The notes below the pieces were generated by a model that saw nothing but the letters and a program-made list of their open reading frames with translations, searched no databases and was not told the origin of the DNA. The translations under genes were made by a program, and so were the position numbers. From assembly GCF_009363075.1 (NCBI RefSeq), contig NZ_CP045293.1, positions 1,054,001 to 1,118,000 on the forward strand: a DNA stretch of 64,000 nt, written 5' to 3'. Shown one piece after another: positions 1 through 64,000 of the stretch (positions within the stretch are counted from its first letter, which is position 1; every line of letters begins with the position of its first letter). Origin of the DNA: Paenibacillus guangzhouensis. GTDB lineage: Bacteria; Bacillota; Bacilli; Paenibacillales; Paenibacillaceae.

Positions 1-315
1 TGTTCACGTTGCCTTACTCCGTTCGCGAAGAGCTACGTCATTCCGTTTCATGAGCGGTTCAAGCTAGCGGAATCTCCAGAGGAAGCCGAAGAGGATGAAG
101 ATTTCGAATTCGTCTCCGAGGAGAGAGTTGATCTCGCACCGTATATGGAAGAAGAAATGTATATGAATCTTCCGTATGCTCCGTTATGCGATGAAGATTG
201 CCAAGGCTTATGTCCAACTTGTGGGACGAATCGTAATGAGCGTCCTTGCAGTTGTTCAAATGAAAAGATTGATCCGCGGCTCGCTGCGCTCCAAGATTTC
301 TTCAAGAAGGAGTAA
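1..315 (+). CDS. yceD: YceD/DUF177 family protein, 3' part
   Basis: The gene enters from the left edge, so only its last 104 codons are visible. They show the pattern of the YceD (DUF177) family: a CSRCL motif at the window edge, an acidic middle, and a C-terminal cluster with C-x3-C, GLCPTCG and CSC cysteines that probably binds zinc. In most bacteria this gene lies directly before rpmF, as here (66 bp gap), and it is linked to 23S rRNA and ribosome metabolism. The molecular role is not settled. The frame is open from base 1 to the TAA at 313-315. Confidence 0.88.
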
Positions 316-380
316 TTGTAGAGCGCACACTTAGCTACGGAAGACACAGCAGTGTAATTATGGTAAGGAGGTGGGAACAC

Positions 381-554
381 ATGGCAGTACCTCAAAGAAG
401 AACGTCCAAAACACGTCGTGACAAACGTCGTACTCACTTTAAATTGGCAGTACCTGGAATGGTAAAATGTGAACAATGTGGAGAGTTGAAACTTGCTCAC
501 CGCGTTTGCAAAGTTTGCGGAACTTACAAAGCAAGAGAAATCATCAAGCAATAA
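381..554 (+). CDS. rpmF: 50S ribosomal protein L32
   Basis: This encodes L32, a small basic protein of the large ribosomal subunit, 57 residues long. The N-terminus [17 protein letters not shown] is the family signature. The two pairs CEQC and CKVC make it the zinc-binding form. The ATG at 381 is chosen over the in-frame ATG at 360 because a strong ribosome site (AAGGAGGTGG, about 365-374) lies just before it and family members begin MAVP. It follows yceD as usual and ends at a clear terminator. Confidence 0.97.
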
Positions 555-570
555 CATAAGTTTCCGGTCA

Positions 571-608
571 ATAGTGCTTCATCTCAGGATGAAGTGCTAT
601 TTTTTTTG
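571..608 (+). terminator. Rho-independent terminator after rpmF
   Basis: The arms ATAGTGCTTCATC and GATGAAGTGCTAT pair over 13 bp with two G-U pairs around a TCAG loop, followed by eight T. It separates yceD-rpmF from the fatty-acid operon. Confidence 0.9.
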
Positions 609-650
609 CTCAAAAGCTTTCTTTTTGAGCGCTGATTCACTATACTATAT

Positions 651-669
651 CCTAGTACCTGGTTCTAAG
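651..669 (+). promoter_or_regulatory. FapR-type operator upstream of fapR
   Basis: The sequence CTAGTACCTGGTTCTAAG closely matches the known FapR operator, an imperfect inverted repeat of the form TTAGTACCTRDTACTAA. It lies just downstream of AT-rich -10 candidates (TATACT at 641-646, TATATC at 646-651), so repressor binding would block the promoter. In B. subtilis FapR represses its own operon and is released by malonyl-CoA. The same autoregulation of the whole fapR-plsX-fab cluster is inferred here. Confidence 0.8.
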
Positions 670-703
670 AAAAACGGAATCAGTATGAAAGGCGGTAAGA
701 CCT

Positions 704-1297
704 ATCGAACGATTACCCAAAAGACAGCGGCAACAGATGCTAGTGAAAATCATCGAAGAGAATCCGTTCGTGACGGATCAAGAGCTAACCCGCCAGCTGA
801 AAGTTAGTATACAGACGATTCGCTTGGATCGGATGGAACTCGCCATTCCAGAGCTTCGGGAACGACTCAAGATGATGGCGGAACGTTCCTATGACCAAGT
901 CCGCTCCTTGCCTTTGCATGAGGTGATTGGGGATATCGTGGACTTGCAGCTCGACCGCAGCGGTATCTCGATCTTCGAGATACGCCCAGAGCACGTCTTC
1001 TCTCGGACGAAGATTGCCCGGGGACATCATATTTTTGCGCAAGCGAATTCCCTGGCCGTTGCCGTCATTAATGATGAGATCGCGTTGACGGCATCCGCAG
1101 ATATTCGATTTATCCGTTCGGTGCATCTGGAGGAGAAATGTATTGCGAAGGCGTACGTTCGCTCTATATCCGGTCAGAAGGGCAAAGCAAAGGTTGAAGT
1201 GTTCTCTTACGTAGGTGAAGAAATGGTGTTTCAAGGGAACTTTATCATATATCGAACCAAAACTGAGTCGAACATCGAAGGAGGGAACGAGGAATGA
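704..1297 (+). CDS. fapR: Transcription factor FapR (fatty-acid and phospholipid synthesis repressor)
   Basis: FapR is a malonyl-CoA-responsive repressor of lipid genes. An N-terminal DeoR-like helix-turn-helix (QELTRQLKVSIQTIRLDR) is followed by a hot-dog fold effector domain with the family stretches HVFSRTKIARGHH, AQANSLAVAV and TASADIRF. The first ATG in frame (737) would remove half of DNA-binding helix 1. The homologous frame continues upstream as ERLPKRQRQQ after an ATC codon at 704, with an AAAGGCGG ribosome site about 9 bases before it and a stop at 686. I therefore place the start at ATC 704 (197 aa, usual length about 190). The stop overlaps plsX by 4 bp (ATGA). Confidence 0.85.
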   Translation: MERLPKRQRQQMLVKIIEENPFVTDQELTRQLKVSIQTIRLDRMELAIPELRERLKMMAERSYDQVRSLPLHEVIGDIVDLQLDRSGISIFEIRPEHVFSRTKIARGHHIFAQANSLAVAVINDEIALTASADIRFIRSVHLEEKCIAKAYVRSISGQKGKAKVEVFSYVGEEMVFQGNFIIYRTKTESNIEGGNEE

Positions 1298-2280
1298 AGA
1301 TCGCCATTGATGCGATGGGTGGGGATCATGCTCCTGCTTCGAATGTGGAGGGTGCTGTTGCGGCAGCGCAAATGTGGAGTGATATTGATGTGATTCTCGT
1401 TGGAGATGCAGCGATCATCGAACCGCTCCTCAAGGAAAGACCGAGCAATCTACATATACATCATTGCACGGAAGTGATTGGACCCGAAGATGAACCTGTG
1501 AAGGCGGTACGCCGCAAGAAGGATTCATCGATGGTCGTTGCTGGACGCCTGGTGAAGGAAGGACAGGCAGACGCCATGATATCGGCAGGGAATACAGGCG
1601 CGCTGATGACGACGGGATTACTCGTTGTCGGACGTATGGATGGCATTGAACGTCCAGCTCTGGCTCCGATGCTGCCTACAATGGATGAAGTCGGCGTATT
1701 GGCGCTGGATTTAGGTGCGAACATGGATGCGAAGCCGGAACATTTGGTACAATATGCGGTGATGGCGAGCATTTATCGAACAAAAGTGCATGGGATGGCC
1801 AAGCCGCGTGTAGGTCTCTTGAACGTTGGAACAGAAGCGATGAAGGGGAACGAGTTGACGAAGGCGACGTATCCGCTTCTTGAAGAAGCTCCGATCCAAT
1901 TCGTCGGCAATGTTGAGTCGCGCGATGTTTTAGAGCGCAATTGCGATGTCCTTGTATGCGACGGCTTTGTTGGCAATATTTTGCTCAAGACGATGGAAGG
2001 AACGGCAGGATCGCTCATGTCCGTATTGAAGAAAGAGTTCACGAAAAACCTGTGGACGAAGCTTGCGGCAGCGATTATGATGCCTGGACTCAGAGGGCTT
2101 AAGAAGACGATGGATTATAAAGAACATGGCGGTGCCCCGCTGCTAGGATTGAACGGATTGGTGATCAAAGCGCATGGATCCTCAGATGCAAATGCGGTGA
2201 AGAATGCCGTCCGTCAAGCAAGAATCGCGATCCAGAGTCAATTAATTCAGACGATTTCGATGGAAATCAGCAGGAAGTGA
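1294..2280 (+). CDS. plsX: Phosphate acyltransferase PlsX
   Basis: PlsX makes acyl-phosphate from acyl-ACP, the first committed step of the PlsX-PlsY route to phosphatidic acid, as a peripheral membrane enzyme. The 328 residues begin [14 protein letters not shown], the family hallmark. Other conserved stretches are [27 protein letters not shown] and the C-terminal [10 protein letters not shown]. It overlaps fapR by 4 bp, so the two are probably translationally coupled, and it falls under the FapR-regulated promoter. Confidence 0.97.
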
Positions 2281-2291
2281 GTGTTGTAGAA

Positions 2292-3278
2292 ATGAATTTA
2301 CATCCAGTTGGGATTTTGGGAACAGGCAAGTATGTACCGGAACGTATTCTCACGAATGCAGATCTAGAGAAAATGGTAGAGACGAATGACGAATGGATCG
2401 TTACCCGCACGGGGATGAAAGAACGCCGTATCGCAGCGGAAGATCAAGCGACTTCGGATCTTGCTTATCATGCTGCCCTGGCAGCGATGGAGAAGGCAGG
2501 TGTAACCGCAGACGATATTGATCTCATTATTGTCTCTACGATTACGCCAGATACGATGTTCCCATCAACGGCTTGCATTCTTCAAGACAAACTTGGCGCG
2601 AAGAAGGCGGCTGCATTTGATCTGTCGGCGGCTTGCTCCGGTTTTATCTATGGATTGGCAACGGCGAACAATTTTATTGCGACAGGCATGTACAAGAAGG
2701 CGCTTGTGATTGGTGCAGAATGTCTGTCCCGGATTACGGATTATACGGATCGTAACACATGCATCCTATTCGGCGACGGCGCGGGCGCAGTCGTGCTTGG
2801 GGTTGTTCCTGAAGGTCGCGGCTTCCGATCCTTCGAGCTTGGCGCGGATGGTTCAGGCGGCGAGCTGCTGAAGCTTAGCGGCGGCGGATCACGTCTGCCG
2901 GCATCGATCGAATCGATCGAAGGCAAGAGCCACTACATTCACATGGCTGGAAGCGAAGTATTCAAATTCGCGGTCCGTACGATGGGGAATGCAGCGGAAG
3001 AAGCGCTTGCGAAAGCGAACCTTACCAAAGAAGATATTGATCTATTGATTCCGCATCAAGCGAATATCCGGATTATTCAAGCATCCGTTAATCGTCTTAA
3101 CCTGCCGGAAGAGAAATGTATGATCAATCTGCCGAAGTATGCGAATACATCCGCAGCATCGATTCCTCTTGCGCTTGCGGAGGCAGATGAAGAAGGCCGT
3201 ATTCAAGAAGGCGATTGCCTCGTTCTCGTTGGGTTTGGCGGCGGATTAACTTGGGGTGCATCCGTTATTATTTGGTAA
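2292..3278 (+). CDS. fabH: Beta-ketoacyl-ACP synthase III FabH
   Basis: FabH condenses acetyl- or branched-chain acyl-CoA with malonyl-ACP to start fatty-acid elongation. The catalytic triad is visible: Cys in DLSAACSGF (about residue 115), His in PHQANIRII and Asn in NTSAAS. The frame can start at GTG 2277, overlapping the plsX stop, but ATG 2292 gives [17 protein letters not shown], close to known FabH N-termini, and has AGGAAGTGAG upstream. That gives 328 residues, the normal length. Its place inside the plsX-fabD cluster differs from B. subtilis, where fabHA pairs with fabF elsewhere. Confidence 0.96.
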
Positions 3279-3325
3279 TTATAGATACTTTTTTTCTTGA
3301 TTGATTTGATGGAAGGAGCATTACT

Positions 3326-4255
3326 TTGTCTAAAATTGCATTTGTATTCCCGGGTCAAGGTGCGCAAGCGGTTGGCATGGGTAAAGACGCATATGACTCG
3401 ATTGAAGCAGCACGAAACGTGTATGACCGTGCGGACGAAGTCCTTGGCTTTTCTTTGTCGGAGCTTATTTTCGAAGGACCTGATACCGAACTTAAGAAAA
3501 CCGTGAACACGCAGCCGGCACTGCTAACAACAAGTGTTGCTTATTATGAAGCTTTGAAGTCGAAAGGCATTACGCCTGATTTCGTGGCAGGACACAGTTT
3601 GGGAGAGTACAGTGCGCTTGTAGTTGCTGGTGTGTTATCATTTGATGACGCCGTGGCGATTGTTCGCGCACGGGGGCAATACATGGAAGAAGCCGTACCG
3701 AATGGTCAAGGGGCCATGGCTGCTGTGCTCGGGCTTGAGCGCGATGCGTTAGCTGCACTCTGTGCATCGGTGTCTGCTGAAGCAGGCGTCGTTGAGCTAG
3801 CGAATGTGAACTGCCCGGGGCAAATTGTCGTATCCGGCAGCAAAGAAGGTGTCGATGGTATCGTTGCTCGCGGCAAAGAAGCAGGCGCAAAGCGTGTGCT
3901 TCCGCTTGAAGTAAGCGGTCCATTCCACTCGTCGCTCATGAAACCTGCGGCAGCCAAGCTTGGCGCTACGCTTGCAAGCGTAGCGATGAAGGATGCATCG
4001 GTTCCTGTCATTGCGAACGTAACAGCGCAGTCTGTAACCGAAGCGGAAGAGATTCGCAAATTGCTCGTAGAACAAGTCTATTCCCCTGTGTTATGGGAAG
4101 ATAGCGTACGCTATTTGATCGATCAAGGCGTGGATACGTTTATTGAGATTGGTTCAGGTTCGGTTCTCGCCGGCTTAATCAAGAAAATCGATAAGGGCGT
4201 CCGCATCGTGTCGGTGAATAATCTTGAAGTACTCGAGGGCGATCTTCTCGCATAA
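3326..4255 (+). CDS. fabD: Malonyl-CoA:ACP transacylase FabD
   Basis: FabD transfers malonyl from CoA to ACP and supplies the extender unit for fatty-acid synthesis. The N-terminus SKIAFVFPGQGAQAVGMG and the nucleophile motif GHSLGEYSAL (Ser about residue 91) identify it, with the later His in SGPFHSSLM. The start is a TTG at 3326 placed 7 bases after GGAAGGAG. It lies between fabH and fabG in the same direction. Confidence 0.97.
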   Translation: MSKIAFVFPGQGAQAVGMGKDAYDSIEAARNVYDRADEVLGFSLSELIFEGPDTELKKTVNTQPALLTTSVAYYEALKSKGITPDFVAGHSLGEYSALVVAGVLSFDDAVAIVRARGQYMEEAVPNGQGAMAAVLGLERDALAALCASVSAEAGVVELANVNCPGQIVVSGSKEGVDGIVARGKEAGAKRVLPLEVSGPFHSSLMKPAAAKLGATLASVAMKDASVPVIANVTAQSVTEAEEIRKLLVEQVYSPVLWEDSVRYLIDQGVDTFIEIGSGSVLAGLIKKIDKGVRIVSVNNLEVLEGDLLA

Positions 4256-4317
4256 TCGCAAGCGGATCGACTAAGGAAAGCAAGAGTTGTGAATGATGTA
4301 TAGGAGGTGTTCGTACG

Positions 4318-5067
4318 TTGACGAATGCATTAGATGGAAAAGTAGCCGTAGTCACTGGCGCATCCCGCGGGATTGGCCGCGCGATAGCGATGGAGCTCGC
4401 GCAAGCTGGAGCTGACGTCGTCGTGAACTATGCTGGGAGCCAAGGGGCTGCGGAAGAGGTTGTTGCAGCGATCACTGCGCTTGGACGCAAAGCGATTGCC
4501 GTCCAAGCCAATGTCGGGAAAAGCGACGAAGCTGAAGCCATGGTCAAACAAGCACTTGAGACGTTCGGCCATGTTGATATCCTGGTGAATAATGCCGGTA
4601 TTACGCGAGATAATTTAATTATGCGGATGAAAGAAGACGAGTTCGACGCGGTGATTGAGACCAACTTGAAAGGCGTATTCAACTGTGTGAAGGCTGTGAC
4701 ACGTCCGATGATGAAGCAGCGCTCCGGCCGCATTATTAATATTTCTTCCGTCGTAGGTGTACTGGGTAACCCAGGTCAAGCGAACTATGTGGCTGCCAAA
4801 GCGGGCGTCATTGGTCTGACCAAGGCTTCTGCGCGTGAGCTTGCTTCACGAGGCATTACGGTCAACTGTGTTGCGCCAGGCTTCATCGAGACAGACATGA
4901 CAGACAAGCTGTCCGAAGAGCTTCGCACGCAAATGCTGGGGCAGATTCCGCTCACGCGTCTCGGACAACCGGAAGAGATCGCAAGAACGGTTCGTTTCCT
5001 AGCATCTGATGATGCCGCTTATATGACAGGCCAGACCCTCCATGTTGACGGCGGCATGTACATGTAG
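4318..5067 (+). CDS. fabG: 3-oxoacyl-ACP reductase FabG
   Basis: This NADPH-dependent short-chain dehydrogenase reduces 3-ketoacyl-ACP in each elongation cycle. The 249 residues contain the cofactor loop [12 protein letters not shown], the NNAG motif, the catalytic Ser in NISSVVG and YxxxK in NYVAAKAG, and the C-terminal [12 protein letters not shown] typical of FabG. A TTG at 4318 follows TAGGAGGTG by a normal distance. It belongs to the fapR-plsX-fab cluster. Confidence 0.96.
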
Positions 5068-5117
5068 TTAAATGGTACAGCTGGCATTTTGCACCACATG
5101 GGAATTTTACTGGTCTA

Positions 5118-5151
5118 TTGTATGGTAATTTAGTTAAGATTCTCGTATAAT
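5118..5151 (+). promoter_or_regulatory. Candidate promoter before acpP
   Basis: A consensus -10 TATAAT occurs at 5146-5151, 23 bp before the acpP start. No -35 with consensus spacing is convincing (TTGTAT at 5118 is 22 bp upstream). An extra promoter here would fit the need for far more ACP than the enzymes, which is an inference. Confidence 0.45.
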
Positions 5152-5173
5152 ACCAAATGAGGAGGTGAACCGG

Positions 5174-5407
5174 ATGTCCGAAGTATTGGATCGCGTAAAA
5201 CGAATCGTTATCGATCGTTTAGGCGTTGACGAGGCAGAAGTGACACTTGAAGCATCTTTTAAAGATGACCTTGGCGCTGATTCTCTCGATGTCGTTGAAT
5301 TAGTGATGGAATTGGAAGATGAGTTTGATTTGGAAATCTCTGATGAAGATGCAGAGAAAATCACTACTGTTGGTGAAGTTGTGAAGTACATACAATCTCA
5401 TACCTAA
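5174..5407 (+). CDS. acpP: Acyl carrier protein
   Basis: ACP carries the growing acyl chain on a phosphopantetheine arm. The 77-residue acidic protein has the attachment motif [10 protein letters not shown] with Ser37. The longest frame begins with a GTG at 5165 that is part of the ribosome site (GGAGGTG), so the ATG at 5174 is the real start. It sits between fabG and fabF, and a stable hairpin follows it. Confidence 0.98.
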
Positions 5408-5415
5408 ATCGATTG

Positions 5416-5438
5416 AGTCCCGTTGGTTCAACGGGACT
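5416..5438 (+). terminator. Hairpin after acpP
   Basis: A perfect 9-bp stem (AGTCCCGTT / AACGGGACT) with a 5-base loop follows acpP. The downstream stretch is only moderately T-rich, so it may be a weak terminator or an mRNA-stabilising 3' end for the abundant acpP transcript. Confidence 0.55.
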
Positions 5439-5540
5439 TCTCCACATTATTCATTCAGCACGCATAATAACAGGAATTACAGATTCATTGTCATTACGAT
5501 ACATGCAAATGTTGCAGTCTATATATAGAGGTGATTGTGT

Positions 5541-6779
5541 TTGAAGCAAAGAGTTGTTATTACAGGAATGGGTGTTGTTACATCCTTAGGTTCGGATTTG
5601 AATACATTCTGGAATAACCTGATGGAAGGGAAATCCGGCGTATCCAACATCGAGGCTTTTGATGTAAGTGAATACCCGACACGAATTGCAGCATCCATTA
5701 AAGACTTCAATCCGGATGAGTTCATCGATAAGAAAGAAGCTCGCCGCATGGATCGCTTCGTACAATTCGCAGTTGCAGCCAGCTTGAAAGCTGTTGCTGA
5801 TGCGAAATTAAATATTCAAGAAGATACAGACCCAGAGCGTGTGGGCGTGATGGTCGGCTCCGGTATCGGTGGTCTTGGAACATGGGAAGATGAGCATAAC
5901 AAACTGCTCGAGAAAGGCCCGAAACGCGTTAGCCCTTTCTTCATTCCAATGATGATCGCGAATATGGGGTCTGGACAAGTCTCCATGATTCTAGGTGCGA
6001 AAGGCCCGAATAGTACGACGGTAACGGCTTGTGCGACAGGAACGCATTCCATCGGCGATTCATTCCGTACCATTCAACGTGGTGACGCAGACGTGATGGT
6101 CTGCGGTGGGGCTGAAGCGACGATCCGACCGACAGGGATGGCCGGGTTCTGCGCAATGCGTGCGATGTCGACACGTAATGAAGAGCCGGAGAAAGCAAGC
6201 CGTCCATTTGATACGGATCGTGACGGATTCGTCATGGGTGAAGGCGCAGGCGTTCTCGTTCTTGAATCCCTTGAGCATGCACAGAAGCGCGGCGCGCATA
6301 TCTATGCGGAAGTGATCGGTTATGGCATGAGCGGAGACGCGCATCACATGACAGAGCCGGACCCGACGGGTGCTGCTCGTTGCATGACCAAAGCGATCCA
6401 AGATGCTGGCATTGCGCCAGAAGCCGTCGATTATATTAATGCACACGGTACATCGACTCCGGTCGGTGATAAATCAGAGACGACAGCGATTAAGATCGCA
6501 TTAGGCGATCATGCTCATAAAGTTGCCGTGAGTTCAACCAAGTCAATGACAGGTCACTTGCTCGGCGCTGCAGGCGGCGTTGAAGCAGTTATCTGCGGAC
6601 TATCTTTAGAACATGGCGTTATTGCACCAACCATTAATTTGGACAATCAAGATCCTGAATGTGATCTCGATTATGTACCAAATGTACCGCGTCAAGCGGA
6701 TCTACATGTGGTGATGTCGAATTCCTTCGGCTTTGGCGGTCATAACGCGACCATTGTGCTGAAGAAATACGAAGCGTAA
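5541..6779 (+). CDS. fabF: Beta-ketoacyl-ACP synthase II FabF
   Basis: FabF carries out the chain-elongating condensation of acyl-ACP with malonyl-ACP. The Cys-His-His set is visible: [10 protein letters not shown] (Cys about 164), [11 protein letters not shown] and [14 protein letters not shown]. Two TTG codons (5535, 5541) could start it. TTG 5541 lies 7 bases after AGAGGTG and yields [13 protein letters not shown], the usual N-terminus (412 aa). It ends 12 bp before rnc. Confidence 0.96.
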
Positions 6780-6791
6780 GGAGCCATCCTC

Positions 6792-7490
6792 TTGAGTGCG
6801 GATTTAAGGCATTTACAACAAAGTTTAAATATTCATTTCAAAAACCGGCAGCTGCTAAAGCAAGCATTCACGCATGCGTCTTACGTGAATGAACACCGCT
6901 TCGGTCAGCATCAGGATAACGAGCGTCTGGAGTTTCTGGGAGATGCCGTACTGGAACTAACCGTATCGGAGTTCTTGTTCGAAGCGCATCCCAACAGACC
7001 TGAAGGGGAGCTCACGAAGCTGCGTGCAGCGATCGTATGTGAGCCTTCGCTCGTGAAGTTTGCGGAAGCCTTGCAGTTCGGGCAATATGTTCTGCTCGGC
7101 AAAGGGGAAGAGCTAACTGGTGGGCGGATGCGTCCAGCGCTGCTCGCGGATGTATTCGAGTCATTTATTGGCGCGTTGTATCTCGATCAGGGTCTGGAAG
7201 TCGTACGATCCTTCTTGACGAAGTATGTATTCGCTCAAGTCTCGCATGACGGCAAGATGCAGATTAATGATTTTAAGACGCGTTTGCAGGAGTTCACACA
7301 GCAGCACAATATGGGGCTGCTCGAATATCGGATCGTTGAAGAGCGAGGCCCAGCGCACGAACGGGAATTTGTCTCCGAAGTGCATATGGGCGAAGAATGT
7401 CTAGGCCGCGGTACGGGGCGTTCGAAGAAAGAGGCTGAGCAGCAAGCTGCGGCTCAGGCACTTGAACGCATTGTTATTCCAAAGCCGTAG
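6792..7490 (+). CDS. rnc: Ribonuclease III
   Basis: RNase III cuts double-stranded RNA in rRNA and mRNA maturation. The catalytic signature [13 protein letters not shown] lies near residue 45, and metal-ligand residues recur in [18 protein letters not shown]-terminal double-strand RNA-binding domain ([11 protein letters not shown], then [16 protein letters not shown]) completes the 232 residues. It starts at TTG 6792 after AAGGAGCC, 12 bp behind fabF. The fabF-rnc-smc order is common in Bacillales. Confidence 0.96.
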
Positions 7491-7507
7491 GCACCATAGA
7501 TAGGAGC

Positions 7508-7573
7508 AAGAGCAAAAGAGCAGCGAGGCGTAAGCCTTTTACGGGTCCACGTTCGCTCCTTTTGCTCTTCTTT
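7508..7573 (+). terminator. Possible terminator or hairpin between rnc and smc
   Basis: Arms AAGAGCAAAAG (7508-7518) and CTTTTGCTCTT (7559-7569) pair over 11 bp around a 40-base loop, which holds a small stem AGGC-GTAA-GCCT. Only a short T stretch follows, so termination is plausible but not certain. Confidence 0.5.
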
Positions 7574-7623
7574 GTGAAGAGAGGCAAGTGTACAACCTTT
7601 TTAAATGAGGTGAATGATGAACG

Positions 7624-10600
7624 ATGTTCTTGAAACGGATTGAACTGCAAGGGTTTAAATCTTTCGCAGACAAAACTGAACTCGAGTTCGTCCAAGGCAT
7701 TACAGCGGTCGTCGGACCTAATGGTAGCGGTAAGAGTAACATTTCAGACGGGATCCGGTGGGTGCTGGGGGAACAGAGCGCGAAGAGCCTCCGCGGAGGA
7801 AAGATGGAAGACATTATATTCGCGGGAAGTGATGCACGTAAAGCCGTGAACTATGGCGAAGTGTCGCTTACGCTCGATAATACAGATCAGGCGCTGCCAC
7901 TCGATTTTAATGAAGTGACGGTTACCCGCCGCGTTCATCGCAGCGGTGAGAGCGAATATCTAATCAATAAGCAAGCTTGCCGATTGAAGGATATTACGGA
8001 ACTGTTCATGGATACAGGGATCGGGAAGGAAGCTTACTCGATCATTGGACAAGGACGTATCGAAGAAATTTTGAGTACGCGTTCCGAGGATCGTCGCGGG
8101 ATTTTTGAAGAGGCGTCCGGAATTGTAAAATATAAATCGCGTAAACGCGATGCCCAGCGCAAGCTTGATGAGACCGAGCAGAACTTGCTGCGTATTCATG
8201 ACTTAGTGAGCGAACTCGAGGATCAAATTGAACCCCTGCGGGAGCAATCGACGAAGGCGATTCATTATAAGGAACTTCGCGGTCAATTGAAGTCCAAAGA
8301 GATTTCGATGTATGTCTATCAAATTGAGCAAATCCATCAGTCTTGGCAAGAAGCGAACACGAAGATGACGAAGTTAACGCAGGAACAGCTGGAGCTCTCG
8401 ACGATCGTGAGTCAGCATGATGCAGGCCTAGAGAAGCACCGGATTGAGATGCGTAAGCTAGAAGAAGAGCTCGAAGGCCTTCAACAAGCGCTGCTCCAAT
8501 ATAGTGAAGAGTTCGAGAAATGCGAAGGTTATGGCGAAGTCTTAAAAGAGCGCCACAAGAACTTGAAACACAATGAAGGGCAGCTGAACCAGTCACTGGA
8601 AATGCATGAGCGGCGCATGCAGGAGAAGGAAACAGAAGAGAACGCCTGCAAGACGAAGCTTGATGAGATCGAAGCCAAGCAGGGTGAGCTGCGAGCTCGT
8701 CTAACAGAGGAAGAATCGCGATTGGTCGGCGTTACGGGCGGGGCTAGCATTGACACCGAAGAGAGCTTAAAAGGCCAACTCCTGGATGTCATGAATCAGA
8801 TGGCCCAGCTGCGGAACGAAATTCGCTACATTGATCAGCAGAGCGAAACACTCGGTCGTCGGTTGGAGCGCATGGGAGACGAAGAAGCCAAGCTAAAAGA
8901 GCAGAAGGCCCAGTTCGACGAATCGATGCGCGTCATTGAGCAGAAGCTTGTGGAGACTGCCGAACTCGTTGAATCGCTGCGGAATCAATTCATCGCGGAG
9001 AGTGATCGTCTGCGTGAGGTGCAGCATTTGCTGGATGAGGCGCAGTCGACGGCACGTCGATGGGAGCAGAAGCTCGATTCACTCGTATCGCGACGCGATA
9101 CGATGAAGGAACTTCAGGACGATTATGATGGCTTCATGATTGGGGTTCGGGAAGTGTTGAAGGCTTCTCGGAATGGTTCGCTGCATGGGGTTCATGGCGC
9201 GATTGCCGAGCTCATCACGGTCCCGGAAAAAGTGGAGACTGCCATGGAGACCGCACTCGGGGCATCGATGCAGCATATTGTTATGGAGAACGAAGCCTTA
9301 GCGCGGGAAGCGATTAGTTTCCTGAAGCGTCGTCAACTGGGACGCGCGACGTTCCTGCCGCTCGATGTCATTCGTCCTCGTTCATTGTCTGACAGCGATC
9401 GTAAGCTGCTGAGCAGTGCCGAAGGTTTCGTTGGCATCGGGGTCGATTTGATACAGTTCGATCGCAAGTACAGCAACATGATCGGGAGTCTCCTGGGGAA
9501 CGTTGTCATCTCAGAGACGCTGGAACAAGCGAATAAAATTGCAGCGAAGTGTCAATACCGGTTCCGGGTCGTGACACTGGAAGGGGACGTCGTTAATGCT
9601 GGCGGTTCCATGACCGGGGGGAGTGTTCATAAGAAGAATACAAGCCTCTTGGGACGTAATCGTCAGATTGAGCAATTAGAAGCAGAGATTAAGGAGACCG
9701 AAGCACAGTTAACCAAGCTGCAGGCGGGCGTCAAGGATATGAAGCAAGAGAGCAACACACTGCAGCAGCGTCTGGAGAAGCTTCGTGAACAGCGCGATAG
9801 CAAGCGCATGGAAGAGCAGCGTCTCCAAGCCGAGCAGAAGCAGCTTGAGCATGAATCACGTCATGTGAATGAGCAGCTATCCGTGATTACCCAAGAAGGC
9901 GACGGTTACACGAAGGAATCGAATGAATTCGTAAGCGGTCGTGAAGCGGCCGTTCGCAAGCTCGAAGCCTATCAAACGGATGAAGCTCGCATTCAACAAG
10001 AGATTCAAACAGCGGAATCGATGCGAAAGATGAACGAATCCGCGAAGGAAGAATTACAATCCCAGTTAACGGATTTGAAGGTCCAAGCCGGGAAATGGGA
10101 TCAAGAGAAGTTCTCCTTGCAAGAGCAGCTAAGACGGGTTCGGGATGAGAAGGCCGCGTATGTCCGAGATTTGGCGAGTGCCAAGGAATCCATCGCTCAG
10201 ATTCAGAAAGACTATGAGGTCTATGAACGTGAACGCGTGAAGCAAATTGAAGATCTGAACCATTTCAAACTTCAGAAGGAAAAGACGGCTGAGCAAATCG
10301 ATTTCAAACGTGCCGACCGTGCAGAATGGGTTCGTAAGCTGGAACTCGAGGAGAGCGAGACCAAAGAGCAGCGTACGGCGCTTCGGAACGTCGAAGAGCA
10401 ATTGCGCCATACCGAGATTCAAGTGAATCGTCTGGATGTGGAGCTGGATAACATTCTTAAGAAGCTAAGTGAAGAATATGAACTTAGCTTTGAGCTTGCC
10501 AAGCACCGATACCCAGTCCCAGAGGATGTGCTCGGAACGCAGCAAGAAGTTCGGGATCTGAAACGTCAAATCACTGCCTTGGGTGATGTGAACCTCGGTG

Positions 10601-11193
10601 CGATCGAAGAGTTCGAGCGTGTGAATGAGCGGTTTACGTTCTTGAATGAGCAGAAGGATGACTTGATCGAAGCGAAGACAACACTCTACGAAGTGATCCG
10701 GGAGATGGACGATGAGATGGGTAGACGCTTCCGAGCGACCTTTGATGCGATTCGCAAGGAGTTCGTGATCGTCTTCTCCAAACTATTCGGCGGCGGTCGG
10801 GCAGATCTTGTCCTGATTGATCCAGATCGAATCTTGGATACCGGGATCGATATCGTGGCGCAGCCTCCTGGGAAGAAGCTGCAGAACTTGCAGCTGTTGT
10901 CAGGTGGTGAGCGGGCATTAACGGCGATGGCTTTATTGTTCGCGATCTTACAGGTCAAGCCGGTGCCATTCTGTGTGCTCGATGAGGTTGAAGCCGCACT
11001 GGATGAAGCGAATGTTACGCGTTTTGCGCAATATTTGCGTGAGTTCTCAGAACAGACACAATTTATTGTCGTTACCCATCGAAAAGGCACGATGGAAGAG
11101 GCAGACGTATTATATGGTGTTACAATGGAAGAAGGCGGCGTATCGAAGCTTGTATCGGTGAAATTGGAGGATGACGATGCGATCATCGCTTAG
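7624..11193 (+). CDS. smc: Chromosome segregation protein SMC
   Basis: SMC is the ATPase core of the bacterial condensin that compacts and segregates the chromosome with ScpA and ScpB. The 1189 residues show the standard build: N-terminal Walker A GPNGSGKSN near residue 32, a long coiled coil, a hinge around 500-660, a second coiled coil, then the ABC signature LSGGERALTAMA (about 1092) and Walker B FCVLDEVEAALDE. Length is normal. It precedes ftsY, as in B. subtilis. Confidence 0.98.
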   Translation: MFLKRIELQGFKSFADKTELEFVQGITAVVGPNGSGKSNISDGIRWVLGEQSAKSLRGGKMEDIIFAGSDARKAVNYGEVSLTLDNTDQALPLDFNEVTVTRRVHRSGESEYLINKQACRLKDITELFMDTGIGKEAYSIIGQGRIEEILSTRSEDRRGIFEEASGIVKYKSRKRDAQRKLDETEQNLLRIHDLVSELEDQIEPLREQSTKAIHYKELRGQLKSKEISMYVYQIEQIHQSWQEANTKMTKLTQEQLELSTIVSQHDAGLEKHRIEMRKLEEELEGLQQALLQYSEEFEKCEGYGEVLKERHKNLKHNEGQLNQSLEMHERRMQEKETEENACKTKLDEIEAKQGELRARLTEEESRLVGVTGGASIDTEESLKGQLLDVMNQMAQLRNEIRYIDQQSETLGRRLERMGDEEAKLKEQKAQFDESMRVIEQKLVETAELVESLRNQFIAESDRLREVQHLLDEAQSTARRWEQKLDSLVSRRDTMKELQDDYDGFMIGVREVLKASRNGSLHGVHGAIAELITVPEKVETAMETALGASMQHIVMENEALAREAISFLKRRQLGRATFLPLDVIRPRSLSDSDRKLLSSAEGFVGIGVDLIQFDRKYSNMIGSLLGNVVISETLEQANKIAAKCQYRFRVVTLEGDVVNAGGSMTGGSVHKKNTSLLGRNRQIEQLEAEIKETEAQLTKLQAGVKDMKQESNTLQQRLEKLREQRDSKRMEEQRLQAEQKQLEHESRHVNEQLSVITQEGDGYTKESNEFVSGREAAVRKLEAYQTDEARIQQEIQTAESMRKMNESAKEELQSQLTDLKVQAGKWDQEKFSLQEQLRRVRDEKAAYVRDLASAKESIAQIQKDYEVYERERVKQIEDLNHFKLQKEKTAEQIDFKRADRAEWVRKLELEESETKEQRTALRNVEEQLRHTEIQVNRLDVELDNILKKLSEEYELSFELAKHRYPVPEDVLGTQQEVRDLKRQITALGDVNLGAIEEFERVNERFTFLNEQKDDLIEAKTTLYEVIREMDDEMGRRFRATFDAIRKEFVIVFSKLFGGGRADLVLIDPDRILDTGIDIVAQPPGKKLQNLQLLSGGERALTAMALLFAILQVKPVPFCVLDEVEAALDEANVTRFAQYLREFSEQTQFIVVTHRKGTMEEADVLYGVTMEEGGVSKLVSVKLEDDDAIIA

Positions 11194-11245
11194 TTGAACC
11201 GTACCGTCTAAGTAGCAGCTTGTTAAATTCGTATGGAGGGGTACC

Positions 11246-12259
11246 ATGAGCTTTTTTAAAAAATTAAAAGAGAGCATTTCCAAGAAAACTGAAGCGGTCA
11301 CCAATGTGTTCAAGGACGGTTTAAGCAAGACGCGTACGGCGCTTGTGGAGAAGGTCCAGGATCTCATTACGCGCCGCAAGAAAATCGACGAAGAATTCTA
11401 TGAAGAACTGGAAGAGATTCTGATCGGTGCGGACGTTGGCGTAAATACGGTCATGAAATTGATCGATGATCTGCGCCGTGAAGTACGTCAACGTAAAATC
11501 GAAGATGCTGCGGAACTGCAGCCGGTTCTCTCTGAGAAGCTCGTCGGGCTTCTGCGCGGGGACGAGAATGTTGGCATTCAGATGAATCCAGACGGCATCA
11601 CGGTCGTATTATTCGTGGGCGTTAACGGCGTAGGGAAGACTACGACGATCGGTAAGCTTGCACATCGCTTCAAGCAGCAAGGGAAGAAGGTTCTCCTCGC
11701 TGCAGGGGATACATTCCGTGCGGGTGCAATTGAGCAGCTTGAAGTATGGGGACAACGTGTTGGGGTCGACGTCATTAAGCAGCAATCCGGTGCAGACCCA
11801 GCGGCGGTCATGTTCGATGCAGTTCAAGCTGCAAAGCAGCGTAATGTCGACGTTCTACTCTGTGATACCGCAGGTCGCTTGCAGAACAAATCCAATCTCA
11901 TGGACGAATTAAATAAGATCTACCGCGTTATTCAACGCGAAATTCCTGGCGCACCGCACGAAGTGCTCATGGTACTCGATGCGACGACAGGTCAGAATGC
12001 GCTTAGCCAAGCGAAGCTGTTCGGTGAGAAGAGCGGCGTGACGGGGCTTGTCTTGACCAAGCTAGATGGTACAGCCAAAGGCGGTATCGTGATCGCGATT
12101 CGTCAAGAACTGAACCTGCCAGTGAAATTCATTGGACTTGGCGAGAAAATGGACGATCTGCAAGAATTCGATTCGGAGCAATTCGTTCATGCGTTGTTCG
12201 CGGGGCTGATTAAAGAGGCAGAAGAATCAGAGGACGGCGAGGAAGAGCAGCAAGGTTAA
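11246..12259 (+). CDS. ftsY: Signal recognition particle receptor FtsY
   Basis: FtsY is the SRP receptor GTPase at the membrane. The 337 residues have an N-domain helical bundle, then the G-domain motifs GVNGVGKTTT (G1), AGDTFRAGA, DTAGR (G3) and TKLDGTAKGG (G4). Like other Bacillales FtsY it lacks the long acidic A-domain of E. coli, having only a short basic N-terminus. A GGAGGGG ribosome site precedes ATG 11246. Its partner Ffh is encoded about 1.2 kb downstream. Confidence 0.97.
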   Translation: MSFFKKLKESISKKTEAVTNVFKDGLSKTRTALVEKVQDLITRRKKIDEEFYEELEEILIGADVGVNTVMKLIDDLRREVRQRKIEDAAELQPVLSEKLVGLLRGDENVGIQMNPDGITVVLFVGVNGVGKTTTIGKLAHRFKQQGKKVLLAAGDTFRAGAIEQLEVWGQRVGVDVIKQQSGADPAAVMFDAVQAAKQRNVDVLLCDTAGRLQNKSNLMDELNKIYRVIQREIPGAPHEVLMVLDATTGQNALSQAKLFGEKSGVTGLVLTKLDGTAKGGIVIAIRQELNLPVKFIGLGEKMDDLQEFDSEQFVHALFAGLIKEAEESEDGEEEQQG

Positions 12260-12343
12260 TTTCCTCAATGTCAACAATCGCCCACATTGCGTATACTGAG
12301 TCATACAATCGAAGAAACATCCATTTTAGAAAGGAAGTGCATT

Positions 12344-12991
12344 ATGGCAGATACTTACACGTATTCCAGAAGGGAAGAAGTAGCGAATGCCATTACGCAC
12401 GGGATCGGAGCATTTCTAAGTGTTGCGGCTTTAGCGTTACTCATCACGTTCTCCAGCCTGTTCGGCACCGCGTGGCATGTTGTGAGCTTCACGATTTACG
12501 GCATCACGATGTTGCTGCTCTATGCTTCGTCAACCCTCGTGCATAGTTTCCCAGAAGGTAAGGTAAAGGATTTATTCGAGATATTCGACCATGCCTCGAT
12601 TTACTTGTTCATTGCAGGGACCTATACTCCCTTCCTGTTCGTTATCGTGCGAGGGACATTAGGATGGACGTTGTTCGGGATCATTTGGGGCATCGCGATA
12701 TCGGGTGTCGTGTTCAAAGCCTTTTTCACGAAGAAATTCCTGTTCCTTTCTACTTTATTCTATATTGCGATGGGTTGGTTGATTGTTCTCGCTTGGAATC
12801 CCTTGGTTGAGGCACTCCCTACCGGAGGGCTCGTCCTTCTGATCGCAGGCGGTATCCTGTATACGCTGGGGACGATTTTCTATGTGTGGCGAGGGTTCCC
12901 ATATCATCATGCGATCTGGCATTTGTTCGTACTTGCAGGGTCTGCCGCGCATTTCTTTGCGATTTTGCTCTATGTTTTGCCGATAAAATAA
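12344..12991 (+). CDS. Hemolysin III (TrhA/YqfA) family membrane protein
   Basis: The 215-residue protein has about seven transmembrane helices and the conserved polar stretches of the hemolysin III/PAQR family: EEVANAITHGIGA, DHASIYLFIAGTYTPF and HAIWHLFVLAGSAAHFF, whose His and Asp residues bind metal in PAQR proteins. Family members have been linked to membrane energetics and fluidity; no haemolytic role should be assumed. The start is ATG 12344 after AAAGGAAG rather than the longer frame at 12287. It is inserted between ftsY and ylxM and ends at its own terminator. Confidence 0.88.
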   Translation: MADTYTYSRREEVANAITHGIGAFLSVAALALLITFSSLFGTAWHVVSFTIYGITMLLLYASSTLVHSFPEGKVKDLFEIFDHASIYLFIAGTYTPFLFVIVRGTLGWTLFGIIWGIAISGVVFKAFFTKKFLFLSTLFYIAMGWLIVLAWNPLVEALPTGGLVLLIAGGILYTLGTIFYVWRGFPYHHAIWHLFVLAGSAAHFFAILLYVLPIK

Positions 12992-12997
12992 ATTTCT

Positions 12998-13037
12998 GAA
13001 GATGTTAAGGCTAAAGCCTTGACATCTTCTTTTATTT
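12998..13037 (+). terminator. Rho-independent terminator after the hemolysin III-like gene
   Basis: GAAGATGTTAAGGC pairs with GCCTTGACATCTTC (14 bp, one G-U) around a TAAA loop, followed by TTTTATTTT. Confidence 0.88.
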
Positions 13038-13104
13038 TGGGTAAGATAAGTCATGTTGATTTGCTGTAAAGGACTTTTCCTTGACGGAGGGAGTGGCTGA
13101 AGGC

Positions 13105-13458
13105 GTGAAAGAGGAGAATATGCTCGACAAGACGAATCGGGTCAATCTGCTATTTGCCTTTTATGAATCGCTGCTCACCGAGAAACAGCAGACATTTCTG
13201 AAATGTTATTTTCACGATGATTTCTCACTCGGAGAGATCGCAGCGGAATTTAATATTAGCCGGCAGGCGGTATATGAACACATTAAACGTGCGGAGCAAG
13301 TGCTTGAGAATTACGAAGTGAAGCTTGGACTTGTGCGCAAATACGAAATGCGTCATACTTATATGGAACAATTAAGCGAAGTACTTAAATATATACCACT
13401 AGAACATCGAGAACAAGCAAGACTAACACTAGAACATTTACAGAACATGGATGCATGA
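13105..13458 (+). CDS. ylxM: YlxM, SRP-associated helix-turn-helix protein
   Basis: YlxM is a small helix-turn-helix protein encoded directly before ffh in many Firmicutes; in streptococci it modulates SRP GTPase activity. The family core is clear: LLTEKQQTFLKCYF, then DFSLGEIAAEFNISRQAVYEHIKRAE. The start is uncertain. GTG 13105 lies about 11 bases after GGAGGGAG; ATG 13120 has GAGGAG only 3 bases away; TTG 13081 has no site. It ends 21 bp before ffh. Confidence 0.9.
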   Translation: MKEENMLDKTNRVNLLFAFYESLLTEKQQTFLKCYFHDDFSLGEIAAEFNISRQAVYEHIKRAEQVLENYEVKLGLVRKYEMRHTYMEQLSEVLKYIPLEHREQARLTLEHLQNMDA

Positions 13459-13479
13459 TGAAGAACGGAGGTGACGAGA

Positions 13480-14859
13480 TTGGCATTTGAAGGATTAACA
13501 AATCGACTATCCAGCGTATTCAGTAAGCTGCGTGGTAAAGGGAAAGTAACGGAAGATGATGTAAACGAAGCTATGCGTGAGGTTCGACTGGCACTTCTGG
13601 AAGCGGACGTGAACTTTAAGGTCGTGAAGGATTTTATCGCGAAAGTGAAGGAACGTGCGCTGGGCCAAGAAGTAGAGAAGAGCTTCACACCAGGCATGGT
13701 AATTATCGACATCGTTAATAAAGAGTTAACGGAACTTATGGGCGGAACGAATGCGAAGCTCGCGAAGGCGAACAAACCGCCGACCGTCATTATGATGGCA
13801 GGTCTGCAAGGGGCCGGTAAGACAACGACGAGCGGTAAGCTTGCGAAGCTTCTACAGAAGCAGAACCATAAGCCACTACTCGTTGCAGGCGATATTTATC
13901 GTCCCGCAGCGATTAAGCAGTTGCAAGTGCTCGGCGAACAGATTAAGGTTCCTGTCTTCTCACTCGGTGATCAGACAAGCCCGGTCGAGATTGCGCGTCA
14001 AGCGCTCCAGCATGCGAAGGATAACGGACATGATTATCTGATTATCGATACGGCAGGTCGCTTGCATATCGATGAGCAGCTGATGGAAGAATTGAAGCAG
14101 ATTCATGCAACGGTGAAGCCGGATGAAGTCTTGCTCGTCGTCGATGCGATGACAGGTCAGGATGCAGTGAACGTCGCTGACAGCTTCAATCAGCAGCTTG
14201 AACTCACAGGCGTCGTACTAACAAAGCTTGATGGCGATACACGCGGTGGTGCGGCGATTTCGGTTAAGGCTGTAACAGGCTGCCCGATCAAATTCGCGGC
14301 ATTAGGCGAGAAGATTGATGCACTTGAGCCATTCCATCCGGAACGTATGGCTTCTCGTATTCTCGGTATGGGAGATATGTTATCCCTCATCGAGAAGGCA
14401 CAGTCCAACATCGATGCAGAGAAAGCAAAAGAAATGGAACGGAAGATGCGCGATGCATCCTTCACGTTCGATGATTTCTTAGAGCAAATGCAGCAAGTGA
14501 AGAAGCTCGGACCACTCGATCAGATCTTAGATATGATCCCGGGCATGGGCAAAGTAAAGCAAATGAAAGACCTCAAAGTAGATGAGAAGCAGATGGGCCG
14601 TATCGAAGCGATCGTGCATTCCATGACCGCGAAAGAGCGGAATGAACCGGATCTGATCAATCACAGCCGTCGTAAGCGGATTGCGGCAGGAAGCGGAACG
14701 ACATTAACCGATGTCAACCGACTCATTAAGCAATTCGATGATATGCGCCGGATGATGAAGCAGTTCTCAGATATGATGGGCGGCAGCGGCAAAGGCGCCA
14801 AAATGATGAAGAATTTGAAGAAGCAAGCAAGTAAAGGCGGTATGAGACCATTTCGCTAA
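13480..14859 (+). CDS. ffh: Signal recognition particle protein Ffh
   Basis: Ffh is the SRP54 GTPase that binds signal peptides and 4.5S/scRNA. It has the N domain, G motifs GLQGAGKTTT, DTAGR and TKLDGDTRGG, and a methionine-rich M domain with DFLEQMQQVKKLGPLDQILDMIPG and GSGTTLTDVNRLIKQF, ending in a GGMRPFR tail. The start is TTG 13480, 5 bases after GGAGGTGA, giving MAFEGLTNRL (459 aa); the GTG at 13471 lies inside the ribosome site. Confidence 0.97.
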   Translation: MAFEGLTNRLSSVFSKLRGKGKVTEDDVNEAMREVRLALLEADVNFKVVKDFIAKVKERALGQEVEKSFTPGMVIIDIVNKELTELMGGTNAKLAKANKPPTVIMMAGLQGAGKTTTSGKLAKLLQKQNHKPLLVAGDIYRPAAIKQLQVLGEQIKVPVFSLGDQTSPVEIARQALQHAKDNGHDYLIIDTAGRLHIDEQLMEELKQIHATVKPDEVLLVVDAMTGQDAVNVADSFNQQLELTGVVLTKLDGDTRGGAAISVKAVTGCPIKFAALGEKIDALEPFHPERMASRILGMGDMLSLIEKAQSNIDAEKAKEMERKMRDASFTFDDFLEQMQQVKKLGPLDQILDMIPGMGKVKQMKDLKVDEKQMGRIEAIVHSMTAKERNEPDLINHSRRKRIAAGSGTTLTDVNRLIKQFDDMRRMMKQFSDMMGGSGKGAKMMKNLKKQASKGGMRPFR

Positions 14860-14902
14860 TGGTTCAGATAGAAATGTTAATTAATTGAGGGAGGTGAATT
14901 TC

Positions 14903-15175
14903 GTGGCAGTTCGTATTCGTCTAAAACGCATGGGTGCTCATAAAGCTCCTTCTTATCGTGTTGTTGTTTCTGACTCTCGTTCTCCTCGTGATGGTCGTTT
15001 TATCGAGGAAATCGGTTTCTACAACCCAGTTGCTCAACCAGCAGTTGTGAACATCGATGAGGAAAAAGCACTAAAATGGCTTCAAACGGGCGCTCAAGCT
15101 TCCGATACTGTTCGCAACTTGCTTAGCAAAGCGGGCGTAATGACTAAGTTCCATGAGCTTAAGCAATCGAAATAA
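14903..15175 (+). CDS. rpsP: 30S ribosomal protein S16
   Basis: S16 is a primary-binding protein of the small subunit. Ninety residues begin [19 protein letters not shown], the family signature, and continue [25 protein letters not shown] 14903 follows GGAGGTG with proper spacing; the longer frame from 14885 runs through the ribosome site. It heads the rpsP-khpA-rimM-trmD set. Confidence 0.98.
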
Positions 15176-15198
15176 GCTGTTGATTCGGAGGGAATCGT

Positions 15199-15429
15199 AT
15201 GGAAGATTTAGTAAAAGTTATTGCTAAGGCTTTAGTCGACCATCCGGAGGATGTTCACGTCGAAGTTGTGGAGAAAGAGCACGTCATTGTCTATGAATTA
15301 ACGGTTCATCCTGACGATGTTGGGAAAGTTATTGGTAAACAAGGGCGAATCGCCAAAGCACTTCGTACGGTCGTAACATCTGCAGCAGTGAAAGTCAGTA
15401 AACGGGTAACCGTTGATATCGTATCTTAA
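15199..15429 (+). CDS. khpA: KH-domain RNA-binding protein KhpA
   Basis: This 76-residue protein is a single KH domain with the GxxG loop in VGKVIGKQGRIAKAL. The family (YlqC, KhpA) binds RNA, often with KhpB, and affects cell envelope and division in Firmicutes. Its place between rpsP and rimM is conserved. The ATG follows GGAGGG. A terminator-like hairpin follows it, so rimM may be expressed partly on its own. Confidence 0.93.
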   Translation: MEDLVKVIAKALVDHPEDVHVEVVEKEHVIVYELTVHPDDVGKVIGKQGRIAKALRTVVTSAAVKVSKRVTVDIVS

Positions 15430-15439
15430 GCGATCAGAG

Positions 15440-15475
15440 AAGGGGTTGGGATGAATGTCCCAGCCCCTTTTTCAT
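15440..15475 (+). terminator. Terminator after khpA
   Basis: AAGGGGTTGGGA and TCCCAGCCCCTT form a 12-bp GC-rich stem (one G-U) with a 6-base loop and five T. It would stop or attenuate transcription between khpA and rimM. Confidence 0.82.
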
Positions 15476-15493
15476 ACCGTGTTTTACGATATC

Positions 15494-15557
15494 GGGGTCT
15501 CCGCAAAGTACCTGGATTGATCTCAAAGCCAATACACTACTTTGTGGGGTTATTTTC
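15494..15557 (+). repeat. Structured intergenic repeat, copy 1 (before rimM)
   Basis: This runs from GGGGTCTCCGC to TGTGGGGTTATTTT. CTCCGCAAAGTA pairs with TACTTTGTGGGG over 12 bp. A related copy with the same ends (GGGGTC...AAGCCA...GTGGGGTTA) lies before hslV at 49224-49287. It falls between the khpA terminator and rimM and does not look coding. Confidence 0.55.
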
Positions 15558-15629
15558 ATACGGAATGAAGAGGTTGCGCACAATAAGAGCAGCCTTTTAC
15601 ATAGATAAGGATGAGTTTAGGAGGTTCTT

Positions 15630-16148
15630 ATGACGGAACAATTATATACAGTAGGTAAAATTGTTAATACGCACGGGATTCGCGGTGAGCTGAAAATTGT
15701 GCCGCAGACCGATTTCCCAGAAGAACGGTTCCAACCGAAGAGCAAGTTGTTCTTCCAGAACCCAGAGACACAGCAGTCCATACCGGTCGTTGTCGAGAGC
15801 TCTCGATTGCAAAAGAATATGTACGTATTGAAATTCGTCGGGTACGGCAATATCAACGACGTTGAGAAGTTCAAAGGTTGGCTGCTCAAAATCGCAGATT
15901 CCGAGCGTAGAGCGCTCGATGAAGATGAATACTATTACAGCGATATCATTGGATGTCAGGTCATTACGGACGAAGGGGAAGAGCTTGGCGTGATAAGCGA
16001 AATTCTGAGTCCTGGCGCAAACGATGTCTGGGTCGTGAAGCGTAAGAAGGGCGCGGACGTGCTCCTGCCGGTGATTGATGATGTCATTCTTGATATCAAT
16101 GTTCAGGAGAAGGTTATTAAGGTTCACGTGATGGAAGGACTTATATAA
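15630..16148 (+). CDS. rimM: Ribosome maturation factor RimM
   Basis: RimM assists late 30S assembly and binds S19. The N-terminal domain opens [17 protein letters not shown], the family signature, and the C-terminal PRC-barrel contains [19 protein letters not shown] and [10 protein letters not shown]. Length 172 is normal. ATG 15630 follows AGGAGG. The stop is one base before trmD. The ylqD gene found between khpA and rimM in B. subtilis is absent here. Confidence 0.96.
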
Positions 16149-16149
16149 T

Positions 16150-16899
16150 ATGCGGATGGACGTCCTTACCTTATTCCCGGAGATGTTCGAAGGGGTATTT
16201 CATAGCAGTATTCTAGGAAAGGCGCAGGAGAAGGGCATTGTGCAGTTACAAGCACACAATTTCCGAGAACATGCGAACAACAAGCATAATACGGTTGACG
16301 ATTATCCGTATGGCGGCGGCGGTGGTATGGTACTGAAGCCAGAGCCGATATTTTCGGCGGTGGAGTCCTTAATCGAACCCGATGCCGCGAAGCCGCGAGT
16401 CATTCTTATGTGCCCGCAGGGAGAGCGATATACGCAGGCAAAGGCCGAAGAGCTCGCGAAGGAAGAACATCTAATCTTGATCTGCGGGCATTATGAAGGT
16501 TATGACGAGCGGATCCGCGAATTCCTGGTGACGGATGAGCTGTCTGTCGGAGATTATGTCTTAACGGGCGGCGAACTGCCCGCGATGACCATTATCGACA
16601 GCGTGGCGCGTCTTCTACCGGGCGTACTTGGGAACGAGACTTCGGCGGTTACGGATTCGTTCAGCACGGGACTGCTAGAATACCCGCATTATACACGTCC
16701 TGCAGATTTCCGCGGGATGAAAGTCCCGGATATTTTACTGTCCGGCCATCATGCGAACGTGGAAGCATGGCGTAAGCAGCAATCGCTGCGCAGGACGTTA
16801 GAACGACGGCCTGATCTGCTTGAGCATATCGAATTGAATAAGAAAGAACAGAAGTGGTTGCAAGAAATCAAGAAGGATATGACACAAGAAAATAATTAA
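16150..16899 (+). CDS. trmD: tRNA (guanine37-N1)-methyltransferase TrmD
   Basis: TrmD methylates G37 of tRNAs using S-adenosylmethionine and protects the reading frame. The SPOUT trefoil-knot residues are in [13 protein letters not shown] and [29 protein letters not shown] at the start and [14 protein letters not shown] later are also typical. Length 249 is standard. It ends at a strong terminator, and rplS, its usual neighbour, is 10 kb away because of the inserted signalling region. Confidence 0.97.
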
Positions 16900-16910
16900 T
16901 CCTCGATATG

Positions 16911-16957
16911 AAACTCTAAGATTCTGCCTTTATGGCAAGAAGCTTAGAGTTTTTTTG
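16911..16957 (+). terminator. Rho-independent terminator after trmD
   Basis: AAACTCTAAG pairs with CTTAGAGTTT, extended inward by TTCTGCC / GGCAAGAA, with a TTTAT loop and seven T. It ends the rpsP-trmD operon. Confidence 0.9.
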
Positions 16958-17270
16958 AGGTTGAAGTATGAATCGATCTCTAAATAAACGTAATGTAGGC
17001 GGTATTTTACTGTGCGCAAGGCCTACTCCAGTATCGTCAAGGACTCTTGACTTATGAAAGAAATCCTACTTTATTCCCCCAAAGCCTTCCTCAAATCGAT
17101 ATTCCATAAGTTCTCCATTTGCCATGCACTCTGATTCGTTAGTCCTTTATCACAGTAAATGGATGGTTAGTATTCTATGAAAATATTAAACAGTATTCTA
17201 ATACTTAACTTATAATCGTTTAATTCGATTCAAGTATGATGGAGGAAATTATTGGGATGGAGTGAGTAGT
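16958..17270 (+). other. Intergenic stretch before the chemosensory cluster
   Basis: No intact gene is visible. On the minus strand, 17071-17166 holds an open stretch of about 31 codons that reads protein-like (QSAWQMENLWNIDLRKALGE then stop) but has no start; it may be the end of a decayed gene. The right part is AT-rich with TATAAT at 17211-17216 and repeated AGTATT motifs. Confidence 0.4.
17169..17216 (+). promoter_or_regulatory. Candidate promoter and operator of the chemosensory cluster
   Basis: The palindrome AGTATT-CT-AATACT (17192-17205) lies just upstream of a TATAAT -10 (17211-17216). A second copy of AGTATTCTA starts at 17169, 23 bp (about two helical turns) before the first. The layout suggests an operator over the -35 region. 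The regulator is unknown. Confidence 0.45.
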
Positions 17271-17543
17271 ATGAAAGCGATGGTGTTACAGTTCTATCAA
17301 AAGAGCGTACCCGTATTTCGATATCATGCAAACGCAGATATTCAAGCATTGAGACGGAAAGTTAACGAGTTGAAATATGATTTTATGTTCCGTAAACGTT
17401 GGCGTCGAATTGTGTCCATAGACCTAGGAAGTGAAGTTGCCATTTTCAAATATAGTGACGGAACAAAGTTATATTTGGAAGTTGTAATTGGAGCCCGAGG
17501 TGATGTGAATGGCGATGCAGCAGACATTCAATCAATACGTTGA
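17271..17543 (+). CDS. Small protein of unknown function
   Basis: I do not recognise this 90-residue protein. It is basic in the middle (FMFRKRWRRIV), mostly alternating beta-like segments (VSIDLGSEVAIFKY, KLYLEVVIGA), with no membrane segment or signal peptide. ATG 17271 lies 8 bases after GGAG. Its last 35 bases overlap the start of the CheW gene in another frame, suggesting translational coupling and a role with the chemosensory genes. The frame could also be a decayed reading frame, but the ribosome site and overlap favour a real gene. Confidence 0.6.
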   Translation: MKAMVLQFYQKSVPVFRYHANADIQALRRKVNELKYDFMFRKRWRRIVSIDLGSEVAIFKYSDGTKLYLEVVIGARGDVNGDAADIQSIR

Positions 17544-17931
17544 GATTGGGCTTGGCAATGAACGGTTTGCGCTGCCGATTCAGGAGATCCACGAGATCAT
17601 TAAGCTGCAGCCCATCATCGAGATACCGAATACCCCAACCTCATTGCTCGGCGTCATTAACCTTCGGGGAAATGTAATTCCAATTGTCAACATTCATAGC
17701 TACCTAGGCATGCCCAAAGTACCAGATACGAAAATGAATCGGATTATCATTGTGAACTATGAACAATCTATGGTCGGAATTGTGGTGGATCAAGTCATAC
17801 AGGTCACTTCTTACTCCCAAATCGAGCCACTTCCCTATGGTGCACAGGTTCACGATGGTCGGCATGCGAATCAAGTAGCGAATGTCGAAGGAGAGCTCAT
17901 TAACATTATTAGTATGCAACAAATATTGTAA
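17509..17931 (+). CDS. cheW: CheW-type coupling protein
   Basis: CheW couples chemoreceptors to the CheA kinase. The 140 residues are a single CheW domain: VEIGLGNERFALPIQEIHEI, then LLGVINLRGNVIPIVNI and VGIVVDQVIQVTSY. ATG 17509 and ATG 17515 are both possible after GAGGTGAT. It overlaps the small upstream gene and is followed by cheA, so it probably belongs to a dedicated pathway separate from flagellar chemotaxis. Confidence 0.9.
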   Translation: MAMQQTFNQYVEIGLGNERFALPIQEIHEIIKLQPIIEIPNTPTSLLGVINLRGNVIPIVNIHSYLGMPKVPDTKMNRIIIVNYEQSMVGIVVDQVIQVTSYSQIEPLPYGAQVHDGRHANQVANVEGELINIISMQQIL

Positions 17932-17970
17932 TACAAATGTAAAGAAATTATGTTGTCAAGGAGTTTAGGG

Positions 17971-20538
17971 ATGTCGATACCTTCTAATTTAAGCGAATAT
18001 ATGAGCGTATTTATGGATGAGTTGGATGAACAAATTCAAATCATCGAAGAACAATTGCTGAAATTGGAAGTACAGGGTGGAGAGATCACAGTAATTCAGA
18101 CCTTATTCCGAGCTGCACATACCTTGAAGGGTTCTTCTGCGGCGATGGGGTTTGATGCTCTGAAAAATTTGACACATGGGATGGAGAATGTATTCGATCT
18201 CATTCGCAATCGTCAATTGGTCGTGGATTCCGCGCTGACCAGCGTCTTATTTCATGCAACAGACTATTTAAAGTTATTGCGGCATTCGCTGATCGAGGGA
18301 CAACAAGAATCAGTGGATATCGAACCGCTATTCGTCTTGCTGGAGCAAATCACACAGCAAAACTCACCAGAAAGCAAGCTCGCATATAACGCATTCACAA
18401 GGACAGGTGATGAAAATCAAAACTCCTCCGAACTTGTGATTGAACTGAACCGATATCAGCGTAATGTGGCGATGCAAGCACTGCGTAATCAACATGAGGT
18501 GTATTCCATCTACTGCCGAGTTCGCTCGGATGCTGTGATGAAATCAGTCAGGGCGCTTCTAGTTTATCAAGCTTTGTTAGAGAGCAGTGAAGTGATTGCT
18601 TCATTCCCTCCTGTGACAGAGATTGAAGATGAGAGCAATTTCCTAGGTGAGTTCATTTTCGTTGTTGTCACCAAAGAATCTCATGAGCTGCTCGAAGAGC
18701 GATTAAGTGAAATTTCACAGATTGAAGTTATGCACGTTGATCTGATAGACCAAGAAAAGTTGAATCAATGTGTGATGGAACCCTATGAAGATACACCGCG
18801 AAATCTTACATTGGATGATCAGCTCGGTGTGAAGTCTGAGTCTTTGGGCGGAAGCGAAACGCCGCAAGTGCGTCGATCTCAGACCGTTCGCGTCGATGTG
18901 GATCGATTAGAGCAGCTTCTTAATCTTGTAGGTGAATTAATTATTGATAATACAAGGTTGCATGAAGTTACGCATCGTATGATGCAGAAGCAGCACCGCG
19001 AAGATTCTGACCTCGCAACACTAAGCGACATAGCGAATCATTTCGGTCTCATCATTGGCGATCTGCAAGAAGGCATGATGAAGACGCGAATGCTGCCGAT
19101 CGAGCATCTATTCAATCGATTCCCGCGGATGGTTCGCGATATGGCGCAATCGACGAATAAAGAAATTGAATTTGTGATGGAAGGCAAAGAAACAGAGCTG
19201 GATCGTAAGCTGATCGAAGAGATAAGCGATCCCCTAATACATATATTGCGCAACGCTGCCGATCATGGCATTGAGTCGCCTGAAGAGCGAGTTCAGCTCG
19301 GCAAATCAAGAACAGGTAAGCTGCTATTGAGAGCAGCGCATCAAGATAATCAGATTATGATATCCGTTACGGACGACGGAAAAGGGATTGATCCGAACAA
19401 AGTCAAAATGTCCGCGATCCGTAAAGGGATTATCTCCGAGCATGAAGCAAATCAGATGACAGAGAATGAATTACAGCATTTAATATTCAGATCAGGGCTA
19501 TCAACTGCTGAGCAAGTCACCGATCTATCTGGCCGTGGTGTAGGCATGGATATTGTACGCGCGCACATCGAGAAGCTCAATGGTCTGATCGATATTCAAT
19601 CGACGGTTGACGTTGGGACATGCATGACCATTCGCCTCCCGCTTACCTTGGCGATTATCCGTGCACTCATGGTGGAATTAGGCGATAACATGTATGCCAT
19701 TCCATTGATGAATGTGGTGGAAATTGTTGCGCTGCAGCCTAATGAGATTAAGATTGCACATGGCAGAGAGGTCTGTTATATCCGAGGGAATGTCTATCCT
19801 TTCATGCGATTGGATCAGAAGCTTCGTGTTGCAAGTGCCCCACAGACTAGAGCGCAGTCTCGTCGTACGACCGTTATTATTGTCTCTTTCGGGGACAAGC
19901 AGATCTGCATTGCCGTAGATCGGACGCTAGGGAATCGTGAAATTGTTATGAAATCATTAGGAAACTATGTGGGCGAAGTGCCTTACATTTCAGGTTCTAC
20001 GATTACGGGTGACGGCGGTATCGCATTCGTATTGGATGTCCACGCCCTTGTGAATGAAGAAGGCAGCAAGATGATGACGACAAGCGAACAGACGTCGAAC
20101 AAGAACAATAGGGCAGCAGAAGTGACGACGTTCCGCCTTGCGGAACACCTCTTCGGCATTTCGGTGCATCAGGTTCGAGAGATCATTCCAGTGCCTGCAA
20201 TAGAAGGCATTCTGCACCCGTCTCCTTACGTTCAGGGAATGTTCCCGCTCCGAGGGGAGTACCTGCCGCTGCTGGATCTCCACCGAATGCTTCATCTGCA
20301 GCATCAGGAATTAACGAGCAAAGCTCGAATCATGGTCATGGATTCTAGTCGAGGTACCGTAGGGATTCAGATCGATCAAGTGATTGAAGTGACGACACTG
20401 GATGAAAATTCACGTGTGGAAGATATGCAAGGGGTAAATGAATCCTTAGGGATCGTAGGCGTATACAGCAAAAATGGACAATTAGTCACGCGACTGCAGC
20501 TCGATGAAATGATTAAAGAAACAATGAGCGAGTCTTAA
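17971..20538 (+). CDS. cheA: CheA-type histidine kinase with two CheW domains
   Basis: The 855-residue kinase has an N-terminal Hpt domain (AHTLKGSSAAMG, phospho-acceptor His50), a variable middle with a possible CheY-binding segment (about 170-265), a dimerisation helix pair from 303 (VDRLEQLLNLVGELI), and an ATPase domain with N box LRNAADHGIE, G1 DDGKGID and G2 SGRGVGMDIV. A regulatory CheW domain follows at about 555-690, and an extra one closes the protein (about 715-850, FRLAEHLFGISVHQVREI). ATG 17971 is 7 bases after AAGGAG. No cheY, cheB or cheR is adjacent. Confidence 0.92.
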   Translation: MSIPSNLSEYMSVFMDELDEQIQIIEEQLLKLEVQGGEITVIQTLFRAAHTLKGSSAAMGFDALKNLTHGMENVFDLIRNRQLVVDSALTSVLFHATDYLKLLRHSLIEGQQESVDIEPLFVLLEQITQQNSPESKLAYNAFTRTGDENQNSSELVIELNRYQRNVAMQALRNQHEVYSIYCRVRSDAVMKSVRALLVYQALLESSEVIASFPPVTEIEDESNFLGEFIFVVVTKESHELLEERLSEISQIEVMHVDLIDQEKLNQCVMEPYEDTPRNLTLDDQLGVKSESLGGSETPQVRRSQTVRVDVDRLEQLLNLVGELIIDNTRLHEVTHRMMQKQHREDSDLATLSDIANHFGLIIGDLQEGMMKTRMLPIEHLFNRFPRMVRDMAQSTNKEIEFVMEGKETELDRKLIEEISDPLIHILRNAADHGIESPEERVQLGKSRTGKLLLRAAHQDNQIMISVTDDGKGIDPNKVKMSAIRKGIISEHEANQMTENELQHLIFRSGLSTAEQVTDLSGRGVGMDIVRAHIEKLNGLIDIQSTVDVGTCMTIRLPLTLAIIRALMVELGDNMYAIPLMNVVEIVALQPNEIKIAHGREVCYIRGNVYPFMRLDQKLRVASAPQTRAQSRRTTVIIVSFGDKQICIAVDRTLGNREIVMKSLGNYVGEVPYISGSTITGDGGIAFVLDVHALVNEEGSKMMTTSEQTSNKNNRAAEVTTFRLAEHLFGISVHQVREIIPVPAIEGILHPSPYVQGMFPLRGEYLPLLDLHRMLHLQHQELTSKARIMVMDSSRGTVGIQIDQVIEVTTLDENSRVEDMQGVNESLGIVGVYSKNGQLVTRLQLDEMIKETMSES

Positions 20539-20561
20539 TTCGATCGAAGGGGTCATAGATC

Positions 20562-22181
20562 ATGAAATTTAAAATTAGTGCGAAATTAATTATTGTGTCG
20601 GTTATTCTACTCACGGTGCCGACGTTCTTTACTGGACTGACCGCATACAAAAATGCTAAGCATCATCTGGATGAAGTGGGCATGGTCAATCTCAAAAATA
20701 ACGCTCATATGGTATCTGAAATGATTGATGTGTTGAATGTCGGTGTGGAGAGCGGCCTCATTTCGCTAGAGGATGCACAGGAGCAAGTGAAGACGAGAAT
20801 ACTCGGGCCAAAGCAGGCGAATGGTACACGTCCGATTACGAATAAATTTGATCTTGGCGAATACGGATATCTATTTATTCTAGATGAGAAAGGAACGACT
20901 GTTGCCCATCCAAGCATGGAAGGGAAAAATATGTGGGATTCCACCGATAGCAATGGGAAATTCTTCGTTCGCGAGCAGGTGAATAAAGCGCAGTCGGGCG
21001 GCGGGTTTACTTATTTTGATTATAACTTACCGAATTCCGAAGAGATTGCGCAGAAAATCGTCTATTCTGAAAAAGCGCCACACTGGGGATGGATCATTTC
21101 CTCAGGATCGTATATGTCCAGCTTTAACAGCGGTGCGTCTAGCATTGCGACGAACTTAATCATTGCGTTTGCCATCACGTTGGTGGTAGGGATTTTAATC
21201 ATTATCTATCTATCAAGGCACATCACTAGACCGCTCAACATCATTGCTGAGCAGTTGGATCAGATTGCCAAAGGTAATCTATCGATGAAACCACTGCGGT
21301 TTAAAATGCGGACCAAAGATGAGGTTGAGCATTTAACGACATCAACCAACACGATGGTTGAGAAGCTGCGCGAGTTGGTTGGACGCATCATCATGTCATC
21401 ACAGAATGTTGCTGCAGCATCCGAAGAAATATCAGCTACCACGGAGGAAATTGCAGCTGGAGGTGTGCAGCAGTCTACGACCGTGAATGCCGTGACAGAG
21501 TTGTTCCGCGAGCATACGATGGCGATCAATGTTGTAGCACAGAACGCTGAGATGGCTGCTGAGCTATCGGATTCCACGCAAGACAAAGCGGAGCAAGGGG
21601 GTCGGGATGTACAGGATTCCGTCCACGCGATGAACAGCTTATCGAATCAAATGACACGATTGCAGAACGATTCAGAGCAAATTGGAGAAATCATTGAAGT
21701 CATTGATGAGATTGCTGAACAGACGAATTTACTCGCACTGAATGCTGCGATCGAAGCAGCAAGAGCTGGAGAGCAGGGCAGAGGATTCTCAGTGGTCGCC
21801 GATGAAGTTCGGAAGCTGGCGGAACGCAGCGGCGAGGCGACGAAGCGAATTGCTGGGATTATTAAAGACATGCAGCATAATATGGGACAGAGTGTTCACG
21901 CGGTGAACGGCGCTGTTTCCTTGACGGAACAAACAGGTCAGACATTTAATGCCATTCTGGATCAAGTGGTCGGCATGGCGAGACAAGTTACGGAGATTGC
22001 TGCTGCAAGTGAAGAGCAAGCTGCGCAATCGCAGGAGATGATGAACTCGATCGAGAGCATTGCAGTTGTCAGTCACGAATCAGCAGCAGCGGCGGAACAG
22101 ACAGCTAGTTCCAGTCAAGAGCTAGCGCGGTTAGCGGAAGAATTGAACGATATGGTAGCAAGCTTCAGATTAACTGAATAA
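20562..22181 (+). CDS. Methyl-accepting chemotaxis protein with Cache sensor domain
   Basis: The 539-residue receptor has a first membrane helix (about 7-28), an extracellular Cache-type sensor ([20 protein letters not shown], then [10 protein letters not shown]), a second helix (about 195-216), a HAMP domain and a long coiled-coil signalling domain with the hairpin tip [20 protein letters not shown]. It directly follows cheA, so it is the likely partner receptor. The ligand is unknown; Cache domains commonly bind small organic molecules. A strong terminator ends the cluster. Confidence 0.94.
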
Positions 22182-22204
22182 GCGGAGAAAAGGCCAAAGA
22201 CTCT

Positions 22205-22242
22205 GAGCATGAATTTCGATTCATGCTCGGGGTTATTTTTTT
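22205..22242 (+). terminator. Rho-independent terminator after the MCP gene
   Basis: GAGCATGAAT-TTCG-ATTCATGCTC forms a 10-bp stem with a stable TTCG tetraloop, followed by GGGGTTATTTTTTT. Confidence 0.92.
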
Positions 22243-22344
22243 CGATTTTATAAGGTTACGTAAGTGTTTTGATTTTCCAGCATTATGAAGTAGTTCATAG
22301 CGTTCCTAACAGTTTTCTAACAAAATCCTTATGATAGACGCAAT

Positions 22345-22351
22345 TGTCGAA
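22345..22351 (+). promoter_or_regulatory. Possible Spo0A box before the response-regulator gene
   Basis: TGTCGAA matches the core 0A-box consensus. It lies about 110 bp before the response-regulator start, next to AT-rich promoter-like DNA. A 7-mer match alone is weak evidence. Confidence 0.3.
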
Positions 22352-22460
22352 ATATAGTATATTGGGGGTACAAATTAATAAGAATTTAAAGTAATTATGA
22401 GGTATGTGTTAAGAATTTTACGCAAATATGTAAAAATTTGTCATTAAGGGTGATCTTCTT

Positions 22461-23168
22461 ATGGATAAAGTACTTATTATCGAAGACGATAATATGATTG
22501 GTGAGATGCTAACGATGTACTTATCGGAAGAGGGCTACGCCGTAAAGAGAGTGGATACGGGCTTAGATGGCATGCTCGAATTAGAGTTGTTCCGACCGGA
22601 CGTCATTCTATTGGATTTAGTTCTTCCGGATATCAATGGGATTGAATTATGCAGTAAATTGCGTGACGTAACACTTGCTCCTATCATCGTCGTCTCGCTG
22701 AAGATGGAGGTTGCAGATCGGATTAATGCATTGCAAGCGGGTGCGGATGATTTCCTGTGTAAACCGTTCAGTATGCGAGAGCTTACGGCAAGGATTAATG
22801 CGAATATCAGGCGTATGCATTTGTTGGAACAGTCGATAGCAGATCGTGGTGAATTGGGGAAGATGTCAGATGACTCAGAGAGCTTGATCACATTGGATCC
22901 AGAACGCAGATCGCTCTATGTGAATCATCGGTATATTGAGACAACATTTTCGGAATTCGAGATTATGAAGCTATTCTGTGCGAATCAAGGAAAAGTATAT
23001 ACGAGAGAGGAGCTGATTAATGCGCTGCGTGGGTTCGATTCTTTCGTGACAGATCGAGCAATTGATGTTCATATTGCGAATCTTAGGAAGAAGATTGAAG
23101 GCAATCCCAAAGAACCTAGATTTATTAAGACCGTATGGGGGGTAGGTTATAAATTTAATGTGGAATAA
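22461..23168 (+). CDS. OmpR-family response regulator
   Basis: The 235-residue protein has an N-terminal receiver (acidic pair in IIEDDNMIG, phospho-Asp in DVILLDLVLPDINGIEL, Lys in CKPFSMREL) and a C-terminal winged-helix DNA-binding domain (VYTREELINALRGFD, VDVHIANLRKKIE-like, TVWGVGYKF). It lies alone behind about 220 bp of promoter DNA and converges on the hybrid kinase. That suggests, but does not prove, that the kinase with its C-terminal Hpt phosphorylates it. Confidence 0.9.
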   Translation: MDKVLIIEDDNMIGEMLTMYLSEEGYAVKRVDTGLDGMLELELFRPDVILLDLVLPDINGIELCSKLRDVTLAPIIVVSLKMEVADRINALQAGADDFLCKPFSMRELTARINANIRRMHLLEQSIADRGELGKMSDDSESLITLDPERRSLYVNHRYIETTFSEFEIMKLFCANQGKVYTREELINALRGFDSFVTDRAIDVHIANLRKKIEGNPKEPRFIKTVWGVGYKFNVE

Positions 23169-23169
23169 G

Positions 23170-23210
23170 AACACGAACAACACTGTATCATCTACAGTGT
23201 TGTTCGTGTT
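23170..23210. terminator. Convergent hairpin between regulator and kinase genes
   Basis: An 18-bp perfect stem (AACACGAACAACACTGTA and its complement) with loop TCATC lies just after the regulator stop. It overlaps the final codons and stop of the minus-strand kinase gene. It can act on both strands. T runs are short, so efficiency is uncertain. Confidence 0.75.
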
Positions 23211-26200
23211 ATATATTGATCTATCGCATGCAATATACGTGTTAATTGATCAGATAGTTCTCGCAGGATAAGTTCAAATCCAGGGTTATCCGTGGCTCTG
23301 CCTTCCTTAAGCCATAGTTCGACCTGATTCGCAGCTTCGTATAGTTGCTGTGCTGATAGATTCCCCGCAGTGCCCTTCAATGTATGAATCATCCGCTTCG
23401 TCGTATCAAGGTCTTCATGTTCGATCATATCCATGAAACGCGCAATGAAGAATTTGTATTCATCATGGAACGTCGTTAACATCCGGCTAAGAATATGCAC
23501 TTTGCCATTTAATCGATGAATCGCTTGTTCCACATGGATGCCATGATCCTCAAGGATTTGAAATGGATGATCACGTTCGAGTAAGACATCCTCATTCTTC
23601 CTCTCTATTGCTCCGTTCATCGAACTTCCTCCAAGCCATTTGTCCAACGTTAAGAACATCTGTCTGACATCAATTGGCTTCTGGATCATATCATTCATTC
23701 CTGCCGCAAAATACTGCTCACGATCCTTCTGAAAAACGTTCGCGGACATGGCGATGATCGGCAATTGCTGATAAACGGGGTTACTACGGATCCGCTTCGT
23801 TGCTTCCAGTCCGTCCATCTCCGGCATATGGATGTCCATGAGGATGAGATCCCACTCCAATGGTTCTAGCAACAGCAACACCTGACGCCCATTTTCTGCG
23901 ACTCCAACGGAATATCCACGGCTTTCTAACAATTCGACCGCAATTTGCTGGTTAATCTCATGATCTTCTGCCAGAAGTATTCGATAAGGTCGATGGGTTG
24001 CGGCAGCGATCTCTTGGTGGGAAGCGACGTCATTGCTGTCATATCTGCTGTGATCCACGATGCTGCTGAGAATGTGATGAAGCTTCACAATATGGACTGG
24101 CTTCAATAGAACTGCATCGGGACGCATCTGATCCGGCAGGGAGAAGACAGCTTCTCTTCCTGGCGTTGTTGTCATGAGCACCGAGAGTACGCCAAGACAA
24201 CGTGTGAGCTTCTGCATCCGTACCCACGTCTCTTCGCCGTACATATCTGCTGCATCCATATCAAGAATAACGATGTCAGCTTGATTCCCCAAGGTCGACA
24301 TCCATTTCGTTGCTTCTTTCCAAGAGGAACAGGTATAAACGGTATGTCCCAACGACTCCAGCATGGATCTCATATGATCGCTTAGCTCCGATTGATCGGA
24401 CACGAACAGTACTTTCCTCGCCATAATCTTGTTGATAGAGGGGAGAAGCGTATCATCGTAATCTTGGACCAGTCGAAGTGGTATGGTAAAAGAGAAGGTA
24501 CTGCCTACCCTGAACTCGCTCTGCAGTTCTAAGTTCCCATGCATGATCTCTACGAGTTTCTTGGAAATGACAAGCCCGAGCCCCGTTCCACCATATTTAC
24601 GGCTGGTAGAGTTGTCAGCTTGGGAGAAAGGTTCGAATAGGCTGCGCTGTTGTGCCTCGGAGATGCCAATCCCCGTATCGATAATCGAGAATTTGATCTC
24701 GATGGATTCTGCCGTACGCTTTGTATTCTCGGCACGAATACATACCATCCCATGATTCGTAAATTTAACTGCGTTGCTGATCAGGTTCAGGAGGACTTGC
24801 TCGAGCCGTAAGGGATCACCTAGAACATAAGTCGGCCAATCACGCGGTAGATCCATGAGGAGCACCAGGTTCTTTTTGGCTTGGAGCATACTGCTTGTCT
24901 CCGAGAGTTTATCGAATAAGTCATATAGATTGATTTTAGTTTCTTCGACTTCGATTTTCCCTGCTTCAATCTTAGAGAAATCCAGTATCTCGTTAATGAT
25001 GCGAAGCAAGGTCTGTGAAGAAGATAATATTTTGCGCAAATAATCTTGCTGTATAGATGTCATGCCCGTCTTTTGAACCAATTGTGTAAGCCCGATGATC
25101 CCATTCAGGGGCGTTCGAAGCTCATGGCTCATCATCGCGAGGAATGCACTTTTGGCATGATTCGCTGCTTCCGCCGCTTTTTTCGCGTCTATTAACTCGG
25201 CTTGATCTCGCTTCTGTTCAGAGATGTCGCGGCAGATCCGAATGTATCCGATAATGTTCCCGTTATGATCCAGCATTTTATTGACATTCACGGAGATCGG
25301 AATACGTGTGCCATTCTTATGTACGTATAAAGCTTCAGCATCATAGGAATTCAGTTGATTCTCATCGAATATCGCTTGAAAAACGCTTGTATCAGGTGGA
25401 ATGCTCCTCCCGAGCTCGGCAGAGAGTCTTGCGGCTTGCTGTGCAATCGTGTCGGGATCTTGCAGCAGCATAATATTTGCTTTATTGACGACTTCCTTGG
25501 ACGAATAACCCAGCATTTTCTCGGCCGTCTTGCTGAAATAGGTAATCTGGAAATGAGGGTCGACGACAATAATGGCATAATCATTCTGATTAATAATCGC
25601 TTCGCCTGTAATAAATTTCTGTGTAAGGTTTGTGAGAAAAGGAAATCTCTGCAAATAATAAGCGAGCAGCAGATAGGTAACGATAACCGTAACAAGGATG
25701 CATAATGTGAAATAGAAAAATAAGGTCCGTGAATAGTCATTCAAATCCTGTAAAGATATTTCCGTTGGTGTGCTCACCGCAACAGACCACTTCGTCAGCG
25801 GCACGGGCGCATAGCTAATGAACTCTTCTTGCCGCATCGTCTCTATACAATCTGCACCAGCCTGCTGCGCCTTCATCTTTGTGAGGATGGATTGCAGGCC
25901 AGGACTTGCATCGGGAAACTTACGATCCAGGGTATAGGTGAAACCAGGATAATAGATGATTTCGCCATTGGCGTCGACCATAAAATGATACCCAATACTT
26001 CCTTTATGGTAGGGTTTCATAATCTCCGGGAACGTATCGAGGAGGATGTCGACCGCGACATAACCAATGGTATGGCCTTGGTCTTGAATACGATGGGCGA
26101 CACTTACCACCCATTTCCCTGTAAATGCATCCAAATAAGGTTGGCTGTATGTCGTGTCATCGGTCACCGATGTTTTGGCATACCACCCGCGCGAGGTAAT

Positions 26201-26653
26201 CTCGAAGGTAGGTCTGGATATTCGGCCCCCATTCCCGACGAAAAAGTTGCCTTTCTCACTTGCGATCCACACTAACGATAATCGGTCATCCATCGCAGCG
26301 GTTGCATTTAAGGAAGTCATGACATCGCGATAATCTGGATTGTGAACGACTTCCAGGTGGGAGTTCGTCGTTTTCAGCAGCCGAATCGTTGAAGGATCGG
26401 CCGTCATCTGTTCAACAGTCGCGCCAAATTTCTCGAATAACGCATTGACTTTCTCCGCAATAGAGCTGCTCTCTGCTGTGAGGGAGTTCTGGACATCCTG
26501 AATAATAATTTCTTTCGTCTGATAATAGATAATAATGGCTGTGAACGAGGAGATGACCATCATGCAGACGAGGATAATGATGGATAATTTTAACGACACA
26601 CGGTCGAATCTCAAGATGCCTCTTCGCATGGAAGGGCGAAGTTTATTTTGCAT
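23192..26653 (-). CDS. Hybrid sensor histidine kinase with Cache, PAS, two receivers and Hpt
   Basis: In order, the 1153 residues hold a membrane helix (about 25-46), an extracellular double-Cache-like sensor, a second helix (about 315-340), a PAS domain, HisKA with SHELRTPLNG, an ATPase domain (NLISNAVKFTNHG, GTGLGLVISKKLVE), a first receiver, a complete second receiver (AEDHEINQQ, LILMDIHMPEMDG, QKPID) and a C-terminal Hpt (IHTLKGTAGNLS). The first receiver keeps VILDMD and LLKPV but has SD in place of the acidic pair, so it may be impaired. The start is ATG 26653, 6 bases after AGGTAGG; ATG 26659 is too close. Confidence 0.92.
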   Translation of the reverse strand: MQNKLRPSMRRGILRFDRVSLKLSIIILVCMMVISSFTAIIIYYQTKEIIIQDVQNSLTAESSSIAEKVNALFEKFGATVEQMTADPSTIRLLKTTNSHLEVVHNPDYRDVMTSLNATAAMDDRLSLVWIASEKGNFFVGNGGRISRPTFEITSRGWYAKTSVTDDTTYSQPYLDAFTGKWVVSVAHRIQDQGHTIGYVAVDILLDTFPEIMKPYHKGSIGYHFMVDANGEIIYYPGFTYTLDRKFPDASPGLQSILTKMKAQQAGADCIETMRQEEFISYAPVPLTKWSVAVSTPTEISLQDLNDYSRTLFFYFTLCILVTVIVTYLLLAYYLQRFPFLTNLTQKFITGEAIINQNDYAIIVVDPHFQITYFSKTAEKMLGYSSKEVVNKANIMLLQDPDTIAQQAARLSAELGRSIPPDTSVFQAIFDENQLNSYDAEALYVHKNGTRIPISVNVNKMLDHNGNIIGYIRICRDISEQKRDQAELIDAKKAAEAANHAKSAFLAMMSHELRTPLNGIIGLTQLVQKTGMTSIQQDYLRKILSSSQTLLRIINEILDFSKIEAGKIEVEETKINLYDLFDKLSETSSMLQAKKNLVLLMDLPRDWPTYVLGDPLRLEQVLLNLISNAVKFTNHGMVCIRAENTKRTAESIEIKFSIIDTGIGISEAQQRSLFEPFSQADNSTSRKYGGTGLGLVISKKLVEIMHGNLELQSEFRVGSTFSFTIPLRLVQDYDDTLLPSINKIMARKVLFVSDQSELSDHMRSMLESLGHTVYTCSSWKEATKWMSTLGNQADIVILDMDAADMYGEETWVRMQKLTRCLGVLSVLMTTTPGREAVFSLPDQMRPDAVLLKPVHIVKLHHILSSIVDHSRYDSNDVASHQEIAAATHRPYRILLAEDHEINQQIAVELLESRGYSVGVAENGRQVLLLLEPLEWDLILMDIHMPEMDGLEATKRIRSNPVYQQLPIIAMSANVFQKDREQYFAAGMNDMIQKPIDVRQMFLTLDKWLGGSSMNGAIERKNEDVLLERDHPFQILEDHGIHVEQAIHRLNGKVHILSRMLTTFHDEYKFFIARFMDMIEHEDLDTTKRMIHTLKGTAGNLSAQQLYEAANQVELWLKEGRATDNPGFELILRELSDQLTRILHAIDQYITRTTL

Positions 26654-26751
26654 AGTCATCCTACCTTTGCTGGACAGTCGATCGAAGTAGATTATTGGCT
26701 AATTATAGCATTAGAGGAAGCGGGCGCCTATCTTTTCTTCGGCTGCCGCAC

Positions 26752-26757
26752 TATACT
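26752..26757 (+). promoter_or_regulatory. Candidate -10 element of the small membrane-protein gene
   Basis: TATACT lies 38 bp before the TTG start at 26795, with AAGGAGAGG in between. This supports the shorter gene model over a start at 26648, which would overlap the kinase gene. Confidence 0.4.
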
Positions 26758-26794
26758 AGAATCATTGGATCAAGTAAGGAGAGGCGGGGGCAAA

Positions 26795-27076
26795 TTGCGA
26801 CAGAATATAGTGAGCCGTATTTTGCAGATATTCGGATTCGTCGTTATTGGCGTGTCTTTGCTTATGGGGTTTTTCCTCGCGGTAGCAAGCGGACATAACG
26901 GATTCGCTCTTGCAGCGGTCATGGTATTAATCAAATGGTGGGCATATGGCGCAATCATCGGGCTTGCATTTATCGGACTCGCAGAGATCGTCAAGCTGCT
27001 GCAATCCATTCACGACAGATTAGAACGGTCGGATCACAGTGACATGGGGATGGTAGAGGAGATCGAATTGGACTAA
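26795..27076 (+). CDS. Small membrane protein of unknown function
   Basis: The 93-residue product has two hydrophobic helices (IFGFVVIGVSLLMGFFLAV and a second segment from ALAAVMVLIKWW to FIGLAEIV) and a charged C-terminal tail. I do not recognise the family. The frame is open from 26648, but that start overlaps the divergent kinase gene and lacks a ribosome site. TTG 26795 follows AAGGAGAGG and a TATACT box. It closes the signalling insert before rplS. Confidence 0.6.
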   Translation: MRQNIVSRILQIFGFVVIGVSLLMGFFLAVASGHNGFALAAVMVLIKWWAYGAIIGLAFIGLAEIVKLLQSIHDRLERSDHSDMGMVEEIELD

Positions 27077-27096
27077 GACAGCATCAAAGAAATGAC

Positions 27097-27125
27097 TTGT
27101 GTTCGGTTGTAAAATATGATATTAT
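27097..27125 (+). promoter_or_regulatory. Promoter of rplS
   Basis: TTGTGT (27097-27102) and TATTAT (27120-27125) are separated by 17 bp. This places the transcription start near 27132, just before the structured leader, and explains how rplS stays expressed although detached from trmD. Confidence 0.65.
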
Positions 27126-27134
27126 ATCATTTGT

Positions 27135-27210
27135 GTTAATTCGGTGGTCCTCTACGGACGATGAGGCGGAGCAACAGCTCCCTGAGACGTATGAACACCT
27201 GAGTGGAAGG
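27135..27210 (+). ncRNA. Probable L19 leader RNA (ribosomal-protein autoregulation)
   Basis: The untranslated leader has short paired elements: GGTGGTCCTC, GTCCTCTACGGAC (hairpin GTCC-GGAC), GGAGCAACAGCTCC (GGAG-CTCC hairpin) and a closing CACC near the ribosome site. A structured L19 leader upstream of rplS is known in low-GC Firmicutes. Binding of L19 to repress its own gene is inferred from that family. Boundaries are approximate. Confidence 0.65.
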
Positions 27211-27222
27211 AGGGAGTCATAG

Positions 27223-27564
27223 ATGAATATCGTACAAGCGATTACTCAAGAACAACTTCGTAAAGACTTGCCAAGCTTTCGTCCTGGAGACACTTTAAAA
27301 GTACACGTTAAAGTTATCGAGGGATCCCGTGAGCGTATCCAGCTTTTCGAAGGTGTTGTGATTAAACGTCGTGGAGGCGGAATCAGTGAGACTTTTACAG
27401 TTCGTAAAATTTCTTACGGTGTAGGTGTGGAAAGAACTTTCCCGCTTCATTCCCCAAAAATCGATAAAATCGAAGTGGCTCGCCGTGGTAAAGTGCGTCG
27501 TGCGAAGCTTTATTATCTTCGTAACCTACGCGGTAAAGCAGCGAGAATTAAAGAGATTCGTTAA
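27223..27564 (+). CDS. rplS: 50S ribosomal protein L19
   Basis: L19 lies at the 30S-50S interface. The 113 residues contain [36 protein letters not shown] and the conserved C-terminal [17 protein letters not shown]. The ATG follows GGAAGGAGGGAG. It has its own promoter and leader and is cut off from rpsP-trmD by the 10-kb insert. Confidence 0.98.
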
Positions 27565-27570
27565 TGTAAG

Positions 27571-27602
27571 ACCAAGGGGCTTGTTACAACAAGCTCCTTT
27601 CG
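27571..27602 (+). terminator. Hairpin after rplS
   Basis: AAGGGGCTTGTT pairs with AACAAGCTCCTT (12 bp, one G-U) around ACA, with a short T stretch. It is a probable weak terminator. Confidence 0.6.
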
Positions 27603-27661
27603 CATGTATAGCGGTATGAATACGCTTTGAAATAGGGAATGTACTATAAGGAGGGAAAGCG

Positions 27662-28288
27662 ATGACGAATCAAACGGATTCTCATGAGACAGAACCAAAT
27701 GAACCACAAGAACAGCCTGGCACAAGCAAACTGAAAAATGAAGCAGTTGAATGGGCAAAGGCCATTGCTATTGCTGTCGTCTTAGTCGTAGTCATACGTT
27801 GGTTCGTATTTGCTCCCTTCATGGTAGACGGGCCATCGATGCAGCCGAATTTTCATACGGGTGAGCGAGTCATTGTGAATAAGTTCTTATACGATTTCCG
27901 TGCGCCAAAGCCAGGTGAAGTCGTTGTATTCCATGTACCGCAGGAAAAGCGTGATTACATTAAACGCGTCATTGCTGTCGCAGGTGATACGGTGAAGGTG
28001 CAAGGCGACGAAGTCTATGTCAACGGCAAAAAAATTAACGAGCCGTACATTCAAGGCGTCTTGGATGAGTATCATGCCAAAGGGGAACAATATAACAATC
28101 TGCGCGATTTCCCGAATGCGGAAGTAACGGAGGAGAAAGTTCCTGAGGGTCATATCTTTGCGATGGGTGATAATCGCCGTAACAGTACGGACAGCCGAAT
28201 GATCGGATATATTGACTTAAAAGAGGTCGTTGGACGTGCAGAAGTCGTATTCTGGCCGTTCAAAGACATTACAATCGTGAATCACTAG
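27662..28288 (+). CDS. lepB: Type I signal peptidase
   Basis: This enzyme removes signal peptides from secreted proteins. After a Glu/Gln-rich cytoplasmic N-terminus, one membrane helix (about 37-53) leads to the catalytic Ser in DGPSMQPNF and the Lys in KRDYIKRVIAVAGD. The later boxes GDNRRNSTDSR and VVGRAEVVFWPF are also present. The 208 residues and single membrane anchor match the Sip-type peptidases of Gram-positive bacteria. Its place between rplS and rbgA is common in Paenibacillus-like genomes. Confidence 0.95.
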   Translation: MTNQTDSHETEPNEPQEQPGTSKLKNEAVEWAKAIAIAVVLVVVIRWFVFAPFMVDGPSMQPNFHTGERVIVNKFLYDFRAPKPGEVVVFHVPQEKRDYIKRVIAVAGDTVKVQGDEVYVNGKKINEPYIQGVLDEYHAKGEQYNNLRDFPNAEVTEEKVPEGHIFAMGDNRRNSTDSRMIGYIDLKEVVGRAEVVFWPFKDITIVNH

Positions 28289-28319
28289 ACTTGAACATAG
28301 TAAGGGTAGGTGAGAGACG

Positions 28320-29195
28320 GTGACGATTCAATGGTTCCCTGGACATATGACGCGAGCGCGTCGTGAAATCCAGGAAAAGCTGAAGCTGATCGATGTAGTG
28401 ATTGAACTGCTCGATGCACGTCTGCCGCTGTCAAGCCGCAATCCGATGATTGATGAGATTTTGCAAGGGAAGCCAAGGATGATCGTGCTGAATAAGGCGG
28501 ATTTGGCGGACCCGGCGGTGACAGAGAAATGGGTAACATATTTCAAAAATGAAGGCATTACTGCCTTCCCGATCGATGCGTCGAACGGGACACGTGTACA
28601 GGATATTCCTGCGCAAGCGAAGGTGCTGTTTCAAGATAAAATTCAGAAACAACTCAATCGGGGTATGAAACCGCGTGCGATTCGTGGATTGATCGTCGGC
28701 ATACCGAATGTGGGAAAATCGACATTAATTAATCGACTAGCAGGCCGTAACATAGCAGCAACGGGAGATCGCCCAGGCGTGACGAAGGGGCAGCAGTGGA
28801 TCAAAATCGGAACGGAAATGGAACTGCTGGATACACCAGGTATTCTATGGCCGAAGTTCGAAGATCAGGATGTCGGTTACCGATTAGCTGTGACCGGCGC
28901 GATCAAAGAGCAGGTCATTAATATTGAAGACGTTGCCTTCTTCGCGATCAAATACATGACACAGTATTATTGGGATACGCTCCAAGAGCGATTCGAACTT
29001 ACGAAAAAACCGGAAGACTTGGATGTTCCAGACGAAATCGTCCAGGTGATGGAAGAGATCGGACGTAAACGTGGTTGTATTATGAGCGGTGGGCGCGTGG
29101 ATCTTGAGAAAGCATCGGGTGTGATTCTACGCGAGTTACGCGCAGGGAAGATGGGAAGATTCTCGCTTGAAGTTCCATTATCGTTCATGCTGTAA
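28320..29195 (+). CDS. rbgA: Ribosome biogenesis GTPase RbgA (YlqF)
   Basis: RbgA is needed for late 50S assembly. It is a circularly permuted GTPase: the G4 motif NKADL comes first, then G1 [10 protein letters not shown]2 near [11 protein letters not shown] and G3 DTPG. The N-terminus [14 protein letters not shown] is typical. GTG 28320 follows GGTGAGAGACG. Length 291 is normal. Neighbours rplS and rnhB match the B. subtilis order. Confidence 0.96.
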
Positions 29196-29216
29196 GACGA
29201 TATAGATTAAACCATA

Positions 29217-29281
29217 AAACCGTGCTTTTTGTGAAAGTACTCCCTAAAAGATAGGGATTCACAAAAGGGCACGGTTTTTTT
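29217..29281 (+). terminator. Terminator after rbgA
   Basis: AAACCGTGC pairs with GCACGGTTT, and a second inner stem (TTTTGTGAA / TTCACAAAA) extends the hairpin around a CCCTAAAAGATAGGG knot, followed by a T run. Confidence 0.88.
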
Positions 29282-29306
29282 GTGTTTGCAGATATGATTT
29301 AGTTAT

Positions 29307-29849
29307 TTACATCGTTTCTTTGGAGCCCCGCGGGAACAAGGTATAGCTGAAGCTGATCAGGAAATCGATACCCAAGACGATCGACCATCCGCGAACGACA
29401 TTGAATAACGATTCCGTACGAGCAGGATCGTCTACAAGAAGGATGATCCCATACAGAATGCCGCACCCGATCAGCCAAGCGAGAAGATGCAGCAGCCAGC
29501 CGATGCGCTCGTGACGGGCATGAGCCGCGCCGTGCTTAGGTTTCTTCGCGGGTGCGGGACCGTTCGCGAACCGGTGTGCGAACCGTTCATCGGCCCAGCG
29601 AATCATTCGATGGCCGTAGGCGATCGATGCGCCGATGTAGATTGCAGCGATGCCGTGTGCCATGGTGGCGACTGCGCCTGAGCGCAAATCCAGCAGCGTG
29701 GCGATGAGCAGCGCAAGATCGACGACGGGTGTCATGAGCAGCAGTCCTGCCCCTAGCTTTTTGCGCTTCAAGATGTATCGGCAGAACAGGCCTGCGAGAA
29801 CGAATACCCAGAATCCAATTTCACATCCAATAATGAATGCTGTAATCAT
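29307..29849 (-). CDS. Multi-pass membrane protein of unknown function
   Basis: The 180-residue protein has about five hydrophobic helices, a short Ala/Pro/Lys/His-rich cytoplasmic loop in the middle, and ends in YTLFPRGSKETM. I cannot name the family. The start is placed at 29849, where AAGGAG precedes MITAFIIGCE; the longer frame from 29888 lacks a ribosome site. It is divergent from the tetR gene with two repeated motifs in between, so it is the likely target of that regulator. Confidence 0.8.
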   Translation of the reverse strand: MITAFIIGCEIGFWVFVLAGLFCRYILKRKKLGAGLLLMTPVVDLALLIATLLDLRSGAVATMAHGIAAIYIGASIAYGHRMIRWADERFAHRFANGPAPAKKPKHGAAHARHERIGWLLHLLAWLIGCGILYGIILLVDDPARTESLFNVVRGWSIVLGIDFLISFSYTLFPRGSKETM

Positions 29850-29902
29850 TGTTGATCTCCTTTGCATCGTGTTGCATGAAGGCAGCAACGCGAATGTTTT
29901 CT

Positions 29903-29955
29903 TTTTAGTACAACTGTATTATTTAGTTCGAGGTTATTTTAGCACGATTGTATTA
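29903..29955. promoter_or_regulatory. Direct-repeat operator and promoter of the tetR divergon
   Basis: TTTTAG[TC]AC[AG]A[CT]TGTATTA occurs twice, at 29903-29921 and 29937-29955, 34 bp apart (about three helical turns). The first contains the palindrome TACAACTGTA. The second covers the tetR -35 (TTGTAT, 29948-29953); TACAAT at 29971-29976 follows after 17 bp. Repressor binding here would control both divergent genes; this is an inference from layout. Confidence 0.6.
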
Positions 29956-29982
29956 AAAAAACAATAGTGATACAATGGGGGC

Positions 29983-30585
29983 ATGCCTAAAATTGTGAAC
30001 CATGAAGAACGACGGGAACAACTTGCGGAAGCAGCTTGGCGTGTCATACGCCGAGAAGGGTTGGAAGGAGTCACTGTGCGAAGTGTCGCGGAAGAAGCGG
30101 GGATGTCCCTAGGCTCGCTGCGGCATTATTTCGTGACACAGTCCGAGCTGCTTGCTTTTTCGATGCGGATGGTCTCCGATCGCGTCAACCGGCGTATTGC
30201 GAAATTGCCGTTGAACGGTGAGCTACGGCACGATATCGAACTCGTCATCGGAGAAATGATGCCGCTAGATGAGGAGCGGCTCGCGGAATCGGAGGTATGG
30301 GTATCTTTTATCGGCAGGTCGTTGGTGGATCCTACCTTCCGCGAGCTCAGTCAGGAGGTCCATATGGCGCTCTACAATGGGTTCCGCCGTATTGTTCAGG
30401 GATTGATCCAGATGAAGCTGACGAAGGAAGACGTCGATGCGGAGCTGGAGACGCGGCGTTTGCACGCCTTGGTGGACGGGCTCGTCATTCATAGTGTCAC
30501 GAATGCGAAGCGCCATAACCCGGATGACATGTGGCGGGTCGTGAAGCTGCATTTGGACGAGCTGATCGTGAATGAAATTAGTTAA
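29983..30585 (+). CDS. TetR-family transcriptional regulator
   Basis: The N-terminal helix-turn-helix is VTVRSVAEEAGMSLGSLRHYF (helices in residues about 27-50), followed by an all-helical ligand domain with REL and LHALVDGLVIH stretches seen in the BetI/PksA-like branch. Length 200 is normal. There is no ribosome site, and the -10 TACAAT ends only 6 bases before ATG, so the mRNA is probably leaderless. It is divergent from the membrane-protein gene. The inducer is unknown. Confidence 0.9.
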   Translation: MPKIVNHEERREQLAEAAWRVIRREGLEGVTVRSVAEEAGMSLGSLRHYFVTQSELLAFSMRMVSDRVNRRIAKLPLNGELRHDIELVIGEMMPLDEERLAESEVWVSFIGRSLVDPTFRELSQEVHMALYNGFRRIVQGLIQMKLTKEDVDAELETRRLHALVDGLVIHSVTNAKRHNPDDMWRVVKLHLDELIVNEIS

Positions 30586-30598
30586 TCTTGTGCATAGA

Positions 30599-30661
30599 AG
30601 CGCCTTAGGAAGTGACGGCCGACGTGGTAGGGTTCGGGTCATCTTCTTGAGGCGCTCTTTC
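30599..30661 (+). terminator. Terminator after tetR
   Basis: AGCGCCTTAGGAAG-TGAC pairs with GTCATCTTCTTGAGGCGCT (long stem, one bulge), followed by CTTTCT. The T run is short. Confidence 0.65.
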
Positions 30662-30663
30662 TA

Positions 30664-30672
30664 TGTTAGAAT
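30664..30672 (+). promoter_or_regulatory. Extended -10 promoter of rnhB
   Basis: TGT-TAGAAT is an extended -10 (TGn plus TAGAAT), 68 bp before the rnhB start. No strong -35 is seen, as is usual for extended -10 promoters. Confidence 0.5.
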
Positions 30673-30739
30673 AGAGAGACGTGGATGAATACATAGCACG
30701 TAAAGAAATAGGTTGATAGAGTTAAGAGGTGTTCTAGAG

Positions 30740-31375
30740 ATGGAAGAAATCGTAGATATGCTAGCATTCGAGCGCGAATATGGCGCGCAGAACTATAAAC
30801 GAATTGCAGGGATTGATGAAGTAGGGCGCGGCTGTATGTTCGGCGATGTCGTGGCGGCGGCGGTGATCTTGGAGGAAGGTATCGAAATTGAAGGGATCAA
30901 TGATTCGAAGAAGCTAACCGAGAAGAAACGCAATGCGCTCTATGACGTTATTATCGAGCAAGCTGTGGCCTATGCCATCGTGAGAGTCGATGCTGAGACG
31001 GTAGATCGCATCAATATCAAACAAGCGGCAAGGCTGGCGATGAAGCAAGCGGTAGAACAGTTATCGGTTGAGCCTGATTTTTTGTTGGTCGATGCGGAGA
31101 AGGTAGATTGTAACCTTCCGCAGCTCGCTCTTGTCAAAGGGGATGCACGTAGCCAATCGATTGCCGCGGCATCCATCTTGGCGAAAGTTACACGCGATCG
31201 TCTATGCGTCGATGAATGGGATGCGATGTACCCGGAATACGGCATTGCGATTCATAAAGGATACGGGACGAAGCTTCATCGGGAAAAAATTGCAGCGCTC
31301 GGACCAACTCCGATGCATCGGAAATCGTTCATACGTAATATTTTGGCGGAGTTAGAGCAGCCTGTCTTGTTCTAA
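30740..31375 (+). CDS. rnhB: Ribonuclease HII
   Basis: RNase HII removes RNA and single ribonucleotides from DNA duplexes. Catalytic acidic residues are in AGIDEVGRG, LLVDAEKV and KGDARSQSIAAASILAKVTRD; HKGYGTKLHRE and GPTPMHRKSF are typical. ATG 30740 follows AAGAGGTG (211 aa). One oddity: the usual G-P-L-A-G-P loop after DEVGRG is replaced by CMFGD, next to the active site, although the catalytic residues remain. Confidence 0.94.
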   Translation: MEEIVDMLAFEREYGAQNYKRIAGIDEVGRGCMFGDVVAAAVILEEGIEIEGINDSKKLTEKKRNALYDVIIEQAVAYAIVRVDAETVDRINIKQAARLAMKQAVEQLSVEPDFLLVDAEKVDCNLPQLALVKGDARSQSIAAASILAKVTRDRLCVDEWDAMYPEYGIAIHKGYGTKLHREKIAALGPTPMHRKSFIRNILAELEQPVLF

Positions 31376-31465
31376 GTCATGATTGGATGCAATCAGACCG
31401 ATAAATAGAGGAGAGATAACTCTCGAATGCCGTCGCTTCAGGAAGTGACGAGGGGGGATAGAAAT

Positions 31466-33460
31466 ATGAATATCGGACAAATGGTTCGCGGTCTCCTCGG
31501 TGATGTCAAGTCGGGCGATGCGAAGCAATTAGAACTTAAACCGGGTCAAGTCGTCCGCGGCGTTGTCACTGAGGTGTCGGAGGATGGACAAGAAGCGGTT
31601 CTGAATATTAATGGTACGCAGGTGAAGGCCAAATTGGAGACACCCCTTGCTCCGGGACAGTCAACGATGCTGCAAGTTCAGCCAGAGACCGAGCAAGGGC
31701 TGGTCGTCTTGAAGCCGTTGCAATCTTCTCCAGGTGTACCGATCGCTGAGCAATCGCTTGGGGATGTGCTGAAATCCGTTGGATTACCGGATCAGAAGTG
31801 GGCGCGCGAGTTAATCCAGCTGATGCAGCAGAATGGTGTGCCCATAACGAAGGAGACGGCAGAGCAGATGCGTGCTGTGATGGCGCAGGTGCCGCAAGGC
31901 GTCTCGCAGGAAGATTGGATGCAGGCTTCGGCGCTGGCATTCAAGCGTGGTCTGCCGCTCACGCAAGAGACGGTGAAGGCGCTGCATCAAGTGCTGTTCG
32001 GCAAGCCGCTCACGCAGCTGCTTGCCACGCTCCAGCTCCAGCTCGCGGACGCGCTGGAGCAGCAGCCCGCCGCGCCGCAGGCATCGCGCGGCGCAGGGGA
32101 AGCCCCGCCGCCTGCGGCAGGCGGGGCCCCTACAGCCGCGCCCGCGCCGGCTTCGCTCGGCGGCGCGCGCGCGGGCGCAGCACCGCTGCTGCTAACGCAG
32201 GCAGCAGCGGTGCTGCAAGAGCTGGCCGCGGCTGCGCAGCCCGCGGCAGCGCCTAGCGCGGCCGGCACAGCCGCCGCGCCGGCGCCGGCGCAAGCTGCGC
32301 CAGGGGCGAATGCCCCGAGCGCAGCAGCGCAAGGGCTTGGTGCGCCAGCTTCGCAGGGCGCACCAAGTGGTGCCGCAGCGAGCTCAGCTGCTGCGGCGGT
32401 GCAAGGCCAGGCAGCCCCGGCTGAACCGGGGGCTGCGCGGCCCGTGAATGTAGCGGCGCAGCAGACATCCGCGCCGCTAGCAACACCGCAAGCGGCTGCG
32501 TCTGCAGCATCGACGCAGCCCTTGCAGACCTCGTCAGCACCAGCACAACAGGGTGGTGCTGCCTTGAATACGGATGCGAATCCAGCACAGGTGACTTCGA
32601 CACCGGTGTCTACCGAGGGAGAAGGACAGCCGCACAAGGCAATCCAAGAACCATGGATTGGCCGTGTGTTGAAGCTGCTTGGCGTTGAACATGAGCAGAC
32701 CGCTTGGAAGACGTTAGAGGTGTCCAACCTATCCCAAGGAACAGCAGCAAAAGGGTCTGAACCCGCTGCATTAATGCATAACCCTAATATAGGCTCAGGT
32801 ACGCAGGCTGCCCAAGAGATTGCCAGATGGGTGAAACCGTCGATGGAGCTTCCATTGCAGGGGATGCCGTTACCCCATGCTACGGGTACGGCGCCAGCCC
32901 AGGCCTCGCCTGACACACTGAAACAGGTACTTTTACAACTGATACAATCCGACGATGTGCCGCCTGTGCTCAAAGACACGGCGCAGCAGCTCGTGAACCA
33001 AATTACAGGTCAGCAATTAATGTTATCGAATGATCGGAGCGCTCCTTTTGCGCATGTGAGTCTATTTATCCCCCTTAAAAATGCGGAAGGCGAAGAAACA
33101 GCGACCGTCCATATCCAGACACGTAAAGGAAAACGGGGTGAACTGGATGCAGGCAATTGTCATCTCTGGTTCGATCTAAATTTACGTGCCTTAGGACGAA
33201 CGATTGCAGATGTAAGTGTAGTCGATCGGATCGTGTCACTGAAGCTGCTGAATGATCAAGAATGGCTCGCACCGATGGTTCAAGAACGACGTCCAGAAAT
33301 TGAAGCTGTACTCGCAGAGATCGGTTATCAACTCATTTCGTTGCAGACGGCTCCTGTTCCAGTGAAGCAGGACCATTCGAAATCTTCAGCTGCACTCGGT
33401 GAGCAACCGGCTTCGGCCTATACGCCACCTGACTATAAAGGAGTGGATCTTCTCGTATGA
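31466..33460 (+). CDS. ylqG: YlqG-like protein with FliK-type C-terminal domain
   Basis: The N-terminus (MNIGQMVRGLLGDV, then a small beta-rich domain) and the C-terminal 150 residues (HVSLFIPLKNAEGEETATVH, HLWFDLNLRALG, and EIEAVLAEIGYQL) resemble the hook-length-control family. The genomic slot rnhB-X-flhB-like matches B. subtilis ylqG. In between lies a low-complexity Ala/Pro/Gln/Gly linker (about residues 195-370) encoded by very GC-rich DNA unlike its neighbours. The start is ATG 31466 after AGGGGGGAT (664 aa). The role is not established; a link to flagellar export is inferred. Confidence 0.8.
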   Translation: MNIGQMVRGLLGDVKSGDAKQLELKPGQVVRGVVTEVSEDGQEAVLNINGTQVKAKLETPLAPGQSTMLQVQPETEQGLVVLKPLQSSPGVPIAEQSLGDVLKSVGLPDQKWARELIQLMQQNGVPITKETAEQMRAVMAQVPQGVSQEDWMQASALAFKRGLPLTQETVKALHQVLFGKPLTQLLATLQLQLADALEQQPAAPQASRGAGEAPPPAAGGAPTAAPAPASLGGARAGAAPLLLTQAAAVLQELAAAAQPAAAPSAAGTAAAPAPAQAAPGANAPSAAAQGLGAPASQGAPSGAAASSAAAAVQGQAAPAEPGAARPVNVAAQQTSAPLATPQAAASAASTQPLQTSSAPAQQGGAALNTDANPAQVTSTPVSTEGEGQPHKAIQEPWIGRVLKLLGVEHEQTAWKTLEVSNLSQGTAAKGSEPAALMHNPNIGSGTQAAQEIARWVKPSMELPLQGMPLPHATGTAPAQASPDTLKQVLLQLIQSDDVPPVLKDTAQQLVNQITGQQLMLSNDRSAPFAHVSLFIPLKNAEGEETATVHIQTRKGKRGELDAGNCHLWFDLNLRALGRTIADVSVVDRIVSLKLLNDQEWLAPMVQERRPEIEAVLAEIGYQLISLQTAPVPVKQDHSKSSAALGEQPASAYTPPDYKGVDLLV

Positions 33461-33774
33461 ACCGGGTGAATCCGAAGCAGGAATCTGTACCCGAAAGTGT
33501 CCACTTCAAGAAAGCTGTTGCGTTGAAGTATGAACCAGGCCTCGCAGAGGCACCGAAGGTAGTTGCCAAAGGGCGCGGCCATTTGGCCCAAGCGATTCTA
33601 GATAAAGCAAAAGAAAGTGGTGTCGCGATTCAAGAAGACCCCTCCCTCGTAGAGGTGTTATCGAAGATTGATGTTGATCAGCAAATTCCAGCGGAGCTGT
33701 ATCAACTCGTTGCAGAGATACTCAGCTTCGTCTATCGCACCGATCAGCAAGCAGATCGTAGGCAGGAGTCATGA
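33457..33774 (+). CDS. ylqH: YlqH, FlhB cytoplasmic-domain homologue
   Basis: The 105-residue protein resembles the cytoplasmic half of the flagellar export switch protein FlhB: AVALKYEPGLAEAPKVVAKGRGHLAQ, then EDPSLVEVLSKIDVDQQIPAELYQLVAEILSF (given in parts). It has no membrane segment, and the FlhB self-cleavage motif NPTH is replaced by an APKV region, so it should not autocleave. It overlaps ylqG by 4 bp and yraN by 4 bp, indicating tight coupling. Confidence 0.88.
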   Translation: MNRVNPKQESVPESVHFKKAVALKYEPGLAEAPKVVAKGRGHLAQAILDKAKESGVAIQEDPSLVEVLSKIDVDQQIPAELYQLVAEILSFVYRTDQQADRRQES

Positions 33775-34127
33775 ATCGTAGAGCATTAGGTACGGAAGCG
33801 GAGAAACTAGCAGAACAGTATCTTCGAACACGAGGATACATGTTTATCGCTCGGAATTGGCGCTGTCGCAGTGGGGAGATTGACCTTATTTTTCGAGATC
33901 AAGAGGTCATTGTGTTCGTCGAGGTACGCAGTCGTTCGAACCCGTCGCGATATGGTATGGCGATTGAATCGATTGATGCACGGAAGCAGAGGCAGGTGCG
34001 TGGGACGGCAGAGGTATTTCTCTACCAACAGCGAATGTCTGCGAATGCCGTACGGTTCGATGTCATTACCATTCACTTTCATGGGAATCAAGATCCGGAA
34101 TTAAAGCATTGGCAAGCAGCGTTCTAA
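33771..34127 (+). CDS. YraN family (UPF0102) putative nuclease
   Basis: The family has an endonuclease-like fold. The conserved core is visible: GTEAEKLAEQYLRTRGY, NWRCRSGEIDLIFRD and VFVEVRSRS, which hold the D/E-x-K type residues, then SIDARKQRQV and RFDVITI. The 118 residues overlap ylqH by 4 bp. The cellular role is not known; proximity to dprA and comM homologues in many genomes hints at DNA processing. Confidence 0.9.
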   Translation: MNRRALGTEAEKLAEQYLRTRGYMFIARNWRCRSGEIDLIFRDQEVIVFVEVRSRSNPSRYGMAIESIDARKQRQVRGTAEVFLYQQRMSANAVRFDVITIHFHGNQDPELKHWQAAF

Positions 34128-34156
34128 CTGAAACTTGAAGAGAGAAGGGAATTAAG

Positions 34157-34822
34157 ATGAAGCAAGCCGTGGCTGCACTTCATAAGGAAATCGTTAAGAC
34201 TGTAGACCTGCAATATGTCGTCTATACGCCAGCGGACTTTGATCCTGATGCAGGGAAGAAATGGCCTTTGATTTACTTCCTGCATGGCATCAACCAGCGG
34301 GGGGCGGACATCGAATTAGTCAAGAAATACGGGATACCGAACAACCTGGAAGCCGGTGAAGAGCTTCCGTTTATTGTCGTCTGTCCTCAATGTCCGGCAG
34401 GTTCATTCTGGCCGCTGGAGAATGATGGACTGATGGCTTTGCTAGGCGAAATTGTTGAGCAATATCCCGTGGATCGAGACCGAATCTATTTGACAGGTTA
34501 TAGCATGGGTGGGTATGGCACTTGGGATCTCGCATTGAATTATCCTGATACGTTCGCGGCAGCTGCTCCTGTCTGTGGCGGACTCATACCCGGACGTAAC
34601 CCTGAATCCTTGAAGTCATTGCCGATCTGGACGTTCCATGGCGATCAAGACAGCGTCGTGCCTATTCAGGAATCCAAATTGGTCGTTCAGGCGCTCCAAT
34701 CCATGGGATCTTCCGTACAGTTTACGATTTATCCGGGTGTAGACCACGATTCATGGACAGAGACCTATCGGAACCCCGCGTTATATGCATGGTTTTTGCA
34801 GCACACAAGGGCTGCGCAATGA
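34157..34822 (+). CDS. Alpha/beta hydrolase, esterase/phospholipase type
   Basis: The 221 residues form an alpha/beta hydrolase with the nucleophile elbow TGYSMGGYGTWDLA, the acid in TFHGDQDSVVP and the His in GVDHDSWTE. The oxyanion segment YFLHGINQRG lies near the N-terminus. There is no signal peptide, so it is cytoplasmic. The fold matches the PHB-depolymerase/carboxylesterase-like group, but the substrate cannot be told. It follows yraN by 29 bp and ends at a terminator. Confidence 0.85.
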   Translation: MKQAVAALHKEIVKTVDLQYVVYTPADFDPDAGKKWPLIYFLHGINQRGADIELVKKYGIPNNLEAGEELPFIVVCPQCPAGSFWPLENDGLMALLGEIVEQYPVDRDRIYLTGYSMGGYGTWDLALNYPDTFAAAAPVCGGLIPGRNPESLKSLPIWTFHGDQDSVVPIQESKLVVQALQSMGSSVQFTIYPGVDHDSWTETYRNPALYAWFLQHTRAAQ

Positions 34823-34837
34823 TGTGATATGAACAAG

Positions 34838-34886
34838 AAGAGTCATCCCGCCGCAGATCATGTGAGAACTGTACGAGATGACTCTT
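34838..34886 (+). terminator. Terminator after the hydrolase gene
   Basis: AAGAGTCATC (34838-34847) pairs with GATGACTCTT (34877-34886) around a 29-base loop, with a short T-rich end. Confidence 0.65.
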
Positions 34887-35049
34887 TATCGTTAGGGAAT
34901 GTGAATCAATTTTCATGCTTCATCACCGCATTATTCAGAAATAGAAAGGCGAATATACTTTCTAGAAGGTGCGGTTCACGCCTATACGTAGCAGAGTTTC
35001 AATCATAAGTAAAATAATGTAAAATAATCTGGGAGAGGGGAGATTACAA

Positions 35050-36315
35050 ATGTTCAAGCGCAAGTCTATTCGTCATGCCATTCTATTATCTCTAAGTCTA
35101 TCAATGTTATTCGTAGGTTTACCTACGACGCAGATTCATGCGGCTTCCGCGGAGACACGTATTCTATTGGATGGCTATGATCTGCCATTCTCCGCTGCAC
35201 CTACCGTGATTCAGGGTAGTACGATGGTGCCGTTTCGAAGCATCGCAGAAGCGCTGAATATTTCCGTCGAATGGAATCCGAAGGCGCAGACGATTACGGC
35301 GAAGAGCCGAGGCGTGGGGGAAGCGACAACGGTCATTCTAACCTTGAATAAGAAACAAGCCGTCGTCAATGGGGAAGCCGTAAATATTCCTATCGCGCCT
35401 ATTCAGATGAAAGGTTCGGTTCTGGTACCGCTTAGCTTCTTCAGCAAACAATTTGGAGCAGGGGTCGCTTGGGATGCAGGGACTAGACAGGTCTTAATTA
35501 CTTCTCCGCAGCAAGCGATATATCGATTGGGATTCTACGCGATCTCATCTTTTGCAGAACGTTCTTATGTGAATGAGTTTGATGGGGTTGCCTTCGGTTG
35601 GGCACGCATTCAAGAAGATGGTACGGTGACGACGTCCGGTAAAGATTTCTATTGGCCCAAAGCTTCCGGAGATGTCAGTCCTGAATCGATTGTTACAGAT
35701 GCAGCATCAGGAGGCGTGAAGCCTAGTCTGATGGTGTTCGCAGGGGATCGCGGCGGAGAACTTACGAAGATGATTGAAGATGATCAGCTTCGCGAGAAGG
35801 CCATTACGGACATCGTAGCGCTAGCCCGGGACAAAGGGTTTGGTGGGATTACACTGGATTTTGAAGGGTTAGGATTGACAGGTGATCGCGAGCAAGCAAA
35901 GCAGAGCTATACCAAATTTGTGAAGCAACTTGCAGAGCAGACAGGACCTGCAGGACTTCAGTTAAGTTTGGCGCTGCATCCTCTGAACAGCTCTTATCAA
36001 GGTTATGATTACAAGGCACTCGGGAAGGTGGCAGATGAACTGATCATTATGGCGTATGCCTATGAAGGGGAGAAGGGGCCGGAACCTTTAAAACGTGTTG
36101 ATGACGCGATTAAACTCGCGATGCAGGAGACTTCGAAGGACAAGCTGCTGCTCGGCATTTCGATGGGGAGCGAGAATGAACAGTCGATTTCCAGTAAAAT
36201 TGGTCTTGCCAAACGATATGATCTTAAGGGGATAGCGATCTGGCGGATCGGACTGATCGGTGACTCCTCTCTTGCGAAAATGAACGAGAGTACGATGAGG
36301 GCAAGCGGACAATAG
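35050..36315 (+). CDS. Exported stalk-domain protein with GH18-like domain
   Basis: A signal peptide (basic MFKRKSIRH, hydrophobic stretch, cut near IHA-AS) is followed by a copper-amine-oxidase-N-type stalk domain (about 35-150; FRSIAEALNISVEWNPKAQT, VPLSFFSKQFGAGVAWD) and a glycosyl-hydrolase-18-like barrel (about 155-415). GITLDFEGLG carries the catalytic Glu; the full DxxDxDxE is reduced, so activity is uncertain. Such two-domain proteins are common in Paenibacillus and act in the envelope or spore coat. Its terminator has been split by an IS element. Confidence 0.87.
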   Translation: MFKRKSIRHAILLSLSLSMLFVGLPTTQIHAASAETRILLDGYDLPFSAAPTVIQGSTMVPFRSIAEALNISVEWNPKAQTITAKSRGVGEATTVILTLNKKQAVVNGEAVNIPIAPIQMKGSVLVPLSFFSKQFGAGVAWDAGTRQVLITSPQQAIYRLGFYAISSFAERSYVNEFDGVAFGWARIQEDGTVTTSGKDFYWPKASGDVSPESIVTDAASGGVKPSLMVFAGDRGGELTKMIEDDQLREKAITDIVALARDKGFGGITLDFEGLGLTGDREQAKQSYTKFVKQLAEQTGPAGLQLSLALHPLNSSYQGYDYKALGKVADELIIMAYAYEGEKGPEPLKRVDDAIKLAMQETSKDKLLLGISMGSENEQSISSKIGLAKRYDLKGIAIWRIGLIGDSSLAKMNESTMRASGQ

Positions 36316-36332
36316 ATTCAGAAGGAATGAGA

Positions 36333-36347
36333 AAAGGCAGCACATGT
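36333..36347. terminator. Left half of a terminator split by the IS
   Basis: AAAGGCAGCACA (36333-36344) is the exact complement of TGTGCTGCCTTT at 37623-37634. Together with one copy of the TGT target they rebuild a 12-bp stem with a 3-base loop between two convergent genes. Confidence 0.85.
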
Positions 36348-36432
36348 TGGTATTATCCCCTTACGGTAGACAGTAAAAAAAAGAGTTCATGTTATGATGA
36401 ATTCAACACTGTTGACCGGAGGGGATTTTTTC

Positions 36433-36768
36433 ATGGCGAAAAAGGGACAGACATTCAATAGTTATGACGAAACAACTAAGCAGGAGGCTGTTAGACTACG
36501 TCTTGAGGAACACTGGAGTTATTCCATGATTATGAATAAGCTGAGTATCAAGAGTAAGAGTCAAATTCAGAATTGGGTAAAGAAATCTGAGCGTGGGGAA
36601 ACGTTTAAGGATCTTCGAGGGAGATGGAGTAAGAAGCGCTTCAGATCAGTTGAAGAAGAGATTAGTTATTTGAAAGCACAGGTGGAATATCTAAAAAAGC
36701 TCAATCCAAATCTACATGGGGAGGAAAGTTGGATAAGCAAGTCCGGTTCGAGTCCATTCGAGAAATGA
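36433..36768 (+). CDS. IS3-family transposase OrfA
   Basis: OrfA is the DNA-binding part of the transposase, 111 residues, with a helix-turn-helix (TTKQEAVRLRLEEHWSYSMI, then SKSQIQNWVKKSE) and a leucine-zipper-like tail (EEEISYLKAQVEYLKKL). ATG 36433 follows GGAGGGG. At 36693-36699 the heptamer A-AAA-AAG sits in the canonical phase for -1 slippage, with AGGTGG upstream as a stimulator, which would fuse OrfA to OrfB. Confidence 0.92.
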   Translation: MAKKGQTFNSYDETTKQEAVRLRLEEHWSYSMIMNKLSIKSKSQIQNWVKKSERGETFKDLRGRWSKKRFRSVEEEISYLKAQVEYLKKLNPNLHGEESWISKSGSSPFEK

Positions 36769-37577
36769 AAACTGATTTTCCTATTAAATTACTGTGTAAG
36801 ATTGCTGAGGTTTCCCGTTCTGGCTACTATAAATGGTTAGCCACTTACGAGTCCCGGAAAACACGTATGGATGAGAATACGGTAATTAAAGATATTCTAG
36901 CGATTCACCGTATTCGGCCTTACTACGGTTATTTTCGCATGCGCACAGCACTACGAAAGGAAGGGCTATATGTTAACCACAAGAAGGTGCGACGACTCAT
37001 GCGAGAATTAGGAATCCAGTCTGTCATACGTAAGAAACGGCCTTTCGCAGGCAGAAAGCCTTCTGTGTTGTTCCAGAATGTATTAAACCGGGAATTCACT
37101 TCAGCCGCAGCTAAGCTCAAACTAGTAACCGACATAACCTATGTTCGCGTTGGACATGGCTTCCTCTATCTTTCAGTTGTTTTAGACCTCTACAACAATG
37201 AGATTTTGACTTGGAGGTTGGGAGAACGAAATGACCTAGAACTTGTTCTGGACACCGTAAAACAACTGAATACACCAAAAGCGATCCTGCACTCTGATCA
37301 AGGGTTTCAATACACGACAAAGACGTATGCAAAGCTCCTTGCAGATCGGAAGCTTGTTGGCAGCCATTCTAGACGTGGGAACTGCTTTGATAATGCGTGC
37401 GTTGAGTCGTTCTTCTCGCATCTAAAGGCAGAAAAGCTTCATTTGGTGAAGCCAAACGGTGCCTCTGAAGCTGAACGTTTGATCACTGAATATATTGCTT
37501 ATTACAACCATGAGCGGTTTCAGAAAAAATTAGGCGACCTCTCCCCTGTTGAATACAGGAAAGCGATCGCCGCTTAA
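36729..37577 (+). CDS. IS3-family transposase OrfB (DDE integrase domain)
   Basis: OrfB is the catalytic half: an HTH_21-like start (RPYYGYFRMRTALRKEG), then an rve-type integrase core with the DDE residues in VTDITYVR, ILHSDQGFQY and the Glu of CFDNACVESFFSHLKAE. The 282 residues are full length. In native form it is produced as OrfAB by a -1 frameshift at 36693-36699; TTG 36729 after GGGGAGGAA may allow separate OrfB. Confidence 0.94.
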   Translation: MDKQVRFESIREMKTDFPIKLLCKIAEVSRSGYYKWLATYESRKTRMDENTVIKDILAIHRIRPYYGYFRMRTALRKEGLYVNHKKVRRLMRELGIQSVIRKKRPFAGRKPSVLFQNVLNREFTSAAAKLKLVTDITYVRVGHGFLYLSVVLDLYNNEILTWRLGERNDLELVLDTVKQLNTPKAILHSDQGFQYTTKTYAKLLADRKLVGSHSRRGNCFDNACVESFFSHLKAEKLHLVKPNGASEAERLITEYIAYYNHERFQKKLGDLSPVEYRKAIAA

Positions 37578-37619
37578 TTTATGGCTTTTTTAGCTGTCTA
37601 CTTGACGGGGATATGACCA

Positions 37620-37634
37620 TGTTGTGCTGCCTTT
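37620..37634. terminator. Right half of the IS-split terminator
   Basis: The duplicated TGT is followed by TGTGCTGCCTTT, the complement of 36333-36344. Without the IS this would be a bidirectional terminator for the GH18-like gene (+) and the yjfB-like gene (-). Confidence 0.8.
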
Positions 37635-37641
37635 ATTGCTG

Positions 37642-37668
37642 CTATAAGAGAATTCGTGACTCTTATAG
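37642..37668 (-). terminator. Hairpin after the yjfB-like gene
   Basis: CTATAAGAG and CTCTTATAG pair over 9 bp with a 9-base loop just after the minus-strand yjfB-like gene. There is no T run, so it may stabilise the 3' end rather than terminate. Confidence 0.45.
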
Positions 37669-37676
37669 TTCCGGAT

Positions 37677-37853
37677 CTATATCTTCAGATCCAGATTACC
37701 GCCTAAATTCGGCTGTACACTTTGTTCCATCATTTTGACGATGTTTTGCCCGTTCTGCGTCGCTTGGTCATTCGACATCTTGAGCAGCCTGAGGCCAACA
37801 GCCTGGGACAGACTGTTCTGTTTCATCACGGTTGATAAGGTGGAAATGTTCAT
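37677..37853 (-). CDS. YjfB family protein, 58 residues
   Basis: This short minus-strand gene encodes 58 residues beginning MNISTLSTVMKQNSLSQAVG and ending QPNLGGNLDLKI, which fits the YjfB family (B. subtilis YjfB also ends in a GGN-D-K motif). The ATG at 37853 has AGGAGG 9-10 bases upstream. YjfB-type genes are often expressed with motility genes, so a motility link is possible. The function is unknown. It converges on the GH18-like gene, with the IS in the shared terminator. Confidence 0.82.
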   Translation of the reverse strand: MNISTLSTVMKQNSLSQAVGLRLLKMSNDQATQNGQNIVKMMEQSVQPNLGGNLDLKI

Positions 37854-37936
37854 CGTTGATAGCCTCCTCGCAAATCACATTACTTATATATTATCGGTAT
37901 GGATTGTGTTTCCTGTGAATCCTTTGACTGAAGCAT

Positions 37937-39502
37937 TTAGATAATCGTCTCAATATTCCGGTCCAGATTGCGATATTGAATCGCCTCAGCAATATGGGCG
38001 ACATCGATTTGATCCTTGCAATCTAGGTCAGCAATGGTTCGAGCAAGCTTCAAGATTCGATCATTGGCTCGTAGACTAAGACCTAATGTCTCATAGGTAT
38101 GCTCTAGTAGTTGATCCGCCTCTCGTGTAGGCTTTGTATATTTTCGGAAATAAGATCCGCTTAACTCACTATTCCACGCAATCGGTAGATTCTGATAACG
38201 ATGTAGTTGAATCGCTTGCGCAGCAAGAACCCGTTCGAGCATCTGAGCGGAAGACATCGGATTCTCGTCCTGACGGTGATTGAGCACACGTGGCACCTCT
38301 ACCTGTAGATCGATGCGATCCAATAAAGGTCCAGAGATCCGTGATCGATATGCAGCGATTTTGTTCAAACTGCAGGTACAGCGTTGTCTAGTCGTCTCGG
38401 CTCCCCAGTAACCGCATGGACAAGGGTTCATGGAAGCCGCGAGAAGGAAATGCGATGGATACTTATAGACAGCTCTGGTACGACTAATCGTAACGGCTCG
38501 TTCTTCCAATGGTTGTCGAAGCACCTCGAGTACATTTCGCGTGAACTCTGGTAATTCGTCAAGGAAGAGGACACCTTTATGTGAGAGACTGACTTCACCA
38601 GGTTTGGGTATTGATCCCCCTCCTATGAGACCACCAGCAGAGATGGTATGGTGGGGAGCACGGAAAGGCCGTTTCCGAAGAAGTCCGCCGTGTACATCGT
38701 TCAATTTACCAGCTACACTATAGATTTTCGTTACTTCGAGTGCTTCGTTCTCCAGCAGCGGAGGGAGAATGGTGGGGAGTCTGCGAATGAGCATGGTTTT
38801 ACCCGTACCCGGTGGACCTACTAATAGAATGTTATGCATCCCCGCTGCCGCGATGATAAGCGCACGTTTAATCTGATGATGGCCGATGACATCTGCGTAA
38901 TCTTCCGCAATGGCTGCATTCGAAAAGGATTCGAGTGCAGGAGTGGGCTGAGCAGTAGAATCAAATTGAAGCTTGGTAAGATCTAGGGGGACTACGCATT
39001 GGGGCTCTTGATAGAACTCTCTTAGATGATGAATGGCGTAAATATCCATATCCTTAATCATTGCGGCTTCGAGGGCATTATCGGCCGCGATCATGACACG
39101 GCGAATACCACGCCGTTTGGCATGCTCAATCATTGGAAGTACACCGTGGATAGGTCTGACTTCGCCGTTAAGCGACAACTCACCGATAATCAAGAATTGA
39201 TCCAGCTTATCGATTCGTACCTGCTCGCTCGTTGACAGAATACCTAGCGCAATCGCAAGATCAAAGGCAGAGCCTTCTTTGCGCAGGTCGGCTGGTGCGA
39301 GATTGACCGTAATGCGGGCAAGTGGGAAGGTGAATCCACAATTTTTAATGGCTGCTCTCACACGATCGATTGACTCTCTTATCGCTGAATCGGGTAAACC
39401 TACAATCGCCATGTGGGGAATCCCGTTGCTAATATCAACCTCAACATGAATAATTCTTCCATCCACGCCGTAGACACAAGCGCTGTTTATTTTTCCGTAC
39501 AT
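37937..39502 (-). CDS. comM: ComM/YifB family AAA+ ATPase (Mg-chelatase-like)
   Basis: The 521 residues have an N-terminal Lon-like domain (KEGSAFDLAIALGIL), an AAA+ module with Walker A LLVGPPGTGKTMLIRR, HHTISAGGLIGGG, Walker B VLFLDELPEF and sensor stretches, then a zinc-like CPCGYWG...RQRCTCS loop and the C-terminal chelatase domain. In other bacteria ComM is a branch-migration helicase acting in natural transformation. dprA lies downstream on the other strand, which fits DNA uptake. The 5' leader holds a hairpin next to the start codon. Confidence 0.93.
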   Translation of the reverse strand: MYGKINSACVYGVDGRIIHVEVDISNGIPHMAIVGLPDSAIRESIDRVRAAIKNCGFTFPLARITVNLAPADLRKEGSAFDLAIALGILSTSEQVRIDKLDQFLIIGELSLNGEVRPIHGVLPMIEHAKRRGIRRVMIAADNALEAAMIKDMDIYAIHHLREFYQEPQCVVPLDLTKLQFDSTAQPTPALESFSNAAIAEDYADVIGHHQIKRALIIAAAGMHNILLVGPPGTGKTMLIRRLPTILPPLLENEALEVTKIYSVAGKLNDVHGGLLRKRPFRAPHHTISAGGLIGGGSIPKPGEVSLSHKGVLFLDELPEFTRNVLEVLRQPLEERAVTISRTRAVYKYPSHFLLAASMNPCPCGYWGAETTRQRCTCSLNKIAAYRSRISGPLLDRIDLQVEVPRVLNHRQDENPMSSAQMLERVLAAQAIQLHRYQNLPIAWNSELSGSYFRKYTKPTREADQLLEHTYETLGLSLRANDRILKLARTIADLDCKDQIDVAHIAEAIQYRNLDRNIETII

Positions 39503-39550
39503 AACACAAAAACACCCTTTCCACGCTAAATTCGCGGAAAAAGGTGCTTC
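39503..39550 (-). promoter_or_regulatory. Leader hairpin covering the comM ribosome site
   Basis: On the minus strand CACCTTTTTCCGCG pairs with CGTGGAAAGGGTG (13 bp, one bulged T, two G-U), followed by TTTTTG a few bases before ATG. The right arm includes the only purine-rich ribosome-site candidate (GGAAAGGG). The structure could hide the ribosome site or act as an attenuator. Confidence 0.5.
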
Positions 39551-39566
39551 CTCATTTCCATGTTCG
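39529..39566. repeat. Direct repeat, left copy (comM leader)
   Basis: AATTCGCGGAAAAAGGTGCT continuing TCCTCATTTCCATGTTC matches 41669-41704 over about 36-38 bp with few differences. The two copies flank the membrane-protein gene and the agr-like locus. Confidence 0.75.
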
Positions 39567-39594
39567 GATATTACACTTATCTTTGACTCTACTT

Positions 39595-39623
39595 ATTTAA
39601 TCAAAATAGGCAAATCATGTCAA
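39595..39623 (-). promoter_or_regulatory. Promoter of comM
   Basis: On the minus strand a perfect TTGACA (39618-39623) is followed after 17 bp by TTAAAT (39595-39600). It predicts a leader of about 85 nt that includes the direct repeat and the hairpin. Confidence 0.65.
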
Positions 39624-39762
39624 TCCCATCATGTTATTGATGTGATCGTTACAAAAAGGATGTAGTGCAATTAATTGGCAATCGTCTTTAGCCATATGTT
39701 ACAATAATGCCTATATCATTACTTCTCGAACATTCGTGAGGATCTGAGAGGTGACTGGCCCA

Positions 39763-40119
39763 ATGGACAATCCAAGAGTAACGTATTTTGGAATCGGATC
39801 TTTCGTGCTTATCATTTTATTAACGTTAGTATTCATGTTTCTGAATCCATATGGCGGTAAAGTCACTGTCCCAACGAAGTGGATTTGTGTCACGATGTTA
39901 CTGCTGCCAGCACTATCAGGGATTTTATTTTGGCTATCCAAGCGACGGGTCTTGTTAATCATTTCAATTCTTTGGATCTTTCCTTATTCGCTTTATCTTG
40001 GTCTAGCTTCCATCCCAAGTCTATGGAACCTGTATGTCTTGACGTTCATGATCAATTTGCTCGTACTCGTGCGCATTCGTAGGAAACCTTCCGTTGTGAA
40101 TACAAAAAAACGAACCTGA
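39763..40119 (+). CDS. Small membrane protein of unknown function
   Basis: The 118-residue product has four predicted membrane helices with short loops and a basic tail (RIRRKPSVVNTKKRT). I do not recognise the family. ATG 39763 lies 8 bases after GAGAGGTGA; the GTG at 39751 is inside that site. It is convergent with the agr-like genes, shares their terminator, and lies inside the direct-repeat boundaries. Confidence 0.7.
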   Translation: MDNPRVTYFGIGSFVLIILLTLVFMFLNPYGGKVTVPTKWICVTMLLLPALSGILFWLSKRRVLLIISILWIFPYSLYLGLASIPSLWNLYVLTFMINLLVLVRIRRKPSVVNTKKRT

Positions 40120-40146
40120 ATCGTCATTAAGGTTCGTTTTTTTTGT
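40104..40146. terminator. Bidirectional terminator between the membrane-protein gene and agrD
   Basis: AACGAACCT and AGGTTCGTT form a 9-bp stem with A7 on the left and T8 on the right, so it works for the plus-strand gene and for the minus-strand agrBCD-like operon. Confidence 0.9.
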
Positions 40147-40157
40147 ATATTCTTATG

Positions 40158-40283
40158 CTACTCTTCAGGTGATTCAAAGTCATACAATGGCCCAATACAA
40201 CTCGTGGATACAAAATCAACAATAGGAGCAAAAGCAGCAAGTACCAGCATAGTCAGAGATGCGAAAAATGATGTTTTTTTCAT
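40158..40283 (-). CDS. agrD: AgrD-like cyclic lactone autoinducer prepeptide
   Basis: A 41-residue peptide has the AgrD layout: a Lys start and hydrophobic amphipathic leader (MKKTSFFASLTMLVLAAFAP), a core with a single Cys (VSTSCIGPLYDF) and an acidic tail (ESPEE). AgrB would cleave after the core and form a thiolactone at the Cys; the ring could be C-I-G-P-L or C-I-G-P-L-Y. The ribosome site is near perfect (GGAAGGAGGTGATTGA before ATG), which suits a highly made peptide. It follows agrB and the receptor-like gene in one operon. Confidence 0.82.
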   Translation of the reverse strand: MKKTSFFASLTMLVLAAFAPIVDFVSTSCIGPLYDFESPEE

Positions 40284-40332
40284 TCAATCACCTCCTTCCC
40301 ATAGGCATGCTATATCGAGAGAAGAGTTGTTC

Positions 40333-41025
40333 CTATGGTCTGTAAGACTTTCTTTCGTTTTCTTCTTTGTTACGCTGCAGCGACATCACAATTAAGATGA
40401 AGAAACAAAGTAGAGAAGTTGTGATGCTAATATAAAAATTCATATTAATGTCTTCGCCATAGAAGTTCGGGAACGTGTATGCGATAAACAATAAGATCGC
40501 GATAGATATAACGATATAACGCACGGGGGATTTAAAATTGATTTTTTGCCCAAAAAGATTATTGAAATCAAAGGTTAAGGTATCCCCGAGTTTATGTACG
40601 ATGAACGAGATGAGACAAATGACTAGAAAGGTAGCCAGTTGAATGAAGTATGCTTTGGTTGTGTAGGGCGTTGCATCTTGCGGCTGAATTGTTTTGGTAA
40701 AGAGCAGCCCGTAGATGATCAGCAATTGTACGGATAGAACGAATATATATCCCGTAACACTGATCCAGATTGAATAGGTTTTATTTTGTTTAAACACAAA
40801 CCGCATAATGAGAACGACAGATGGTATCAGGATCCATAAGGAGAATCGTTGATAGCCGATATGGATGATGTAGTGAGAGACGATTGCAAGGACCGCAGTC
40901 GATGCAAGGATTTTGATCATCGTGCTTTTGTTCCGAAGCTTCAGATTAAACACACAAGTAATAAAAATGAAAATCGATGCAAAATCGACCATGGAAAAAA
41001 CATAAGGCAATATTATTGCCGCCAT
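40333..41025 (-). CDS. AgrC-like membrane sensor domain without kinase
   Basis: The 230-residue protein has six to seven membrane helices and ends shortly after the last in a basic helix (LQRNKEENERKSYRP). This is where AgrC receptors pass into their dimerisation and kinase domain. No HisKA, ATPase or other catalytic motif follows, and the 50 bp after the stop hold no kinase remnant. It overlaps agrB by 13 bp and precedes agrD. It could be a stand-alone peptide-binding or immunity protein, or a receptor working with a kinase encoded elsewhere. Assignment to AgrC rests on context and topology only. Confidence 0.6.
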   Translation of the reverse strand: MAAIILPYVFSMVDFASIFIFITCVFNLKLRNKSTMIKILASTAVLAIVSHYIIHIGYQRFSLWILIPSVVLIMRFVFKQNKTYSIWISVTGYIFVLSVQLLIIYGLLFTKTIQPQDATPYTTKAYFIQLATFLVICLISFIVHKLGDTLTFDFNNLFGQKINFKSPVRYIVISIAILLFIAYTFPNFYGEDINMNFYISITTSLLCFFILIVMSLQRNKEENERKSYRP

Positions 41026-41549
41026 AGCTTGTTCAGTCCTTTTTTAGTTAGTGGGATGAGTGTAAGAGATTGTATTAAAAAGGCCATTGCAAGAGTAGAT
41101 GATTCGATAAAATAAAGATTCATGAGTACACATAACAATGCTATGCTTTTTAATATTAGTTTGCTGTGTAGGGTGGGCTTTCCTTTGAGAATGGGTGCTA
41201 GAATAGCGAGTATGATGATCGCAAGATATGAAATTTGATTCATATATTCGGCATAGTTGAACATCGGAAGTACGATCAATAGTACGCTAGAGACGATATA
41301 ACAAGCCGTACTATCACTCAGGTGCCAGAGGCTGCCGCTCAGCATACGAAGGATCATAAACCCAAAGTAAAAAACCAAAAAAGATCCGACATGATGCATG
41401 ACAAGCGAGACGATGATTCCCGTCATAAGTACGGATGCATTGGTGAAGAACACATGCAGTTGAAAGATCGTTTTTTTCAGTGAAATCGGAGTGTATTTAC
41501 TGTGTTCGTATATGTATGTCCCTAGTTGGGTTGCAATTTTCTCGAGCAT
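41013..41549 (-). CDS. agrB: AgrB-family peptide-processing membrane protease
   Basis: AgrB cleaves the AgrD prepeptide and helps form and export the thiolactone signal. The 178 residues have five or six membrane helices and the catalytic pair His-x6-Cys in SLWHLSDSTAC, matching the His77/Cys84 spacing of S. aureus AgrB. The usual GG[AV]HA before the pair is altered to SGSLWH. The start is ATG 41549 after AAGGAAG. An extended -10 promoter lies upstream. Confidence 0.85.
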   Translation of the reverse strand: MLEKIATQLGTYIYEHSKYTPISLKKTIFQLHVFFTNASVLMTGIIVSLVMHHVGSFLVFYFGFMILRMLSGSLWHLSDSTACYIVSSVLLIVLPMFNYAEYMNQISYLAIIILAILAPILKGKPTLHSKLILKSIALLCVLMNLYFIESSTLAMAFLIQSLTLIPLTKKGLNKLWRQ

Positions 41550-41624
41550 AGTTCAACTTCTTCCTTCATGATCAGTTCGTCATGGATTCGTGTCGGATGA
41601 TGTTGTATGTTGGATGATACTGCA

Positions 41625-41653
41625 ATAATAGCACAAATGTACGAAAGTGTCGT
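41625..41653 (-). promoter_or_regulatory. Promoter of the agr-like operon
   Basis: On the minus strand ACGACA (41648-41653) and an extended -10 TGC-TATTAT (TATTAT at 41625-41630) are separated by 17 bp, about 75 bp before agrB. Confidence 0.55.
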
Positions 41654-41668
41654 TATCATCCCTTGTAT

Positions 41669-41704
41669 AATTCGTGGAAAAAGGTGCTTTTTCATTCCAG
41701 TTCT
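41669..41704. repeat. Direct repeat, right copy (upstream of agrB)
   Basis: AATTCGTGGAAAAAGGTGCT continuing TTTTCATTCCAGTTC matches 39529-39566. It lies just upstream of the agrB promoter, in the same orientation as the left copy. Confidence 0.75.
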
Positions 41705-41856
41705 TGCATTTGATCTCCAATCGAGTTCGATTTCTCCACAACGGTGTTACACGATATGTCATAATTCGCGTATATTATATTCCAAATATATCCAATCAAT
41801 CTCAAAATGTGATGATTCTTATATCAAAGAAATGTATATTGTTCATAGAAAACTAA

Positions 41857-41902
41857 GGTAAGCGTTTTAAAAAAGTGTTACAATGAATTCGGCTTGTATA
41901 AT
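41857..41902 (+). promoter_or_regulatory. sucC promoter region with a possible cre site
   Basis: TATAAT at 41897-41902 is the likely -10. GGTAAGCGTTTTAA at 41857-41870 resembles a catabolite-responsive element (TGNAANCGNTNNCA, two mismatches). CcpA control of sucCD is plausible but unproven. Confidence 0.4.
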
Positions 41903-41982
41903 CTGCCATTTCGTAGATTGTGAGAGCGAGAGTGGCCGTGAAGGTTCAGTTTAGTTCGCAAAAGTTTAAGGAGGATTCTAGA

Positions 41983-43149
41983 ATGAATATCCATGAGTAT
42001 CAAGGAAAAGAAGTCCTGAGACAGTATGGAGTTGCCGTTCCCCAAGGGAAGGTTGCATTTTCTGTAGATGAGGCAGTTGAAGCGGCGGAGTCATTAGGTA
42101 CCCCTGTAGTCGTGGTAAAAGCACAGATTCATGCTGGTGGCCGCGGTAAAGCGGGCGGTGTTAAAGTAGCTAAAAATCTGGATGAAGTGCGGACATATGC
42201 TGAGCAAATTCTTGGTAAAGTTCTCGTGACGCATCAGACAGGTCCTGAAGGTAAAGAAGTTAAGCGCTTGCTGATCGAGCAGGGCTGCGATATTAAAAAA
42301 GAATATTACGTTGGTGTTGTTGTAGATCGCGGCACGGGTCGCGTTGTTATGATGGCATCCGAAGAAGGCGGTATGGAGATTGAAGAAGTTGCCGCTCATT
42401 CGCCAGAGAAAATTATTAAAGAGGTCATCGATCCAGCGATTGGATTGCAAGCATTCCAAGCTCGTAAATTGGCATATGCCATTAACATTCCTACAGAACT
42501 TGTGAATAAAGCAGCCCAGTTCATGATGGCTCTATATAGCGCATTTGTTGATAAGGATTGCTCGATTGCCGAGATCAATCCGCTTGTTGTGACTGGCGAT
42601 GGCCAAGTGATGGCGCTCGATGCGAAGCTCAACTTTGATTCGAATGCATTGTACCGTCACAAAGACATTCAAGCGCTTCGCGATTTGGATGAAGAAGACC
42701 AGAAGGAAATTGAAGCATCGAAATTCGACCTCAGTTACATTGCATTAGATGGCAACATCGGATGTATGGTTAACGGTGCCGGACTTGCGATGGCGACGAT
42801 GGACATCATCAAATATTATGGCGGCGACCCTGCGAACTTCCTTGATGTAGGGGGCGGTGCAACCAAAGAGAAAGTTACTGAAGCCTTCAAAATCATCCTT
42901 TCCGATGAGAACGTGAAAGGGATTTTTGTCAATATTTTCGGCGGCATCATGCGTTGCGATGTTATCGCTGACGGCGTCGTTGCGGCTGCCAAAGAAATTG
43001 GCCTCGATCGTCCGCTTGTCGTACGTCTTGAAGGTACGAACGTTGAGATCGGCAAACGCATTCTGAACGAATCCGGCTTGAATATTGTATCTGCGGATTC
43101 GATGGCAGATGGCGCTCAGAAAATCGTAAAGCTCGTTGAAGCTGTTTAA
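41983..43149 (+). CDS. sucC: Succinyl-CoA synthetase, beta subunit
   Basis: SucC binds ADP/GDP and succinate in the TCA-cycle step that makes ATP or GTP from succinyl-CoA. The 388 residues begin [16 protein letters not shown] and show the ATP-grasp segments [16 protein letters not shown] and [11 protein letters not shown], then the C-terminal [13 protein letters not shown] 41983 follows AAGGAGG; the longer frame from 41920 has no ribosome site. It is paired with sucD. Confidence 0.97.
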
Positions 43150-43173
43150 TATAGAAGAGGATGTGAATAACCC

Positions 43174-44103
43174 ATGAGTATTTTGATCAATAAGAATACA
43201 AAAGTCATTACACAGAACATGACAGGTAAAACAGGGATGTTCCATACCAAAGGCGGCTTGGAATACGGTACTCAAATGGTAGGCGGCGTTGCATCAGGCA
43301 AAGGCGGAATGAACGTCGATTTCGAACTTGAGAACGGTACTGTTGTGACATTGCCAATGTTCAATACCGTTGTTGAAGCGGTTGCTGCAACTGGCGCGAC
43401 AGCAAGCGTGATCTACGTTCCGCCAGCATTTGCTGCGGATGCGATCATGGAAGCGGTAGATGCGGAGCTGGAACTCGTAATCTGTATTACAGAGGGAATT
43501 CCTGTTCTGGATATGGTCAAAGTGAAGCGTTACATGGAAGGTAAGAAGACGATTCTAATCGGACCGAACTGCCCAGGCGTGATTACGCCGGATGAGTGCA
43601 AAATCGGTATTATGCCTGGATATATTCATACCAAAGGTCATGTTGGTGTTGTATCCCGCAGTGGAACACTCACTTACGAAGCGGTTCATCAATTGACGAC
43701 ACGCGGCATCGGTCAATCGTCAGCTGTAGGGATTGGCGGCGACCCGGTAAAAGGCTCGGAGTTCATCGACATTCTTCGATTGTTCAACGAAGATCCAGAT
43801 ACGCATGCAGTGATTATGATTGGTGAGATCGGCGGAACGGCTGAAGAGGAAGCCGCGGAATGGATTCAAGAGAACATGACGAAGCCAGTCGTAGGTTTTA
43901 TTGGCGGTGCTACAGCGCCAGAAGGTAAACGTATGGGTCATGCGGGTGCAATCATCTCCGGCGGTAAAGGTACGGCAGCTGAGAAAATTGCGAAGCTTGA
44001 ATCTTGCGGTATTCGCGTTGCTCCAACGCCTTCTGAGATGGGCTCAACGCTAGTGGCAGTCCTAGAAGAGCGCGGTATGCTTCAGAAATGTCTAACGAAA
44101 TAA
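43174..44103 (+). CDS. sucD: Succinyl-CoA synthetase, alpha subunit
   Basis: SucD binds CoA and carries the phosphorylated His. The CoA-binding Rossmann part ([25 protein letters not shown]-like IYVPPAFA), [10 protein letters not shown] and the active His region [18 protein letters not shown] are clear. Length 309 is normal. It starts 24 bp after sucC and ends at a terminator. Confidence 0.97.
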
Positions 44104-44140
44104 AGACTGCAATTTCATAAGTGTTATCATACGTAAGGTA

Positions 44141-44192
44141 AGCAACCTTTCTACATCCGTCTTCGCGGTGTGTGGAGGGGTTGCTTTTTTTA
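44141..44192 (+). terminator. Terminator after sucCD
   Basis: AGCAACC pairs with GGTTGCT, extended by TTTCTACA / TGTGTGGAG-type pairs, and is followed by seven T (44185-44191). Confidence 0.85.
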
Positions 44193-44258
44193 TGTTCGCA
44201 GGGCTTGGACTTGCAAAGGAGTACTATTTTATGCACAATGAGAAAGGAGTTTGGGCAA

Positions 44259-45356
44259 ATGATAGAAGATCGTCTCGTATTAATTGGGTTGCATCAGTTA
44301 GAGGGTATTGGTTCAAGGACGATTCAAATCTTACATCAAAATTTGCAATCATTCCATGAATTGTTTACTTTAGATAAGGTGGATCTCGTTGCAATGGGGA
44401 TTCCCACAGAACGAGCTACTTATATGAAGGAACACGTTACACTTGAGAGAATCGAACAGGCTGTAGAACGCTATAATCAGTCTCAGATCGGTATTATTAC
44501 GATATTAGACCCGGAATATCCTGAACTACTCCGCGAGACGCCTGCGCCCCCTTGGGTGCTGTATACGATGGGTAATCAATCCCTGCTGAAGGAACCTTCC
44601 ATCGGTATGGTGGGGACACGCGTGCCAACGGCATACGGGAAAAAAGTGGCTGATTGGTTAGCTGTTGATTTGTGCGAAGCAGGATTTACAATCGTTAGCG
44701 GACTGGCGCGAGGAATCGATAGCTGTTGTCATCGGGGTGCGCTGCAAGCGAAAGGCAATACGATCGCTGTGCTAGGAACGAGCATTCATACGATCTATCC
44801 ACCTGAGAATCGTGCGCTCCATGAGGAGATTACGGCGAATGGATTGATTGTATCCGAGTATCCGATAGGCAAAAAGTCACACCCGGGACTATTCCCGCTT
44901 CGTAATCGAATTATTGCGGGCCTTAGCATAGGGACGGTCGTCGTCGAGGCTGGTGTAAAGAGCGGATCGTTAATTACAGCGGATGCCGCGCTAGAAGCTT
45001 CTAGGGAAGTATTCGCTGTTCCTGGCCCGATTACATCACCGAAGAGTCAAGGCACGCTGAACCTATTGCGTCAAGGAGCGAAGCTTGTTGTTACGGCAAA
45101 TGATATTATTGAAGAGTTTCCATTGGTACAGTCGAATGCGCGATCAATTGAAATTTTTGAACCATATTCCATGCCGGCATTGACAACAGAGGAGGAAACC
45201 ATATATCGTTTAATCGAACCGGAGCCTATTGCATTTGATACACTTCTGGAAAAAAGTGAAAGTAATTTTGGACATTTGCATTCAGTTCTGTTATCTTTAC
45301 TAATAAAAAAGGTAATTAGCCAACTTCCGGGTTCTGTGTATATAGCGAATTCATAA
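44259..45356 (+). CDS. dprA: DNA-processing protein DprA
   Basis: DprA loads RecA on incoming single-stranded DNA during transformation. The Rossmann-like core is clear: MVGTRVPTAYGKKVADWLA, SGLARGIDSCCHRGAL, NTIAVLGTSIHTIYPPEN, FPLRNRIIAGLS and GSLITADAALE. An N-terminal helical (SAM-like) domain and a C-terminal winged helix (TTEEETIYRLIEPEP) frame it. ATG 44259 is 9 bases after AAAGGAG (365 aa). Its neighbour topA is the usual one. Confidence 0.95.
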   Translation: MIEDRLVLIGLHQLEGIGSRTIQILHQNLQSFHELFTLDKVDLVAMGIPTERATYMKEHVTLERIEQAVERYNQSQIGIITILDPEYPELLRETPAPPWVLYTMGNQSLLKEPSIGMVGTRVPTAYGKKVADWLAVDLCEAGFTIVSGLARGIDSCCHRGALQAKGNTIAVLGTSIHTIYPPENRALHEEITANGLIVSEYPIGKKSHPGLFPLRNRIIAGLSIGTVVVEAGVKSGSLITADAALEASREVFAVPGPITSPKSQGTLNLLRQGAKLVVTANDIIEEFPLVQSNARSIEIFEPYSMPALTTEEETIYRLIEPEPIAFDTLLEKSESNFGHLHSVLLSLLIKKVISQLPGSVYIANS

Positions 45357-45408
45357 CAGAAATACAAATAATGTAAAGTTTGGATGAGATGGAGAGGAGG
45401 ATGAGCCT

Positions 45409-47508
45409 ATGGCGGATTCACTAGTCATTGTGGAATCACCTGCAAAAGCAAAAACAATTGGTAAATATCTAGGCAGTAAGTATATCGTGAAAGCGTCAAT
45501 GGGTCATGTCCGGGATTTGCCGAAAAGTCAAATCGGAGTTGAAGTCGAGAATGATTTCAATCCAAAATATATAACCATTCGTGGTAAAGGTTCTGTACTG
45601 AAAGAACTGAAGGACGCGCGTAAAAAAGTCAAAAAAGTCTATCTCGCAGCTGACCCGGATCGCGAAGGGGAAGCGATTGCATGGCATTTAGCCCATGTGC
45701 TCGAACTTGAGGAAGGTGAGAGCTGCCGCGTCGTATTTAACGAGATTACGAAGCAAGCGGTAAAGGATGCCTTTAAGACACCGCGTCAGATCAATATGGA
45801 TCTTGTGAATGCACAGCAAGCGCGTCGTATTCTAGACCGACTCGTTGGTTATAAGATTAGTCCTTTATTATGGAAGAAAGTCAAAAAAGGATTGTCCGCT
45901 GGTCGGGTGCAATCCGTTGCCGTGAAGATTATCATTGATCGAGAAAATGAGATTGATGCATTCGTACCTGAGGAGTATTGGACGATTCAAGCGAGACTTG
46001 CAATCGGTAAGAATGAATTCGATGCCAAATTCCATTCCTTGGACGGCGTAAAGCATGAATTGCACAACGAAGCGGAAATGCAAAAAATTCTGGCTGCCAT
46101 CGCAAAGCAGAAATTTACGGTCTCAGAAGTGAAAGAGCGGGAGAGACAACGTCATCCATCGCCACCGTTTATTACAAGCTCATTGCAGCAGGAAGCCGCA
46201 CGTAAGCTCAACTTCCGTGCAGCGAAGACCATGTCCGTCGCTCAGCAGCTGTACGAGGGTGTCGATCTGGGTAAAGAAGGCACCGTCGGTCTGATTACGT
46301 ATATGCGTACGGATTCCACGCGGATTTCCACTATTGCGCAAGAAGAAGCGAAAGCACTGATCGTGGATAAATACGGAAGCGATTTCGCGCCGGAGACACC
46401 AAGGCAATATACGAAGAAATCGTCTGCCAATGCACAGGATGCACATGAAGCGATACGACCTACATCTGCGCTTCGTGAGCCTGATGAGATTAAATCGTTT
46501 ATGAGCCGCGATCAGTATCGTCTATATAAATTGATCTGGGAATGTTTTGTGGCAAGCCAAATGACATCGGCCATTCTTGATACGATGACAGTGGACATTA
46601 CAGCAGGGCGTACAACGTTCCGTGCAGTGGGTTCCAAGGTGCGCTTCAAAGGCTTTATGCAGGTCTATGTGGAAGGTAACGATGACGGTTCAACGGACGG
46701 AGAAGATAAGCTGCTTCCAGCGCTTGCGCAGGGGGATTCATTAACGAAAAAGGATATTGAGCCTAAGCAGCATTTTACACAGCCGCCGCCACGATATACG
46801 GAGGCACGATTGGTCAAGACGCTGGAGGAACTCGGCATCGGAAGACCAAGTACTTATGCTCCAACGCTAGAGACGATCCAAAAACGCGGTTACGTCGCGG
46901 TGGAGGAGAAGAAATTCGTTCCGACTGAACTTGGTGAACTGATTATCGAGCAAATGGAGCAGTTCTTCCCGGAAATCCTCGACGTTGAATTTACGGCACA
47001 TATGGAAGAAGACCTCGACCATGTCGAAGACGGTGAAGGCGAATGGGTATCTGTCCTGGCAGAGTTCTACAAATCATTCGAGAAGCGTCTAGAGGTCGCC
47101 GAAGAAGAGATGAAGGAGATCGAGATCGTCGATGAAGTCTCCGATGAGATTTGCGAGAAGTGCGGCAGACATTTCGTCTACAAGATGGGGCGTTTCGGCA
47201 AGTTCCTCGCGTGCTCAGGTTTCCCGGATTGCCGTAATACGAAGCCGATCGTCAAGGAAACAGGTGTTGAGTGTCCGACTTGTCACGAAGGACAAATCGT
47301 AGAGCGCCGCAGTAAGAAAGGCCGTGTATTCTACGGTTGTACAAGGTACCCAGAGTGCGATTTCGTATCGTGGGATAAACCGATCTCCAAGCCTTGTCCG
47401 AATTGCGGCAAGTTGTTGGTAGAGAAGCGTACCAAGCAAGGGATCAAACATCAATGTACATCTTGCGACTTCAGCGAAGAGGTACAAGAGCAAGAGGATC
47501 AAGATTAA
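45409..47508 (+). CDS. topA: DNA topoisomerase I
   Basis: TopA relaxes negative supercoils. The TOPRIM domain opens [19 protein letters not shown], with [13 protein letters not shown]; the nucleophile Tyr is in [10 protein letters not shown] (about residue 303). Three C-terminal zinc ribbons follow (CEKCGRH...CSGFPDC, CPTCHEG...CTRYPEC, CPNCGKL...CTSC). The 699 residues are normal for Bacillales. ATG 45409 follows GAGAGGAGG. Confidence 0.97.
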
Positions 47509-47563
47509 ATCAAGAATCGATTATCGAGAAGATAGACGATCACAACCTCATACGTTAAGCGTG

Positions 47564-47597
47564 CCGCACAGTCCCTTATCTAAGGGACTGTTTCGGC
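47564..47597 (+). terminator. Hairpin after topA
   Basis: ACAGTCCCTTA-TC-TAAGGGACTGT is an 11-bp perfect stem, extended by GCCG/CGGC. The T run is minimal, so it may be a weak terminator. Confidence 0.6.
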
Positions 47598-47666
47598 GAA
47601 AGCGCTCATTTCACGATAGAAATAAAAACGTGTAAAAGTTACTCTCAAGCCCAGTTCAGGGTGTCC

Positions 47667-47720
47667 AGAGGGCGTAGCCCTCGGGGTCCCCCTTCGTGAA
47701 GGGGGATTTAGGGGGTTGAA
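47667..47720 (+). repeat. GC-rich palindromic repeat cluster
   Basis: GAGGGC-GTA-GCCCTC and TCCCCCTTC-GT-GAAGGGGGA lie side by side and end in TTTAGGGGGTTGAAA. The base composition contrasts sharply with the AT-rich DNA on the right. The form is that of a dispersed intergenic repeat; other copies were not seen in this window. Confidence 0.55.
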
Positions 47721-47813
47721 ATGATATTTTAAAAGTAATAAATAGTTAATGATTAAATAAATTGTATAAGGGGGTAGTGGGGGAAGCCCCCACACCTCAA
47801 GGAGGAACCAACA

Positions 47814-49142
47814 TTGTCAGAACAACAAAGAGTTACCGTCATCGGAGCAGGATTAGCAGGAAGTGAAGCGGCGTGGCAGATCGCGAGTCAAGGTGTACCC
47901 GTTACATTATATGAAATGCGCCCTGTGCAAAAAACACCAGCGCATCATACAGATAAATTTGCAGAGCTCGTATGCAGTAACTCGCTGCGCGCAAACGGAC
48001 TCAGTAACGCGGTGGGTGTGATTAAAGAAGAAATGCGTATGTTGAACTCCCTTATTATTGGTGCGGCTGATCGCAATGCTGTACCTGCTGGAGGAGCCTT
48101 AGCGGTAGACCGCGATGGTTTCGGAGATGAGATCACGAATACGCTGCGTAATCATCCACTGATCGAAGTTCGCAATGAAGAAGTGCAAGAAATCCCGCAG
48201 GATGGCATCACCGTGATCGCTACGGGACCTTTAACTTCACCAAGTCTCTCTGCACAAATTAAAGGATTGCTAGGGGAAGAATATTTCTACTTCTACGATG
48301 CTGCAGCGCCAATCATCGAGAAGGATTCCATCGACATGAACAAGGTGTACCTTGCTTCGCGTTATGATAAAGGGGAGGCTGCATACCTCAATTGCCCCAT
48401 GACGGAAGAGGAATTTAATGTTTTCTATGATGCCTTGATATCGGCTGAGACAGCAGCGCTCAAAGAGTTTGAGAAAGAAATTTATTTTGAAGGCTGTATG
48501 CCGATTGAAGTCATGATGAAACGTGGGAAGCAGACGGCGCTGTTCGGCCCAATGAAACCGGTTGGTCTTGTGAACCCGCACACCGGACAACTTCCTCATG
48601 CTGTTGTTCAGCTTCGTCAAGACAACGCTGCAGGCACCCTTTATAATATGGTCGGTTTCCAGACACATTTGAAATGGGGCGAACAGAAGCGGGTCTTCTC
48701 CCTCATTCCTGGGCTTGAGAATGCTGAATTTGTTCGCTATGGCGTTATGCACCGCAACACGTTCGTTAACTCGCCGAGATTGCTAAGACCGACTTACCAG
48801 TTCAAAGGGCGGGATAATCTCTTCTTTGCTGGACAAATGACAGGCGTTGAAGGTTATGTAGAATCTGCGGCTTCCGGTCTGATTGCAGGGCTTAATGCGG
48901 CTCGTTATGCGAAGCAGCAGGAATGCCTTGTTTTCCCGCAAGAATCTACACTTGGAAGTATGGCGCATTACATCACGAATGCAGATCCTGAGCATTTCCA
49001 ACCGATGAATGCAAATTTCGGGCTTGTTCCTCCGCTGGAGAAACGTATTCGTAATAAGAAAGAAAAGAACGAAATGATTGCGAATCGAGCGCTCGATACG
49101 GTCCGTAATTTTGCACAAGAGCACCAACTCATTTATACTTAA
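47814..49142 (+). CDS. trmFO: tRNA (uracil54-C5)-methyltransferase TrmFO, folate-dependent
   Basis: TrmFO makes ribothymidine-54 in tRNA using methylene-tetrahydrofolate and FAD. The FAD loop [37 protein letters not shown] and the C-terminal [16 protein letters not shown] identify it. The 442 residues are normal. It starts at TTG 47814 after CAAGGAGGAACC. The xerC gene that follows it in B. subtilis is missing. Confidence 0.96.
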
Positions 49143-49223
49143 TATATCGAGATTGATGACACTTTAAGAAGCAGCTGCTCGTAGCTGTTTCTTTGTTTAG
49201 GAAAAGGCTTTTGATGTCGGGTG

Positions 49224-49287
49224 GGGGTCCATGTAATGCGCCTCTATCGACTTCGAAGCCATATCCCCACTTGGTGGGGTTACTTTA
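49224..49287 (+). repeat. Structured intergenic repeat, copy 2 (before hslV)
   Basis: GGGGTC...CGAAGCCATAT...GGTGGGGTTACTTT aligns with 15494-15557. Here the right arm makes a local hairpin CCCCAC-TTG-GTGGGG (49265-49279). It occupies the trmFO-hslV gap, ending about 5 bases before the hslV ribosome site. Confidence 0.55.
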
Positions 49288-49303
49288 GGAGGGAGATTGC
49301 CTT

Positions 49304-49846
49304 ATGGAAATGGCATTTCACGCAACGACGATTTGTGCCGTACGACATCAAGGGAAGGGAGCTATTGCAGGAGACGGTCAAGTGACTTTCGGTAATGCAA
49401 TGGTGATGAAGCAGCACGCGAAAAAGGTCCGTAGACTATATCGTGGGCAAGTTGTTGCAGGCTTCGCAGGTTCCGTAGCGGATGCGATTACGCTATTCGA
49501 GAAATTTGAAGGCAAGCTGGAAGAACATCATGGAAACCTTCAGCGTTCTGCAGTTGAACTCGCCAAAGAATGGCGCTCAGATCGCGTTCTTCGGAAACTT
49601 GAAGCCATGATGATCGTAATGGATCATAGTGGATTGTTATTGATCTCGGGGAATGGTGAGATTATCGAGCCAGATGATGGCATTCTTGCGATCGGATCAG
49701 GCGGATCATTTGCATTATCAGCAGCGCGAGCATTACAGCGTCATGCCCCAGAGATGGAAGCCAAGGAGATGGCGAAGGCGTCGCTTCAAATTGCTTCGGA
49801 GATCTGCGTATATACGAACGGTAATATTATCGTCGAGGAAATATGA
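49304..49846 (+). CDS. hslV: ATP-dependent protease subunit HslV (ClpQ)
   Basis: HslV is the proteasome-like peptidase that works with HslU. Family stretches include [34 protein letters not shown] and [20 protein letters not shown]. The N-terminus is [13 protein letters not shown]. In E. coli the mature protein begins TTI with Thr1 as nucleophile, and in B. subtilis the extension starts MSS with a Ser nucleophile. Here a 7-residue extension lacks Ser. ATG 49304 is 8 bases after GGAGGGAG; ATG 49310 is also possible. Length 180 is normal. Confidence 0.95.
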
Positions 49847-49893
49847 GAAAATGCTATTAAGGCGAGATGAACGATTGAGTTGGAGGGATGAAG

Positions 49894-51294
49894 ATGAGTA
49901 ATCAATCATTAACACCGCGTCAGATCGTTGCGGAATTGGATAAGTATATTGTTGGCCAGAAAAAGGCGAAAAAATCGGTTGCTGTTGCATTACGGAATCG
50001 TTATCGTCGAAGCTTGCTCGATGAGTCGCTTCGAGATGAAATTGTGCCGAAAAATATTTTGATGATTGGACCAACTGGGGTGGGGAAGACAGAAATCGCT
50101 CGCAGACTCGCGAAATTGGTTCAAGCGCCATTCGTGAAGGTTGAAGCAACGAAATTTACAGAGGTCGGTTATGTGGGCCGTGATGTAGAATCGATGGTCC
50201 GTGATCTAATCGAGACTGCGATTCGTATGGTGAAGTCAGAACGAATGGAACAGGTGAAGGACAAGGCAGAAGAAATGGCTAACGAGCGAATTGTTCAAAT
50301 CCTCGTTCCGTCAGCGTCGAAGAACAAGAATCAGAAGAATCCATTCGAAATGTTATTCGGTAATAATGGGAATACGCAACAGCAGGAAGAGGCAGAGCCG
50401 CAAGATTCGAATGTTACTGAGCGTCGCCGTCAAGTACGTTTTAATCTGCTTGCTGGCAAGCTTGAGAATGATACAATTGAGATTGACGTCGAGGATGCGG
50501 CGCCGAATATGATGGATATGTTCGCTGGTCAAGGGAATGAACAGATGGGCATGAATATGCAAGAAATGTTCGGCAGCTTGATGCCTAAACGAACGAAACG
50601 CCGTAAATTATCGATTAAAGAGGCACGCAAAGTGTTGATTCAAGAAGAAGCCGGAAAATTGGTTGATATGGATGATGTGACGCAAGAGTCTATTCGAAGA
50701 GCAGAGCAATCTGGCATTATTTTTATTGATGAGATCGATAAAGTTGCTAGTGCAGGCCGAGGATCGGGTCCAGATGTGTCACGAGAAGGCGTACAGCGTG
50801 ATATCCTGCCTATCGTAGAAGGATCAACGATCATGACCAAATACGGGCCTGTGAAGACGGACTATATCTTGTTTATCGCAGCAGGAGCCTTCCATATTGC
50901 GAAGCCTTCGGATCTGATCCCAGAGCTTCAAGGTCGATTCCCGATTCGGGTTGAGCTTAGCAGCTTATCCCTGGATGATTTTGTATCGATTTTAACGGAG
51001 CCGAAGAACGCATTAACGAAGCAATACGCTGATCTTCTGCGCACAGAAGATATTGAAATTGAATTTTCCGCGGAAGCCATACGGGAGATTGCGCATATTG
51101 CTGCAACGGTGAATCAGAATACAGAAAATATTGGCGCACGTAGACTGCATACGATCCTTGAGAAGTTATTAGAGGATTTATCGTTTGAGGCGCCAGAATT
51201 GACGCTAGACAAGATGACGATTACGCCAGAGTATGTCCGTGAGAAATTAGGGGATATTGCACAGAATCGTGATCTCAGTCAGTATATACTGTGA
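49894..51294 (+). CDS. hslU: HslU (ClpY) unfoldase ATPase
   Basis: HslU is the AAA+ partner that unfolds substrates for HslV. The N-terminus [20 protein letters not shown], Walker [15 protein letters not shown], Walker [10 protein letters not shown], the intermediate domain, and the C-terminal [18 protein letters not shown] and SQYIL tail (the tail that inserts into HslV) are present. The ATG at 49888 touches the GGAGGG site, so ATG 49894 is preferred (466 aa). Confidence 0.96.
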
Positions 51295-51322
51295 TTCATA
51301 AGTTGAACTAGGAGGTTACGAG

Positions 51323-52090
51323 GTGACATTACTCGCCAACACACGTGCTTTGAACAAACTGCTGCAGCGTGCAGATGGCAAGGCTGTCAATTTCCGTGAA
51401 ATGTCGGAGATCCTGCGAGATGCCATTCAGGCCAATATCTATGTTGTGAGCCAAAAAGGCAAAGTACTTGGATATGGGGTCATGGATGAGTCGGATTTAC
51501 ACGCCCTGGAGCAGACAGCAAATGATGTGCGTATTCCAGAAGAAATCAATCAATTGCTTCTTTCTTTTGACAATACGGCAAGAAACACCGATGCAGGGAT
51601 GCAGAATCAAGAAGGATTGAATCAAATTTCGGCATTTTTCTCCCATTCGATTGTAACTGTTGTTCCAATAATAGGTCGCGGGGAAAGAATTGGTACTATT
51701 GTACTAACGAGTCCAAAAGCACTGTTTCAGGATGATGATCTCGTTTTGGCGGAATTTGGATCTGCTATTGTGGGAATGGAAATTAGTCGAGACCTTGCTG
51801 ACGAGCATGAAGTCGAGACTCGCAATAAGTCTGCAGTGCTATCTGCGGTCAATTCGCTCACTTACAGCGAACTGGATGCGGTCGAACATATTGTCCATGA
51901 ATTAACAGGTAACGAGGGGTTGCTTGTGGCGTCCAAAGTTGCGGACCGCGCGGGAATAACCCGTTCCGTTATTGTCAACGCGCTGCGCAAGCTGGAAGGT
52001 GCGGGCGTCATCGAGACACGTTCACTCGGAATGAAAGGGACCTATATTAAGATCATCAATGACCAATTTATAAGTCATATTACCCGTTAA
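51323..52090 (+). CDS. codY: GTP- and branched-chain-amino-acid-sensing repressor CodY
   Basis: CodY represses nutrient-limitation genes when GTP and branched-chain amino acids are plentiful. It has the N-terminal GAF domain (LRDAIQANIYVVSQKGKVLG, TVVPIIGRGERIGTIVL) and a C-terminal winged helix (VASKVADRAGITRSVIVNAL, then VIETRSLGMKGTYIK). The 255 residues start at GTG 51323 six bases after AGGAGG. It closes hslVU-codY and is followed by a terminator before the flagellar operon. Confidence 0.97.
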   Translation: MTLLANTRALNKLLQRADGKAVNFREMSEILRDAIQANIYVVSQKGKVLGYGVMDESDLHALEQTANDVRIPEEINQLLLSFDNTARNTDAGMQNQEGLNQISAFFSHSIVTVVPIIGRGERIGTIVLTSPKALFQDDDLVLAEFGSAIVGMEISRDLADEHEVETRNKSAVLSAVNSLTYSELDAVEHIVHELTGNEGLLVASKVADRAGITRSVIVNALRKLEGAGVIETRSLGMKGTYIKIINDQFISHITR

Positions 52091-52129
52091 AATGTTAAGT
52101 GTATATTAAGGTTTATATAGAACGACAAG

Positions 52130-52163
52130 AGTCCTATCTTTCGACGAAAGATAGGGCTTTTTG
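52130..52163 (+). terminator. Terminator after codY
   Basis: AGTCCTATCTTTC-GAC-GAAAGATAGGGCT forms a 13-bp stem (one G-U) followed by TTTTT. Confidence 0.92.
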
Positions 52164-52198
52164 CTTATTGTGAAAAAAGGTAAACTCACAGAATATTA

Positions 52199-52216
52199 TG
52201 ATATACTGCCAGTATA
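52199..52216 (+). promoter_or_regulatory. Promoter of the fla operon with overlapping palindrome
   Basis: An extended -10 TGA-TATACT (52199-52207) overlaps a perfect 15-bp dyad TATACTG-C-CAGTATA (52202-52216). A protein bound there would block the promoter. A CodY-like sequence (AATTTTGTAGAATTT, about four mismatches to the consensus) lies downstream near 52291-52305. Confidence 0.5.
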
Positions 52217-52242
52217 CATATTTCTGCATATTTTTTATTACA

Positions 52243-52271
52243 CGACAATTTGCCACTAAAATATTGTCGAA
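52243..52271 (+). promoter_or_regulatory. Inverted 0A-box-like pair before flgB
   Basis: CGACAAT (52243-52249) and ATTGTCG(AA) (52263-52271) form an inverted pair 13 bp apart, each resembling half of a Spo0A box (TTGTCGAA). Spo0A or another regulator could bind; this rests on a short motif only. Confidence 0.35.
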
Positions 52272-52340
52272 TTAAGGAGGATATCCAGGAATTTTGTAGA
52301 ATTTTATTATTGCTAATTTAAAATGAAAGTGGGGAAAATT

Positions 52341-52751
52341 GTGAATTTGCTTAGCGGCGCAAGCTTTGAACGCTTACAAGGCGCGATCGACACCTCGAAT
52401 TTACGCCAGAAAGTCATTGCGAACAACATTGCCAATGCAGATACGCCGAATTTCAAGAGATCTGACGTCTCCTTCGAAAGTATGTTGGAACAAGAAATGG
52501 ATCGAAATTCCTCTTCACTCATCGGCAATCGGACGGATTCCCGGCATTTCTATATCGGACCCCAGTCCGGTTCGATGGTATCACCTCAAGTGACTACGGA
52601 TGAGACAACGGTGTACAACAATAATCTCAACAATGTCGACATGGATAAAGAAATGTCACAGCTAGCTCAAAACCAATTGAAGTATAATGCCCTCATTCAA
52701 CAACTCAATCACGATATTAAGATGAAACGCGTCGTACTCGAAGGGAGATAA
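52341..52751 (+). CDS. flgB: Flagellar basal-body rod protein FlgB
   Basis: FlgB is a proximal rod protein. The conserved N-terminal coiled-coil segment DTSNLRQKVIANNIANADTP and the C-terminal NQLKYNALIQQLNHDIKMK are typical. GTG 52341 gives MNLLSGASFERLQ, close to family N-termini, with GTGGGG upstream. The ATG at 52323 has no ribosome site. The product is 136 residues and opens the long flagellar operon. Confidence 0.94.
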   Translation: MNLLSGASFERLQGAIDTSNLRQKVIANNIANADTPNFKRSDVSFESMLEQEMDRNSSSLIGNRTDSRHFYIGPQSGSMVSPQVTTDETTVYNNNLNNVDMDKEMSQLAQNQLKYNALIQQLNHDIKMKRVVLEGR

Positions 52752-52756
52752 TGGTC

Positions 52757-53209
52757 TTGAACATTAGTAACAGCTTTAATATTAGTGCTTCTGCATTGAC
52801 CGCTCAGCGTCTGCGAATGGATGTCGTCAGTTCCAATATTGCGAATGCGGAGACTACGCGTGGCAGGTATGTTGATGGTAAATTCGAACCTTATCGACGG
52901 AAGATGGTTGTCATGCAGCCATATCAGGAGGGAAGCTTCGCGAGCGCGCTTCAGTCTGAGCTCGGTGAGCCAGATGTCGGAAAGGGAGTGAAAATTACTC
53001 AAATCAAAGAAGATCAGGCGCCATTCAAGCAAGTCTATAATCCAACGCATCCTGATGCAGATTCGAATGGATACGTGAGTATGCCTAACGTTGATGTACT
53101 GAAGGAAATGGTGGATATGATTTCTGCGACAAGGGCTTATGAGTCGAACGTAACGGCACTAAATGCATCGAAGTCGATGTTTATGAAAGCACTTGAGATT
53201 GGTAAATAA
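52757..53209 (+). CDS. flgC: Flagellar basal-body rod protein FlgC
   Basis: FlgC is the second proximal rod protein. SFNISASALTAQRLRMDVVS and SSNIANAETTRG, and the C-terminal PNVDVLKEMVDMISATRAYE match the family. The TTG at 52757 is 9 bases after AAGGGAGA and gives MNISNSFNIS (150 aa). ATG 52751 overlaps the flgB stop (TAATG) but is only 3 bases from that site. Confidence 0.94.
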   Translation: MNISNSFNISASALTAQRLRMDVVSSNIANAETTRGRYVDGKFEPYRRKMVVMQPYQEGSFASALQSELGEPDVGKGVKITQIKEDQAPFKQVYNPTHPDADSNGYVSMPNVDVLKEMVDMISATRAYESNVTALNASKSMFMKALEIGK

Positions 53210-53235
53210 CATTATCTCGATCGAACGGGGGGGAA

Positions 53236-53541
53236 ATGATGATTCAGAATAATTTGTTGGCAGGCGTAACGCCGAAGCTGACAACGAACATCGCACAGAA
53301 TACTGCAACACCAGCAGAAGTTACTAAACAGTTTAGTGAGTTTTTGGGTGATGCATTGAATCAAGTCGATGCACAAGAGAAGAACGTACATAAAATGAGC
53401 GATAAATTCATTCTTGGCCAAGTGAATGTTGATCAATTAATGATCGCATCCGAACAGGCGACGCTTAGTCTTCAGCTGACGACACAAATACGCAATAAAG
53501 TGATCGAAGCGTATCAAGACATTATGCGTACGCAAATCTAA
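53236..53541 (+). CDS. fliE: Flagellar hook-basal body complex protein FliE
   Basis: FliE links the MS ring to the rod. The 101 residues contain FGDALNQVDAQEKN-like FLGDALNQVDAQEKNVHKM and the C-terminal MIASEQATLSLQLTTQIRNK with VIEAYQDIMRTQI. ATG 53236 and ATG 53239 both follow a GGGGGGG stretch. Confidence 0.93.
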   Translation: MMIQNNLLAGVTPKLTTNIAQNTATPAEVTKQFSEFLGDALNQVDAQEKNVHKMSDKFILGQVNVDQLMIASEQATLSLQLTTQIRNKVIEAYQDIMRTQI

Positions 53542-53583
53542 TTAGAGATACATATTTAGCAAAGTTTCGGATGGGGTGACAGT

Positions 53584-55170
53584 GTGAACGAGAAGTTTGT
53601 CCAGTATCGAGATAAAGTGACTCAATTCTGGGGTCAATTCGGGAAAAAGCAAAAAGTATTGTTTTTATCAGTAATCGGCATTCTGCTCGTCGTCATTGTC
53701 CTATTAACATATCAATTCTCGAAGGTGGAGTACGAGACTGCTTTCAGAGATTTGAATGAAGTCGATGCTGCAGCAGTGATGCAGAATTTGGATGCAAGCG
53801 GTATTCCTTACAAGCTTAGCGCCGATGGCAAATCGATCTCTGTTCCTAGCGCATCGGCTTCTAAAGTGAGAATTGATATCGCATCACAAGGGATCGTAAA
53901 GAACGGGTCTTTGGGTTTTGGTGCATTTACGGATAGCTCTTCGACATTCGGTTCTACGGATCGTGAGTTCGATGTGAAGTACAAAAATGCGCTCAATGGC
54001 GAAATTCAACAATTATTGAATCGGATGCAAGGTGTCAGTGATTCGAAAGTGGTTGTAAATTTACCGCGTGAAAGCGTCTTTGCAGGTATGGAAGAGCAAG
54101 AAGCTGCATCGGCGTCGGTGAGTCTTAAATTCAAGCCTGGTTATCGACCAAGTCAAGAATCTGTGGATTCCTACTTCAATCTCATTAAGACTGCTGTTCC
54201 TAATCTAGCACTAGATAACATCACCGTGACAAGTGATGAAGGTGAGTTGTTGTCTTCCATGAAGAACGGTAATGCAACGATGTCTAGCGCGATTGAAGAA
54301 CAAATGCAGATTCGTAAAAAATTCGAGAACGATGTTCGCTCCAGCGTGAAGCAGTTCTTAGGCCGCTGGTATTCTCCAGACAAAATTGAAGTGCTTGTCG
54401 GGGCGTCGATCAATTTCGATAAGAAGAACTCTGAACAAAAACTTGTTGAACCTGTAAATAAAGACGAGATCAAAGGGATAGAAATCAGTGTTCAAGAATC
54501 TCAAAAAACTTACAGCGGCAAAGATAGTCAAGCTGGCGGGGTTGCTGGGACAGGAGCACAAGAAATCCCAGGTTACCCTGGTAGTGACAATAGCGGTCAG
54601 TCAAATTCGGAAGAAAGCTCCAAAACGACCAACTATGATGTGAATCGTATCACGAACCAAATTCAATCCAGTCCGTTTTCGGTTAAAGATTTGAGCGTCA
54701 ATGTTGCAATCGAACCGCCTAATGGTGATCTAGCGGCCTTTACGCCGGAGAAGAAGAAAGAAATTGAGACGATGCTTGTCAATTTCGTTCGTTCGAAGCT
54801 AGCAGATTCAGGTCTTGATTATTCAGACGATGTATTAGCCAAAAAGGTTTCAGTTATTGCACAAAATTTTGGTTCGACAGCTGCAGCAGCGGAAAAAGCG
54901 ACATTAACCAACACATTATGGATTGGTGGAGGGGTGCTTGCTCTAGCATTACTCGCTGGGATCGGATTCATGGTGTATCGACGCAAAAAGAAACAGCAGG
55001 AAGAGTTCGAAGATATTCCGTTACAACCAGCAATGGAATTCCCTTCGATTGATCTTGATAATGTAACGAATGAGAACCAAGTTCGAAAACAATTAGAAAC
55101 CCTTGCCAAGAAAAAACCAGATGAGTTTGTTAATTTGTTACGTTCTTGGTTAGCAGATGAATCGAGGTGA
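53584..55170 (+). CDS. fliF: Flagellar MS-ring protein FliF
   Basis: FliF forms the membrane ring that houses the export gate. A membrane helix (about 24-43) follows a basic start; the ring-building domains contain LNEVDAAAVMQNLDASGIPY, FDVKYKNALNGEIQQLLNRM and VVNLPRESVF. A low-complexity linker (about 315-350) precedes the second helix (about 443-463), and the C-terminal FliG-binding tail ends in PDEFVNLLRSWLADE. The 528 residues start at GTG 53584. Confidence 0.96.
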   Translation: MNEKFVQYRDKVTQFWGQFGKKQKVLFLSVIGILLVVIVLLTYQFSKVEYETAFRDLNEVDAAAVMQNLDASGIPYKLSADGKSISVPSASASKVRIDIASQGIVKNGSLGFGAFTDSSSTFGSTDREFDVKYKNALNGEIQQLLNRMQGVSDSKVVVNLPRESVFAGMEEQEAASASVSLKFKPGYRPSQESVDSYFNLIKTAVPNLALDNITVTSDEGELLSSMKNGNATMSSAIEEQMQIRKKFENDVRSSVKQFLGRWYSPDKIEVLVGASINFDKKNSEQKLVEPVNKDEIKGIEISVQESQKTYSGKDSQAGGVAGTGAQEIPGYPGSDNSGQSNSEESSKTTNYDVNRITNQIQSSPFSVKDLSVNVAIEPPNGDLAAFTPEKKKEIETMLVNFVRSKLADSGLDYSDDVLAKKVSVIAQNFGSTAAAAEKATLTNTLWIGGGVLALALLAGIGFMVYRRKKKQQEEFEDIPLQPAMEFPSIDLDNVTNENQVRKQLETLAKKKPDEFVNLLRSWLADESR

Positions 55171-55175
55171 CATAG

Positions 55176-56201
55176 GTGGCAAGAAATCAGAATCAAGGCT
55201 ATCAAGTGTTAACAGGGCGTCAGAAAGCGGCGATTCTGCTCATTTCTCTCGGTCCGGAAGTATCGGCACAAATTTTTAAACATTTAAGAGAAGATGAAAT
55301 CGAACAACTTACGCTAGAGATTGCGAATATGCGCAAAGTGGATAGTACGGAAAAGGAATCCATTCTAGCGGAATTCCATCAGATTTGTCTCGCTCAAGAA
55401 TATATTACGCAGGGCGGTATCACTTATGCGAAGGAGATACTAGAGAAAGCGCTTGGTTCGCAAAAAGCGATTGAAGTCATTAATCGATTGACGGCGACGT
55501 TGCAAGTTCGTCCATTTGACTTCGCGCGTAAAGCAGATCCAGCACAAATCTTGAACTTCTTGCAGAACGAAAATGCTCAGACCATTGCATTAGTATTATC
55601 CTATTTGCAATTCGAACAGGCTGCTGTCATTCTATCTTCGTTGCCGCAAGAGAAGCAGGCTGAAGTTGCAAGACGCGTTGCGATTATGGACAGTACATCA
55701 CCAGAAGTGATTAGTCAGGTTGAACGTGTCCTTGAACAGAAGCTATCTTCGACGGTTACGCAGGATTACACAAATGCTGGCGGGATCGAGTCGATCGTAC
55801 AAATCCTTAACGGGGTTGACCGTGGTACAGAGAGAACGATTTTGGATTCCTTGGAAATTCAAGATCCAGAGCTTGCAGAAGAGATCAAGAAACGGATGTT
55901 CGTCTTTGAAGATATTGTTAATGTCGATAATCGTTCCATTCAGCGTATTATTCGCGATATTGAGAACTCCGACTTACAGCTTGCGCTTAAAGTGGCGAGT
56001 GAAGAGGTACGTGATGTTATTTTCCGGAATATGTCCAAGCGGATGGCGGATACATTCAAGGAAGAAATGGAATTCATGGGACCTGTGCGATTGCGTGACG
56101 TTGAGGAAGCTCAGACCCGCATCGTAGCAACGATTCGCCGTCTGGAAGAAGCCGGAGAGATTATTATCGCTCGCGGTGGAGGAGATGATATCATTGTCTA
56201 A
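55176..56201 (+). CDS. fliG: Flagellar motor switch protein FliG
   Basis: FliG is the rotor protein that contacts the stators. The N-terminal FliF-binding part (LTGRQKAAILLISLGPEVS), the middle EHPQ-like region and the C-terminal torque domain with charged residues (FVFEDIVNVDNRSIQRI, KRMADTFKEEMEFMGPVR) are present. The 341 residues begin at GTG 55176 after GAGGTGA. It overlaps fliH by 8 bp. Confidence 0.96.
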   Translation: MARNQNQGYQVLTGRQKAAILLISLGPEVSAQIFKHLREDEIEQLTLEIANMRKVDSTEKESILAEFHQICLAQEYITQGGITYAKEILEKALGSQKAIEVINRLTATLQVRPFDFARKADPAQILNFLQNENAQTIALVLSYLQFEQAAVILSSLPQEKQAEVARRVAIMDSTSPEVISQVERVLEQKLSSTVTQDYTNAGGIESIVQILNGVDRGTERTILDSLEIQDPELAEEIKKRMFVFEDIVNVDNRSIQRIIRDIENSDLQLALKVASEEVRDVIFRNMSKRMADTFKEEMEFMGPVRLRDVEEAQTRIVATIRRLEEAGEIIIARGGGDDIIV

Positions 56202-57033
56202 TTTGATCAAATCATCTCAATATGTCGCGGTGAAAGATTTGAAGTATATTGAGAAAATTCAATATGCGCAAGGTCTCTCACCGGAGATGGCTATCGTAGA
56301 CGAGAGCGAAGTTCAAGCGAAGAGAGAAGCTGAATACGAGAAGATTCGTAAACAAATTATGGATGAAGCAGCGTTCGTGGCGGAAGAGGAAGTGCGACAT
56401 GCCACGGATGAAGCTGAACGCATCGTTGAGGCTGCAAAAGCTGAAGCCGAAGAATGGTGGCAAGAGAGGCGTCAAGAGGACGAGCAGCTCATCGAGATGT
56501 CGAAGCTAGATGGTTTTGAACGAGGTTATCAGGAAGGGCTGGAGCAAGCACAGGAGGCTACACGTCAGCAAGTGGAGCAAATGCTTGCAGAAGCCAAAGC
56601 AATACTCGAACAGGCCTATCTTGCCAAGGATCAAATCATTCAAGAGGCGGAGCCTTTTCTCGTGAATTTAAGTTGTGCGATTGCTGAGAAAATCGTAGAC
56701 AAGCATCTATCCATGGAACAAGATTACGCCGTGGAATTAATTCGTAAGCAATTAACACGGAAGAGAGAACAGGGAATGATCACGCTTTGCGTGGCGCCAG
56801 AACATCTGGCATTCGTCCAGGCTGCTCGGGAGGAATTAATTCTATCCATTGATTCTCAAGCTGAGCTGCAAATTCTTCCGGATTCTTCCGTAACCGACTG
56901 GGGATGTGTGATTCGATCCTCTTATGGAAGCATCGATGCACGAATTGATACACAACTCACAGAAGTTAAGAAACATTTGCTTCAAATTGCACTGCATCAG
57001 GATGATCGCTCGCAGGAGGATGATCATGCTTAA
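56194..57033 (+). CDS. fliH: Flagellar assembly protein FliH
   Basis: FliH regulates the export ATPase FliI. The long N-terminal coiled coil is rich in Glu/Ala/Lys (AKREAEYEKIRKQIMDEAAF), and the C-terminal domain contains LSCAIAEKIVDKHLSMEQD and WGCVIRSSYGSIDARIDTQL. TTG 56194, 6-8 bases after GGAGGAGATGA, is preferred over GTG 56176, giving 279 residues. It overlaps the 3' ends and starts of both neighbours. Confidence 0.9.
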   Translation: MSNLIKSSQYVAVKDLKYIEKIQYAQGLSPEMAIVDESEVQAKREAEYEKIRKQIMDEAAFVAEEEVRHATDEAERIVEAAKAEAEEWWQERRQEDEQLIEMSKLDGFERGYQEGLEQAQEATRQQVEQMLAEAKAILEQAYLAKDQIIQEAEPFLVNLSCAIAEKIVDKHLSMEQDYAVELIRKQLTRKREQGMITLCVAPEHLAFVQAAREELILSIDSQAELQILPDSSVTDWGCVIRSSYGSIDARIDTQLTEVKKHLLQIALHQDDRSQEDDHA

Positions 57034-58339
57034 TGCGGACCGATACATAGAACATTTGAAACACATCGATCCCATTCGCGTGAATGGGAAGGTAACGCAG
57101 GTCATTGGGTTAACGGTTGAATCGGAAGGACCGGATGCGAGCATCGGAGAAGTCTGCTACATCTATCCTACGAAGGCAGCGCAACCTCTAAAGGCTGAAG
57201 TTGTTGGTTTTCGTGATAATAAAGTTATCCTCATGCCGCTCGGTGAACTCCACTCGATCGGGCCTGGATGTGATGTGGTTGGTACAGGGAAGCCGCTAAC
57301 GGTTCAAGTTGGATCTGAGCTGCTCGGCAAAGTTCTGGACGGCCTTGGACAACCCCTTGATCAATCCCATCTACCAAGTCGTATGGCACACTATTCGACG
57401 CATAATGTACCATCCAATCCACTCAAGCGACCTCGTGTAGCGGAGCCGATTGGAACGGGAGTTCGTGCAATCGATGGATTGCTTACGATGGGGAAAGGCC
57501 AGCGTGTCGGTATTTTTGCCGGTTCAGGTGTAGGGAAGAGTACCTTGCTTGGTATGGTGGCACGGAATACATCAGCGGATGTCAATGTCATTGCATTAAT
57601 CGGGGAACGGGGTAGAGAGGTGCTCGATTTTATCGAACGCGACCTTGGACCTGAAGGGCTAGCTCGTTCAGTTGTTATTGTAGCGACTTCGGATCAACCA
57701 GCATTGATTCGAATAAAAGGCGCTTTAATCGCAACGACGATCGCAGAATATTTCCGTGATCGCGGATTGAATGTCATGCTGATGATGGACTCTGTGACGC
57801 GTTATGCGATGGCGATGCGTGAAGTTGGACTTGCGATCGGCGAACCGCCAGCGACACGTGGATATACTCCATCGGTTTTTGCGAGTCTACCGAAACTGCT
57901 AGAGCGTGCAGGTACAGGGCCTACAGGATCAATCACCGCGTTCTACACGGTTCTGGTGGATGGGGATGACATGAATGAACCTATCGCCGATGCTGTACGG
58001 GGGATCCTCGATGGTCATATCGTGCTGAATCGTTCCATTGCACATAAAGGACATTTTCCTGCGATTGACGTTATGGCGAGCATTAGTAGGGTTATGAAGG
58101 ACATCGTGGATTCTGAACATACGAGTGCAGCGGAGAATTTGAAGCGTCTGCTCGCGGTATACAAAGAATCGGAAGATCTTATTAATATTGGTGCTTATCA
58201 GCGCGGTTCCAATGCTCAAATTGATATGTCGCTTGAGTATATTGAAGCGATTTGGAGTTATACGAAGCAAAAGGTCGATGAGAAAGTCACTTATCAGGAT
58301 GCGCATGAACAGTTAGTCATGCAATTCGGAGCGAGTTAA
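57026..58339 (+). CDS. fliI: Flagellar export ATPase FliI
   Basis: FliI powers export of rod, hook and filament subunits. It is an F1-beta-like ATPase: Walker A IFAGSGVGKSTLLGM (about residue 165), VALIGERGREV-like ALIGERGREVLDF, Walker B LNVMLMMDSVTRYAMA, and GEPPATRGYTPSVFASLP. ATG 57026 is 6 bases after AGGAGG and gives the normal 437 residues; the longer frame from 56924 runs within fliH. It overlaps fliH by 8 bp. Confidence 0.96.
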   Translation: MLNADRYIEHLKHIDPIRVNGKVTQVIGLTVESEGPDASIGEVCYIYPTKAAQPLKAEVVGFRDNKVILMPLGELHSIGPGCDVVGTGKPLTVQVGSELLGKVLDGLGQPLDQSHLPSRMAHYSTHNVPSNPLKRPRVAEPIGTGVRAIDGLLTMGKGQRVGIFAGSGVGKSTLLGMVARNTSADVNVIALIGERGREVLDFIERDLGPEGLARSVVIVATSDQPALIRIKGALIATTIAEYFRDRGLNVMLMMDSVTRYAMAMREVGLAIGEPPATRGYTPSVFASLPKLLERAGTGPTGSITAFYTVLVDGDDMNEPIADAVRGILDGHIVLNRSIAHKGHFPAIDVMASISRVMKDIVDSEHTSAAENLKRLLAVYKESEDLINIGAYQRGSNAQIDMSLEYIEAIWSYTKQKVDEKVTYQDAHEQLVMQFGAS

Positions 58340-58386
58340 TCGTTACATTTACAGTTACGATGAAATTGAGGTAAGGAGTGCTGAAA

Positions 58387-58833
58387 ATGGCAGTGCGGTT
58401 TCATTACCCTTTTCAAAAAGTGGTTGATCTGAAAGAAAGTGAAAAAACGCAGGCGGAATGGGTACTCTCTGCATCGATCGGTAAGCTGCAACAAGTTACT
58501 TCCGTCCTACATCAATTGGAATCTGAGAAAGAGAATGCGTTAGAGTCTATCCAAGAAGCGACGGTGGCTTGTTGTGTATCGAGTCTACAATCGATGCAGA
58601 CTTATCTTAGTCGGATCGAGCAATCCATTCGGAATCAATTGAAGGATGTTCAAGTGGCAAAGACCGATGTCGAACGTAATCAATTGCATTTGACAGACAA
58701 AATGAAAGATGAGCAAGTGTGGCAACAAGCGAGAGAAAGAGCTAAAGAACGGTTTCGTTATGAAATGCAGCTTCGCGAGCAAAATGAGCTTGATGAAATG
58801 GCGACCGTGCGCTTTTCCTTGTCGGCTCGTTAA
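58387..58833 (+). CDS. fliJ: Flagellar export chaperone FliJ
   Basis: FliJ is a coiled-coil protein in the centre of the FliI ring. The 148 residues are almost all helical with heptads (VDLKESEKTQAEWVLSASIG) and end in EQNELDEMATVRF, as in family members. ATG 58387 is 8 bases after AAGGAG. The sequence is weakly conserved, so position between fliI and motE supports the call. Confidence 0.9.
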   Translation: MAVRFHYPFQKVVDLKESEKTQAEWVLSASIGKLQQVTSVLHQLESEKENALESIQEATVACCVSSLQSMQTYLSRIEQSIRNQLKDVQVAKTDVERNQLHLTDKMKDEQVWQQARERAKERFRYEMQLREQNELDEMATVRFSLSAR

Positions 58834-58892
58834 CGCTTGAATGATCTCACTGGCGTTCTAAGAGATCGTTGATTCGAGAAGGAGAGATCGGT

Positions 58893-59828
58893 TTGAAAGA
58901 AGCGGATATCGAGAAAAGTTCATACAGTGGGTTTGAACGATTTTTGTTTTTTGTGACACCCATCATTTTTACAATTGTATTGTTATTCGTGTTGCTGGCG
59001 TTATTCAATTTCCCAGTTCGTAATACGATCCTTGAGATTGCTCAGAAAATCCCGATTGTTAACCAGTTCGTACCTGAACCGTCATCCAAGACGGCGGTTC
59101 AAGGGGGAACAGACACGAACGCGAAGAATGACAATTTAGAGAAAAAAATCGAAGAATTGAATCAATTGCTAGCTGCCAAGGACGCAGAATTGAAGAAATC
59201 AACGGCATTAATTGATCAGAAGGATCAAGAGATTACGACATTGAAAGATAACGTCGCTCAGACAGAACAGAAGTTTGAAGAGAAGAAACAAACCGACGAA
59301 GCCTATCAAGCTCAGATTACGGGTCTAGCGAACATGTATGCGAAGATGCAGCCTTCCAAGGCAGCACCTGTCATGGAAAGCTTGACGCTCGACGAGCAAG
59401 TGCTGGTGCTCCAAGCGATGAAACCAAATGATCGTATTAAAATTCTAGAGAAAATGACACCGAAAGCCGCGGCGGATGCATCGATTCTATTGAAAGATGC
59501 ACAACCATCCGAGAATCTGGCGATCGCAGCAGTACAAGCGAGATTGAACAAACTTAAAAACGAGGAGAAGAACAAAGTCAAAGACAAGCTGGACAACGTT
59601 CAGTTGACTCAGACGTTCCGGAACATGACGCCTAAAAGCGCAGCTTCCCTCATTCTAGAAACCGCTAAAATTAGCGAGGACAAAGCATTGCTTATCCTCA
59701 AATCGATCGATGATTCGACGAGATCCCAGATCTTATCGGCCATGACAGAGAATAAAGACACAAAATCGAATAAAGATACGGCGGCCATTGCTGCTAAGCT
59801 ATTATCCAAAATCATGCCAGCCAAGTAA
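58893..59828 (+). CDS. MotE/YlxF-like membrane protein with MgtE-N domain
   Basis: This matches the B. subtilis ylxF slot between fliJ and fliK. The 311 residues have one membrane helix (about 20-42), a coiled-coil segment rich in Lys/Glu (about 85-145), and a C-terminal MgtE-N-like module (YAKMQPSKAAPVMESL, LEKMTPKAAADASILL, and FRNMTPKSAASLILETA). MotE-type proteins have been linked to stator function or export in other bacteria. TTG 58893 follows AAGGAGAG. Confidence 0.85.
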   Translation: MKEADIEKSSYSGFERFLFFVTPIIFTIVLLFVLLALFNFPVRNTILEIAQKIPIVNQFVPEPSSKTAVQGGTDTNAKNDNLEKKIEELNQLLAAKDAELKKSTALIDQKDQEITTLKDNVAQTEQKFEEKKQTDEAYQAQITGLANMYAKMQPSKAAPVMESLTLDEQVLVLQAMKPNDRIKILEKMTPKAAADASILLKDAQPSENLAIAAVQARLNKLKNEEKNKVKDKLDNVQLTQTFRNMTPKSAASLILETAKISEDKALLILKSIDDSTRSQILSAMTENKDTKSNKDTAAIAAKLLSKIMPAK

Positions 59829-59857
59829 TCGTTCGTACTTGAAAGGAGGTGAAAAAG

Positions 59858-61273
59858 ATGGAAATGATGATTCAATCTACATCAGCTTCGATCAGTGCGA
59901 AATCGACGAATGTTTCGGCGACCAAGAGCGCGCCTAGCATGGATAAATCGGGTAATACCTTCGGACAAGTGCTTGGACAATCGATGAATGGACAAGAGGC
60001 AGCAAGTGGTACCGGGAACACGGCACCAGTAAACGTACAATCTTTGATAAAAAGTGCATTGGCGACAGATTCTACGGGAGAAATCAGTACTGATCAGCTG
60101 ATTGAAGCACTTATCGCTTCACTGCAACAATCGGACGGGGAGATTGAGAATAATCCCGATCTATTGAGTCAATTGCAAGAATGGATTAAGTTGGCCGACG
60201 AGCTTCTAGCCGTTCTCGCTAACCCTCAACTAATTGTACAGGAGCCATTGAATAACACAGCTGAAATCGATTTGGCTGCTGACCCAGCAACATTGCGTTT
60301 TGCGGTTCAAGATAGGCTCGTCCAGCTCGTCACCCTTGTCAAGACAGAGGGAGCAGCAGAGATGCAACCAGCAGCGCTCATGAACAAGTCGACGAGTGCG
60401 GAATTCTTACAAACATTGCAGTCGATGTTAGGTGAGATGACAGAGCAATCGAACGACACGACAGCGCCGAAACCAACGAATGCAGCTCGTCAAGCTACAC
60501 AGTTGATTCAAGCGCTGCAAGCGATCTTGAACAAAGGGAACGCAGTGAATACGGATGCGGTTAAGACGATGGAGCTTCTGTCAGCTCGTCCTATGCAACC
60601 GACAGCGATCGTAGGAAATCTTGTGAAGGTTTCATCCGAGAATCAAACAACATTACAACAAGCACAATCAACTTTGAATTCTTCAGGTGATCAATTAGGA
60701 ACGAATGCAGCATCTGACACAGATGCGTCACCGATTGTCACTGCTGGTCAGATGGCACTACGTGCTCATGATACAACGGTACTTCGGCCTGCGGCTCCTG
60801 TGATCCAAGCGCAGAACTTTGCACCTGAGATGAGCCAGTTCATTAAACAATTGGATATTGCGAAATTCAATGGCGTTTCGGAAGCTAAGATCATTCTGTT
60901 CCCTGAACATCTTGGTCAAGTGGACATTCGTATTACAGTTCAGAATGGTCACATTGTCGCACAGTTTATGACGGAACATGCAGCAGCCAAAGATATGTTG
61001 GATACACAGATGGCTCAGCTCCGTACTGCGCTTCAATCTCAGGGCTTACAAGTTGAGAAGCTTGAAGTAACACAGAACCAGAACCTTCACTCCCAAATGT
61101 TCCATGATGGACGTCAGTCGAATCGTGGACAAGCACAAGCGGAGCAGCAGAAGAATCAAGCAGCAGGTCAAGAAGATGGTTCGATCGGTCAATTACAATC
61201 GAATCTGCAAGAGGAACAAGCGATACGCCTGAATGGGCTAAGTCGAGGCAGTTCCTTCCATGCAACGGTGTAG
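59858..61273 (+). CDS. fliK: Flagellar hook-length control protein FliK
   Basis: FliK measures hook length and switches export specificity. The long N-terminal part is flexible (Ser/Thr/Gln/Asn-rich), and the C-terminal domain has the family core AKIILFPEHLGQVDIRITVQ and LRTALQSQGLQVEKLEV, then a Gln-rich tail. ATG 59858 follows AAAGGAGGTG; the earlier GTG at 59849 lies in that site. Length 471. Confidence 0.92.
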   Translation: MEMMIQSTSASISAKSTNVSATKSAPSMDKSGNTFGQVLGQSMNGQEAASGTGNTAPVNVQSLIKSALATDSTGEISTDQLIEALIASLQQSDGEIENNPDLLSQLQEWIKLADELLAVLANPQLIVQEPLNNTAEIDLAADPATLRFAVQDRLVQLVTLVKTEGAAEMQPAALMNKSTSAEFLQTLQSMLGEMTEQSNDTTAPKPTNAARQATQLIQALQAILNKGNAVNTDAVKTMELLSARPMQPTAIVGNLVKVSSENQTTLQQAQSTLNSSGDQLGTNAASDTDASPIVTAGQMALRAHDTTVLRPAAPVIQAQNFAPEMSQFIKQLDIAKFNGVSEAKIILFPEHLGQVDIRITVQNGHIVAQFMTEHAAAKDMLDTQMAQLRTALQSQGLQVEKLEVTQNQNLHSQMFHDGRQSNRGQAQAEQQKNQAAGQEDGSIGQLQSNLQEEQAIRLNGLSRGSSFHATV

Positions 61274-61293
61274 AAAGAGAGTAGGTGAATGCA

Positions 61294-61863
61294 ATGGCAA
61301 AAGATGTGGTCTCAACCTCGAATATGTGGCCGAACTATAGTCCAACGAATGTGGCGGCAGCAGCGAAGAAGGAGAAGAGCTCCCTCGGGAAGGATGATTT
61401 CTTCAAAATCTTGATTACGCAAATGACGAATCAGGATCCGACGCAGCCGCTCAATGACCGTGAGATGATCGCCCAGATGGCTCAGTTCTCCTCGGTAGAA
61501 CAATTAATGAACATTAATAAGCTGCTGACATCGATGCAGCAATCCCTTGGCTCTTCATCAGGTTTGATTGGGAAGCAGATCAGCTGGAAGACCGAAGGCG
61601 ATAAACCGGAGATCAAATCAGGTATCGTGGAATCTATCATTATCCGTGAAGGCGTACAATACGCCAAAGTTGGGTCTGATGAAATCCTGCTAAGCAAGAT
61701 TGATAAGATTGAGAATCCTGCAGATAAGACACCTCCAACGGATGAAACGAAGCCAGAACAGCCAAAACCTGACCAACCGAAGCCTGATGTACCTACGAAT
61801 GGCAACAGTGATCAACCTGAGGCGGACAAGCCTTCGAATCCAACTGGGGCTAGCGAATCATGA
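61294..61863 (+). CDS. flgD: Flagellar hook assembly scaffold FlgD
   Basis: FlgD caps the growing hook. The conserved N-terminal part is LGKDDFFKILITQMTNQDPT, then QFSSVEQLMNINK. A short beta segment follows, and the protein ends in a 45-residue Pro/Lys/Glu/Asp-rich tail (TKPEQPKPDQPKPDVP) that is likely disordered. The 189 residues begin at ATG 61294 after TAGGTGA. It overlaps the next gene by 4 bp (ATGA). Confidence 0.92.
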   Translation: MAKDVVSTSNMWPNYSPTNVAAAAKKEKSSLGKDDFFKILITQMTNQDPTQPLNDREMIAQMAQFSSVEQLMNINKLLTSMQQSLGSSSGLIGKQISWKTEGDKPEIKSGIVESIIIREGVQYAKVGSDEILLSKIDKIENPADKTPPTDETKPEQPKPDQPKPDVPTNGNSDQPEADKPSNPTGASES

Positions 61864-62240
61864 CGGATCGGATGACGGTTGGCCAGTTTTATACTGGCAA
61901 AATTGCTCCTGCTGGGGTTAGGCCACAAACAGGACGCCCATCAAACGTCAATGATGGAAGCTTTGAAGAGATCCTTCAAAGTAATTTTGTAAGGTTCAGC
62001 CAGCATGCCGAAATGCGTCTGCGCCAAAGAGGGATTCAAATGGGCCCAGAGCAGTTATCGAAGTTAGAGACAGCGATCGATAAGGCAGCGGCTAAAGGGG
62101 CGAAGGAATCACTCGTTCTCTTGCCAGATACGGCTCTGATTGTGAACATTAAGAATCGAATGGTTGTAACGGCAATGGACCAATCATCCATGAAGGACCA
62201 TGTGTTCACACAAATTGATAGTGCAATCGTTCTGACATAA
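61860..62240 (+). CDS. Flagellar operon protein (TIGR02530-type)
   Basis: The 126-residue protein belongs to a conserved family encoded in Firmicute flagellar operons, recognisable from FVRFSQHAEMRLRQRGI, KGAKESLVLLPDTALIVNIK and NRMVVTAMDQSSMKDHVFTQ. The role is unknown; it may assist hook assembly given its place between flgD and the hook gene. Start ATG 61860 overlaps the flgD stop by 4 bp. Confidence 0.85.
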   Translation: MTDRMTVGQFYTGKIAPAGVRPQTGRPSNVNDGSFEEILQSNFVRFSQHAEMRLRQRGIQMGPEQLSKLETAIDKAAAKGAKESLVLLPDTALIVNIKNRMVVTAMDQSSMKDHVFTQIDSAIVLT

Positions 62241-62337
62241 AGTGGGCTGGACCTAATCAGGAGGCCTAGGATTGCGGATCGACCGAAGCAATCTATGTAT
62301 GACAAAGATACGATTAGAATGAGGAGGATATCTATTC

Positions 62338-63159
62338 ATGCTAAGATCGATGTATTCTGGAGTATCCGGTATGCGCGGATTTCAGACGAAACTTGATGTC
62401 ATCGGTAACAACATTGCGAACGTGAATACGGTTGGATTTAAATCAGGCCGTGTCATGTTTAAAGATATTATGAGTCAAACGGTTGGCGGCGCATCTGCTC
62501 CGAACGATGCAGGTCAAGGCGGTATCAACCCGAAACAAATCGGCCTTGGGGTAACCGTTGGTTCGATCGATACGATCCATCTTGGCGGAAGCGCGATGAC
62601 AACGAACCAGCCGCTTGACCTCCGCATTGACGGCGATGGATTCTTTGCTGTTCAGCTTGGAGATGATCAAGAACAGCCATTTTTGACGCGTGCAGGTAAT
62701 TTCCATATTGATGCGAATCGCAACATTGTGACAGGAGACGGGATGAGAGTCGTTGCATCCGGCGGTGGTCCGATTGAACCTTTAGAAGACACTGTTACAG
62801 GACTTACGATAGCGCAAGATGGAACGCTGATGCTAGCGATGAATGACGGAACCATTCAACAAGGACCGAAGATTGGTATCGTTAAGGTTGTCAATCCAGA
62901 GGGTCTTGAGAAAATCGGCGGGAACCTGTATCGCATGACAGCGAATGCGAATCCGGATGGTGCGCTCGAAGTTGTTGATGCGAACAGCACGGAAGCAGGA
63001 ACGGGTGCAATTATTTCAGGACAATTAGAAATGTCCAACGTTGAATTGACAGCTGAATTCACGGAGATGATCGTTGCGCAGCGCGGTTTCCAAGCTAACT
63101 CCCGGATCATCACAACTTCGGACGAAGTTCTGCAAGAGGTTGTTAACTTGAAACGATAA
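62338..63159 (+). CDS. flgG: Flagellar hook protein FlgE/FlgG
   Basis: This is the hook or distal-rod subunit of the fla operon. LRSMYSGVSGMRGFQTKLDV, IGNNIANVNTVGFKSGR and the C-terminal MIVAQRGFQANSRIITTSDE are the conserved terminal helices. The middle holds a short beta domain. In B. subtilis the gene at this locus was called flgG and later recognised as the hook protein FlgE; the short length (273 aa) fits that protein. ATG 62338 follows GAGGAGG. Confidence 0.88.
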   Translation: MLRSMYSGVSGMRGFQTKLDVIGNNIANVNTVGFKSGRVMFKDIMSQTVGGASAPNDAGQGGINPKQIGLGVTVGSIDTIHLGGSAMTTNQPLDLRIDGDGFFAVQLGDDQEQPFLTRAGNFHIDANRNIVTGDGMRVVASGGGPIEPLEDTVTGLTIAQDGTLMLAMNDGTIQQGPKIGIVKVVNPEGLEKIGGNLYRMTANANPDGALEVVDANSTEAGTGAIISGQLEMSNVELTAEFTEMIVAQRGFQANSRIITTSDEVLQEVVNLKR

Positions 63160-63177
63160 GTTCCTATGATTAAGTAA

Positions 63178-63198
63178 CGGAGGGGAGATTCCCCTCCG
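63178..63198 (+). other. Hairpin between the hook gene and swrD
   Basis: CGGAGGGG-AGATT-CCCCTCCG is a perfect 8-bp GC-rich stem without a T run. It is more likely an RNA-stability or processing element than a terminator, because the operon continues. Confidence 0.5.
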
Positions 63199-63218
63199 CA
63201 TCTCACAGGAGGGTAGCC

Positions 63219-63443
63219 ATGATCTCACTTACGCGGTTCAACGGTTCCCAGGTATGGATTAACGCTTTACTTATAGAGAGTGTCGAAGAATCACCCGATA
63301 CATATATTACGCTCGTCACAGGTAAGAAAATCATCGTACTGGAGAAGTCAGCTGATATCATTCGTTTGATGAAAGATTACCTAAGCAGTATTGGTGTGCA
63401 AGGCGCGACCATCAAGTTTCAGCAAATGGAGGGACAATCATGA
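63219..63443 (+). CDS. swrD: SwrD/FlbD family protein
   Basis: SwrD (YlzI, FlbD) supports full flagellar power and swarming in B. subtilis. The 74 residues begin MISLTRFNGSQVWINALLIE and contain ESPDTYITLVTGKKIIVLEK, the whole of the family domain. ATG 63219 follows AGGAGGG. It overlaps fliL by 4 bp. Confidence 0.92.
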   Translation: MISLTRFNGSQVWINALLIESVEESPDTYITLVTGKKIIVLEKSADIIRLMKDYLSSIGVQGATIKFQQMEGQS

Positions 63444-63910
63444 AAAGAATGTTGCCATGGCTAATTACCGTCCTACTCGCCATCACATTAATTATTGTTG
63501 CAGCATTTCTCTTGTTCAATTACTGGTCTAAGGATGCGAACAGTTCGAAGGTAGACAGCGCCATTAGTCAGGTAGAGACAAAACAATTGACTGCGGATCA
63601 AATCGTTGAAGTGTCTTCTCAAATTACGGATATCAAGACGAACTTGGCTGATACAGGCTATGTCGTGATGATGGGCTTCTCTTTCCAACTTGATAGCAAG
63701 AAGACGAAAGAGGAATTCGATAAAATCAAAGATATCACTATTAAGCCGATTATCATTAAGACTTTGGCGGATATGCAGCCAACGGAGCTTAATGGTGCGA
63801 AAGGCAAAGATCAACTCTGTGCGAAGCTGACCAACCTAATCAACACTGCACTTCCTAATGGAAAGTTGATCAATATGGGGATTACTGATTTTATTATGAC
63901 GTCCATATAA
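63440..63910 (+). CDS. fliL: Flagellar basal-body-associated protein FliL
   Basis: FliL is a single-pass protein that associates with the stators. A Met-Lys start is followed by one membrane helix (ITVLLAITLIIVAAFLLFNY, about 10-29) and an extracellular domain of about 125 residues with VVMMGFSFQLDSKKTKEEFD. The 156 residues match family length, though sequence conservation is low. Overlap with swrD and the following fliM support the call. Confidence 0.9.
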   Translation: MKRMLPWLITVLLAITLIIVAAFLLFNYWSKDANSSKVDSAISQVETKQLTADQIVEVSSQITDIKTNLADTGYVVMMGFSFQLDSKKTKEEFDKIKDITIKPIIIKTLADMQPTELNGAKGKDQLCAKLTNLINTALPNGKLINMGITDFIMTSI

Positions 63911-63948
63911 TTTGGCGATAGAATGATTCCTTTAAGGGGGTGAAACGA

Positions 63949-64000
63949 TTGGTTGATGTATTGTCACAAAATGAGATCGATGCCTTGCTTGCGGCGTTAT
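63949..64000 (+). CDS. fliM: Flagellar motor switch protein FliM, 5' end
   Basis: Only the first 17 codons are in the window: MVDVLSQNEIDALLAAL, the CheY-P-binding N-terminus of FliM (LSQNEIDALLAA). TTG 63949 follows AAGGGGGTG. The gene runs off the right edge. Confidence 0.93.
   Translation, partial: MVDVLSQNEIDALLAAL

Follow-up and report, generated by a model that had tools for sequence, protein, structure and literature searches.

In the textbook account of the agr system, bacteria sense a peptide by means of a two-component phosphorelay. The 64,000-nucleotide stretch of the Paenibacillus guangzhouensis genome analysed here (the window) contains an agr-like locus whose receptor ends before the kinase, which raises the question of how such a locus would signal. 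The original prediction, made from the letters of the window, offered three answers: the peptide is sensed by a kinase elsewhere, the short receptor gives self-immunity, or the receptor signals without phosphorylation.

Gene content and conservation of the unit

The unit lies on the minus strand and comprises, in the order B-R-D, an AgrB-like peptidase, a short receptor-like membrane protein (R) and an AgrD-like precursor (D; Table 1). All three open reading frames were found where they had been placed, overlapping or closely spaced, with the R and AgrB genes sharing 13 nucleotides. AgrB scores above the cut-off of its Pfam family and has, as proposed, one H-x6-C, the putative catalytic pair H76 and C83; it is the single AgrB match in the genome. 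D has the expected 41 residues with its sole cysteine at residue 29, and R stops after 230 residues with no kinase following its stop codon in the window, so that the receptor does end where an AgrC would enter its kinase. Assigning all three proteins with family models worked for AgrB and not for R and D, neither of which matches a Pfam or NCBIfam family above cut-off.

P. terrigena, from the same genus, has the same B-R-D order and the same end point of R, with 84% identity in R and 82% in AgrB, so that the kinase-less arrangement does recur in a related genome (P. terrigena DSM 21567, L004, and G002 were taken to be a single genome, which enters the counts only once). By comparison of the two genomes, the B-R-D unit is more than a chance arrangement. 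A sequencing error or frameshift in R can be ruled out from this shared end and from the short R in 111 of 111 loci of the family survey described below, the window included; relatives with a kinase fused to the same gene, which would have pointed to an error here, were not found among them.

Behind D, a hairpin followed by a T-run closes the unit (z -5.42, with none of 200 shuffles equally stable on RNA folding); this terminator is absent from the list of a consensus scan, and it probably serves both D and the convergent gene at 39751-40119 (+). The latter encodes a 122-aa membrane protein without a family that is conserved in P. terrigena (dN/dS 0.092). Beyond it lies what we take to be a comM/yifB-like gene, and the unit is flanked on its other side by what is presumably a sucC-like gene. 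A promoter scan returned two sites against a shuffle mean of 7.3, i.e., fewer than expected by chance. An 11-bp direct repeat, ATCATCC(A/G)ACA, with a period of 17 is present upstream of AgrB (41591-41618, minus strand), and, by eye in the alignment of the two sequences, all but one of its bases are kept in P. terrigena. In addition, the segment 41798-42050, which starts ahead of the sucC-like gene and runs into it, shows only three mismatches to P. terrigena over approximately 250 nt, far below the synonymous-site divergence elsewhere between the two sequences. Rfam gave nothing in the window at the gathering threshold.

Table 1. Positions of the features discussed, in the window and in related loci.
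Feature	Sequence	Positions	Strand	Basis
AgrB-like membrane peptidase, 178 aa, H76-x6-C83	window	41013..41549	-	PF04647 E 1.1e-7; motif
R, kinase-free AgrC-type sensor domain, 230 aa	window	40333..41025	-	R profile matches AgrB-adjacent kinase and pseudokinases
AgrD-like signal peptide precursor D, 41 aa	window	40158..40283	-	compared with 99 pattern-found D peptides of relatives
Predicted thiolactone ring C29-I-G-P-L33, cut before Y34	window	40185..40199	-	inferred from spacing to E-x-P-x-E tail
Intrinsic terminator (hairpin and T-run) after D	window	40104..40144	-	RNA fold
Promoter-like site ACGACA-17-TATTAT, TG before second hexamer	window	41625..41653	-	kept in P. terrigena; weak
AgrC-like pseudokinase beside AgrB	L255	1933-3174
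AgrC-like pseudokinase beside AgrB	L256	3383-4603
AgrC-like pseudokinase beside AgrB	L257	3395-4645
Hydrolase-kinase-regulator module	L086	4683-8911
Hydrolase-kinase-regulator module	L087	3502-7719
Hydrolase-kinase-regulator module	L088	5009-14060

Relationship of R to AgrC sensor domains

An AlphaFold model built from a 19-row alignment predicts seven long helices for R, the last spanning residues 195-227, with a mean pLDDT of 74 and values below 65 in the C-terminal third. The PDB contains no sequence match to R, and its best fold match has an E-value of 0.24, with none at E<=0.001. More informative was a search of 250 Bacilli genomes with the R profile, in which 24 genomes matched with 31 rows: 27 are open frames of 193-250 aa, and four are proteins of 418-449 aa, every one of which adjoins AgrB. 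One of these long proteins (L258; R profile E 8.7e-8) has HATPase (PF02518, E 1.2e-19) and SpoOB-type domains and looks like an intact kinase. In the other three (L255-L257; R profile E 2.7e-16 to 5.0e-11), Pfam gives no kinase at E<=0.1, and an alignment with five Bacilli kinase-type proteins and the window genome's kinase, read by eye, shows no H, N or G box; since automatic motif patterns missed some boxes in kinase-type proteins, the motif loss in L255-L257 rests on the reading of this alignment together with Pfam. Because the same profile matches an AgrB-adjacent kinase and AgrB-adjacent pseudokinases, we describe R as an AgrC sensor domain: on profile evidence, R is homologous to AgrC sensors.

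The neighbours of these proteins vary as well. Two of the three pseudokinase loci have the order C-B-D-A and regulators with both a receiver and a LytTR domain, and in L255 no receiver-LytTR regulator is present in the stretch examined. In L264, R is short and stands with a regulator that has a receiver; in L259, a small LytTR gene and a gene for a receiver-bearing regulator occur together. Living genomes thus hold forms with an intact kinase, with a kinase that lacks its catalytic motifs and with no kinase, and with the receiver present or absent, which could mark stages on a path between two-component and kinase-free signalling. In a sensor-domain tree, a long branch leads to the window pair, which is joined to the only kinase outgroup; the tree program flags this join as possibly false. 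R of the third species of the genus falls apart from the pair. The tree is weakly rooted and therefore compatible with either kinase loss or kinase gain.

Distribution of R and its neighbours in Paenibacillaceae

With R of the window alone as query, 19 of 394 Paenibacillaceae genomes gave a match; with the 19-row profile, 243 of 388 did. We compiled 111 loci, i.e., 19 from the window and 18 relatives, one further locus of the same genus, and 11 plus 80 among the 388-genome matches listed; these are loci and not genomes, some genomes contributing two or three. Gene starts were set mechanically, giving overlong frames in L054, L060 and L134. R has 206-257 aa in all 111 loci, and therefore none of them carries a kinase on R.

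Classification with profiles built for this analysis gave R-B-LytTR as the commonest order (84 loci), followed by R-B (16), B-R (3) and R-B-LytTR-LytTR (2); rarer are R alone (2), R-LytTR (2), B-R-LytTR (1) and R with a divergent B (1). In R-B-LytTR loci, D lies behind B where looked at. The gene order of the window does differ from staphylococcal BDCA, as noted originally, yet B-R-D is itself rare in the family. AgrB is found within 3 kb of R in 107 of the 111 loci, two of these matches being only 42 and 74 aa long (L130 and L132). The four loci with no AgrB in reach retain D, either without (L180, L182) or together with a LytTR gene (L184, L192).

A pattern search identified a D peptide in 100 of the 111 loci; L052 and L085 have a candidate by eye, and nine further loci gave no pattern match. 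With the ring residue located by its constant distance from the tail, 76 of the 100 peptides have Ser, 19 Cys and four Ala at this position; at least one of the four (L190) looks like a register slip. The peptide left unplaced is that of the window, whose tail ends in PEE with the final L missing; aligned by eye, its predicted ring has the same spacing as in the relatives. The D gene has unusually few synonymous differences from P. terrigena, four in 28 sites: 0.14 per site, compared with 0.61-0.68 in R, AgrB and comM (chance approximately 5e-7), with 35-36 of 41 third positions kept. RNA folding of the D gene showed nothing unusual.

LytTR genes at and away from the locus

A second frequent neighbour of R is a LytTR gene, present within 3 kb in 89 of the 111 loci. 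Most of these genes are of single-domain size, two of the 89 being longer than 160 aa; that of L151 encodes 240 aa. A Pfam scan of seven small LytTR proteins detected no receiver in any of them; the LytTR domain itself scores above its cut-off in six (E 3.3e-7 to 5.1e-12) and at E 0.02 in the seventh.

This neighbourhood favours direct control of LytTR by R across the family. AgrB would cut and cyclise D into a small thiolactone (ring C-I-G-P-L in the window) and release it, and R, as a bare seven-helix AgrC sensor domain, would bind the cyclic peptide. In the family at large, peptide-bound R would then control the single-domain LytTR protein of the same operon by direct contact, the protein being held at the membrane or released from it, with this contact taking the place of kinase and receiver. 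Among the three original options, a receptor that signals without phosphorylation is the best supported one, which we infer from the R-LytTR neighbourhood of the relatives. Paenibacillaceae may have a widespread and hitherto undescribed form of peptide quorum sensing in which a bare AgrC sensor controls a single-domain LytTR protein without phosphorylation, the window representing a further stage that lacks LytTR at the locus; we put this forward tentatively, with slightly less than even confidence.

The window itself departs from the family pattern. The statement that no LytTR regulator follows holds for the window, its genus and some other loci (22 of the 111 lack LytTR within 3 kb) and does not hold for the system as a whole. 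A profile made from the relatives' LytTR proteins gave nothing at E<=1 in the six frames of the window (pieces of at least 25 aa), ruling out a hidden or broken LytTR gene there. In the whole genome, Pfam LytTR has three matches, all in longer frames (249, 415 and 260 aa), and a 47-row LytTR profile has two, in the frames of 249 and 415 aa. We extended this check to 22 genomes, namely those of the genus and 19 others that have an R locus without LytTR. In the three genomes of the genus, no single-domain LytTR was detected at E<=0.1, the one exception being a match in G002 (199-aa frame) that is both weak and partial. Outside the genus, G108, G066 and G168 likewise have no short LytTR frame genome-wide, and therefore the form without a regulator recurs; other genomes, e.g., G278, G209, G249, G087 and G031, do have a short LytTR frame elsewhere. 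With neither a LytTR gene at the locus nor a single-domain copy found in the genome, R must therefore have either a partner in trans or another role. The former would mean that in the window's genus R acts on another LytTR-type protein in trans, and our preferred account, which we rate just short of an even chance, is that the locus signals by an agr-type peptide and uses no phosphorelay, R working through such a protein.

The other role might be protection. R could bind the cell's own cyclic peptide as an immunity protein, decoy or scavenger, in this genus specifically, while the peptide acts on other cells. A unit without an output gene that is closed by a terminator after D would suit this, as would the failure to find a single-domain LytTR in the three genus genomes and the persistence of R with a D-like gene even where AgrB points the other way: in the third genome of the genus (G001), AgrB is divergent from R, a D-like gene lies behind R, and there is no LytTR at the locus. 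However, the proximity of R to LytTR in most of the family points to signalling, and we see no sign here of peptide toxicity. Self-immunity is in our view unlikely, if still a serious contender.

A candidate kinase elsewhere in the genome

A search with the R profile for a kinase that shares the sensor of R finds R alone in the window genome, even at E<=10. The genome does have a LytTR-linked pair at approximately 3.41 Mb, a 423-aa kinase with a 254-aa regulator, which could sense the peptide with R as an accessory. The pair has no AgrB beside it, and the one AgrB match in the genome is that of our locus. Comparable pairs form modules with a gene that, by eye, encodes a secreted serine hydrolase (LytTR-linked kinase of 420-423 aa, regulator of 254 aa; Table 1), two copies standing in tandem in G002. 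Their kinase halves are 93-98% identical, whereas the sensor halves are 67-68% identical between two types and 95-96% within a type, a split that looks like receptor specificity types and would be expected of peptide receptors. Against this, the sensor family of the 3.41-Mb kinase does not track R: it occurs in 89 of 275 genomes, and R is present in 37 of these 89 compared with 243 of 388 overall, the two samples being non-identical and the figures a comparison rather than a test. Moreover, all four copies seen adjoin the hydrolase gene, suggesting another role. We therefore do not favour this kinase as the partner of R. The idea of a peptide sensed by a kinase elsewhere finds little support in the one candidate family followed, and an accessory role for R beside the 3.41-Mb pair appears improbable.

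Selection on the unit

Compared with P. terrigena, AgrB has a dN/dS of 0.074 and R one of 0.083, values that are rough given dS above 1.2; two neighbouring genes, used as yardsticks, gave 0.038 and 0.092. In the window's genus, purifying selection appears to act on both R and AgrB. This bears on the possibility that the locus is a relic, with kinase and regulator lost and the remaining genes decaying or merely signalling to others. Such a history would account for the missing output component, the genus-restricted order and the locus without a LytTR gene. It fits poorly with the low dN/dS values, with a 230-aa frame that has stayed intact despite high divergence and with a short form common to every locus surveyed, and we consider it very doubtful. 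Least probable of all is a role for R in processing or export, in which it would assist AgrB or the D leader and would not act as a receptor. The closeness of AgrB to R in nearly all loci and the gene overlap in the window might suggest such a role; against it stand the four loci that have R with no AgrB in reach and the homology of R to the sensor portion of kinase-like proteins encoded beside AgrB.

Comparison with known systems

The preferred reading, peptide signalling by a bare AgrC sensor through a LytTR protein, has points in common with three known arrangements. With agr proper (AgrBDCA of Staphylococcus and Listeria), the unit shares an AgrB with H-x6-C and a sensor homologous to that of AgrB-adjacent kinases, and the window's relatives share the LytTR output domain. 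As in staphylococcal agr, the ring of the peptides, which opens with Cys or Ser, has four more residues and is followed by a tail of the E-x-P-x-E-L type. In contrast to agr, the AgrC histidine kinase is missing and only its sensor is present; there is no receiver-LytTR AgrA at the locus, a small LytTR gene standing in its place in most relatives examined; the order is B-R-D in the window and most often R-B-LytTR in the family; and the ring starts with Ser in most peptides of the R family, with Cys in a minority.

Pairs of agrB and agrD without agrC or agrA nearby also exist, e.g., in clostridia. They have in common with our locus a sender module without an adjacent kinase or regulator, and differ in that a kinase-less receptor-like membrane protein is kept and conserved here. 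Among the open-access titles and abstract openings listed, none describes an AgrC that lacks its kinase together with agrBD, or together with LytTR in Paenibacillus.

The third comparison is with LytTR Regulatory Systems (LRS), e.g., HdrRM and BrsRM of Streptococcus mutans, in which a membrane protein of another kind reportedly inhibits a LytTR regulator, no kinase being involved (PMC6193735). LRS and the window's relatives share a receiver-less LytTR protein near a multi-pass membrane protein, with no kinase (PMC6193735). In the R family, by contrast, the membrane protein is an AgrC sensor whose gene stands first in the order rather than last, agrB and agrD belong to the same unit, and the direct repeats of LRS promoters could not be clearly identified; at the window's locus, the LytTR regulator is missing as well. 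Regarding the repeats, those of LRS are 9 bp long and lie about 12 bp apart upstream of the promoter; such repeats with a period of 21 and eight of nine positions matching occur in 9% of 89 regions upstream of R operons compared with 3% of shuffles. After dereplication to 64 regions, z at 8/9 does not exceed 1.5, and at 7/9 there are 18 compared with 12.9 (z 1.6), so that, in sequence terms, period-21 repeats are not clearly enriched. Among the many periods tested, others lie above shuffles, i.e., 18 (z 4.5 and 2.7 at the two thresholds), 35 (1.8 and 2.5 at the two thresholds) and, at 7/9, 34 (z 3.4) and 12 (z 3.1). Because the gene order is reversed and the promoter direct repeats are not clearly enriched, we do not class the R family as LRS; by analogy, it may nevertheless work like one.

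If R works by direct contact, this would be a new output mode for agr that connects it with LRS, a class little studied so far, and the living forms would make up a natural series in which to ask how phosphorelays are lost from or added to two-component systems. The "cyclic lactone autoinducer" calls in Paenibacillus genomes (PMC10938842) would then not have to mean ordinary agr. Set beside agr, the clostridial pairs and LRS, the wider finding looks like a conserved kinase-free agr variant in Paenibacillaceae.
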